In this document: one piece after another, positions 1 through 47,039 of the stretch | How the letters are laid out: each line of letters begins with the position of its first letter | Numbering within the stretch: position 1 is the stretch's first letter | DNA from: Chlorobium sp. | GTDB taxonomy: Bacteria > Bacteroidota > Chlorobiia > Chlorobiales > Chlorobiaceae | NCBI GenBank assembly: GCA_005843835.1 | Contig: SZXZ01000014.1 | Location: forward strand, 1-47,039 | Direction: 5' to 3' | Length of the DNA: 47,039 bases | Translations under genes and position numbers: made by a program | Notes under the pieces: generated by a model | Database searches by the model: none | Told to the model about the DNA's origin: nothing | Seen by the model: the letters and a program-made list of their open reading frames with translations, nothing else

Positions 1-1228
1 CCAATTCAGCGTAAACTCTTGTAAAAAGATCAGTTGCCAGTAGGTCATGCAAGTTTGTATTTAAATCGGCGGATTTATTCAAAATATCCAGAACCAGATG
101 GTAATGCTCCCTGAATTCAGTGTTTTCTTCTGGAAAAAGAACCGTTTTTGAATATTTTCCAAGAGCAGTACCATGGGGTATTTTCTTTTCAATACTCTGT
201 TGTATAATTTCCGCCAGAACTTTTCCTTTAGCATAACCTGCGTCAATAAGAGAAGGGATATCGGAAAAATCGGTAGCTTTATGGTCATTAAGATCTGGGG
301 TAATAACCATATCAGCCTTTGCAAGTTGAGCCGGATATTGCAATTTTGTCAGAATTGTCATTGCCTGATCAGCCGCTTTCCATGGCAGATCGAGTTCCTT
401 ACCTGTTTTGTACATGCGGCCATGAGTATCCACTGCAATTCTATAGCGAGCGTTTGTGGAATCAAGTTCATCTACAGGGAGATTTGCGACAAGTCCGCCG
501 TCCACAAGTTCATACCCGTTACGCCTGACTGGTTCAAACAGTATCGGCACTGTACTGCTTGCTCGCATAGCCTCAGAAAGTGAACCAGACGTAAGTGAAA
601 TCCTTTTTCCTGATATAAGGTCAGTCGATACAGCCCTGAAATTGACAGGCAGAGAAGAGAAATCGCCTGAACTCTTATAAACGCCGTTAAGAGTCAGCAG
701 GTCTAGTATTTCGGTCAACTTTTGTGCTGAATTGAGCGATTTCGGCATAAGCAGTTTAAGCTTCTCAAATCTGAGGGCAACAGAAGATCGGTCGCGGATT
801 CGTTGCTGTTCAAGAAAAATATTCGATCGGGCATAATCACGATTAAAAGAAATAATGGATTGCCACGGTAAGGATTGAGCTATTTCTTCAAGTTTTTCAG
901 GGCTGTATCCAGAACTGTAAAGACCTCCGATAATGGCCCCTATGCTTGTTCCTGCAATAAAATCAACAGGAATGCCTTTTTCATCGAAAGCCTTTAAAAC
1001 ACCTATTTGTGAGAGTCCGTTTGCGCCACCGCCTGACAGGGCAAGACCAACGGTTTTTCTGGCTGGTCGCATAAAAGGGCGGAGTGTGTAACGTTTTTGT
1101 GGAAGGTTAAGGGTGTCAGGATAGACAACTGATGTCGTTGATGCCTTGGCATCTGGTAGAGATGCTGTTATCTGTAAAAAAGCCGCAATGATTGCAGCTA
1201 TAGAGAGAAATATTCTTGTTTTCAACAA
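1..1228 (-). CDS. Patatin-like phospholipase, 3' end outside the window
   Basis: Predicted patatin-family serine lipase/acyl hydrolase; about 409 residues are visible and no stop is reached at the window edge. The sequence shows a hydrophobic N-terminal signal (about residues 5-24), the glycine-rich oxyanion motif GGGANG (66-71), the nucleophile elbow GTSIG with Ser95, and the catalytic Asp in LVDGGLVANLP (Asp243), so the Ser-Asp dyad is intact. The start is inferred as TTG at 1228-1226, eight bases after GGAG; a second TTG follows directly. No ATG start fits the signal peptide. Secreted patatins of this class in Gram-negative bacteria often continue into POTRA and BamA-like beta-barrel domains (family knowledge). 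Whether this one does cannot be seen here. It is divergent from accD. Confidence 0.8.
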   Translation of the reverse strand, partial: MLKTRIFLSIAAIIAAFLQITASLPDAKASTTSVVYPDTLNLPQKRYTLRPFMRPARKTVGLALSGGGANGLSQIGVLKAFDEKGIPVDFIAGTSIGAIIGGLYSSGYSPEKLEEIAQSLPWQSIISFNRDYARSNIFLEQQRIRDRSSVALRFEKLKLLMPKSLNSAQKLTEILDLLTLNGVYKSSGDFSSLPVNFRAVSTDLISGKRISLTSGSLSEAMRASSTVPILFEPVRRNGYELVDGGLVANLPVDELDSTNARYRIAVDTHGRMYKTGKELDLPWKAADQAMTILTKLQYPAQLAKADMVITPDLNDHKATDFSDIPSLIDAGYAKGKVLAEIIQQSIEKKIPHGTALGKYSKTVLFPEENTEFREHYHLVLDILNKSADLNTNLHDLLATDLFTRVYAEL

Positions 1229-1330
1229 GTTTTGTTCTCCTGGACTAAAGACCGTTGGTAAAGCATCTATAGAGGTTATTTAGGGTTATTTTTGAGATCT
1301 CATGCGGACTTCATATCTTCAGCTTTAATG

Positions 1331-1336
1331 TATAAT
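1331..1336 (+). promoter_or_regulatory. Candidate -10 box before accD
   Basis: A perfect TATAAT lies 20 bases before the accD ATG. No good -35 is visible 16-18 bases upstream, and the implied leader is very short, so this is only a candidate. Confidence 0.3.
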
Positions 1337-1356
1337 CTTTACTCCTCATTGTGAAA

Positions 1357-2196
1357 ATGGCTTGGTTTAAAAGGGCAACCCCCTCAATACGTCCGACTGA
1401 CAAACGTGATATGCCGGAAGGATTGTGGTGGAAATGTGAAAAGTGCGGTGCGATGCTTCATAAAAAACAGCTTGAAGATCATTTTTATACCTGCTCAGAG
1501 TGTGGTCACCATTTCAGAATATCACCGTATAAATATTTTTCTATTCTTTTTGACGACGATAAATATTTCGAGTTCGACGATAATTTACGAGCAGCTGATC
1601 CTTTAGGATTTACCGATACAAAAAAATACCCAGATCGGGTTTATGATACAATCGAAAAAAATGGAAAAACCGAAGCATGTCGGAATGCTCACGGACAAAG
1701 TGGAGAGCAGCCCCTTGTAATTTCAGCCATGGATTTTGGTTTTATAGGCGGATCTATGGGCTCCGTTGTTGGCGAAAAAATAGCCAGAGCAGTAGATAAG
1801 TCACTTGAGCTTAACGCTCCACTCCTTGTAATTTCCCAGTCTGGAGGAGCCCGCATGATGGAAGGTGCTTTCAGTCTCATGCAGATGGCAAAAACAGCAG
1901 CCCGTCTTACCCGCCTCAGTGAAAGAAAATTACCTTACATATCTCTTTTGACTGACCCTACCATGGGCGGTATCAGTGCCTCATTCGCGATGCTGGGTGA
2001 TATTAATATCAGTGAGCCGAAAGCTCTTATAGGATTTGCAGGACCCCGTGTAATCAGGGACACCATAAAGAGGGATTTGCCGGAAGGGTTTCAGCGAGCT
2101 GAATTTTTACTGGAACATGGATTTCTTGATCGTATCATCCATCGCAGGGAACTGAAGAGTCAGCTTGTAAGTATTCTCTCGATGCTGAAAGTTTAG
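1357..2196 (+). CDS. accD: Acetyl-CoA carboxylase carboxyltransferase subunit beta
   Basis: AccD pairs with AccA to transfer the carboxyl group from biotin carboxyl carrier protein to acetyl-CoA, giving malonyl-CoA for fatty-acid synthesis in the cytoplasm. The 279-residue protein has the N-terminal four-cysteine zinc ribbon (Cys27, Cys30, Cys46, Cys49) followed by the crotonase-type carboxyltransferase core, with [17 protein letters not shown] and [11 protein letters not shown]. The N-terminus MAWFKR is typical of the family, so I start at ATG 1357 rather than GTG 1351, two codons earlier. No clear Shine-Dalgarno sequence is visible. The gene stands alone and its stop overlaps the end of the convergent thyX. 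accA is not in the window. Confidence 0.96.
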
Positions 2197-2843
2197 ATCC
2201 AGCCTATGGCTGCCGCAGTAACCGGGAACTGAGATATGAAAATCTTTTTGATTTCTATGGCAATTTCCCGGTGCTCCTGTTGAGTGCTTCTATCAGTTCT
2301 TACCTCCAGATAGTGAATCCAGCTTCTAACCGACCCCTTCATATAGAGTTTAGTCTGAGTACCCAAAGGCAGCAATACTCTCGCACATTCTTTGGCAATT
2401 CCCTTTTCGAGAGCACTGTTATATTGTTTAAGTGCTGAACGTGCAATATCCTGCTGCGCCTCTTCAAACCACTGTATTGTTGCCTCATCCAGATCGTCTA
2501 GTGAATTTTGCCGGTTTTTACTGTCCTGGCGTCTTGGTTTGTAGCGTTCAATCTCCTGTGCCTCGGCGTACCGCTGCGAAAATTCCTGAAACTGAAAGCT
2601 TTTATGCCGGAGAATCTGTGGCGATATTGCTCTGGATGTCACAATTTCCACGCACATGTCCACCATCTCAAAAATGCTCCAGTGCTTGTGTTTGATACAG
2701 TAAGCCAGGAGTTTTTCATAGTCACCGGTTTCCTGATGAGGGCTGGATACTCTGGCGCAGTAGGCAATAAGTCCTTCGGGAGAAAGAGGTTTGTTTTCAA
2801 CCTGAATAACCGGAGCTGTAATCGAAATGAGGCGTACCTGCAT
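2193..2843 (-). CDS. thyX: Flavin-dependent thymidylate synthase
   Basis: ThyX methylates dUMP to dTMP using methylenetetrahydrofolate, FAD and NADPH, replacing the ThyA/DHFR route. The 216-residue protein carries the ThyX signature at 79-89, but as RHK followed by seven residues and Ser89; the usual third residue is Arg, so Lys81 is a conservative variant. The context [16 protein letters not shown] is typical of the family. The ATG at 2843 has GGGGA five bases upstream; a TTG three codons earlier is possible but less likely. The last four bases overlap the accD stop tail-to-tail, with no room for a terminator between them. Confidence 0.93.
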
Positions 2844-3053
2844 GTTCCCCAATGTTTTTGATTGTTGTTTTCAATATAAAAGAATCGTACACTTTTTTTC
2901 TAATTGGAACCAGAGTTCTTGATTTGTTGTTACCACTACGTATTTTAACTGGTTATATCAGGAATTCAGACATTGGGTTGTATGACCATAACCCGTTCCA
3001 GTTTCGATGTTATTTTTAATAACGGCTTACCAAATTCAAACGACAAGGCAGTT

Positions 3054-3731
3054 ATGGCAAATATTAATTTCGGTTTTGAGCATCAGGCAAAAAAAATGTA
3101 TTCCGGAGCAATAGAGCAGGGTATTACAAACACTCTTGTTCCTATGGTAATAGAAACTTCAGGACGTGGAGAGAGGGCTTTTGATATATTTTCCAGGCTT
3201 CTGCGTGAACGGATTATTTTTCTTGGCAGCGGTATTGACGAGCATGTAGCAGGCTTGATCATGGCCCAGCTTATTTTTCTTGAGTCTGAGGATCCCGAAC
3301 GTGATATATATATCTATGTTAATTCTCCAGGAGGGAGTGTATCAGCAGGTCTCGGTATTTACGACACCATTCAGTATATCCGTCCCGATGTTTCAACCGT
3401 ATGTGTCGGCATGGCAGCAAGTATGGGTGCATTTCTTCTGGCGAGCGGAGCAAAAGGCAAGAGAGCATCGCTTCCTCATTCACGGATTATGATTCACCAG
3501 CCATCAGGTGGAGCACATGGGCAGGAGACCGATATTATTATTCAGGCACGTGAAATAGAAAAAATCAGGCACCTGCTTGACGAGCTTCTTGCCCGACACA
3601 CAGGAAAAGATGTAGTGCAGATAAGGGAGGATTCCGAAAGGGATCGCTGGATGAATGCTAAGGAGGCCCTTGAGTATGGACTTATCGACTCTATTTTCGA
3701 AAAACGTCCTCTCCCCGAAAAGAAGGACTGA
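3054..3731 (+). CDS. clpP: ATP-dependent Clp protease proteolytic subunit
   Basis: ClpP forms the tetradecameric serine-protease chamber fed by ClpX/ClpA-type unfoldases. The 225-residue protein shows the active-site serine in GMAASMGAF (Ser123), the histidine in RIMIHQP (His148), and the strongly conserved [14 protein letters not shown] handle region. The open frame continues 27 codons upstream to 2973, but the N-terminus MANINFGF matches Chlorobi ClpP as I remember it, so ATG 3054 is chosen. The longer form cannot be excluded; ClpP is often made with a processed propeptide. valS follows 57 bases later on the same strand, so co-transcription is possible. Confidence 0.95.
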
Positions 3732-3788
3732 TCTGACCGGTACTATTTTCAAGTTTTCAATCTATCAGCAGTAATCGATTTTTAAATC

Positions 3789-6500
3789 ATGACCGATCAG
3801 CCCGAAGCATTCAATCTGGAAAAAAATTATAATCATCAAGACGTAGAAGACCGTTGGAGAAGTGCTCACTGGGAAGCACTCGGAAGCTTTAATGCCGAAA
3901 GTACTGAGGTACTGGATAATGGAAAAGTTCCCTATACCGTTCTCATGCCACCTCCCAACGTTACCGGAAGTCTTACGCTCGGTCATGTTCTTAACCATAC
4001 TCTTCAGGATATTTTTATTCGTTATAACCGTATGACAGGGCATGTTGCCCTCTGGCTTCCAGGTACCGATCATGCGGGTATAGCGACACAAACGGTGGTC
4101 GAAAGAAAACTCAAACAGGAAGGTATCACCCGTCACGATCTTGGCCGAAAAGAATTTCTCGGACATGTATGGCAGTGGCGTGAAGAGTACGGTGGTCTTA
4201 TACTCAAACAGCTTCGCCGACTGGGCATTTCATGCGACTGGCGGCGAAACCTTTTCACTATGGATGAAAAGGCCTCCCAAGCGGTTATCAACGCATTTAT
4301 AACACTTTATCGTGACGGACTGATATACCGGGGTACCCGAATCATTAATTGGTGTCCGGTATCACAGACTGCGCTGTCCGATGAAGAAGTTATCATGAAA
4401 TCCCGCAGGGATAATCTTGTTTATGTGCAGTATGCCCTTGTAAACCATCCGGGCCGATACATTACTATTGCTACAGTTAGGCCGGAAACGATTCTTGGCG
4501 ATGTAGCCATCGCGGTTAATCCGAAAGATCCCCGTTATCTTGATTTGGTGGGTGAACTTGCAATTGTCCCGATAGCGGGCAGGCATATTCCGGTTATAGC
4601 CGATGACTACGTTGATATCGAGTTTGGTACTGGAGCATTGAAAATTACACCGGCCCATGATGTTAACGATTACGAAGTAGCCTGTCGCCACAATTTACAA
4701 GCCATATCTGTTGTCGGCAAAGACGGAAGAATGACCGACAAATTCGGGTATGGCGGCATGGATCGCTTTGATGCCCGTAAAAAAATCCTTAAAGATCTCG
4801 AAGAGCTTGGCAGTCTGGTTCGTGTCGAAGAGTATGAACACAATGTAGGTTATTCAGAACGAGCAGATGTAGTCGTTGAACCATACCTTTCTGAACAATG
4901 GTTTGTCAAAATGTCTCCTCTCGCTGAGCGGGCGCTTCAGGTTGTCAATGAAGGAGATATCAGGTTTCATCCACCGCACTGGATCAACACCTATCGTCAT
5001 TGGATGGGCAATATAAGGGACTGGTGTATCTCTCGCCAGCTCTGGTGGGGTCACCGGATTCCTGCCTGGTACGATACTGAGGGTAAAGTATGGGTTGCCG
5101 CCACCTATGAAGAGGCCTGTCATCTTGCCGGAACGGACAAGCTTATACAGGACGATGATGTTCTTGATACATGGTTTTCTTCCTGGCTCTGGCCGCTGAC
5201 AACACTTGGATGGACTGATAAGCATAGTGACAATGATGATTTGCGGTCATTTTATCCGACCGACACACTGGTAACAGGACCGGACATCATTTTTTTCTGG
5301 GTTGCCAGAATGATTATGGCAGGGCTATATTTTAAAGGAGAGGTGCCTTTCCGGAATGTTTATTTTACAAGCATAATCCGCGATATGAAAGGGCAAAAGC
5401 TTTCAAAGTCCCTCGGTAATTCTCCTGACCCCATCAAGGTCATGGATACCTACGGTACAGATGCTCTTCGTTTTACTATCATTTATATTGCCCCTCTCGG
5501 TCAGGATGTATTGTTTGGAGAAGAAAAGTGTGAACTTGGCCGCAATTTTGCCACGAAGATATGGAATGCTTCACGCCTCGTTTTCATGCAGCGCGAAAAG
5601 TATTTCAATGATCATGAAGAGTTTTCAGATGTTTATCTCAAATTTGATCCTCTCTCAGGAGATTTTGATGTAACAGGCGAGTGGCTTCTTGCTGGATTTC
5701 ATGGTATGCTCGATCGGTATCATACTGCTTTCAGCCAGTTCAGGGTTAATGATATTGTCAGATTGCTTTACGACTTTTTCAGGGGGGATTACTGCGACTG
5801 GTATCTGGAGGCTCTTAAAGTTCAGCTTGCAGGAAACGTTACCAGGCAGCAGGCTCAACAGTCTATCTGTCTTGCTGTTCATGTACTGGAAGGCTTCCTT
5901 AAAGCTCTGCATCCGGTAATGCCGTTTATAACTGATGAAATATGGCATCAAATTCTTCAGCGTTCATCAGTTGAAAGTATTGCACTTTCACCGATGCCGC
6001 TTTCCAATCGTCACTTTTCAGGACTGAATGTCCGCGGTTTTACCCTGATACAGAAGTTGGTTGCGGAGGTCAGAAGCCTTCGGTCTTTGTTTGGTGTTCC
6101 ACACAACAGTGAAGCGGAAGTTCTTCTCTGGCCATGCAGCGAAAGCGATCATCTAGTCTTTGAAAATAATCTTCCGCTTATTGCAGCTCTTGGACAATGC
6201 ATACCCAAGGTGATGACAGGTGGAGAGCGGCCTCGTCGTGCCGCAGGATCGGTAGTCGAGGGAAATGAACTATTTGTGCTGCTTGAGGGGTTGATTTCTT
6301 TTGATAAAGAGAAGGTGCGTCTACAGAAGGAAATTGGAAATATTTCATCCTATGTACAATCGCTCCGTAAAAAACTTTCAAATTCTGGATTTGTTGACAA
6401 TGCTCCTGTTGAAGTAATAGAAAAGGAGCGCGAAAAACTCAATGATGCTGAGGATAATCTTGCAAAACTCAACAGCAATTTTACAGTCCTGAATGAGTGA
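3789..6500 (+). CDS. valS: Valine--tRNA ligase
   Basis: Charges tRNA(Val) with valine; class I synthetase of 903 residues, the usual bacterial length. The catalytic N-terminal motif lies in [15 protein letters not shown]. The HIGH tetrapeptide therefore reads Thr63-Leu-Gly-His66 instead of the common His-Met/Leu-Gly-His, so the first histidine is absent. The second signature is KLSKS (537-541), normal for ValRS. The editing (CP1) domain is present, with [17 protein letters not shown]. The C-terminus ends in the basic coiled-coil tRNA-binding arm (last about 60 residues, beginning [15 protein letters not shown]). It is likely the only ValRS, so the altered motif is presumably functional. Confidence 0.96.
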
Positions 6501-6668
6501 ACAGGGACGTGAATTTGTTGTGAAATGACCTCTATTCTGAAAAGTCGTGAGAAAAAAATGGTTTTTTTAGATTTAATCAGCCTGAAATGATATTTTGTGG
6601 TTTTTTCAGTATCAAATCATCCGTCAGGAAGAGTTTCAATCGCTGAAGTTCGCAAGGAGACGATATAC

Positions 6669-7568
6669 ATGAGGCAGCTTAAAATAAGCAAACAGATAAC
6701 AAATCGTGAGAGTCTTTCTCTTGATCGTTACCTGCAGGAAATAGGAAAATATGATTTATTGACAGCCGAAGATGAGGTAAAATTGACCAAGGCTATTAAG
6801 GAAGGCTTTGATATGCCGGTCGATACAACCGAATACAAGAGAGCAAAGCGTGCGCTGGATAAATTGATTAAGGGAAACCTGCGATTTGTTGTGTCTGTGG
6901 CAAAGCAGTATCAAAATCAGGGCTTGACTCTTGGTGATCTGATCAATGAAGGTAATCTTGGTCTTATAAAAGCCGCTAAGAGATTTGACGAAACCCGTGG
7001 TTTCAAATTTATTTCTTATGCAGTTTGGTGGATTCGTCAGTCCATTCTTCAGGCTTTGGCTGAGCAGTCCCGAATTGTAAGGCTTCCTTTGAACAGGGTA
7101 GGAACTCTTAATAAAATCAGCAAAGCTTACAGTCAGCTTGAGCAGGAATTTGAACGTGACCCGAATACAAGGGAACTTGCCACCCTTCTGGAAATGGACT
7201 CACAGGATGTAGCTGATACCCTTAAAATTGCCGGAAGACATGTTTCGGTAGATGCTCCTTTTGCACAAGGGGACGACAACCGCTTGCTTGATGTTCTGCA
7301 GAATGATGGTCATTTGCCTGATTATGGTCTGAACCGCGATTCTTTGACACTTGAGGTTGAACGCTCGCTTTCTGTTCTTGCCCCCAGAGAGGCTGACGTT
7401 ATAAAGTCTTATTTCGGTATAGGCATGGACAATCCCCTGACTCTCGAAGAAATTGGCGAAAAATTTAAGCTGACGAGAGAGCGAGTTCGGCAGATCAAGG
7501 AAAAAGCCATACGCAGATTAAGGCAGTCCGCCTACAGTAAAATTCTCAAAGAGTACATCGGAAGCTGA
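6669..7568 (+). CDS. rpoD: Primary sigma factor (RpoD/SigA)
   Basis: Housekeeping sigma-70 factor that directs RNA polymerase to most promoters. The 299-residue form has region 1.2 ([19 protein letters not shown]), the core-binding region 2 ([16 protein letters not shown]), the promoter-melting segment [17 protein letters not shown], region 3, and region 4 with [17 protein letters not shown] for -35 recognition. It lacks the long acidic region 1.1 of proteobacterial RpoD, as is usual for short primary sigmas of Bacteroidetes and Chlorobi. ATG 6669 is preceded by AAGGAGA at good spacing. The frame is open upstream to 6597, but without support. It stands alone with a hairpin terminator downstream. 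Confidence 0.93.
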
Positions 7569-7612
7569 TTACTTCAACGATTTCTTGTTTTTAGAAGCTT
7601 AATACTATCAAG

Positions 7613-7658
7613 AAGGGTGATACCGACAATTTAAGTCCGTATCACCTTTTCTGCTTTT
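7613..7658. terminator. Hairpin terminator shared by rpoD and the convergent SAM-hydrolase gene
   Basis: An 11-base-pair stem (AAGGGTGATAC with GTATCACCTTT, one G-T pair) encloses 15 bases and is followed by a T-rich run on the plus strand. It lies between two convergent genes and could work in both directions. Confidence 0.75.
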
Positions 7659-7670
7659 TTAGGCAGGGCG

Positions 7671-8480
7671 TTATTTTGCAATTATAGAAATCCTCACCGG
7701 GTCACCCTCTCCCACATCAAGTGTACTCGACGCATTTCCGTTTCTTATGGCAATTTCAATCATTCCGCTACTCCCGGTATAAGCGAGCGGCTGAAGGTTG
7801 CCAACATCAGCATAGGTAGTCACAATCGGAATAGGTTTACAGATTCCAACTTGCAATTGCCAATGGTTTGATGCATCAAACCTTTCTGTATCAAGGGATG
7901 TCACAAGATTGCCAAAATGGTCTGTATAAATAATACTGCCATTCCAGGTTTGCCCATTATCCGAAGTAGAGCATTTGGGCAATTGAATTTTTATGCAATC
8001 TGAAGGATCCATTTCATTGCCAAGGTCTTGAATGGAAACACCGGCCAGAAGATGACCAGCTATAGGAGAAAAAACATCCCGACCGTGAAACGTTGCACTT
8101 TGCACAGCGAGCATATATCGTTTCTCTGTAATAGAGATACAACGCTTGATTATCTGAGTTTGAAAAATGCCAGTAAGCACTCCGTTATCAGGAGCGAGAA
8201 AAGTATGTCTGTCAGTTTCAACAGCTATAGCTTTGCGTAAAGAGCCAACACCAGGGTCGACTATCGAAACAATAATGGATTTTGCAGGAAAATAAAGGAC
8301 AGACTTCTGAAGAATGAATGCACCCTGTACTACGTTTTGTGGCGATATGGAATGCGTCAGGTCAATAATTTGCGCTAAAGGACTAATTGAAAGAATAACC
8401 CCTTTCATTTGACCTACATAGGTATCATTCAAGCCGAAGTCGGTCATGAAAACAATAATATGCGGGCATTCGGATACCAT
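7671..8480 (-). CDS. SAM hydroxide adenosyltransferase (SAM hydrolase, DUF62 family)
   Basis: The family related to fluorinase/chlorinase uses water as the nucleophile to split S-adenosylmethionine into adenosine and methionine (family knowledge). The 269-residue protein shows the N-terminal MTDFGLND, the conserved VDPGVGS, LAPDNGVLTG and FHGRDVFSPIAGHLL, and a C-terminal barrel with YTDHFGNLVTS, all typical of the hydrolase branch. It begins 7 bases after the stop of the LptF/LptG-family gene on the same strand, so they are probably co-transcribed. Why a SAM hydrolase travels with an LPS-transport permease is not known. Physiological role in this organism: unassigned. Confidence 0.85.
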   Translation of the reverse strand: MVSECPHIIVFMTDFGLNDTYVGQMKGVILSISPLAQIIDLTHSISPQNVVQGAFILQKSVLYFPAKSIIVSIVDPGVGSLRKAIAVETDRHTFLAPDNGVLTGIFQTQIIKRCISITEKRYMLAVQSATFHGRDVFSPIAGHLLAGVSIQDLGNEMDPSDCIKIQLPKCSTSDNGQTWNGSIIYTDHFGNLVTSLDTERFDASNHWQLQVGICKPIPIVTTYADVGNLQPLAYTGSSGMIEIAIRNGNASSTLDVGEGDPVRISIIAK

Positions 8481-8487
8481 AGATTGA

Positions 8488-9567
8488 TTAATCGATTGCG
8501 GTTTTATAGATCACATAACCTATGCATAGAAATAGAATATTCGGCAACCATGCCGCCAGCATTGGATTTATCATACCTTGATATCCAGCAATTCCAATAA
8601 TCTTCTGCAGTCCCAGAAAGAGAAAACCCATAAAAAGCGTAATACTTATTTCTGAAGCCAATCCCCCCCGTTTTTTTTTTGCTGAGAGAGGTACACCAAT
8701 GAGAATGATGATAAGAGATGCAAAAGGTAAAGCAATTTTAGAATGAAACTTCACCATAGAGCGCTCAAGTCCCGAAAATCCAGCTCTTTCTTTTTCCGCA
8801 AGATATCGGTAATGCCTGACGATATTCATTTCATCAGGCTTAAGATTAAGTTCTTCGAGGGAGTGGGGTGTCAGGGCAAGCTTTATCTTTTTCAATGGGG
8901 TTACGTTTAACTGCTCATTATTTCCTGAAAAAATTCGAGTAGAAACATTTCGCAACATCCACTCCCCAATTCCAGGGTCAAAGCTCATAGACTCAGCATC
9001 TATGCGCATGCTGAGTTTAGCACCGTTGAAATTCTCTATTGAAACAGTCCGGACGTTTAGCCGGTCAATATCAAAAGCGCCTAACGATACAATTCGGTTA
9101 CCAGGTTCGAGAATATGAAGAATTCCATTTTTTTGAGGCTGTGAGGAATTACCGTTGACATAAAGTTGCTCAAAACTATTCATGCCGTTAAATGCAATAG
9201 GAGCAACCCAGCAGGCATTGACAAGATTGATAAAGCATATGATAATTCCTCCTGCCAAAAACGGTGTCAGCAGTTGACGCATGCTGACACCAGCTGAGCG
9301 TATTGCCGGCAGTTCGCTCGAAAATGATAATCTACCGGCAACAAGAATAGAAGATAACAGAGCGCTAACCGGTGAAGTTATCAGCAGAGTTGAAGGTACC
9401 GAAAGCAGATAATAACGACCGATCTCCACAAGACTGAGATTTTTGTCCATAAACTTATCCAGCTTTTCTACCATACTGATAAGGATGAACAAAAACACAA
9501 ACGCTACACACGAAAAGAGAAAAGCCTTTGCAAATTGGCTGAATATGTATCGGTTAAGAATCTTCAT
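8488..9567 (-). CDS. LptF/LptG-family permease (YjgP/YjgQ)
   Basis: Inner-membrane component of the ABC machine that extracts lipopolysaccharide and passes it to the periplasmic bridge. The 359-residue protein has the family layout: three transmembrane segments near the N-terminus (about residues 10-35, 50-75, 95-120), a large periplasmic beta-jellyroll domain (about 125-270), then three more segments to the C-terminus, and the opening MKILNRYIFSQFAKAF. It cannot be decided from sequence alone whether it is LptF or LptG; the partner is not in the window. It lies 61 bases after the M16 protease gene. An LptE-like gene is found far away at 35532. Confidence 0.87.
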   Translation of the reverse strand: MKILNRYIFSQFAKAFLFSCVAFVFLFILISMVEKLDKFMDKNLSLVEIGRYYLLSVPSTLLITSPVSALLSSILVAGRLSFSSELPAIRSAGVSMRQLLTPFLAGGIIICFINLVNACWVAPIAFNGMNSFEQLYVNGNSSQPQKNGILHILEPGNRIVSLGAFDIDRLNVRTVSIENFNGAKLSMRIDAESMSFDPGIGEWMLRNVSTRIFSGNNEQLNVTPLKKIKLALTPHSLEELNLKPDEMNIVRHYRYLAEKERAGFSGLERSMVKFHSKIALPFASLIIILIGVPLSAKKKRGGLASEISITLFMGFLFLGLQKIIGIAGYQGMINPMLAAWLPNILFLCIGYVIYKTAID

Positions 9568-9628
9568 AGTATTCTATCAGTAACACTCCTCATACTTGCT
9601 CACATCAGGCCAGTCTTGATATCTCGGA

Positions 9629-12574
9629 TTAATATCCAAAAATATCCTTAAGCGCCAGCTCTTTGATTGTTCCATATTTTCGCAGAGTATCCATGTCAAG
9701 ATTTTCCTTTTTGCCCAGAACCAGCATCACATGTTTTTTATTCACAAAATGCTTCCTGTGGAATTTTTCAATATCGCTTAAGGTCAATGTCAAAGCTTCG
9801 CGATAAATATCCTTTCTGATATCATAAGGGTGCCCAAGCCTGACTGCCTCTTCATAATTGAAAAGGACCTCGGTTCTGGTCAACCTTTCTGTTGAAATTT
9901 TTTGCAGAATCCCGTTTTTTGCAGACGCAAACAGCTCTGGAGACTTCGGCAGTTCGTTCATCAATATACTTATGCCTTCAAGTGCTTCAGGTAACTTATC
10001 CGACTGTGTACCTATATAGCTAACAATATAGTTGTGTTCTTTTTTCAGCTTTGGAGTTTTGTAAACTGAAAAAACAGAATAAGCCAGAGCTTTAGCTTCC
10101 CGTAGTTCCTGGAAAACGACTGACGACATCCCACCGCCATAATATTCATTGAAAAGAGTGACTAATGGTACGTTTGAATAATCGTACATTTCATCTTTTG
10201 TCAAGAGAAAAACCTCAGCCTGGGTCATATCGTAGTCAACGAAATAAACAAGGTTTTCATGCTGTTCAAGATCCTTGAACCTGTCTGATTTTGGTATATC
10301 CCTGAACGATTCAGGGTAATGCCGCACCGAATGCAGTTCATCGAGTATTTGAGCAGAGCTCGCGGGGCCGTAATAGAGTACCCGATGACGGTAGTGCAGA
10401 AGTTCCTGCAATTCTGCTAGCAGTTCTTTAGAGGTAACTTTTTCAAGTTCATCATTGCTGAGGACGTGGGTAAATGGTGACACAGGGCCATATTTCCCGA
10501 AATTGGTCATTGCTTCGAAGAGAATCTTTTTCTTGGAAAGCTTGTCATCCGCCCGCTCTTTAATCATTCCGGCTTTAAGTTTTTCAAGCGCATTCTCATC
10601 GGGTTGCGGATCAACAAGAAGACTTTCAAGCAGTCGAACTGCTGCCGGAAAGTTTTTTTCCAGACCGGAAAGCTTCAGGTATACGTATTGATCGGAAGTA
10701 AATGCTGAGAAGCTTGCACCGATTTTATAAAGCTCTTTGCTGAACTCTGCAGGATTCAGGCTGGACGTGCCGAGGTACGATAAGTAGTCGAGGGCAAGTT
10801 CAATTTTTTTGCTGGTATTTCTTCCTATATCAAACACATAGTATAGCGAATACAACTCGTTCTCATGGTTTTGGGTATAGTGAAGCTTAATTGTCGGATT
10901 CACATCAAAAAATTGGATATCCTTTGTATAATCGAGAAAAGATGGCTCTGTTTTTTCCGATTTTTGAGCCAGAATTTTTTCCGCAAAAGCAGAAGAAGTA
11001 TCCCGATTTACCTTGAGAGGCGTTATGAGGGGTTTTTGGATTTTGGGTTCACTTTTTGAAATACCGTGTTCTTTATAGACAGCTATAAAATTAGAGCTGT
11101 AGTGCTTTCGGGCAAACGATACCAAGTCCTCTTTTGTGATTTTCTGCAGGCTTGTAAACTGGTTGACATGGACTGGCCATTCCATTCCCCAGATAAAAGT
11201 ATCAACATAGGACTCAACGCGTCCCTTATTGCTTTCATAAAGTTTAAGCTGCTCAATTTTAAGATCGTTAATTGCCGCTTCAAGCAGCCAGTCAGGAAAT
11301 TTACCTTCTTTAAGCAGTTCAAGCTGCTCAAGCAGCAGTTCTTTCACTTGGTCAAGACTTTGACCTTCCCTGGGTTTTCCGCTCAGAATGTGTGCTGAGT
11401 AATCCTTCATCATTACCAGCATTGAGCCGCCGTCAAGCACTTTCTGCTGCTGGTTAAGGTTAAGGTCTATAAGCCCCGCAGTCTGGTTATATAAAACCTT
11501 GTCAATAAGTGTCAGATAATCGGCATCAGAGCTGTTGATTCCATCGAATCGGAATCCAATGACGACTTCTTCGGATTCCGGTCCTTTCACCTTGATAACC
11601 GACGGCTTTGTTATTTTGTCTTCAAGAGCAGGAGTAAAGAGAGGAATTTCCTTAGGCTGCAGCACTAAAAACTTTTTATCAATAAGCTTTATTGTGGCAT
11701 CAGGATCGAAGTCCCCTGCAATACAGAGTGCCATGTTATTCGGCACATAGTATGTCCGATAGTAATTGAGGACATTTTTAATCGATGGATTTTTAAGGTG
11801 CTCAGCTTTACCAATCGTAGTCTGAGTACCGTAGGTGTGTTTTTTAAAAAGTCCGGCAAAGAGGTTTTCCCATATTTTTCTACTGTCACTGTCCATAGTC
11901 ATGTTTTTCTCTTCATACACCGTTTCAAGCTCTGTATGAAAAAGTCTCATAACCGGATTACGAAACCTCTCAGCCTCCATAGTCAACCATTGGTCCAGCT
12001 TGTTTGAAGGGATATCGTTGACATAGACGGTCTGTTCGACCCATGTGTAGGCATTGGTCCCATGGGCTCCAATGGAGTTCAGAATCTTGTCATATTCGTT
12101 AGGTACGGTATAACTTGCCGCTATGTTTGAGATACTGTCAATATCCTTGTATATCGCAGCCCTTTTATCAGGATCAGACGTGGATCTGTATTTTTCAAAG
12201 AGGTCTGTAATTTTTTCCAGTTCGGCATGTTCCTTCGTATAGTCTAGAGAGCCGATTGAATCTGTCCCTTTGAAAAGCATATGTTCAAGGTAATGAGCAA
12301 GTCCGGTTGTCTCTGCAGGGTCATTTTTACTGCCAGCACGCACGGCAATTGAGGTATATATTCTTGGTTCATTCCTGTTCGGGCTCAGGTAGACGGTCAG
12401 CCCATTATTAAGTTTATATATTCTCGTATGGAGAGAGTCTCCCTGAACACTTGAGTATGGATAACTCTTAACGTCGTTGATCATAGGTTTGCAAGATATT
12501 AAATGTAAAAAAAGTAACCCGATAGTGAAGATCGGCATACGGTTGCTTCTGAAACTGTTACCTTTGCCCAGCAT
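9629..12574 (-). CDS. M16-family zinc metalloprotease, lipoprotein
   Basis: Large pitrilysin/insulinase-type peptidase of 981 residues, with two tandem M16 halves as in periplasmic M16 enzymes of Bacteroidetes/Chlorobi. The zinc-binding and catalytic motif HYLEH is intact (His94, Glu97, His98) within [14 protein letters not shown], and the downstream glutamates lie in [11 protein letters not shown]. The N-terminus is a lipoprotein signal ending at LISC (Cys28), predicting attachment to a membrane on the periplasmic side. I keep ATG 12574 rather than ATG 12538 because only the longer form supplies the basic n-region (Lys4, Arg9, Arg12). No clear ribosome binding site is visible for either start. 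The second half (from about residue 560) lacks HxxEH, as expected. Substrate unknown. Confidence 0.88.
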
Positions 12575-12797
12575 TTAAAAAAAATAATAATGGGATATAA
12601 AGCGCATAAATGCAACCCTCATCAATGACCTTTTTGAGTAATATAGAGGTTGTAATTCAGAGCTGCTTATCATACGGAGTAAGGAGGGCAGTTCATGCTT
12701 CATTGTAATGTAGTTGAAGAACTGGCAAATAACCTTAAGAATTCTTTGAGTATCCGGAAAAAGAAGTTGAAATAACATCCAGAGTGGAGAATCGTTT

Positions 12798-14852
12798 ATG
12801 CACGTGAGTGGGAGCGGAAAATACAGGCTTGTCAGTCCATACAGTCCTGCAGGAGACCAGCCCAAAGCAATTGAATCGCTTTGTGAAGGAGTTCTGTCCG
12901 GTAACCAGTACCAGACATTGCTCGGCGTAACTGGTTCCGGAAAAACCTTTACAATTTCAAACGTCATTGCTCAGGTCAATAAACCTGTATTGGTGATGAG
13001 CCATAACAAGACACTTGCAGCACAGCTCTATGGAGAGCTCAAACAGTTTTTTCCCGATAATGCAGTTGAGTATTTTATCAGCTACTACGATTTTTATCAG
13101 CCTGAAGCTTATTTACCCGCTCTTGACAAATACATCGCTAAAGACCTTCGTATAAATGACGAAATTGAGCGGTTGCGCCTTAAAGCCACAAGTGCATTGT
13201 TAAGCGGCAGAAGCGATGTCATTGTAGTAAGCTCAGTAAGTTGTATTTACGGTTTGGGGTCTCCTGAAGATTGGAAAGCCCAGATCGTTGAACTGCGTTC
13301 TGGCATGGAAAAAGATCGGGATACTTTTCTTAAAGAACTGATATCTCTTCATTATATCCGTGACGATATTCAGCCGACTTCTGGGAAATTTCGAGTAAGA
13401 GGTGATATTATTGATCTTGTTCCTGCGCACGAGGAACTTGCACTCCGAATTGAATTTTTTGGAAATAATATAGAAAGTCTCCAGACCTTCGAAATTAACA
13501 GCGGGGAAGTGCTCGGCGTTGAGGACTATGCATTCATCTACCCGGCCCGGCAGTTTGTCGCTGAAGAAGCGAAATTAAAGGATGCGATGCTGGCTATCGA
13601 AAACGAGCTTGCAGGCAGGCTGAATGTATTCCGCTCAGAAAACCGTCTTCTCGAGGCACGGAGGATTGAGGAGAGAACACGCTACGATCTTGAAATGATA
13701 AAAGAGCTTGGCTATTGTTCAGGCATTGAAAATTATTCAAGGCATCTTTCAGGTCGTCGAGAGGGCGAACGTCCATACTGTCTTCTCGATTACTTTCCAC
13801 CCGATTACCTGGTTGTAATAGATGAATCTCATGTAACACTTCCTCAGATAAGGGGTATGTACGGTGGCGACCGTTCAAGGAAAACCATTCTCGTCGAGCA
13901 TGGATTCAGGTTACCCTCGGCACTTGATAACCGCCCCCTTCGTTTCGAGGAGTTTGAGGAAATGGCTCCACAAGTTATATGTGTAAGTGCCACGCCCAGC
14001 GAACACGAACTTTTACGTTCGGGGGGAGTAGTCGTCGAGCAGCTTGTTCGTCCAACGGGACTGCTTGACCCACCCGTGGAAGTTCGGCCTGTAAAGGGGC
14101 AGATTGATAATCTGCTTGCAGAAATCCGAATTCATACAGCAAAAGGTCATAAAGCGCTTGTCATGACTCTGACAAAAAGAATGGCTGAAGATCTGCACGA
14201 CTTTTTTAGAAAGACCGGTATACGCTCCCGCTATTTGCATTCGGAAATCAAAAGCCTTGAACGCATACAGATTCTCAGGGAGCTCCGTGTAGGAGATATT
14301 GATGTACTTGTAGGGGTTAACCTCCTTCGCGAAGGGCTTGATCTGCCTGAAGTATCTCTTGTAGCAATTCTTGATGCCGATAAAGAGGGGTTCTTGCGTA
14401 ATACTCGTTCACTTATGCAGATCGCCGGAAGGGCTGCACGCAATGTTGAAGGCTTTGTCGTGCTTTATGCAGATGTTTTAACTCGCTCAATACGCGAAGT
14501 ACTCGACGAAACAGCCAGACGCCGGGCAATCCAGCAGAGATATAACGAAGAACACGGCATTACTCCAAAGTCAATTATAAAATCAGTTGACCAGATTCTC
14601 GATACCACCAGTGTAGCAGATGCAGAAGAACGCTACCGGAGAAAACGTTTTGGTCTGGAGCCAAAACCTGAAAGGCTTCTTGCCGGTCTTATCGAAACCT
14701 TAACACCTCAGGAAAGTTATGCAATGGCTGCCGAACTCAGGCTTGAAATGCAGGAAGCGGCAGTTCAGATGGAGTATGAAAAAGCAGCATACCTTCGCGA
14801 CGAGATATCTAAGCTTGAACAGGCTATAAAACGCCAGCCGTCTGGTGATTAG
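12798..14852 (+). CDS. uvrB: Excinuclease ABC subunit B
   Basis: DNA-damage verification helicase of nucleotide excision repair, loaded by UvrA and partnered with UvrC. The 684-residue protein has the Walker A motif GVTGSGKT (43-50), the damage-inserting beta-hairpin region with [12 protein letters not shown], the DEAD-like motif [12 protein letters not shown], helicase motifs [28 protein letters not shown] and QIAGRAARN, and the C-terminal UVR coiled coil that contacts UvrC. ATG 12798 is preceded by GGAGA. It is divergent from the M16 gene across about 220 bases, in which I see no other gene. Confidence 0.97.
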
Positions 14853-14894
14853 GTTTTTTCTGTTGTTTGTTTTCTTATCGGGAAATACGTTATA

Positions 14895-14900
14895 TATAAT
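14895..14900 (+). promoter_or_regulatory. Candidate -10 box before the relA/spoT gene
   Basis: TATAAT sits in the uvrB-relA/spoT gap, with a weak -35-like TTCTTA 17 bases upstream. It suggests that the (p)ppGpp gene has its own promoter. Confidence 0.35.
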
Positions 14901-14957
14901 TACAGGTGTGAGTATCCTTACTTTTTTAATCAGTTGTATTCTGGAGTTTATTACTCA

Positions 14958-17159
14958 ATGTTAGCCCAGATAGAAAAGGACCATTACAATAAACTCAACG
15001 AGATACTTGCGCTTTCCCGCAGGAATCTTAAAAACTTTGATGAATCACTGATTCAGCGGGCCTTTTTTATGTGTTATCGGGCCCATGAGGGTGAAAAAAG
15101 AGCCTCAGGGGAACCATTTTTTTACCATCCGGTTGAAGTCGCCACTATTCTTCTCAATGAACTTCCTCTTGACGGGGTTTCAGTTGCAGCTGCGCTGCTT
15201 CACGATGTTATTGAGGACAGCGGTTATACCTACGAAGACATTGTAGCTGAACTCGGTGTGGAAGTTGCCGAAATTGTTGAAGGCCTTACCAAGATTTCCG
15301 GTATAACGATCAACCGGGAAACTACACAGGCAGAAGGTTTTCGAAAGATGCTGCTTTCGATGGTCAAGGATATAAGGGTTATTCTCATAAAATTTTGCGA
15401 CCGGTTGCATAACATGAGAACCCTTGAATCTCTTCCAGAGCATCGTCGACTCAAAATTGCCCTCGAAACCAGGGACATCTATGCTCCTTTGGCACATCGG
15501 TTCGGTCTTGGCAAAATAAAGGTCGAGTTTGAAAACCTAGCGCTCAAGTTTATTGATCCGGAAATGTTTGATTTTTTGCAGAAGAAGATCCGTGTAAGCA
15601 GAGGGGAGCGGGTCACTTACTTAAGCAAAATGATAGGTCCAATCAAAGCTGATCTTGAAAAACAGGGCTTTAAAGTTGATGTGGAGGGAAGAGCCAAGCA
15701 TCTTTTTTCCATATACAACAAGATGCGCAGTAAGAACAAGACTTTTGAGGATATTCACGATCTTTACGGTATCAGGGTGATTGTCGATACAGAACGAATA
15801 GCCGATTGCTTTGCTGTATATGGCTTCATTACACAGAAGTATCCCCCTATTCCGCAGCATTTCAAGGACTACATTTCGATACCAAAACATAATGGATACC
15901 AGTCTCTTCATTCAGCCATAATTGGTCCAAAGGGCCACATGGTAGAACTGCAGATACGAACAATGCGTATGCATGAGTTTGCGGAACTTGGTGTTGCTGC
16001 TCATTGGCGCTATAAAGAGAAAATATCCAGGGACGATGCCAACATAGATTCATTTCTTCGCTGGGCAAGAGAGTTGATAAAAGATGCCGATTCAGCAGCT
16101 GCATTTATGGAGGGATTCAAGCTCCATCTCTACACTGAGGAAATTTATGTATTCACTCCCAAGGGGGATATGAAAACCATGCCGGCAGGGGCAACTCCAA
16201 TAGATTTTGCTTATGCAATCCATACAGAGGTTGGTAACGGTTGTATTGGAGCAAAAGTTAACGGCAAAATTGTCAGATTAAATGCGCAGCTTAAATCTGG
16301 TGACAGGGTAGAGATAATTACATCAAAAAATCAGAAGCCAAAACCAGATTGGCTTAAAATAGTAGTTACACAGCGGGCACAGCTGAAAATTCGATCGGCT
16401 ATCAATGAGGAACGACGAATACAAATCGAAAAAGGCCGAGGCATTTGGGAAAAAATGCTTACAGGCACAAAAAAGCTTTTTTCTGATAATGATATCATCC
16501 GGCAAGTTAAGCGGTACGGTATAAAAACACCGGCTGATTTTTTTAGCGCTCTTGCCAACCAGCAGATCAATGGTGAAGAGGTTATTGAGCGTGTGACAAG
16601 CTCCCGAAAAGAAGAGCCTCCCGCAAAAAATCTTCAGGATGAAGCTCGGGAGGTTGAAGATTATCTTCAGAAAGCCCGTCATGATCAGGAACTTGAAGGT
16701 GACCCTTCAAAAAAGGATGAGGTCATAATTGCCGGAATGAGTAACATCGCATATTCTTATGCTAAATGTTGTCAACCGGTTCCTGGAGATGATGTCATTG
16801 GATTTGTCACAACCGAAGGAGTTGTGAAGATTCACCGGAAAAACTGTATAAATGTCAGTAACGAAAATCTCCTTAAAAGCGAGCGGGTTGTATCGGTATC
16901 CTGGAACCGGAAAGTTGAGACAGATTTTCTCGCAGGTATTAAAATTGTTGGTGAAGATCGTATCGGTATTATCAACCAGATAACGACGGTAATATCTAAA
17001 TTCGATACCAATATCCGAAGTATTTCACTGCATGCCCGTGATGGTATGTTTGTTGGAACCCTAATGGTTTACGTTCGCAATGCCGACAAACTGCTGACGC
17101 TTATGGACAAGGTGAAAAAGGTTCAGGGAGTTTTTACTGTTGAACGTCTCATAAGCTGA
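14958..17159 (+). CDS. Bifunctional (p)ppGpp synthetase/hydrolase (RelA/SpoT homologue)
   Basis: Makes and degrades the stringent-response alarmone (p)ppGpp. The 733-residue protein has an HD hydrolase domain with intact LLHDVIED (about residues 70-80), a nucleotidyltransferase domain with YGIRVIVDT, HNGYQSLHSAI and ELQIRT followed by ELGVAAHWRYKE, a TGS domain (YVFTPKGDMKTMPAGATPIDFAY), and a C-terminal zinc-finger/ACT region (CCQPVPGDDVIGF; final ACT domain about 660-733). Both catalytic domains look active, so one Rel protein may cover both functions. ATG 14958 is preceded by GGAG at 11 bases; a TTG at 14934 would add eight residues. A 260-base non-coding gap follows before gcvT, where I see nothing firm. 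Confidence 0.95.
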   Translation: MLAQIEKDHYNKLNEILALSRRNLKNFDESLIQRAFFMCYRAHEGEKRASGEPFFYHPVEVATILLNELPLDGVSVAAALLHDVIEDSGYTYEDIVAELGVEVAEIVEGLTKISGITINRETTQAEGFRKMLLSMVKDIRVILIKFCDRLHNMRTLESLPEHRRLKIALETRDIYAPLAHRFGLGKIKVEFENLALKFIDPEMFDFLQKKIRVSRGERVTYLSKMIGPIKADLEKQGFKVDVEGRAKHLFSIYNKMRSKNKTFEDIHDLYGIRVIVDTERIADCFAVYGFITQKYPPIPQHFKDYISIPKHNGYQSLHSAIIGPKGHMVELQIRTMRMHEFAELGVAAHWRYKEKISRDDANIDSFLRWARELIKDADSAAAFMEGFKLHLYTEEIYVFTPKGDMKTMPAGATPIDFAYAIHTEVGNGCIGAKVNGKIVRLNAQLKSGDRVEIITSKNQKPKPDWLKIVVTQRAQLKIRSAINEERRIQIEKGRGIWEKMLTGTKKLFSDNDIIRQVKRYGIKTPADFFSALANQQINGEEVIERVTSSRKEEPPAKNLQDEAREVEDYLQKARHDQELEGDPSKKDEVIIAGMSNIAYSYAKCCQPVPGDDVIGFVTTEGVVKIHRKNCINVSNENLLKSERVVSVSWNRKVETDFLAGIKIVGEDRIGIINQITTVISKFDTNIRSISLHARDGMFVGTLMVYVRNADKLLTLMDKVKKVQGVFTVERLIS

Positions 17160-17419
17160 AGCCAACGAAAAAAGTAATCCTCACCCCTGCATTAACCAGA
17201 CGTTCCTGAATTTCATGGCGGCTTTCATGTTTAAAAATGTTTTTCAGCCTGTTCGGTAAGAAATTCGTATTCGTATATTGACTTTCACCAATGAATGGGT
17301 TGTTCATGATCGAACAAAATAAATTTCAGGGTACTTGATAAAAAGCTTTGATTTTCCTGTTTAATTGTTTTTTTACAGTCACTTGTCGCGCCGCTCAATT
17401 AATTTAGTATAGCGTAGTT

Positions 17420-18517
17420 ATGAAAAAAACAGCATTGTATTCCTGGCATGAACAGGCAGGAGCAAAAATTATCGACTTCGGGGGATACCTTATGCCTGTA
17501 CAGTATTCGGGAATTCTTGCTGAGCATAGAGCTGTAAGGAATGCGGCAGGGATATTTGATGTCTCTCATATGGGCAACTTTTACGTGAAAGGCAGTCGTG
17601 CAAAAGAGTTTCTGCAATACATGATGACTAATGATCTGGAAAAGTTAGAAATCGGTCATGCACAGTATAACCTGATGCTTTATCCCCATGGAGGCATTGT
17701 GGATGATCTGATTATCTATCGTATTGAGAATGACACATATTTTCTCATTGTAAATGCAAGCAATGCTCAAAAAGATTTTGAATGGCTTCAAGAGCATATC
17801 AAACCTTTTGAAGGAGTTTCCCTCGAAGATCATACCGATCAGCTATCATTGATTGCTCTTCAGGGTCCATGTGCGTTAAAGATTCTCGAAACCGTTTTTC
17901 CTGCACTTCCTGCAGCATCTCTCGTCTCGTTCCAGTTTTGTAAAGCATTGTTTCAGGGTGCGGAGTTGCTGATAGCACGAACAGGCTATACAGGGGAACA
18001 AGGAGTGGAAATCTGTTTATCCAACAATATTGCTTTGTCTCTCTGGGAAGCCCTGATCGATGCAGGTAAGGATTACGGTATTCAGCCAGTAGGACTTGGT
18101 GCGAGAGACACACTCCGGTTGGAAATGGGGTATTCGCTTTACGGACATGAAATTGACCAGGACACCAATCCGCTCGAAGCAAGACTGAAATGGGTGGTAA
18201 AAATGGGTAAAGCCCATTTTATAGGTAAGGAGGCCTGCCAGCAGGTTGAAATTAATTTGAAACGTGGTGTTGCAGGCTTTAGTCTTGATGGCCGCGTTCT
18301 CCCGCGCCAGCATTTCAAGGTTTACAACACCGATCGCCAGGAAATTGGCTGGGTATGCAGTGGCACCCTTTCACCAACGCTTCAGGAACCTATTGGTACG
18401 TGCAATGTCGTGCGAGAATATATAAAACCCGGGACCGCAATTCTTGTTGAGGTTCGAGGGACATACCATTCCGGCATAATCAGGACACTTCCATTTGTGA
18501 CGACGTCTTTGAACTGA
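17420..18517 (+). CDS. gcvT: Glycine cleavage system aminomethyltransferase (T protein)
   Basis: T protein of the glycine cleavage system: takes the aminomethyl group from lipoylated H protein to tetrahydrofolate, releasing ammonia and methylene-THF. The 365 residues match the family length. Visible landmarks are the N-terminal HAR-type region (SWHEQAGAKIIDFGGYLMPVQY), FDVSHMGNFYVKG, GGIVDDLIIYR, the folate-binding RTGYTGEQGVEI and GARDTLRLEMGYSLYGHEI, and the C-terminal GTCNVVREYIKPGT. The H and P genes are not adjacent. ftsK follows 33 bases downstream on the same strand and may be co-transcribed. The preceding Rel gene is separated by 260 bases. Confidence 0.95.
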   Translation: MKKTALYSWHEQAGAKIIDFGGYLMPVQYSGILAEHRAVRNAAGIFDVSHMGNFYVKGSRAKEFLQYMMTNDLEKLEIGHAQYNLMLYPHGGIVDDLIIYRIENDTYFLIVNASNAQKDFEWLQEHIKPFEGVSLEDHTDQLSLIALQGPCALKILETVFPALPAASLVSFQFCKALFQGAELLIARTGYTGEQGVEICLSNNIALSLWEALIDAGKDYGIQPVGLGARDTLRLEMGYSLYGHEIDQDTNPLEARLKWVVKMGKAHFIGKEACQQVEINLKRGVAGFSLDGRVLPRQHFKVYNTDRQEIGWVCSGTLSPTLQEPIGTCNVVREYIKPGTAILVEVRGTYHSGIIRTLPFVTTSLN

Positions 18518-18550
18518 GCCCTGACAGGGTATTAAGGAGAAATTGTATAG

Positions 18551-20875
18551 GTGAAAATGAAAAAAGAGAATAAAGGCACGAAGGGACAAGCCAGGAGGGA
18601 ATCGCTCAAGAGGGAGATAACAGGTATCGTATTTATGCTGGTTTCTTTTTTGTTGATTAGCTTTCTCTTGAGTTTTCATGCGGCAGATGAAGCGAGTTTT
18701 GCGACATTCGGATGGAAAGATATCTTCAGCAAAGCAGCCAGGGATGCGGCTGAGACCATTCATAATCCTTTTGGTCCTTTAGGGGTAAAGCTGTCTGTTT
18801 TTTTTATTCGTACCTATGGTTATCCGGTCATCCTTCCGTTAACAGCTATATTTGTTTGGGGCTGGTCACTTTTTAGAGCAAAAAGCCTCAAGCCCGCCCT
18901 TCGTTATTTTTTGTACACATCAACCATCTCTGTTGATCTCTCCACTATGTTTGGCCTTACAAAAAGTCCTTTCAGTGATGTCATGGCAGGGTCAATCGGA
19001 AGAATGCTTGCAGAGAAAATGAAGGTTATCGGCGAAGCCGGTGCATGGATGACACTTGGTGTTATAGCAGTTGTCTTGACAGCATATATGGGACGGGGAA
19101 TCTTCCCGGTACCCCTGCGGGCAGTGACAGCGATCAAAAAAATTATACTGAGACCCTTTGCTATTGCAAAGGAGTGGTTTAATGAATTCCGAAAAAAAAA
19201 AGACGAAAAGCGAATTCTGAAACCTGACAGACCTCACCCATCCAGGCCGGAAAAGCCTGTATCGATTGAACCTGTTTCAGTAGAAATCCTCGAGCAGGTG
19301 CTCCTTCCAAAGGTTCCTGGAGAACCTGAAATGATAATTCAAGAGGTAGTACACGAAAAAAAGGCTGACCTTGATGAACGTCGTCTGAAAGTCCATACCA
19401 AAGATCGGGAAGCATACCGTTTTCCGTCGATTGACCTTCTCGAAAAAGTACCTGATGATGATGATCAAATCGATGAGCACCATCTTTCCGAAAGCAAACG
19501 AAAACTTATTGAAAAACTCAAGATATTCAATATCGAAGTCGTCAGAATTAAAACTACTGTCGGTCCACGAGTGACGCTGTTTGAATGTGAGCTTGCACCC
19601 GATGTCAAGGTCAGCCGGGTTATATCTCTCGAAAATGACCTTGCCATGGCGTTATCGGCCAGAGGAATACGTATTATTGCTCCCATTCCTGGCAAGAACG
19701 CTGTTGGTGTTGAAATCCCTAATGGAAAGCCGAAAACGGTATGGCTGCGTTCAGTGCTTCAGGTTGAAAAATTCAAAAACAGTACGATGACGCTGCCGAT
19801 TGTTCTCGGTAAAACCATAGCAAACGAAGTCTATATTGCCGATTTGGCTGCTATGCCGCATCTCCTCATTGCAGGTGCTACTGGGGCAGGAAAGTCAGTC
19901 TGTATAAATGTTATTATTTCCAGCTTGCTCTATGCCTGCAAACCTGATAAGGTGAAGTTCGTCATGATCGATCCCAAAAGGGTTGAACTCTTTCAGTACC
20001 AGCATCTTAAAAATCATTTTCTTGTGCGTTTTCCCGGTATTGATGAGCAAATCATAACTGATTCGCAGAAGGCAGTCTATGCGTTGAAGTGTGTGGTCAA
20101 AGAGATGGAGTTCCGTTATGAAACTCTTGAAAAAGCAGGAGTCCGGAATATCAAAGACCACAATTTTCGTTTTCCTGACAAGGAACTTCCTTACATAGTA
20201 GTAGTGATAGATGAACTTGCAGATCTCATGATTACCGCAAGAAGGGAAGTTGAAGAGCCTATCACCAGGATAGCCCAGCTTGCCCGTGCTGTAGGAATTC
20301 ATCTGATTGTGGCCACTCAGCGACCTTCAGTTAATGTCATCACTGGTATTATCAAGGCAAACTTTCCTGCGCGAGTTGCGTTCCAGGTGGCAAGCGGTGT
20401 TGATTCACGTACCATCCTTGATGGTTATGGAGCCGAACAGCTACTCGGCAGCGGTGATATGCTTTATCAGCCTTCTGATCAACCCAAAGCAATGCGTCTT
20501 CAAGGACCTTATGTTTCCTCTGGAGAGGTTGAAGAAATTACCTCTTTTATCGGTTCACAGCCGGCATTGAAGACCATGTATGTGTTGCCGGTTCCTGATC
20601 AGCAGAAAGGGTTAGGGCTTCAGTCATCAGGAAGCCAGGACAGAGACGATCGTGACGAGATGTTTAATGATGCGGCTAGGCTCGTAGTGCTCCATCAGCA
20701 GGCTAGCGTCTCTATGTTACAGAGGCGTCTTCGGTTAGGATTCAGTCGGGCGGGAAGGGTTATGGACCAGCTGGAAATCAACGGTATTGTCGGCGAGGCA
20801 GATGGAAGCAGAGCAAGGGAAGTCCTCATTGATAATGAAGACTCCCTGGAACTGTTATTAAAAAATCTTGATTGA
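18551..20875 (+). CDS. ftsK: DNA translocase FtsK/SpoIIIE
   Basis: Septum-anchored ATPase that pumps DNA to segregate chromosome ends during division. The 774-residue protein has about four transmembrane segments in the first 200 residues, a short charged linker, and a RecA-like motor with Walker A AGATGAGKS (about 441-449), Walker B IVVVIDELADLM, and the LIVATQRPSVNVITG sensor segment. The C-terminal winged-helix gamma domain (about 700-774) includes LLRRRL-like LQRRLRLGFSRAGRVMDQLE and reads orienting sequences. AAGGAGA lies 10 bases before GTG 18551 and 16 before ATG 18557, so the GTG start is favoured. It is convergent with the NifU-like gene across 13 bases. Confidence 0.95.
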   Translation: MKMKKENKGTKGQARRESLKREITGIVFMLVSFLLISFLLSFHAADEASFATFGWKDIFSKAARDAAETIHNPFGPLGVKLSVFFIRTYGYPVILPLTAIFVWGWSLFRAKSLKPALRYFLYTSTISVDLSTMFGLTKSPFSDVMAGSIGRMLAEKMKVIGEAGAWMTLGVIAVVLTAYMGRGIFPVPLRAVTAIKKIILRPFAIAKEWFNEFRKKKDEKRILKPDRPHPSRPEKPVSIEPVSVEILEQVLLPKVPGEPEMIIQEVVHEKKADLDERRLKVHTKDREAYRFPSIDLLEKVPDDDDQIDEHHLSESKRKLIEKLKIFNIEVVRIKTTVGPRVTLFECELAPDVKVSRVISLENDLAMALSARGIRIIAPIPGKNAVGVEIPNGKPKTVWLRSVLQVEKFKNSTMTLPIVLGKTIANEVYIADLAAMPHLLIAGATGAGKSVCINVIISSLLYACKPDKVKFVMIDPKRVELFQYQHLKNHFLVRFPGIDEQIITDSQKAVYALKCVVKEMEFRYETLEKAGVRNIKDHNFRFPDKELPYIVVVIDELADLMITARREVEEPITRIAQLARAVGIHLIVATQRPSVNVITGIIKANFPARVAFQVASGVDSRTILDGYGAEQLLGSGDMLYQPSDQPKAMRLQGPYVSSGEVEEITSFIGSQPALKTMYVLPVPDQQKGLGLQSSGSQDRDDRDEMFNDAARLVVLHQQASVSMLQRRLRLGFSRAGRVMDQLEINGIVGEADGSRAREVLIDNEDSLELLLKNLD

Positions 20876-20888
20876 CAAGTTTTTTTCG

Positions 20889-21149
20889 TTAGACCGACTC
20901 AACGCGTACAATTTCCGGATTAGCCTTTTTTATTGCCTGTTCAACTCCGGCACGCAGGGTAAGAGTGCTCATCGGGCAGGAACCGCAAGCTCCAAGAAGC
21001 TTTACGTCAACAACGAAATCCTTTGAAATTCCAACAAGTTGACAGTCACCACCATCAACCTGCAGATAAGGTCGTACGGTTTCAAGTGAGGCAATAACCC
21101 TGTCATAAAGTGCATCGCTATTTGGCAGATAATCCTTACTGGTACTCAT
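20889..21149 (-). CDS. NifU C-terminal-domain iron-sulfur scaffold protein
   Basis: Small Nfu-type carrier that receives a 4Fe-4S cluster and hands it to target enzymes. The 86 residues cover a single NifU C-terminal domain with VRPYLQVDGGDCQLV and the cluster-ligating CGSC in LLGACGSCPMSTLTLR; both cysteines are present. I take ATG 21149; an in-frame TTG six codons upstream is possible. It lies about 90 bases downstream of the mrp gene on the same strand, and the pair makes sense as an iron-sulfur trafficking unit. Green sulfur bacteria have a large demand for 4Fe-4S clusters (type I reaction centre, reverse TCA ferredoxin enzymes). Confidence 0.88.
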   Translation of the reverse strand: MSTSKDYLPNSDALYDRVIASLETVRPYLQVDGGDCQLVGISKDFVVDVKLLGACGSCPMSTLTLRAGVEQAIKKANPEIVRVESV

Positions 21150-21242
21150 AGTATGATTGGTTTGCAATTTTTGAAAATTCTTAAGAATAAAATACTGATA
21201 GACTTAATATTAAACCTCTGATGCAAAAAAACAATATCAAAC

Positions 21243-22325
21243 TTATGATAGTTCCTCTGCTGGAGTTGCATTTGTTATAGAAACCATGCGGGCAACCTCC
21301 ATTGATGCTCTATTGATTGCTTTCGATGTTGCAGAGTCAGGATAGCCAAGCACATAAGGAGTTCCTTTGTCGCCTCCTTCGCGGACAGCCCTGTCAATAG
21401 GAATTTCACCAAGGAATGGAATTCCCTGGGTTTTTGCAAATATTTCTCCTCCGTGATGGCCGAAAATAAAGTCTTTTGTTCCATCCGGAAGTTCGTAATA
21501 ACTCATATTTTCGACCAATCCTAGAATAGGTACTTTTACTTTACGAAACATACTGACAGCCTTCGATACATCAGCAAGTGCAACATCCTGAGGTGTTGTA
21601 ACAATTACAGCGCCGCTTAAAGGAATTGTCTGGGCAATGGTGATCTGAATATCCCCAGTCCCCGGTGGAAGGTCAAAAATCAGGTAGTCAAGTTCATTCC
21701 AATCCACCTCACTGATAAACTGCTTGATGGCACTCGACGCCATTGGGCCACGCCAGATAAGTGCTGTATCAGATTCTACGAGAAACCCGATCGACATAAG
21801 TTTTACGCCGTATTTTTCCAACGGAACAATATTTTTATCCAACATCTCAGGTTTAACGTTTTGCATGCCAAACATGGTTGGTATGCTCGGTCCGTAGAGA
21901 TCAGCATCAAGAAGGCCAACTTTAGCCCCTGATTTTGCAAGACTGACCGCAAGGTTAACTGCAAAAGTTGATTTGCCGACCCCACCTTTTCCAGACGCAA
22001 CTGCAATAATATTTTTAACCTCTTTCAACGGACGTTCATGATTGCAGTGATGATGATTGCAGGTCGAAGTAACTTTTGATGTCATGGTAACGTCTATACC
22101 TGCAGCTTCGGGCACATGGCTTTTTACAGCATCAATACACAAGGTCTTGATCTGTTCTTTAAGCGGGCAGGCCGGTGTAGTGAGTACGACGGTAAACGAT
22201 ATATTGTTGTCGCTGTCAATAGAGATATCCTCTATCATGTTGAGAGTGACAAGATCTTTTTTCAGGTCAGGCTCCTGAACGGTACTCAGCGCATCTATGA
22301 CCTGCGCCTCATTTACTAAAGACAT
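21243..22325 (-). CDS. mrp: Mrp/ApbC-family P-loop ATPase (iron-sulfur carrier type)
   Basis: MinD/Nbp35-like ATPase thought to carry Fe-S clusters. The 360-residue protein has an N-terminal MIP18/DUF59 domain (about 1-85, with TTPACPLKEQI), a short linker and a ParA-type ATPase with the deviant Walker A SGKGGVGKST (about 112-121), LLDADLYGPSIPTMFG and FDLPPGTGDIQI. The CxxC that bridges a cluster in many Mrp proteins is missing: after VENMSYYELPDG there are no cysteines. Instead, the linker carries a Cys/His cluster, Cys89-Asn-His-His-His-Cys94-Asn-His96. It is followed by the NifU-like gene and preceded by der on the same strand. Confidence 0.9.
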   Translation of the reverse strand: MSLVNEAQVIDALSTVQEPDLKKDLVTLNMIEDISIDSDNNISFTVVLTTPACPLKEQIKTLCIDAVKSHVPEAAGIDVTMTSKVTSTCNHHHCNHERPLKEVKNIIAVASGKGGVGKSTFAVNLAVSLAKSGAKVGLLDADLYGPSIPTMFGMQNVKPEMLDKNIVPLEKYGVKLMSIGFLVESDTALIWRGPMASSAIKQFISEVDWNELDYLIFDLPPGTGDIQITIAQTIPLSGAVIVTTPQDVALADVSKAVSMFRKVKVPILGLVENMSYYELPDGTKDFIFGHHGGEIFAKTQGIPFLGEIPIDRAVREGGDKGTPYVLGYPDSATSKAINRASMEVARMVSITNATPAEELS

Positions 22326-22391
22326 ACGATTTCATTGATTAAATGTTGCTGAAAAAAAACAGGGCAGTTCAGTTCTTTTGAATGAAAAATT

Positions 22392-23705
22392 TTATTTCTG
22401 AAGAAAACGCATAGACAAAGGAACACCCTCAAGGCTGAAATGTTCCCGGAGTTTATTTTCGAGAAACTTCCTGAAATTATTCTGAACGAGCAAAGGGTCA
22501 TTGCAGAAAAAAGCAAAAACAGGCCAGGCTGCATTAATTTGTGTCACATACTTGATTTTGAGCTCTTTGCCCGACTTCGTTGAAACATGTGTTTGTGAAA
22601 GCGCCTCTTCAAGAAACTTGTTGAGAACGCTGGTACTGATTTTGCGTGACCGGTTACGGCTTATTTCCTGTGCAGTGTCAATAGCCCTGTAAAGGTTTTT
22701 TTTAGTCAGTGCTGAAATAAATAAAACCGGAACGTAGGAAAGGTTTCCCATGTTCAAACGCAGGTTCTCCTCATAAATCTTGCTTGTCTTAGAATCCTTT
22801 TCGATCAGATCCCATTTGTTGATAAGAAGAAGCGCACCCTTTTTACGCTCGACAGCCATATTGATAATTTTCATATCCTGTTTTTCAATGCCCGGTGCAG
22901 CATCCAGCATCACCAGTGCAACTTCGCATCGTTCAATGGCTTTCTCAGTTCTCAGCGAGCTGTAAAACTCTATACCGGCATCAATCTTTGTTCGTTTTCT
23001 TAATCCTGCGGTATCGATAAGAATGAACTCTTGCTGCTTGCGTGTAAAGCGGCTGTCTATGGCATCCCGTGTTGTACCGGGTATGTTCGAAACAATGAGA
23101 CGGTTTGAACCGAGAAGGGCATTGACAAAACTCGATTTCCCGACATTGGGTCTTCCTACTACAGCAAGCTTGATAGCGGAATCTTCTTCGTTGACTGTTT
23201 TTTCCAGAGATGGCAGCGCCTCAAGAATGTCATCAAGCATGTCGGCAACTCCACTGCCGTCTTTTGCTGATATAAAGTAAGGGCTCGTGAACCCGGTGCT
23301 TATAAATGACTCAGCATCCAGGGTGAGTTGCGGTGTTTCAACCTTGTTGACCGCAAAAAAAAGCTGTTTATGCTGGAAGGTACGCTGCAAAAGCCTCGCG
23401 AGTTCAAGATCTTCATAAGCAAGGCCGGCGCGTGCATCAGTCAGGAATATGACGATATCAGCTTCCTGGATTGCCATCATAGTCTGCTCAAGCATTGCCA
23501 TACTTATAATATCTCCATCGGCGTTATAGCCGCCGGTGTCCATCAGAAGGAATTGTTTTCCCTGCCACTCACCTTCTGAGATGTGTCGGTCACGTGTAAC
23601 ACCGGGGGTGCTGTCAACTATGGCGCTTTTCTGACGCAGGATTCTGTTGAATAAGGTAGACTTGCCGACGTTTGGACGGCCAACCAAAGCAATTAAAGGC
23701 TTCAT
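22392..23705 (-). CDS. der: Ribosome-associated GTPase Der (EngA)
   Basis: Essential GTPase that helps mature the 50S subunit. The 437-residue protein has two tandem G domains, each with a P-loop GRPNVGKS (residues 8-15 and again about 180), DTGGY and DTAGLRKR G3 motifs, NKVE and NKWD G4 motifs, and a C-terminal KH-like domain ending near the stop. Two G domains separate Der from Era and ObgE. The gene precedes mrp on the same strand (66 bases) and is divergent from rplM, in line with its ribosome role. Confidence 0.96.
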
Positions 23706-23750
23706 AAGAACAAATACAGTCTTGGTAAAAAAAAGTGAATCCGTATCCTC

Positions 23751-23781
23751 TTGGAATTCCTGATTAGATATAAGGTATAAT
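23751..23781 (+). promoter_or_regulatory. Candidate promoter of the rplM-rpsI operon
   Basis: TTGGAA at 23751-23756 and a perfect TATAAT at 23776-23781 with a 19-base spacer lie about 80 bases before rplM, in the der-rplM divergent gap. TTTG directly follows the -10. The leader would be about 70 bases. Confidence 0.45.
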
Positions 23782-23858
23782 TTGTAGAATTAAGTGGAAT
23801 AATTTACATTGATGAACTTTATTTTTCGGAAAAGTCCAGTTAATCCTATAGTAAGAGC

Positions 23859-24308
23859 ATGAGCAAGACGATAAGTTTTAAAACATATTCGGCAAAACCA
23901 GCAGAAGTTGATCGGAAGTGGTATGTCGTTGATGCCGATGGTCAGGTATTGGGCAGAATGGCTTCAGAAATTGCAAAAGTCCTTAGAGGCAAGCATAAGC
24001 CGCAATTCACGCCCCACATTGATACAGGTGATTTTATTGTGGTAACCAATGCCGAGAAAGTCGCTTTGACCGGCAAAAAGGAAGAACAGAAAAGCTACTT
24101 TTCGCATTCTCATTATCCTGGCGGTGTCAAAATTGATCATGTCAAGGACCTGTTGAAGAAAAGACCAGAAAAAATAATTGAAAATGCTGTCTGGGGAATG
24201 TTGCCACACAACAATCTCGGCCGTCAGCTGTTCAGAAAACTTAAAGTCTATTCCGGTTCAGAGCATCCACATGCTTCGCAGTCTCCTGCTGAAATGAAAG
24301 TCAACTAA
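23859..24308 (+). CDS. rplM: 50S ribosomal protein L13
   Basis: Early-assembly protein of the large subunit. The 149 residues include [47 protein letters not shown] and the conserved [21 protein letters not shown]. It is placed directly before rpsI, the usual bacterial L13-S9 pair, with 17 bases between them. Confidence 0.97.
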
Positions 24309-24325
24309 ACAATAAAGAATAGGGA

Positions 24326-24715
24326 ATGAAAGAGGTTATCGATACAGTAGGTCGCCGTAAAACCTCGGTGGCTCGAGCATTTATGACACCGGGAAAAGGC
24401 CGGGTTATTGTCAACAAGTTGCCGATTGAAGAGTATTTCAAGGACGAATTCAAGCGTCAGCAGGCTTTGAGGCCTCTTGTGCTTACCGAAAAATCAGAAG
24501 AGTTTGATATTAAGGTCAATGTTCAGGGAGGCGGCGTCAGCGGTCAATCCGGAGCTGTCAGTCTTGCTATTGCCCGTGCTCTTACTGAGTTTGACGAAGC
24601 CGCCCGTGCGGTACTGAAAACAGAGAAACTTCTTACCAGAGATCCCCGCATGGTTGAACGGAAAAAATTCGGCCGTAAAAAGGCTCGCAAACGTTTCCAG
24701 TTCTCAAAGCGTTAA
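24326..24715 (+). CDS. rpsI: 30S ribosomal protein S9
   Basis: Small-subunit protein whose basic C-terminal tail reaches the P-site tRNA. The 129 residues show [41 protein letters not shown] and the tail ending [13 protein letters not shown]; the terminal Lys-Arg that contacts tRNA is present. Second gene of the L13-S9 operon. A structured 160-base gap separates it from rpsB. Confidence 0.97.
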
Positions 24716-24760
24716 TCCAATTTTTCTTTTTGTATCTCAGAAAACAACTCACATATCATG

Positions 24761-24818
24761 TTCTTCTGGACACAGTTCAGAAGAAGCTTTCCGGAAGTGT
24801 CCGGCGTTCAGCGCCGGA
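24761..24818 (+). ncRNA. Structured leader upstream of rpsB
   Basis: Three consecutive inverted repeats lie in 58 bases: a perfect 8-base-pair stem TTCTTCTG/CAGAAGAA (24761-24785, 9-base loop), the short palindrome TTCCGGAA (24789-24796), and a perfect 7-base-pair GC-rich stem TCCGGCG/CGCCGGA (24800-24818, loop TTCAG). None is followed by a T-run, so they do not look like simple terminators. The rpsB start is 55 bases further on. By analogy with other ribosomal operons this may be an autoregulatory leader bound by S2, or a processed 5' end. That is inference; I do not recognise it as a named RNA family. Confidence 0.45.
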
Positions 24819-24873
24819 TACCGTAAGGTATATGCATGATAGAGGAATAACTAAATAACGAGGAATCGTAACA

Positions 24874-25629
24874 ATGTCACATTTTCAGCTTGAAGAGATG
24901 CTCCGCGCAGGAGTTCACTTCGGTCACCTCGCACGTCGCTGGTGCCCGAAAATGAAACCGTACATTTTCATGGAAAAGAACGGTGTTCATATTATCGATT
25001 TGCAAAAAACCGTAGTACTTGCCGATGAAGCACTTAAGGCGCTAGAGGCAATTGCACAGACGGGCCGTGAAGTAATGTTTGTCGGTACCAAAAAACAGGC
25101 TAAACACATTATTGCAGAAGAAGCTGAACGTGCAGGAATGCCGTATGTCTGTGAACGGTGGCTTGGAGGTATGCTTACCAATTTTCAGACCATTCGCCAG
25201 AGCATAAGACGAATGAACTCAATTGATCGCATGGCAACTGATGGCACCTTCGATATGATTACCAAGAAGGAACGCCTTATGCTCGCCCGTGAAAAAGAAA
25301 AGCTGATGAGGATTTTAGGTGGTATTGCCACAATGACAAGACTTCCGGCAGCACTCTTTATCGTTGATATCAAAAAAGAACATATTGCTATCAAAGAAGC
25401 CCGTTCGCTTGGAATTCCGATTATTGCAATGGTTGATACTAACTGCGACCCTGAACTGGTTGATTTTGTTATTCCGGCAAACGATGATGCCATCCGTTCT
25501 ATCAAGCTTATGGTTACAGCCGTAGCTGATACTGTTATTAATGCACGCGCTCTGAAAGTCGAACAGGAAGTACTTGCCGATCTTGATGAAGTAGAAGAGG
25601 ATGGCGAAAAAGAAGAAATCAGCGAATAA
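24874..25629 (+). CDS. rpsB: 30S ribosomal protein S2
   Basis: Small-subunit protein needed for binding S1 and for initiation. The 251 residues show [56 protein letters not shown] and the [30 protein letters not shown] block. An acidic C-terminal tail ([16 protein letters not shown]) extends past the core. GAGGAATC upstream of ATG 24874 gives a fair ribosome binding site. It is followed by tsf after 33 bases, the standard rpsB-tsf order. Confidence 0.97.
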
Positions 25630-25662
25630 TCAACGTTTATAATCAATAAGATTGAAATTTCA

Positions 25663-26529
25663 ATGAGCCAGATTTCAGCAAAAGATGTTAAAAATCTCCG
25701 CGATATAACAGGTGTAGGAATGATGGACTGCAAAAAAGCCCTTGATGAAACAGGCGGCGATGTGCAGAAAGCTATTGAGTACCTTCGTAAGAAAGGAGCA
25801 GCCCTTGCAGCTAAGCGGGCAGACAAAGAGGCCAGAGAAGGGATGATATTAATTAAAATAACTCCGGACCATCAAGCCGGTGTTATTCTTGAACTCAACT
25901 GCGAAACTGATTTTGTTGCCCGAGGCGCTGTTTTCACAGGTTTTGCAAACGAGCTTTGTGACCTTGCTCTTGCAAACCGCACGAATACTCCGGAAGCACT
26001 TCTCAACCTTACACTTGGTGAAGCTTATGGTGGCGAATCTGTTGATGATGCCATTAAGTCTATGACAGGAAAACTGGGTGAAAAGATTAATCTCAAGCGC
26101 CTTGCTTTTTACAGTGCTCCTGACGGGCTCGTGGAGGCATATACTCATCCGGGTTCTCAGCTCGGGACCATTATTTACGTAGCTACAGACAAGCCTGAAA
26201 TCGTCAGGGAGCTGGCAAAAGATCTGGCAATGCAGGTAGCTGCCGCAGAACCGATTGTTGCAGTTCGCGCGGATGTTCCTGCCGATTATATTGCTAAGGA
26301 GGCTGAAATCTATAAACAGCAGGCATTAGGGCAGGGAAAGAAAGAAGAGTTCGTAGACAAGATAGTGCAGGGTCGGTTGGAAAAGTATTACCAGGAGGTA
26401 GTGCTTTCCGAGCAGTCTTTTATTAAAGACAACAACACGAAAGTATCTGATGTTCTCGACGAATTCCGAAAAAAGCATCAGGCTAAGGTCGATGTGATAG
26501 GGTTTGTACGCTATAAGTTAGGAGAGTAA
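25663..26529 (+). CDS. tsf: Elongation factor Ts
   Basis: Nucleotide-exchange factor for EF-Tu. The 288 residues hold the N-terminal UBA-like domain ([37 protein letters not shown]), the EF-Tu contact region with [11 protein letters not shown] (the TDFV motif that intrudes into EF-Tu), and the core repeats with [13 protein letters not shown]. An insertion relative to short EF-Ts forms gives the longer length seen in many Gram-negative bacteria. Second gene of rpsB-tsf, closed by a strong terminator. Confidence 0.97.
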
Positions 26530-26563
26530 AAAAAAAGCCTCGTTTGTTCGAGGCTTTTTTTTT
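26528..26563 (+). terminator. Rho-independent terminator after tsf
   Basis: The stem AAGCCTCG/CGAGGCTT with loop TTTGTT has a long A run on its left and nine Ts on its right. It starts at the tsf stop codon. The A/T symmetry could also stop transcription from the other strand. Confidence 0.92.
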
Positions 26564-26618
26564 AAATAGAATTAGGTGAGTATGGTTTTAATAATCCTTC
26601 ATTTCGGAGAATAAGGAT

Positions 26619-27338
26619 ATGCTGCAGTATAAGCGCATCTTGTTGAAATTGAGCGGAGAAGCCCTCGCAGGACACGATGGATACGGTATTAATATTGATA
26701 TGCTGGAGCGCTATGCCGAAGAAATAAAAGAAGCACGTGAACTTGGTGCTGAAATTGCCCTTGTTATTGGAGGAGGCAACATCTTTCGCGGCGTGTCAGA
26801 AGCAGCAGCTAAAATGGATCGGGTCCAGGCAGATTATATGGGTATGCTTGCAACAGTCATTAATGCCATAGCCTTTCAGGACGTATTAGAACGTAAAGGC
26901 GTATATACCCGCTTACAGACAGCCATAAAGATGGAGCAGATGGCTGAACCCTTCATCAGACGAAGAGCCATACGCCACCTTGAAAAGGGTAGGGTTGTTA
27001 TTTTCGGTGCCGGCACAGGAAATCCCTATTTTACTACCGATACGGCAGCCGCATTGAGAGCTATAGAAATAGAAGCCGATGTGATTGTTAAGGGAACAAG
27101 AGTGGATGGGGTTTACGATTCTGACCCTGAAAAAAATCCTGAGGCACTGTTTTATTCCAAAATATCCTATCTCGATGTTATTCGAAAAAATTTGAGAGTA
27201 ATGGATATGACCGCCATTACTCTCTGTAGAGAAAACGCTCTGCCGATAGTCGTGATGAATATGAACGAAAAAGGAAACTTCACAAAACTTTTGCGCGGCC
27301 ATAAAGTAGGATCACTTGTACACAGTGATATACTCTAA
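26619..27338 (+). CDS. pyrH: Uridylate kinase
   Basis: Hexameric bacterial UMP kinase: UMP + ATP to UDP, feeding pyrimidine nucleotides. The 239 residues match the amino-acid-kinase fold, with [41 protein letters not shown], and [28 protein letters not shown] precedes ATG 26619. pyrH after rpsB-tsf is a very common bacterial order, but here a strong terminator separates them, so pyrH needs read-through or its own promoter. Its stop overlaps the convergent recX stop. Confidence 0.97.
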
Positions 27339-27817
27339 TCGAAATGTTCATACATCTCACTCACCTGAAAAAGTCGAGTGAGCACGTTTTGAATGTCATG
27401 CCACTCGAAACCCCTGTTACGCAGAAATACCTCTAATTTATTTTTCCTGCTAGCCTCCGTATTTCCGCGAACCGATCCAATCTTTTTTTCAGCTGCACGA
27501 TAGCAAAGTTCCTCACTGTCATATTCCTGAAGAAGAGTTCCTATAATTGAATCAGCGACTCCTTTATTTCTAAGCTCCGCTCGCATTCTAACTTTTCCTG
27601 AGGGCTTACGTCTTGAGCGACTTCTGATCAGTTCATTACCGAACACAATATCGTCCATTACTCCCTGACCTTTCAATTTCTCCAGCACCTGATCAACACT
27701 TTCACGGGGGTAACCTTTTTTCAAAAGCTTTTTTTCAAGCTCCATGCAGCTGTGATTGCGCAATCCAAGTAATTTCAAGGCAAACCCCATAACACTCATC
27801 GAAAGATTGCCTTCCAT
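27335..27817 (-). CDS. recX: Regulatory protein RecX
   Basis: Small three-helix-repeat protein that modulates RecA filaments. About 160 residues; visible signatures are [40 protein letters not shown], and [23 protein letters not shown], followed by a third repeat. GTG 27823 (two codons upstream) or ATG 27799 (with GGAAGG at 10 bases) are alternative starts, so the N-terminus is uncertain. recA is not in the window. The 3' end overlaps pyrH by four bases, tail-to-tail. Confidence 0.88.
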
Positions 27818-27917
27818 ATCCACAATTTTAAAGTGAAAATAAATTGCAGCTATACCATTGACTTCATAAAAAGATCACATGTTCAGGAAAGGTTCAAGCC
27901 ACGATGGGAACCTTGTG

Positions 27918-28409
27918 TCAGTTAAAATAATAGCGGAGGCCGACAGCTCCATTCCAATTAAGATTGATATTTGGTTTTAGATCTAGCACAGGAACTACTT
28001 CAGCAAATATATCCACAGGAACTTCAGAAACCAGATACGTGATCCCGAGAGGTGCTCGTATACCAAGGTTAGATTCGTTATTCCTGTTTTTAACCCGCAC
28101 ACCTATACCATAGTACCATGGAAGTTTGCCTTTCGCTTCTGAAGAATTGGTGTTTAAAGAAGCGCCGTGTATAAGGTAGTCAGCATGAAATTGAAAAGGA
28201 TTATTATTTGCAAGCGATAGAGCAAAAGCCGCATCAAGAGCAGTTGTTCGATCAAGCCAATATTTCACACTAACCCCGGTTGGTTCGCCGAAAATGCCTC
28301 CAATACCAATACCGTCTCTGGCATAGGTTACGGGAGTTGAGCATGTGATAGATAATAATACAAAAGCAATAGCTGAGATAAGCCTGGCCAGATTATTCCT
28401 TTTTATCAT
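27918..28409 (-). CDS. Small exported protein, probable outer-membrane beta-barrel
   Basis: A 163-residue protein of unassigned function. It has a signal peptide (basic MIKRNNLAR, hydrophobic about 10-27, probable cleavage after TYA), then glycine-rich, alternating-hydrophobic strands starting GIGIGGIFGEPTGVSVKYWL and ending in ...NGAVGLRYYFN. A C-terminal aromatic residue pattern (Tyr-Tyr-Phe-Asn) is what outer-membrane barrels show. The DRTTALDAAFALSL segment recalls small OmpW/OmpX-like barrels, but I cannot name a family. The ATG at 28409 is chosen because the signal peptide begins there; the frame stays open to 28472. Divergent from the arsC-like gene. Confidence 0.65.
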   Translation of the reverse strand: MIKRNNLARLISAIAFVLLSITCSTPVTYARDGIGIGGIFGEPTGVSVKYWLDRTTALDAAFALSLANNNPFQFHADYLIHGASLNTNSSEAKGKLPWYYGIGVRVKNRNNESNLGIRAPLGITYLVSEVPVDIFAEVVPVLDLKPNINLNWNGAVGLRYYFN

Positions 28410-28658
28410 AGTGTCTTCCTGTAATTGTGTGATTGCAAAAAAAACTAAACCGGTATCATAAAGCAATCCCAAGCTATCCGATGGAACAGGATATCTAGCT
28501 ACACGTTCTGAACCGATGTTGAGAGTAAATAATACATGAATAGCAACTTAACAAAGGTATGAAATGTTACTTTATTTTTAAAAGTTCAAGTTAATAGTGA
28601 ATAATTGCCCCCGATTGTTCAATGGGAAAGCAGATTAATTGAAGTAAAGGGAGTGATC

Positions 28659-29114
28659 ATGAATAAAAAGCAAAATGTACTTTTTCTCTGTAATGATAAC
28701 TCAGCTCGAAGCCAGATGGCCGAAGGACTGCTGCGCTCTATGGCAGGCGAGCACTTCGAATCACTCAGCGCAGGGCTTGAGCCTACAGATGCAGTTCATC
28801 CTTTTGCTATAAAAGTTATGGACGAAATCGGTATTGATATAAGTGCTCAGATCCCGAAAGCAGTCGACATTTATCTTGGAAAAACTATGATCCATGATCT
28901 CATGACATTGTGTGACAAAGCACAGTCGACCTGTCCAAGGGTCTGGCCCGGAACCCCGTTTCAAAAACGTTATTACTGGCCGGTATCTGATCCCGGGGGT
29001 GTATCCAGTTCAGAAGAAGAGCGGTTAGAAGTATTTCGTAAGGTGCGCGATGAACTCAAGGTGAACATAGCTTCATGGCTGGTAGAAGTTCAAGAGCATT
29101 CTGTCCGGTCCTGA
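28659..29114 (+). CDS. arsC: Low-molecular-weight phosphatase-fold protein, thioredoxin-type arsenate reductase (ArsC-like)
   Basis: 151 residues with the LMW phosphatase P-loop C-x5-R (Cys11 to Arg17, in LCNDNSARSQMAEGLLR) and the further two cysteines of thioredoxin-coupled arsenate reductases (Cys85 and Cys92 in LMTLCDKAQSTCPRVWPG). The typical loop reads CTGNSCRS; here it is CNDNSARS, so the middle cysteine is Ala, as in many ArsC proteins. Arsenate reduction to arsenite is therefore plausible. No arsR, arsB or acr3 lies beside it, so the annotation rests on the three cysteines only. ATG 28659 follows AAAGGGAG. An unsupported open frame extends upstream to 28605. Confidence 0.72.
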   Translation: MNKKQNVLFLCNDNSARSQMAEGLLRSMAGEHFESLSAGLEPTDAVHPFAIKVMDEIGIDISAQIPKAVDIYLGKTMIHDLMTLCDKAQSTCPRVWPGTPFQKRYYWPVSDPGGVSSSEEERLEVFRKVRDELKVNIASWLVEVQEHSVRS

Positions 29115-29146
29115 ATCATAGATACAATTCCGGGTATCATTGTTTT

Positions 29147-29168
29147 CCATGGATTATTTGATCCATGG
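29147..29168. repeat. Perfect hairpin in the arsC-bchV gap
   Basis: CCATGGAT, a 6-base loop and ATCCATGG form a perfect 8-base-pair stem, 33 bases after the arsC-like stop. There is only a weak T-rich run behind it (TTGTCCGGTTATTTAT), so it may be a poor terminator or a protein site. The rest of the 282-base gap (to 29396) shows nothing I can name; it must hold the promoter of the downstream gene. Confidence 0.4.
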
Positions 29169-29396
29169 TTGTCCGGTTATTTATGCGAAAGATTAACACC
29201 CTCATTATCGCATAATAAATTTCAAAGGGTATATGTTGATTATTTTTATTGCTCTTAAACCGGCAGCAGTTTTCCTCCCAAGCTTTTTCTCTCACTTCAA
29301 TTTTGCTATATTCAAAGCTTTACTTGCGACAGAGTCAGGTTGATGTCGTGATGTTCTTGTCACTTCTATTACTATCAGTTAAGTGTTAAAACACAG

Positions 29397-29870
29397 ATGC
29401 CACGATACACCCCGGAACAACTTGCTAAACGAAATGCCTCCATCTGGACTGATATCCAGATTATTCTAGCTCCTATCCAGTTTTTGCTCTTTGTTGTGGG
29501 TGTTAGCACAACCGCTCTCTATGCCAATGGACTTTTTGTGACGAGCTTTTACTGGGTCAGTATAGCGATTCTATTTAAAACGCTCTTTTTTGCTCTTCTT
29601 TTTATAACAGGCATGTTTTTTGAAAAGGAGATTTTTGATAAGTGGGTATACTCCAAAGAGTTTTTGTGGGAAGATGTCGGCAGTACCGTAGCCGCAGTAT
29701 TTCATCTTCTCTACTTCTTCATGACCTTCCTCGGCTATTCTGAACATGTGCTTATCTGGGAAGCATTTCTGGCATATTTTACTTATGTGATCAATGCTCT
29801 GCAGTACCTTATCAGGATTATTCTCGAAAAACTCAATGAACGTAAACTTAGGATTGAAGGCCAAATCTGA
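29397..29870 (+). CDS. bchV: 3-vinyl bacteriochlorophyllide hydratase, BchV/BchF type
   Basis: Adds water across the 3-vinyl group of bacteriochlorophyllide precursors, a step in making bacteriochlorophyll c/d/e for chlorosomes. The 157-residue membrane protein opens [27 protein letters not shown], which parallels Rhodobacter BchF (YTPEQ..R..IWT..Q..LAPVQF), and has four hydrophobic segments (about 20-45, 48-70, 95-115, 120-145) with the internal [20 protein letters not shown]. Chlorobi carry two paralogues, bchF and bchV. I favour BchV because, as I recall, bchV sits a few genes from the RuBisCO-like gene in C. tepidum, as here. The BchF/BchV choice needs a tree. No clear ribosome binding site is visible. 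Confidence 0.75.
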
Positions 29871-29906
29871 GGGGATTTATTTTTGTTGTAAAGAAACACA
29901 AGTCCA

Positions 29907-30128
29907 ATGAAATACAGTTTTAAAAAACTTTGGAATACCACTTTTCTGTTTGTTGGCCCCATATGGTATTTGCTTGTATGGATGATCTGGTCTTCGGGCC
30001 AGGTTCAAAATATTGCTGATAAAATGTCTTTTCTAGGGACTGTTATTCCTGGCTTTCTTCTTATTTACAGCGCAGGATTTTTTATTGAGGGTTGGCATGA
30101 ACGGAAGAAAAAGAAAAATCTTCCCTGA
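29907..30128 (+). CDS. Unrecognised 73-residue membrane protein
   Basis: I do not recognise this protein. It has a basic N-terminus (KYSFKKLWN), a hydrophobic span at about 11-28 (TTFLFVGPIWYLLVWMIW), a polar stretch SSGQVQNIADK, a second hydrophobic span at about 39-57, and a very basic tail (HERKKKKNLP), which predicts two transmembrane helices with both ends in the cytoplasm. It lies 36 bases after bchV and 76 before the aldolase/dehydrogenase gene, all on one strand, so it is probably in the same transcript. A role alongside the membrane-bound vinyl hydratase is a guess from position only. Confidence 0.6.
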   Translation: MKYSFKKLWNTTFLFVGPIWYLLVWMIWSSGQVQNIADKMSFLGTVIPGFLLIYSAGFFIEGWHERKKKKNLP

Positions 30129-30204
30129 AGGGACTTCATTAACTTGGTTGTCTTTTTTTTCAACAATACACGCCGGGTTACGGTGTGAGCAGTATAGATT
30201 TACT

Positions 30205-32322
30205 ATGCAGAACCTCTGGAACGATACTGATTTTCAATGCTCAGTCAGGGAGCAGTGTAGCTCACCCGAAATTCCATCTGAATTGGCAGCACTTGTGTAT
30301 GCTTCCCGCTTGCTAGGCAGTGAAAGTTCGCTGGTGATGCACGGAGGCGGTAATACATCTGTTAAGTGCGAATTGGCTGATATGGTTGGCAACAGTGCTG
30401 AAGTGCTTTTAATCAAAGCAAGCGGTATTGATTTAAGTCGAGTCACTGGACTTGATTATACTCCCCTCAGATTGGGGCCACTGCGCAAGCTTGGCGAACT
30501 CTTCAGTCTAAATGACCGGGCCAGCGAAGACGCGCTCCGACGATTTTCAACCAAAGAGTTTAAATACCTTTTGCTTTTGAACATGTTCAGCTTGACCGAT
30601 CATATGACTGAGCAGCGGTTGACCCCTTCAATAGAAACTCTTCTTCACTCTTTTCTTCCTCACCGGTTTATTCTTCATACACACTCTTTTGCGCTGCTTA
30701 CTGTCAGTAATCAGCCTGATGGAGAAAAGCTAAGCAAAGAAATACTCGGTGACAGTTTTGGATCAGTTGGTTATATCAAACCTGGGATAGGCCTTGCCCG
30801 ATCGGCAGCTATTGTGTATGAAGCAAATCCGGAGATAAAAGGGCTGGTTTTACAGAAACATGGTCTTGTTACTTTCGGTGATACTTCCAAAGAAGCATAC
30901 AGCAGGATGATTGATGCGGTCAGCAAACTCGAAGAACGTATTGCAAAGTCCGGTCAGAAAACCTTCCCATCAGTTAAACTTCCTGAATCAATAGCTTCGG
31001 TTGCAGTAACAGCCCCGATCATCAGGGGTGCCTGTGTTGAAGAAAAAGTACCGGGTACCAGGGAATACCATCAGTTTATTCTTGATTTCAGGACCTCTGC
31101 TGCAATTCTTGAATATGTTAATAGTCCTGATCTTGTTCGTATGAGTCAAAAGGGGGCTATGACTCCTGACTTTATTATCCGGACAAAAAACAAGCCGCTT
31201 GTAGTTGCTCCACCGGATTCATCAGACCTTTCAGGATTTAAGGTATCAGTGCAGGAGGCAGTTCAAAACTACCGGAAGGCATATACAGACTATTTTACCG
31301 CCCAGCAACAGGCAACAGGCTTGCAGGTAACCATGCTCGATCCTTTACCGCGTGTGGTTCTTGTCCCAGGTCTGGGGCTGTTCGGACTTGGTAAAACCTC
31401 TGATTCTGCTGCGGTCAATGCTGACATCGCTTCATGCACTGCAACAGCAATACTTGATGCTGAACGGCTTGGCACGTTTGAATCTATCAATGACCGCGAG
31501 GCCTTTGAGATAGAATACTGGGATATGGAGCAGGCGAAGATGAAAAAGGTTCATCATGATGTGTTTGCCGGTAAAATAGTTATGGTAACCGGAGCTGCAA
31601 GTGGCATTGGACTGGCAACAGCCAAGGCATTCCGACAGAAAGGTGCAGAACTGGTTATTCTCGATCTTTCTCTTGACGCTCTCAATCATGCAAGAGAGGA
31701 ACTTGGTAGCAACGCCCTTGCCATACCCTGCGACGTTACTTCCCGGGAAGCAGTACGTGCTGCATTTGATGCAGCATGTACCCGGTTTGGAGGGTTGGAC
31801 TTTGTAGTTTCAAATGTTGGTGCCGCCATTCAGGGGCGAATTGGAGAAGTTAGCGACGAATTATTACGCAAAAGCTTTGAACTCAATTTCTTTTCACACC
31901 AGTCTATTGCTCAAGAAGCAGTAAGGGTTATGAAGCTGCAGGGTACCGGTGGAGTGCTGCTTTTTAATGTTTCAAAACAGGCAGTCAATCCAGGGCCGGA
32001 CTTTGGTCCTTACGGGTTACCAAAAGCTGCAACAATGTTTCTTGTGCGTCAATATGCTCTTGATCATGGACGTGACGGTATTCGTTCAAATGGTATTAAT
32101 GCCGACCGTATCCGAAGCGGTCTTCTTACCGCAGAAATGATAAAAGCACGATCCACAGCTCGTGGTCTGAGTGAAAAGGAGTATATGGCGGGAAACCTGC
32201 TTCAGTTAGAGGTAACCGCAGAAGATGTCGCAGAAGCCTTTGTGCATCTGGCACTCGAAACCAGAACTACAGGTTCTATCACAACAGTGGATGGCGGCAA
32301 TATAGCAGCTGCACTTCGCTGA
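30205..32322 (+). CDS. Bifunctional class II aldolase / short-chain dehydrogenase (RhaEW type)
   Basis: 705-residue fusion. The N-terminal half (about 20-430) is a class II sugar-phosphate aldolase: MHGGGNTSVK (45-54), zinc ligands His158 and His160 in LHTHSFALL and His219 in QKHGLVTFG. The C-terminal half (about 450-705) is an NAD(P)-binding short-chain dehydrogenase: TGAASGIG (462-469) and the catalytic Tyr603-x3-Lys607 in PYGLPKAA. The same architecture in other bacteria cleaves L-rhamnulose-1-phosphate to DHAP and L-lactaldehyde and oxidises the aldehyde. Here there is no rhamnose catabolic gene nearby; an LsrF-like gene and a RuBisCO-like gene follow, so the substrate may be another deoxy- or thio-pentulose phosphate. 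An open frame extends to 30085 over the previous gene; ATG 30205 is preferred. Confidence 0.85.
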   Translation: MQNLWNDTDFQCSVREQCSSPEIPSELAALVYASRLLGSESSLVMHGGGNTSVKCELADMVGNSAEVLLIKASGIDLSRVTGLDYTPLRLGPLRKLGELFSLNDRASEDALRRFSTKEFKYLLLLNMFSLTDHMTEQRLTPSIETLLHSFLPHRFILHTHSFALLTVSNQPDGEKLSKEILGDSFGSVGYIKPGIGLARSAAIVYEANPEIKGLVLQKHGLVTFGDTSKEAYSRMIDAVSKLEERIAKSGQKTFPSVKLPESIASVAVTAPIIRGACVEEKVPGTREYHQFILDFRTSAAILEYVNSPDLVRMSQKGAMTPDFIIRTKNKPLVVAPPDSSDLSGFKVSVQEAVQNYRKAYTDYFTAQQQATGLQVTMLDPLPRVVLVPGLGLFGLGKTSDSAAVNADIASCTATAILDAERLGTFESINDREAFEIEYWDMEQAKMKKVHHDVFAGKIVMVTGAASGIGLATAKAFRQKGAELVILDLSLDALNHAREELGSNALAIPCDVTSREAVRAAFDAACTRFGGLDFVVSNVGAAIQGRIGEVSDELLRKSFELNFFSHQSIAQEAVRVMKLQGTGGVLLFNVSKQAVNPGPDFGPYGLPKAATMFLVRQYALDHGRDGIRSNGINADRIRSGLLTAEMIKARSTARGLSEKEYMAGNLLQLEVTAEDVAEAFVHLALETRTTGSITTVDGGNIAAALR

Positions 32323-32376
32323 GTTAATTATTTATCTAAATACACAACAATAACCGAAAAGTGGAGATTCATAATC

Positions 32377-33258
32377 ATGGCGGAATACGATAAAGACAAA
32401 CAGGCAAAAGAGTATCATCTTGATACCCCGGTTAACAACTACGGATTTTTCCTGAAAGGTGCTCACTCCCTCGACTGGGGAATGAAAAACCGCCTGTCCA
32501 GGATATTCAGGCCTGAGACCGGTAAAACCGTTATGCTGGCTATCGACCACGGATATTTCCAGGGCCCGACCACCGGGCTTGAACGTCCCGATGTCAACAT
32601 AGTGCCTCTTATGCCCTATGCCGATGCCATTATGCTTACCCGTGGCATTTTGCGCACAACTGTTCCTCCGAGCCTTACAAAAGCAGTCGTCATGCGTTGT
32701 AGTGGCGGCCCAAGCATTCTCAAGGAACTTTCTGATGAAGAGCTTGCTGTTGATATCGAGGATGCAATCCGCATGAATGTGGCAGCTATAACACTCCAGA
32801 TATTTGTTGGTGGTGAATATGAGACCCGATCAATTCACAACATGACACGACTTGTAGATATGGGACTTCGCTACGGAATTCCAACCATGGCAGTAACTGC
32901 AGTTGGCAAGGACATGGTTCGGGATGCTAAATATTTCAGGCTTGCGTGCAGAATGGCGGCTGAGCTCGGTGCTCAGATAGTCAAGACCTATTATGTACCT
33001 GAAGAATTTGAAACAATCACCGCATCATGTCCTGTACCCATTGTTATGGCCGGCGGAAAAAAAATATCCGAACTCGAAGCGTTGACCATGTCATGGAGTG
33101 CAATCCAAGGGGGTGCTTCCGGTGTAGATATGGGTCGCAATATTTTTCAGAGTGATTATCCTCTTGCAATAATGAAAGCTGTTAACAAGGTTGTCCATGA
33201 GAAGATGAATCCACATGAAGCTTTTGAATATTTCAACGCCATAAAAGCCGAAGGCTAA
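32377..33258 (+). CDS. LsrF-like class I aldolase/thiolase
   Basis: 293 residues, resembling E. coli LsrF (3-hydroxy-5-phosphonooxypentane-2,4-dione thiolase) along its whole length: [49 protein letters not shown] and [12 protein letters not shown]. The two catalytic residues fall at the same numbers as in E. coli LsrF: His58 in DHGYFQGP and the Schiff-base Lys203 in QIVKTYYV. LsrF transfers an acetyl unit from the phosphorylated dione to CoA, leaving DHAP. No lsrACDBGK transporter or kinase genes are present, so an autoinducer-2 uptake system is not implied. GTGGAGA precedes ATG 32377. It sits 54 bases after the aldolase/dehydrogenase gene and before the RuBisCO-like gene. Confidence 0.88.
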
Positions 33259-33319
33259 ACGCATTACGACATATTGCGACTACAGGCTTTATTCTCTGTG
33301 GTTTAACAAGGAGACCATT

Positions 33320-33373
33320 TTGCACCATTCTGATCGCCGGAACAGGGTAATGACATATTTTTATGAATACTGA
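33320..33373 (+). CDS. Candidate 17-codon leader ORF overlapping the RuBisCO-like start
   Basis: The best Shine-Dalgarno sequence in the gap, AAGGAGA (33308-33314), is five bases before TTG 33320, which opens a 17-codon frame ending at TGA 33371-33373. That stop lies eight bases inside the RuBisCO-like gene, whose own ATG (33363) has no ribosome binding site and is preceded by an in-frame TGA at 33351. Ribosomes finishing the leader would sit on the downstream start, so translational coupling is possible. The alternative is that AAGGAGA is a chance match. Confidence 0.3.
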
Positions 33374-34664
33374 GGATATTAAAGGATTTTTTGCCTCAAA
33401 GGATCAGCTCGATATGGCTGACTACCTGACGCTTGATTACTACCTGGAATGCGTCGGGGATATAGAGACTGCTCTTGCTCATTTTTGTTCCGAGCAATCA
33501 ACTGCACAGTGGAAGCGCGTTGATCATGAAGAAGATTTTCGCCCGAAATATGCGGCAAAAGTTATTAGTCTTAGGGTAGAGGGGGAGCTTAAGGAGCTCA
33601 GTTATCCTGTCAAGCATTCCGAATCCGGCCCAATTCATGCTTGCCGGATTACCGTTGCTCATCCTCATCGCAATTTTGGTCCAAAATTGCCGAATCTGCT
33701 TTCTGCGGTATGTGGGGAAGGTGTTTTTTTTACTCCCGGTGTACCTATTGTCAAGCTGCTTGATATCGGGTTTCCGGAATCTTACCTTCTGGCCTTTGAT
33801 GGACCTAAATTTGGCATAGATGGTATCCGCGATCTCCTTAAGGCTTATAACAGACCAATATTTTTCGGCGTAGTTAAGCCGAACATAGGCCTCAGCCCTG
33901 ATCATTTTGCAGAAATTGCTTACCAGAGCTGGCTCGGTGGTCTTGATATTGCCAAAGATGACGAAATGCTTGCTGATGTTGATTGGTCAACGCTTGTAGA
34001 ACGTACACATGCTCTTGGCAAGGCAAGATTGAGGGCAGAGGAAGTTACAGGTGAACCTAAAGTTTACCTTGCAAACATCACTGATGAAGTTGATCGGTTG
34101 ATAGAACAGCATGATATAGCTGTCAGAAACGGAGCTAATGCGCTACTTATTAATGCATTACCGGTTGGGCTCAGTGCTGTTAGAATGCTCGCCCGACATA
34201 CAAAAGTGCCTCTAATTGGACACTTTCCCTTTATTGCTGCATTCAGCAGAATGGAAAAATACGGTGTTCATTCAAGAGTTATGACAAAACTTCAGCGTCT
34301 TGCCGGCCTTGACTCTATCATCATGCCAGGATTTGGAGGCAGAATGATGACACCCGAAGAGGAGGTAAAGGACAATATACAGGAATGCCTTCAGGAATTC
34401 GGACATATCAGGCGTTCGCTTCCAGTACCAGGAGGCAGTGATTCTGCTCTTACACTTGAAACAGTATACAATCAGGTTGGTAGTGTTGATTTTGGTTTTG
34501 TTCCCGGTCGCGGCATTTTTGGTCATCCCATGGGTCCAAAAGCCGGCGCAGCAAGTATCCGTCAGGCATGGGAAGCTATCGAACAAGGTGCCTCTCTTAA
34601 AACCTTTGCGAATGGGCGGCCAGAACTTCAGGCAATGCTGGACGGGGCAAATAAAAAAAAGTAA
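33363..34664 (+). CDS. RuBisCO-like protein (form IV)
   Basis: 433 residues, very close to the C. tepidum RuBisCO-like protein as I remember it. Form IV proteins do not fix CO2; where known they enolise or isomerise phosphorylated sulfur-containing sugars. The general residues survive: Lys172 (RuBisCO Lys175), Lys198-Asp-Asp200-Glu201 (the carbamylated Lys201 metal site) and Lys309 (Lys334). Several carboxylase residues are changed by eye alignment: Lys177 is Asn174, Arg295 is Phe288, His298 is Ile291 and Ser379 is Pro356. In C. tepidum, loss of this protein lowers pigment content and growth and raises oxidative-stress proteins (literature as I recall). Neighbours are carbonyl-chemistry enzymes, supporting a sugar-phosphate pathway. 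Confidence 0.93.
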
Positions 34665-34693
34665 TTACCACTCAAGGTGAAATAATACAGCGC

Positions 34694-35518
34694 ATGGGTT
34701 TACTGGATGCTAAGGTTGCAATTATTACTGGTTCAACAAAAGGAATCGGTAAAGCCATAGCCCATGAGTTCGTAAGGCAAGGTGCAAAGGTCGTGATTAC
34801 TTCTTCCTCGAAAGCCAATGTTCAGTCAGCATTGCTCGAATTTCCTCCTGGTACCGTTTATGGCTGTGTCTGTAACGTCGTGTCGACTTTGGATATGGAG
34901 CGTCTTATTGTAGATGCTGTTGAGAGGTTTGGCATAATAGACTGTTTTATCAATAATGCAGGAATTTCAGATCCATTCAAGAGTATAACTGATAGTGATC
35001 CTCTTGAATGGGGCAAGGTCATTGATACCAACCTTAAAGGTACGTATAACGGAAGTCGGGCCGCAATCTCCTATTTTCTCAAAGCAAACAGAAAAGGAAA
35101 GCTTATTAACATGGCGGGTTCCGGTACGGACAGGAAATCTAATACTCCATGGATAAGTGCATACGGTTCAACAAAAGCAGCTATCGCAAGATTTACCTAT
35201 GCAATTGCTGAAGAGTATCGGCACACAGATATTTCGGTCATGCTGTTGCATCCTGGTCTAGTGCGGACCGCAATGGTCACTTCCGATAATCCCACAGCCG
35301 AACTTTCCCGACAGTTGGCTACATTCAGCACCATTCTTGATATTTTCGCACAACCGCCTTCTGTTGCTGCTCAACTGGCGGTAAAAATGGCTTCAAGCTG
35401 GAGCGATTCGAAAACAGGGATCTACCTCTCTGCATTGAATGGAACAAGAAAAAAAATATTGCTCCTCACGTATCCCTTCCGTAAAATACGTAACAGAATA
35501 GACCGTCAAACCTATTAA
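34694..35518 (+). CDS. Short-chain dehydrogenase/reductase
   Basis: 274 residues with the classical SDR fold: cofactor motif TGSTKGIG (12-19), NNAG in FINNAGISDP, catalytic Ser in NMAGSG and the Tyr-x3-Lys pair in SAYGSTKAA. It is a cytoplasmic NAD(P)-dependent oxidoreductase with no recognisable substrate. It starts 29 bases after the RuBisCO-like gene, downstream of an unrelated SDR domain in the aldolase fusion, so it may reduce or oxidise a carbonyl of the same pathway. The residue before the catalytic Tyr region is Gly-rich rather than family-specific. The LptE-like gene begins 13 bases later, so the transcript likely continues. Confidence 0.87.
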   Translation: MGLLDAKVAIITGSTKGIGKAIAHEFVRQGAKVVITSSSKANVQSALLEFPPGTVYGCVCNVVSTLDMERLIVDAVERFGIIDCFINNAGISDPFKSITDSDPLEWGKVIDTNLKGTYNGSRAAISYFLKANRKGKLINMAGSGTDRKSNTPWISAYGSTKAAIARFTYAIAEEYRHTDISVMLLHPGLVRTAMVTSDNPTAELSRQLATFSTILDIFAQPPSVAAQLAVKMASSWSDSKTGIYLSALNGTRKKILLLTYPFRKIRNRIDRQTY

Positions 35519-35531
35519 TCCGAGGACTGTC

Positions 35532-36038
35532 ATGCTGAAGGCAGGTGCAAAAGCCTTACTTTATTTTTTTATTGCTGTTTCTATTCAGGGTTGTTACAGT
35601 TTTAGTGGCGCATCGCTGCCTCCACATATAAAAACTATTGCAATACCTGTTTTTGAAGATCATTCTGGTGCGGGTATCGCGCAATTCCGCTCTGAACTTA
35701 CCCGAAGCCTTGTAGATAAAATAGAATCGCAAAGCCCCCTTCGATTTACTCCTTCAATCCTTATTGCAGATGCATTGCTGGAGGGGACTCTTATCTCTTT
35801 TTCTGATGCGCCGAGTCAGCTTTCCAGTAAAACTGAACGGGCAATTACGAATCGGATCACTCTTGTAGTACAGGTTACATTCAAAGATCGGATACGTAAA
35901 AAATCGCTTTTTACACAATCCTTTGTTGGATTTGCGGATTATTATGCAGGCAATTATGTCGCCCAGCAAGAGGCAATTCGCTACTCCATGGCACTTATTA
36001 TTGATGATATTTTTAATAAAATAGTTTCAGGATGGTAA
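35532..36038 (+). CDS. lptE: LptE-like outer-membrane LPS-assembly lipoprotein
   Basis: LptE plugs and stabilises LptD, the outer-membrane LPS translocon. 168 residues with a lipoprotein signal ending SIQGC (Cys21), then the alternating pattern YSFSGASLPPHIKTIAIPVFED and DALLEGTLISFSDAP of the Bacteroidetes/Chlorobi LptE family. It follows the SDR by 13 bases. The LptF/LptG-family permease is encoded at 8488. Assignment is by family pattern only; LptE is poorly conserved, so the name is probable rather than certain. Confidence 0.75.
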   Translation: MLKAGAKALLYFFIAVSIQGCYSFSGASLPPHIKTIAIPVFEDHSGAGIAQFRSELTRSLVDKIESQSPLRFTPSILIADALLEGTLISFSDAPSQLSSKTERAITNRITLVVQVTFKDRIRKKSLFTQSFVGFADYYAGNYVAQQEAIRYSMALIIDDIFNKIVSGW

Positions 36039-36142
36039 TAAAAATGCATTATAGTCTGAATTAATGAGTGTATTGAGTCGCTCTGTTTTTCTTGTTAACA
36101 CGCAAGACCTGCTCTCTGCAGGTAAGGTTAAAGGAGGTTGCT

Positions 36143-36568
36143 ATGGGATCGCAAAAGGATGTCGAGTACCGTTTTGAACTTGCTCGAGGCTTTCTTAACG
36201 AAGCGGAACTCGATTACTCTCTCAAACGTTGGCGCGCATGTGTATCCGGCTCAATTCTTGTCATTGAAAATACAGGACTTTCCGTCTTGATGCTGTTTGG
36301 AGTATCTCCTCTTACGCATAAACCAGGCAGGCATTTATCACAATTGATTTCCGAAGGAACCGTCACAAAAGAGATTGCGGATCTTATTCAGGAAATACTT
36401 CCCGAACTTGAGCGCTATGATTCATCCGAAAAAATGCTGGCCAAATATGGGGATGAATCTTCATACAAACTTCCTTGGGAACTCTTCAATGAAGATGAGG
36501 GACGAACAGCTATCGAGTCTGCGAGAAAGTGTATGCGGGTAAGTTCTGAAGTTGCCGCATTGGTATAA
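36143..36568 (+). CDS. HEPN-like domain protein
   Basis: 141-residue cytoplasmic, helical protein of the HEPN type (FELARGFLNEAELDYSLKRW...CVSGSILVIENTGLSVLMLFG). HEPN proteins are often RNases or partners of a MNT nucleotidyltransferase, but no MNT gene is adjacent, and the R-x4-6-H RNase motif is not evident, so an RNase role is not supported. ATG 36143 has AAAGGAGG seven bases upstream, one of the best ribosome binding sites in the window; the frame is open upstream to 36092. It sits between the LptE-like gene and the rhamnose genes, separated from the latter by 134 bases with its own promoter-like signal. Confidence 0.6.
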   Translation: MGSQKDVEYRFELARGFLNEAELDYSLKRWRACVSGSILVIENTGLSVLMLFGVSPLTHKPGRHLSQLISEGTVTKEIADLIQEILPELERYDSSEKMLAKYGDESSYKLPWELFNEDEGRTAIESARKCMRVSSEVAALV

Positions 36569-36637
36569 AAAATGCAGTATCTGTCTGAACATTATGACGT
36601 GTTATTCTGTGGGAATACCATAATCCAGTTAGGTATA

Positions 36638-36668
36638 TTGACAGATATTTCAATTACTTTCGTTATAC
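36638..36668 (+). promoter_or_regulatory. Candidate promoter of the dTDP-rhamnose operon
   Basis: A perfect TTGACA (36638-36643) and TTATAC (36663-36668) are separated by 19 bases, a little long for sigma-70. The site lies in the 134-base gap before rfbA. Confidence 0.35.
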
Positions 36669-36702
36669 ATGAAAGGAAGCCTGAATCAATAAAACAAGAG
36701 TT

Positions 36703-37596
36703 ATGAAAGGAATTATTCTGGCAGGCGGATCTGGCACCAGACTCTATCCTGTTACGAGGGGGATATCCAAACAACTCCTGCCCGTATACGATAAACCTAT
36801 GATTTATTATCCCCTTACAACACTGATGCTCTCGGGTATAAGGGATATTCTGATTATTACCACACCCGAAGATCAACCAATGTTCATGAAGCTTCTTGGC
36901 GATGGAAGCGATTGGGGCATTTCTCTTTCTTACGTAGTTCAGCCTTCACCCGACGGACTTGCCCAGGCCTTTATTCTAGGGCAATCATTTATCGGCAGTG
37001 ACGATGTTACTCTTATTCTGGGGGACAATATTTTTTTTGGATATGCGTTCAGTCCTATGCTCGAACTGGCAGTTCAAACGGTACAACAAGAGCGCAAAGC
37101 CAATATATTCGGCTACTATGTCAGTGATCCTGAACGCTATGGAGTGGCAGAATTTGATGATGATGGCAATGTGCTTTCAATTGCCGAAAAGCCGAAACAG
37201 CCTAAATCAAATTATGCTGTTGTCGGCCTCTATTTTTATCCTAACAATGTTGTCGAAATTGCACAACAAATAAAGCCTTCTCCACGTGGAGAGCTTGAGA
37301 TTACGGCTGTTAATGAAGAGTATCTGAAGCGAGGGGAGTTGAAGTGCTCTATTCTGGGGCGTGGTTTTGCCTGGCTTGACACCGGAACCCATGAGTCATT
37401 TCAGGAAGCAGGAAACTTTATTCAAACCGTGGAAAAAAGGCAGGGCCTCAAAATATCCTGTCCCGAAGAAATTGCTTGGCGGAAAGGCTGGATTACTGAT
37501 AATGAACTTTTAAGTTTATCTGAGCCACTTATGAAAAGCCAGTACGGACAGTATCTTGTTCGACTTCTTGATCAGCGGGAAGTACCGGGAATCTAA
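36703..37596 (+). CDS. rfbA: Glucose-1-phosphate thymidylyltransferase
   Basis: First step of dTDP-L-rhamnose synthesis: glucose-1-phosphate + dTTP to dTDP-glucose. 297 residues, with the nucleotidyltransferase signature [36 protein letters not shown], the [10 protein letters not shown] loop and [18 protein letters not shown]. The C-terminal part includes [16 protein letters not shown] and [21 protein letters not shown]. It heads the run rfbA-rfbC-rfbD-rfbB and is preceded by a promoter-like signal. Confidence 0.96.
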
Positions 37597-37641
37597 GCTG
37601 AATGGTGTTTTTCTTTCTAATATCCATAGTGTCAATTTTTT

Positions 37642-38232
37642 ATGCGGGTAATTACTTCCTCCATACCTGATGTCCTGATTTTTGAGCCTGAGGTTTTGGG
37701 AGATGATCGGGGTTATTTTTTTGAGTCCTTTCGTCAGGATATATTTGAGCAGCATGTCGGCAGGGTAACGTTCGTGCAGGATAACGAGTCCAAATCTGGT
37801 TATGGAGTCCTGCGTGGCCTTCATTTTCAAAAGCCTCCCTTTACACAGTCAAAACTTGTTCGGGTGGTTTATGGTAGTGTTCTTGATGTTGCAGTTGATA
37901 TACGTTTAGGTTCACCATGGTACGGTCGACATGTGGCGTGTGTTCTTGATGCCGAGAGGAAAAATATGTTATGGGTACCTAAAGGATTTGCTCACGGCTT
38001 TCTTGTTCTCACACCAGAGGCAGTTTTTTCCTATAAGTGCGATAATTACTATATGCCTTCTCACGATACCGGATTGCTATGGAATGATAAAGCGCTTGCT
38101 ATAGAATGGCAGCTTCCTGAAAATTCTATCAAGGTTTCTGTGAAAGATGCAAACCAACCCCCGTTCAGCGATGTCGAGAGCTTCCGGTATGACGATTTCA
38201 GGCAGGAAAAACTTTACCCTCGAACGGCTTAA
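37642..38232 (+). CDS. rfbC: dTDP-4-dehydrorhamnose 3,5-epimerase
   Basis: Third step of dTDP-L-rhamnose synthesis, epimerising C3 and C5 of the keto-sugar. 196 residues of the cupin-fold RmlC family, with GYFFESFRQDIF, QDNESKSGYGVLRGLHFQ (the catalytic His in RGLHFQ), DVAVDIRLGSP and VPKGFAHGFLVL. It follows rfbA by 45 bases. Confidence 0.96.
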   Translation: MRVITSSIPDVLIFEPEVLGDDRGYFFESFRQDIFEQHVGRVTFVQDNESKSGYGVLRGLHFQKPPFTQSKLVRVVYGSVLDVAVDIRLGSPWYGRHVACVLDAERKNMLWVPKGFAHGFLVLTPEAVFSYKCDNYYMPSHDTGLLWNDKALAIEWQLPENSIKVSVKDANQPPFSDVESFRYDDFRQEKLYPRTA

Positions 38233-38294
38233 TATTATACCTATATATTGCGGTTACAGCGCTTTGATATGTGTCACATCATAGTTGTTTACTC

Positions 38295-39170
38295 ATGAAT
38301 ATTCTTGTTACCGGTAGCAGGGGTCAACTGGGATCTGAGCTGAAGGAGTTGTCGACAACTCAAAAAAAGCAGCAGTTTTTTTTCTATGATCTTCCAGAGC
38401 TTGATATAACCAGCCATGATCTTGTTGATCATCTCTGTCATGAACATTGCATCGATGTTATTGTTAACTGTGCAGCATATACAGCTGTTGATAAAGCGGA
38501 AACAGATACTGATGCTGCGTTCCGGGTTAACAGAGATGGTTCCTCCGTGCTTGCTGCATGCGCTAAAGCACGCAACATTCTTCTGGTGCATATTTCCACT
38601 GACTATGTGTTTAATGGAGATTCATGTGTTCCTTATAGAGAAATTGATAAGGTCAGTCCCCGTAGTGTTTACGGCATATCGAAATGGGAGGGAGAAGAGC
38701 AAATACGTCAGATTGCACCTTCCTATCTTATTATCAGGACGTCATGGCTTTATTCTGCCTACGGCAGTAACTTTGTAAAAACCATGCTGCGTCTCGGTGC
38801 AGAACGCGACACGTTGAATGTTGTCGTTGATCAGGTTGGCACTCCAACGTATGCGGCCGATTTAGCAGAGGCAATTATCATGATACTTGAACGCTGCAAC
38901 CCTGCTGCCTCCTATCAGAAAACCTACCATTATTCCAATGAAGGGGTCGCCTCGTGGTATGATTTTGCCTTAGCCATTATGGATATTTCTGAATTATCTT
39001 GCAGGGTGTTACCTGTTGAAAGCGCCCACTATCCCCAGATTGCGCCAAGACCCCACTATAGCGTTCTTAATAAATCGAGCTTCAAGGAGGATTGGGGGGT
39101 GGAAATTCCACACTGGAGGGCATCACTTGCATTGTTACTGGCAAAGATCAAAAGTACCGGCAAATTGTAA
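38295..39170 (+). CDS. rfbD: dTDP-4-dehydrorhamnose reductase
   Basis: Final reduction to dTDP-L-rhamnose with NADPH. The 291-residue extended SDR starts MNILVTGSRGQLGSEL (Rossmann motif) and has the catalytic YGISKWEGE (Tyr-x3-Lys) and HISTDYVF. The upstream in-frame GTG at 38271 would add eight residues without a signal, so ATG 38295 is used. Confidence 0.95.
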   Translation: MNILVTGSRGQLGSELKELSTTQKKQQFFFYDLPELDITSHDLVDHLCHEHCIDVIVNCAAYTAVDKAETDTDAAFRVNRDGSSVLAACAKARNILLVHISTDYVFNGDSCVPYREIDKVSPRSVYGISKWEGEEQIRQIAPSYLIIRTSWLYSAYGSNFVKTMLRLGAERDTLNVVVDQVGTPTYAADLAEAIIMILERCNPAASYQKTYHYSNEGVASWYDFALAIMDISELSCRVLPVESAHYPQIAPRPHYSVLNKSSFKEDWGVEIPHWRASLALLLAKIKSTGKL

Positions 39171-39232
39171 TATTTCTCCGGATTTGATTGAAAAACAGAG
39201 AGACGACAAACATTAAACAATCAATACTGTCA

Positions 39233-40282
39233 ATGCATATTCTGATCACCGGAGGAGCCGGTTTTATAGGGTCTCATGTCGTTAGACATTTTTTAAAGCA
39301 CTATCCATCCTACACCATCACAAATCTCGACAAACTAACGTATGCGGGTAACCTGGCTAATCTCAAGGATGTTGACAGTGAGCTGAATTACAGATTTATA
39401 AAAGGTGATATAACCGATGGGAATTTTCTTCAGAACCTGTTTCAAGAGAACAGTTTTGATGGAGTAATTCACTTGGCTGCCGAGTCACACGTTGACAGAT
39501 CAATTACAAATCCTACCGAGTTCGTTGTAACCAATGTTCTCGGCACGGTTAATCTTCTTAATGCTGCGAGGGCCTGCTGGCAGTCAAATTACGAAGGAAA
39601 AAGGTTTTATCACATTTCAACCGATGAAGTATATGGATCGCTTGGCCGGGAAGGAATGTTTACTGAACAAACACCTTACGATCCCCACAGCCCATATTCA
39701 GCTTCAAAGGCCTCCTCAGATCATTTCGTCAGGGCTTACCACGACACCTTTACACTCCCGGTAGTAATCAGTAACTGCTCTAACAATTACGGCTCTTTCC
39801 AGTTTCCTGAAAAGCTTATTCCTCTTTTTATAAATAATATTGTACAAAACAAGCCCCTGCCGGTATATGGAAAAGGAGAGAACATTCGCGACTGGCTTTG
39901 GGTTGTCGATCACGCCCAAGCCATTGATGTAATTTTTCATAAAGGTCAAAATGGTTCGACCTATAATATTGGTGGTCATAATGAATGGAGTAATATTAAT
40001 CTGATCCTTCTGCTTTGTCGTATTATGGATGCAAAACTAGGACGCGGTGCAGGCGAGTCAGAAAAACTGATTACCTATGTTACTGACCGAGCTGGTCACG
40101 ATCTTCGTTATGCAATTGATTCGTCGAAACTGAAGAGGGAGCTTGGCTGGGAGCCTTCAATTACGTTTGAAAAAGGGCTTGAACTGACTGTTGACTGGTA
40201 TCTGGCAAACAGGGAGTGGCTTGATAATGTCACCTCCGGCGGATATCAGCATTATTATGAAAAGATGTATTGCGGACGGTAG
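39233..40282 (+). CDS. rfbB: dTDP-glucose 4,6-dehydratase
   Basis: Second step of dTDP-L-rhamnose synthesis: dTDP-glucose to the 4-keto-6-deoxy sugar with bound NAD. 349 residues, starting MHILITGGAGFIGSHVVRHF, with HLAAESHVDRSI, STDEVYGSLG, PYSASKASSDHFVRAYHDT (Tyr-x3-Lys) and GENIRDWLWVVDHAQAID. ATG 39233 is chosen as the family start; no clear ribosome binding site is visible. It ends 47 bases before the galE start. Confidence 0.96.
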   Translation: MHILITGGAGFIGSHVVRHFLKHYPSYTITNLDKLTYAGNLANLKDVDSELNYRFIKGDITDGNFLQNLFQENSFDGVIHLAAESHVDRSITNPTEFVVTNVLGTVNLLNAARACWQSNYEGKRFYHISTDEVYGSLGREGMFTEQTPYDPHSPYSASKASSDHFVRAYHDTFTLPVVISNCSNNYGSFQFPEKLIPLFINNIVQNKPLPVYGKGENIRDWLWVVDHAQAIDVIFHKGQNGSTYNIGGHNEWSNINLILLLCRIMDAKLGRGAGESEKLITYVTDRAGHDLRYAIDSSKLKRELGWEPSITFEKGLELTVDWYLANREWLDNVTSGGYQHYYEKMYCGR

Positions 40283-40329
40283 AGTTACTCATCTATTGTG
40301 ATTTAAAAGATTTAAGAAAGGACTTTTTT

Positions 40330-41307
40330 ATGAGAATTCTGGTTATCGGAGGTGCTGGTTATATCGGAAGCCATGTAGCTAGAGCTTTTTTAGATCGTGG
40401 ATATGATGTTACCGTATTTGACAACCTGCAGACTGGCTTAAGGGAGAATCTCTTTATTGAAGCTGAGTTTGTGCATGGCGACATCATGCGTCCTGAACAG
40501 CTGAGAGAGGCAATGGCAGGTGGCTTTGATGGATGCATTCATCTCGCAGCTCTCAAAGCCGCTGGACTGTCGATGCTGAACCCTGAAATCTATGCTGAGG
40601 CAAACATTGCAGGAACCATTAACATCCTTAATCAGGCATCTGCAGCAGCAATATCAAGGGTTATCTTTTCTTCTTCAGCTGCAGTTTACGGTACCCCTCA
40701 ATACCTTCCGATAGATGAAGAACACCCGAAAGAACCGGAAAACTTTTATGGGTTTACCAAGCTGGAAATAGAGCGCTTGCTGGGCTGGTATGACCAGCTG
40801 AAAGAAATGAGGTACGCGGCCATTCGCTATTTCAACGCAGCTGGCTATGATGTCAGCGGTCGGATCAAGGGGCTGGAGTTGCATCCGGAAAACTTACTGC
40901 CGATTGTAATGGAAACAGCAGCAGGCATGAGGCCTAAACTCTCAATATTTGGTGATGATTATCCTACAAAGGATGGAAGCTGTATACGCGACTATGTTCA
41001 TGTAAGCGATCTTGCAGAAGCGCATGTCAGTGCTTTTGAATACATTGTAGAGCACGATAAAAGCATTACAGTCAATCTTGGAAGCCAGACTGGAGTAAGT
41101 GTGTTTGAAATGGTCGAACGGGCTCGGGTACTTACAGGCAGATCGGTTTCAGCTGATGTTACAGGCAGGCGCCGAGGAGATCCTTCTGAACTTGTGGCTT
41201 CATCATCGAAAGCGCGTGAGCTTCTTGGATGGTCTCCAAAGTACAGCGATATTGATACACTTATCACTTCAACGTGGAAGATGTACGAGAAATTTACCAA
41301 TCATTAA
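40330..41307 (+). CDS. galE: UDP-glucose 4-epimerase (GalE-type NAD-dependent epimerase)
   Basis: Interconverts UDP-glucose and UDP-galactose (or the N-acetyl forms) using tightly bound NAD. 325 residues, starting MRILVIGGAGYIGSHVARAF, with HLAALKAAGLSM, the catalytic FSSSAAVYG and FYGFTKLEIE (Tyr-x3-Lys) and RYFNAAGYD. The C-terminus has GSQTGVSVFEMVERARVL and RRRGDPSELVASSSKARELLGW. AAAGGA is upstream of ATG 40330. It lies between the rhamnose genes and manC, supporting a surface-polysaccharide role. The exact sugar is not certain. Confidence 0.92.
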   Translation: MRILVIGGAGYIGSHVARAFLDRGYDVTVFDNLQTGLRENLFIEAEFVHGDIMRPEQLREAMAGGFDGCIHLAALKAAGLSMLNPEIYAEANIAGTINILNQASAAAISRVIFSSSAAVYGTPQYLPIDEEHPKEPENFYGFTKLEIERLLGWYDQLKEMRYAAIRYFNAAGYDVSGRIKGLELHPENLLPIVMETAAGMRPKLSIFGDDYPTKDGSCIRDYVHVSDLAEAHVSAFEYIVEHDKSITVNLGSQTGVSVFEMVERARVLTGRSVSADVTGRRRGDPSELVASSSKARELLGWSPKYSDIDTLITSTWKMYEKFTNH

Positions 41308-41323
41308 AAAACCTTTTTCGTTC

Positions 41324-42739
41324 ATGATAATTCCTGTCATTCTCAGCGGTGGATCAGGGACCAGATTATGGCCTCTTTCCCGTGCGTTGTATCCAAAGCA
41401 GCTCCTTTCCCTTATTGGCGAAAAAACCATGCTGCAGGATACGGTCCTTCGTCTGATATCAACCGATGACACTGGGCCTGTCTATTGTGTCTGCAATGAG
41501 AGTCACCGCTTTCTGGTTGCTGAACAGCTTCACGAAATAGACACAGATATCGGAGAGATTATTCTTGAACCATCAGGTCGCAATACTGCTCCGGCAGCAG
41601 CTATTGCAGCAATGCTCATAGCCGAAAAGCATCCGGGTGCAACCATGCTCATACTGCCCGCCGATCATGTTATTCTTGATCCAGTGGCGTTTGGTGCCGC
41701 AGTTGCAGCCGGCAAGTCTGCTGCCGAACAGGGGAAACTGGTAACTTTTGGAATTGTGCCTGCCTCTCCTGAAACAGGCTACGGCTATATAAGGGCTTCT
41801 GTAAATAGTGAAGGGAACAAGAAGGTATATCCGGTTCTTGAATTTGTAGAAAAGCCCGATAAAATAACTGCGGAAATCTATCTGGCCTCGGGTGACTATT
41901 TCTGGAATAGCGGCATATTTCTCTTTACAGCTGAAACCTATCTTAGAGAACTGGAAGCAAATGCTCCTGCGATCGTTATTGCATGCAGGAAGGCATTGCA
42001 GAATGCGCATAAAGATCTTGATTTTTTGAGGTTGGATATACAGGAATTCAGTTCCTCTCCTTCTGACTCCATTGACTATGCTGTCATGGAAAAAACCACA
42101 AAAGCTGCGCTTGTACCCCTCAATGCCGGATGGAATGATGTCGGGGCATGGTCTGCACTGTGGGATGTTCATGCTCGTGATGATTCTGGCAATGTGAAAA
42201 AGGGCGATGTGATGGTGCAGGATGTCAGGAATTGTTATATCCACGCAACGAGCCGCCTTGTTACTGCTGTCGGGCTTGACAGTCTTATTGTTGTTGAAAC
42301 GGCAGATGCTGTGCTGGTTGCCACAAGAGAGTCTGTGCAGGACGTCAAAATGCTTGTAGAAGAGCTGAAAAGGAAAGAAAGGGATGAAGCCGAGATACAT
42401 CGTCGGGTCTATAGACCATGGGGTTCGTATGAAACTGTTGATTTTTCAGATCGATTTAAAGTCAAGCGCATTACCGTAAAACCGGGAGCGGCGTTATCGT
42501 TACAAAAGCACCATCATCGGGCTGAACACTGGATAGTTGTAAAGGGGACAGCTCAGGTTACCGTAGATGACAGGGAAATTACCCTGTATGAAGATCAGTC
42601 TACCTATATTCCTGTCGGCTCTCTGCATCGTCTTGAAAATAGAGGACTAAGTCCGCTTGAACTGATAGAGGTTCAGTCGGGTAGTTATCTTGGAGAGGAC
42701 GATATTGTTCGATACGACGATCGATATGGACGAAAGTAA
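41324..42739 (+). CDS. manC: Mannose-1-phosphate guanylyltransferase / mannose-6-phosphate isomerase
   Basis: Makes GDP-mannose from mannose-1-phosphate and GTP; the fused C-terminal cupin isomerises fructose-6-phosphate to mannose-6-phosphate. 471 residues, with MIIPVILSGGSGTRLWPLSRALYPKQ, EPSGRNTAPAAAIAA, GYGYIRASV and EKPDKITAEIYL in the GMP domain (about 1-340), then the type II isomerase cupin RPWGSYETVDFSDRFKVKRI, PGAALSLQKHHHRAEHWIVV and YIPVGSLHRLENRG. It starts 16 bases after the galE stop. The upstream part of the open frame (from 41099) overlaps galE and is not used. Confidence 0.95.
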   Translation: MIIPVILSGGSGTRLWPLSRALYPKQLLSLIGEKTMLQDTVLRLISTDDTGPVYCVCNESHRFLVAEQLHEIDTDIGEIILEPSGRNTAPAAAIAAMLIAEKHPGATMLILPADHVILDPVAFGAAVAAGKSAAEQGKLVTFGIVPASPETGYGYIRASVNSEGNKKVYPVLEFVEKPDKITAEIYLASGDYFWNSGIFLFTAETYLRELEANAPAIVIACRKALQNAHKDLDFLRLDIQEFSSSPSDSIDYAVMEKTTKAALVPLNAGWNDVGAWSALWDVHARDDSGNVKKGDVMVQDVRNCYIHATSRLVTAVGLDSLIVVETADAVLVATRESVQDVKMLVEELKRKERDEAEIHRRVYRPWGSYETVDFSDRFKVKRITVKPGAALSLQKHHHRAEHWIVVKGTAQVTVDDREITLYEDQSTYIPVGSLHRLENRGLSPLELIEVQSGSYLGEDDIVRYDDRYGRK

Positions 42740-42807
42740 AGCTGAAGGACTCCATCAAGGGCCTTCAATGCACAAGAGTTATAATGATTTGCATGTGTTC
42801 GATCGAT

Positions 42808-42835
42808 TTGCTTTGATGGCCTGATTAAGTATATT
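42808..42835 (+). promoter_or_regulatory. Candidate promoter of the 71-residue gene
   Basis: TTGCTT (42808-42813) and TATATT (42830-42835) with a 16-base spacer lie about 50 bases before ATG 42887. A second overlapping TATATT follows at 42835-42840. Confidence 0.4.
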
Positions 42836-42886
42836 ATATTTGATGAGTATTGTTTAGTTGGCGATAAACCTAAATCTCAGTGTAAT

Positions 42887-43102
42887 ATGGCTGAAGAAAA
42901 TAAAACTTCCGGTCAGGGTGACCAGAACCAGGGTGATGTTGTAAAAGGCGATTTTTCAACGATCCTCATCGGTGTAGGTACTCTTCTTGACAGTACGATG
43001 GCTCCGATAAGCAAAGTAGTAGCTCAGGCGCTTGATTCCTTGACGGTAGTTGCAAAACAAATCCTTGAAGGTGTTAGCGCTTCTCTCGGCAACAAAAAGT
43101 AA
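42887..43102 (+). CDS. Small amphipathic protein, candidate chlorosome envelope protein
   Basis: 71 residues: a hydrophilic Gly/Gln/Asn-rich N-terminus (MAEENKTSGQGDQNQGDVV), a long mostly hydrophobic middle (about 23-65, with ILIGVGTLLDSTMAPISK and VVAQALDSLTVVAKQILEGV) and a basic NKK end. There is no signal peptide or cleavable leader. Size, layout and lysine tail recall the small CsmB/CsmF chlorosome envelope proteins of green sulfur bacteria, which coat chlorosomes and contact their lipid. I cannot confirm the family from memory. It is a single gene with its own promoter-like signal and a strong terminator, suggesting high expression. Confidence 0.55.
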   Translation: MAEENKTSGQGDQNQGDVVKGDFSTILIGVGTLLDSTMAPISKVVAQALDSLTVVAKQILEGVSASLGNKK

Positions 43103-43152
43103 AGGCCTTGAGTTGTACAGGTATTGACTGCCCTTTTGTTTATAGTTGGTCT

Positions 43153-43196
43153 CAGGCAAGCTTTTCCGTTATCGAAAGGCTTGCCTGTACTGTTTT
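43153..43196 (+). terminator. Strong rho-independent terminator after the 71-residue gene
   Basis: A 14-base-pair stem (CAGGCAAGCTTTTC with GAAAGGCTTGCCTG, one T-G pair) has a 7-base loop CGTTATC and is followed by TACTGTTTT. It isolates the small gene from ileS. Confidence 0.85.
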
Positions 43197-43276
43197 AATG
43201 CCGAATTCATTTATATTAATTTTTTTTTCTAATCGCAGGCAGATCGCTTGTCGTTATTGAATGATTCTGAAGAACC

Positions 43277-46200
43277 ATGGCCGATAAATTTGTTGAGTAT
43301 CCATCAAATACACCTTACAGTGTTGTAGAACGAGAAGTCCTCGCATACTGGAATGAACACGGGATTTTTAATAAAAGTCTGGAAAACAAACCTGCTGACA
43401 GGGTATACTCTTTTTATGAAGGGCCTCCAACAGTCAACGGCAAACCCGGTGTTCACCATGTATTCAGCCGTACCATAAAAGATGTTGTCTGTCGTTATAA
43501 AACCATGCAGGGTTATCGGGTTCCTCGCAAAGCAGGATGGGATACTCATGGGTTACCTGTAGAGATTTCGGTGGAAAAAAAACTTGGTCTCAAAAATAAA
43601 GCCCAGGTTGTGGAGTACGGTGATGGAGAGTTCAATGCCGAAGCCAGGGCTCTAGTTTACCACCATATTGACGATAATCGTGAAGGATGGGGTAAGCTGA
43701 CAGAACGGATGGGATATTGGGTAGATATGGATCACCCCTACATTACTTGTACCAATGATTATATAGAGTCGGTTTGGTGGGCACTTAAGACAATTTTCGA
43801 CAAGGGACTGATTTATAAGGATTACAAAATTGTACCTCAAGATCCAAAATCAGAGACAGTGCTGAGTTCACATGAGCTCGCGTTAGGGTACAAAGAGGTC
43901 ACCGATCCAAGCATTTATGTAAAATTCCGTGTAAAAGGTTCAGAAGAGTCTCTGCTTGTATGGACGACCACGCCGTGGACTTTGATTTCAAACGTTGCTC
44001 TTTGTATAGGTGCGGATATTGACTATGTGAAGGTTTCTCATATTGAGAGTGGTGAAATATTGATTTTAGCCAAGTCACGCCTACAGGTTCTTCTTGAGAA
44101 AAATGATACTGGAGAATCTCTCTGGAAAGTTATTGCCGAACTGAAAGGACGAGATTTAGAAGGCATTGACTACGAGCCGCTTTTCAGCTATCTCCATCCT
44201 GAAAAAAAATGCTGGTACGTCACTTCGGGCTCTTTTGTTTCTACAGAAGACGGGACTGGTATTGTCCATATTGCACCTGCATTTGGTGCTGAAGACTACG
44301 AGATTGCCAAGAAATACGATTTGCCCATGCTCCAGCCGGTTGCTCGAAACGGATGTTTTACCGCTGAAGTAAACGACTATGAAGGCATGTTTTTCAAGGA
44401 CACCGATCCGTTGATTATCCGTCAACTTCGGGACGCCGGCAAATTGTACCGTAAGGAGACCATTACCCATACCTATCCTTTTTCATGGCGTTATGATGTG
44501 CCGGTGATCTATTATGCAAGAGAGTCCTGGTATATCAGAACCACAGCTATAGCCGATCGTATGGTGGAGCTCAATAAAACCATTAACTGGTGTCCTCCCG
44601 AAATAGGTACCGGACGTTTTGGTAACTGGCTCGAGGACAATAAGGACTGGGCACTTTCACGAGAAAGGTTCTGGGGTTCTCCGCTTCCTCTCTGGGTTTC
44701 AGAAAATTTTGCTATTGGCGATGATGCGGCATCAGGAAAAGTGTTTGCGATTGGCTCCGTAGCTGAGTTGCGCGAAGGATTTATTGATATTGATGGGGAA
44801 CAGCTTCTTTTGGGGGATGCCCTAGACAGGGAACTCGTTGTACTGGATCTGCACAAGCCCTTTGTTGATAAAATATACTTTATCAGGGATAAAATTCGCT
44901 TCAATCGCACACCCGAACTGGTTGATGTATGGTTCGACAGCGGATCAATGCCCTTTGCCCAATTGCATTATCCGTTTGAAAATTCTGAGCTTTTCGATTC
45001 GACCTTTCCTGCTGACTTCATAGCAGAGGGGGTTGATCAGACTAGAGGTTGGTTCTATACCATGCATGCCATTGCAACACTCATTTTTGATAAACCGGCA
45101 TACAAAAACCTGATTGTAAACGGTCATATCCTGGATAAAAATGGTCACAAAATGTCGAAGTCGAAAGGCAATGTTGTTGATCCTTTTGAGACTATGGACC
45201 GTTATGGCGCTGATGCACTCCGCTGGTATTTGATGGTAACCAGTCCGCCATGGAGGCCGAAGTCATTCAATGCTGATGAGATAGAAGAAGAACAGCGAAA
45301 GTTTTTTCGGGCCTTCATCAATAGCTATAATTTCTTTGTGCTCTACGCTAATGTTGATGGCTTTACTTTTGCTGAGCCGAAAATTCCTGAGCAGGACCGA
45401 TCCGAGCTAGATCGCTGGGTACTCTCCAGTTTGAATACGCTGGTAGGCAGTGTTTATGTACGTATGGAGCAGTATGATCTTACAGGCGCTGTAAGGCTGA
45501 TCAACGACTTCACCGTTGATGATCTGTCAAACTGGTATATTCGCCGGTCACGAAAACGGTTCTGGAAAAGCGATATGGGCCCTGACAAGATCGCAGCCTA
45601 TCAGACACTGTATAGCTGTCTTGCGACACTTGCAAAACTTCTGGCTCCGTTTACGCCATTTTTGGCGGATCGTATATATCTGAACCTTAATGGCATCAGT
45701 GGACTTGAGCCCTTTGAATCAGTTCATCTTGCAGATTTTCCTCTGCTTGAAATGTCAGTTATAGACCGCCCATTGGAACAACGCATGAAAAAAGCGCAAA
45801 TTATTACTTCCCTGGTTCGTACCATGCGCGAGAAGGCTTCGATCAAGGTCCGTCAACCACTCAAACGGATTCTGCTTGCCGTTAGTGACTCTTCCGCAAG
45901 AGAAGAGTATGCAATGGTTTCCGACATCATTATGGAAGAGATCAACGTACAGAAGATTGAGTATATCGAGGACGAAGGCTCGGTAATCAGCAAAAAAGCA
46001 AAAGCAAATTTTAAAACTCTCGGTCCCCGTTTCGGTAAAGATATGAAAGCACTTGCTGAAGCTATAAGAGTGATGAGTCATAAACAGATTGCGCATCTTG
46101 AAAAAGAAGGTCACCTTTCTCTCAATCTTGACGGCAAAGAGTTTGACATTGTACGCGATGATGTTGAAATCATGCATGAAGATATTGAGGGCTGGCTTGT

Positions 46201-46534
46201 GGCATCCGATGAAGCCCATGGCATCATGGTAGCACTTGATACAGAGATGACTGAAGAGCTGGAAATGCTTGGTCTCTCCCGTGAACTGGTAAGTCGTATC
46301 CAGTCGCTCCGTAAAGAAAGCGGGTTCGACATTACTGATAGAATTACTTTAAGTATCCATGGTTCGGTAAAACTTCTGGATGCTGTGATGAAAAATGATG
46401 CGTATATTAAAGCAGAAACACTCACCACATCTCTCATTACCACACAATCCGATCCTTCATCAATAATCAAGGGAAAGGAAGAGTTGGTTAATGGTGAAAT
46501 TTGCTGGTTATCGCTTGAAAAATATGCAAGTTAA
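43277..46534 (+). CDS. ileS: Isoleucine--tRNA ligase, IleRS2 type
   Basis: Charges tRNA(Ile). The 1085-residue class I enzyme is longer than the E. coli type and resembles the IleRS2 group. The HIGH motif is changed: [19 protein letters not shown] gives Gly58-Val59-His60-His61 in place of His-x-Gly-His, i.e. the first and third positions are swapped. KMSKS is normal (625-629). The editing domain is present ([34 protein letters not shown]), and the C-terminus holds the anticodon-binding and IleRS2 extra domain. Reports as I recall link GXHH to very strong mupirocin resistance. No other IleRS gene lies in the window. Confidence 0.96.
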
Positions 46535-46595
46535 TAGTATTATTTAACTCTGTAATTTTACAGCCTTCTTTGAGATTAAGAAAATGTAATCTGTT

Positions 46596-47030
46596 ATGGC
46601 CAAAAAGAATAGTAGTGCTTCCAAGAAGGAAAATGAGGTTATCGAGGAACCGGTCCTTACCAAGACATATTTAACCGACGAAGAGCTCGAACATTTCAAG
46701 CAGTTACTGCTTAAACGACGGGAAGAAGTGCTTCGTGATCTGGATATTCTACGCTCATCAATTTCAGATGAAAATGTGGAAGATTCCATTAATTCAAACT
46801 ACTCCATGCATATGGCCGATCACGGCACTGATACCATGGATCGCGAACAGCGTTTCATGTTCATAGCCCGTGATGAAAAATATATCGGTTATATCGATCA
46901 GGCCCTTGACAGAATTCGAAATAAAGTGTATGGCATCTGCATCAAATCCGGCAAGCCTATTCCTAAAAAGAGGCTGGAGGCCGTACCGCATACTTCAGTG
47001 AGAATTGAGTTTAAGCAGAATAAAAAGTAG
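46596..47030 (+). CDS. DksA/TraR-family protein with degenerate zinc finger
   Basis: 144 residues of the DksA/TraR type: the coiled-coil (LTDEELEHFKQLLLKRREEVLRDLD) that enters RNA polymerase's secondary channel, the middle AMD-TMDREQ-type segment (HGTDTMDREQ) and the C-terminal zinc-finger position YGICIKSGKPIPKKRLEAVPHTSVRIEFK. Only Cys115 of the four usual cysteines remains; Ser118, Arg136 and Phe139 occupy the others (by spacing). Zinc-free versions are seen in Bacteroidetes-type proteins, so this is probably functional without metal. Together with the Rel enzyme at 14958 it could serve the stringent response. The lspA neighbour often seen after it lies beyond the window. Confidence 0.87.
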   Translation: MAKKNSSASKKENEVIEEPVLTKTYLTDEELEHFKQLLLKRREEVLRDLDILRSSISDENVEDSINSNYSMHMADHGTDTMDREQRFMFIARDEKYIGYIDQALDRIRNKVYGICIKSGKPIPKKRLEAVPHTSVRIEFKQNKK

Positions 47031-47039
47031 AGGCTGTTA

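Follow-up and report, generated by a model that had tools for sequence, protein, structure and literature searches.

Isoleucyl-tRNA synthetase (IleRS), like other class I synthetases, is normally recognised by a catalytic signature of the form HxGH. The IleRS encoded in a stretch of Chlorobium sp. DNA (contig SZXZ01000014.1; 47,039 nucleotides, the whole of which is called the window here) has the first and third positions of this signature exchanged. Is such a protein still the working enzyme of its host, and does the exchange bring resistance to the antibiotic mupirocin? The gene very probably encodes the housekeeping IleRS of Chlorobium, a type 2 enzyme (IleRS2) that has been inherited vertically, with a GXHH signature that would make the enzyme nearly insensitive to mupirocin and that represents the ancestral state of the phylum.

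The ileS gene and its surroundings

The ileS open reading frame is intact, spans positions 43277-46534 on the forward strand, and has 1085 codons for 1085 amino acids. The product matches the NCBIfam ileS model TIGR00392 at 937.7 bits, against a curated cut-off of 621.4, which identifies it as an isoleucyl-tRNA synthetase. Pfam finds the catalytic (tRNA-synt_1), anticodon-binding (Anticodon_1), and DUF5915 domains. Its top matches in the PDB, over the full length, are the IleRS2 structures of Priestia megaterium (PmIleRS2; 8c8w, 8c8u, 8c8v, and 8c9d), and structures of the type 1 enzyme (IleRS1) score far lower. The best full-length match by sequence is 8c8w, an engineered GVHH PmIleRS2. In a maximum-likelihood tree that included ValRS, the IleRS2 branch (100/99) and the IleRS1 controls (100/100) form separate groups, and the window enzyme lies inside IleRS2, beside its Chlorobium relatives. 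The translation also contains LHYPFEN and with it the HYPFE motif, which has been reported for the eukaryote-like IleRS group (PMC4861432). Family score, PDB ranking, tree, and HYPFE motif all uphold the IleRS2 membership proposed in the first-pass annotation; judged from its sequence, the enzyme is an IleRS2 inherited vertically within Chlorobium.

The swapped signature, GVHH, was found exactly where that annotation had placed it, at residues 58-61 (43448-43459, forward strand), and it occupies the exact place of the class I HxGH. When the protein was aligned with both IleRS types, as had been suggested, GVHH fell in the HxGH column, column for column with the HIGH, HMGH, or HAGH of the E. 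coli, Listeria, Acetobacter, Paenibacillus, and MupA enzymes. With Gly at the first signature position, His at the third and fourth, and no HxGH elsewhere, the protein belongs among the G/AXHH IleRS2. A codon-degenerate version of the motif has a single match in the window, where 100 shuffles predict 0.00, and the second class I signature, KMSKS, is intact at residues 625-629 (45149-45163, forward strand). A sequencing or assembly error as the source of GVHH is ruled out by the same swap in 78 relatives from other genomes.

The first-pass annotation had held that another HxGH in the protein, or a second and canonical IleRS in the genome, would speak against its reading. Neither turned up: a scan of the whole protein found no further HxGH or [GA]xHH, and family and protein searches detected no second IleRS in the source assembly (88.7% complete, 140 contigs). 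A single ileS scores above the cut-off there; the remaining matches are the ValRS of this contig, LeuRS, and some weaker sequences that are more distantly related. The case for a single ileS is strong but, at this completeness, not final; in near-complete congeners, a pattern search found no second IleRS either.

Directly downstream of ileS is a gene predicted to encode a DksA/TraR-like zinc-finger protein (46596-47030, forward strand), recognised by NCBIfam matches under the curated cut-off. The same gene order is found in C. ferrooxidans, where the ORF has the same size, and in a Bacteroides finegoldii record. Upstream of ileS, at 36703-42739, is a nucleotide-sugar cluster with rmlA, rmlD, rmlB, galE, and a gene for mannose-1-phosphate guanylyltransferase/mannose-6-phosphate isomerase.

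Signatures across the phylum

Eighty relatives of the gene were fetched, and the motif region could be read in 78. Every one of these has GXHH, including all 43 loci from the class Chlorobia. Within the Chlorobiaceae, the enzyme is conserved at 73-91%, and the gene is present in close congeners as well. A wider sample of 395 genomes from the phylum gave the same picture, with the GXHH pattern matched in 392 of them and in 371 of the 371 of good quality; the three genomes lacking a match are all incomplete. For the canonical IleRS1 motif, a pattern validated on four IleRS1 controls, each of which it recognises, had no match in any of the 395. The pattern for canonical IleRS2 demands a Pro before the motif, and would miss IleRS1; it revealed no canonical IleRS2 in the 395 genomes. 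Its single match, in genome G096, was ruled out as an IleRS, as it translates as GlnRS-like PEPNGYPHIGHA.

Two genomes (G115 and G184) have two GXHH matches each. In G115, the second ileS (L120, on G115:C10) is incomplete and sits on a contig of 5.6 kb, and a full copy is present elsewhere in that genome; the incomplete copy is a fragment or contamination.

Since nearly every sampled genome of the phylum has GXHH, the swap is ordinary in a green sulfur bacterium, and the suggestion in the first-pass annotation that its occurrence there was worth recording did not survive the wider sampling. It is better described as an ancestral and essentially fixed trait of the phylum, which has very probably come down from a common ancestor and not through local acquisition.

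Another synthetase in the window also departs from the usual signatures. In the ValRS gene (3789-6500, forward strand), TLGH replaces HxGH, so that the first signature His is a Thr, and KLSKS replaces KMSKS. A pattern search of 198 genomes from the phylum found TxGH ValRS in 57, HxGH ValRS in 116, neither in 25, and both in none. Two of the 25 non-matches are HxGH enzymes with one changed neighbouring codon, and those that were read individually are NITG variants of either type. TxGH ValRS is present in every sampled Chlorobiales genome, counting two NITG ones, and also in some Bacteroidota. The LeuRS of the source genome has a canonical HVGH. A Thr in ValRS is probably tolerated, given that the PROSITE class I pattern permits either His or Thr at the first signature position and that bacterial TrpRS carries TIGN. 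No paper on TxGH ValRS was found in the literature searched.

A separate observation concerns a record labelled as “Bacteriophage sp.” and UNVERIFIED (L108; MT835536.1, 28935-33045). It encodes a full-length IleRS2 with a canonical HIGH that is 42% identical to the window protein, and the record is possibly a mislabelled bacterial contig.

Mupirocin response and alternative readings

The exchange of the first and third signature residues in IleRS2 was described by Brkic et al. 2023 (PMC10485003), and the link to mupirocin hyper-resistance with retained catalysis, which the first-pass annotation had given, is accurate. In that study, G/AXHH in IleRS2 went with a mupirocin Ki in the mM range while catalysis was kept, and the tree held 86 G/AXHH and 77 HXGH IleRS2 sequences, with the swap in no IleRS1. 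For example, the Ki for DrIleRS2 (ALHH) was 6.6 mM vs 8.1 uM for its HVGH mutant, and GVHH in TtIleRS2 and PmIleRS2 raised the Ki about 200-fold or more. The change has a price in PmIleRS2, where engineered GVHH led to losses of up to 10-fold in catalytic parameters, and an IleRS1 given GXHH was inactive (PMC10485003). The tip of the motif helix is displaced in IleRS2, so the third His can replace the first, and modelling suggests that the third-position His clashes with mupirocin (PMC10485003).

By extension from these enzymes, the Chlorobium IleRS would be expected to keep its catalysis and to be hyper-resistant. The His at the third position may assume the transition-state role of the absent first His, an arrangement that IleRS2 would tolerate through the displacement of its helix tip relative to IleRS1. 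Because this bulky His would clash with the drug, the enzyme should be almost insensitive to mupirocin. Hyper-resistance at the level of the target would then be the expected state of the whole lineage, as GXHH is near-universal in the phylum and no canonical motif was matched. Of course, the resistance of an organism is also set by uptake and efflux. The literature searched contained no activity or mupirocin measurement for any Chlorobiota IleRS, and nothing directly relevant on motif variants in the Chlorobiota or Bacteroidota.

Two descriptive features can be read from the alignments of the Chlorobia enzymes. The first is a 4-residue insertion in the region of helix alpha2, at about residues 131-134 (IDDN, the register being ambiguous; 43667-43678, forward strand). 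It was found in the Chlorobia-class loci read, directly after the residues that match PmIleRS2 123-126, a segment of helix alpha2 that is kinked in the mupirocin-bound structure (PMC10485003). The insertion is mostly absent from the other relatives examined, with a 3-residue version in a few deep branches. It sets the Chlorobia-class enzymes apart from the GXHH enzymes that have been tested and would be a point against transferring the published results directly. The second feature is His617 (45125-45127, forward strand), which sequence alignment places at the adenine-side position of PmIleRS1 Phe586 and PmIleRS2 His582, whose role is known from the same study (PMC10485003). This residue is His in most Chlorobia and Leu in five; among the examined relatives outside the class, almost all with GXHH have Leu here, and the three HXGH IleRS2 all have His.

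The alternative that survives best leaves the biochemistry untouched and asks only why the swap became fixed, and it is compatible with the best explanation. The swap could have been kept for reasons other than mupirocin, such as lineage inertia, other inhibitors, or adenylate chemistry, with resistance as a by-product. The fixation of GXHH across the phylum, including lineages whose ecology makes a meeting with mupirocin producers seem improbable, fits this idea. However, exchange of the motif in either direction shifts the Ki hundreds-fold in tested enzymes, and the authors of that work favour antibiotic selection (PMC10485003). We regard a cause other than mupirocin as a serious contender that falls somewhat short of an even chance. 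A more far-reaching proposal joins the two synthetases: class Ia enzymes would have left HIGH more than once (GXHH in IleRS phylum-wide, TxGH in ValRS in sampled Chlorobiales), and the Chlorobia IleRS would be tuned by the alpha2 insertion and His617, giving a drug response or kinetics unlike those of the tested GXHH enzymes. This proposal is unlikely.

Loss of synthetase activity, with the protein serving another role, is hardly credible: several class I enzymes suffer severely when the first His of HIGH is lost, but natural A/GXHH enzymes are active (PMC10485003), and the window protein is the only IleRS detected in its genome, retains KMSKS and all domains, and is conserved across the Chlorobiaceae. 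An equally negligible chance falls to a recently acquired MupA-like resistance gene in place of the housekeeping enzyme, which score, motif, and tree rule out: the NCBIfam MupA and MupB models match (825.8 and 819 bits) because both are IleRS2, but far under their cut-off of 1900; MupA itself has a canonical signature; and this sole detected IleRS groups with its Chlorobium relatives and is shared by close congeners.

The reading as a housekeeping, vertically inherited IleRS2 would extend the published link between motif and phenotype to a new lineage, one in which the motif is fixed phylum-wide. Target-level resistance to mupirocin in this phylum would then be a taxonomic property, not an acquired trait, and the current distribution of GXHH need not mirror present-day exposure to the drug.

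Relation to known enzymes

As a housekeeping IleRS2 with a swapped signature, the Chlorobium enzyme resembles SgIleRS2 of Streptomyces griseus and DrIleRS2 of Deinococcus radiodurans, in which positions 1 and 3 are likewise exchanged. It is unlike other GXHH IleRS2 in the alpha2 insertion of its class and in having an adenine-side His where most of those examined have Leu. The PmIleRS2 of structure 8c8w shares with it both the GVHH letters and the His at the His582 position; however, that protein is an engineered mutant, whereas the GVHH of Chlorobium is natural. The MupA of staphylococcal plasmids is also an IleRS2 and is associated with mupirocin resistance, but it is acquired, carries HAGH, and lies on another IleRS2 branch of the tree.
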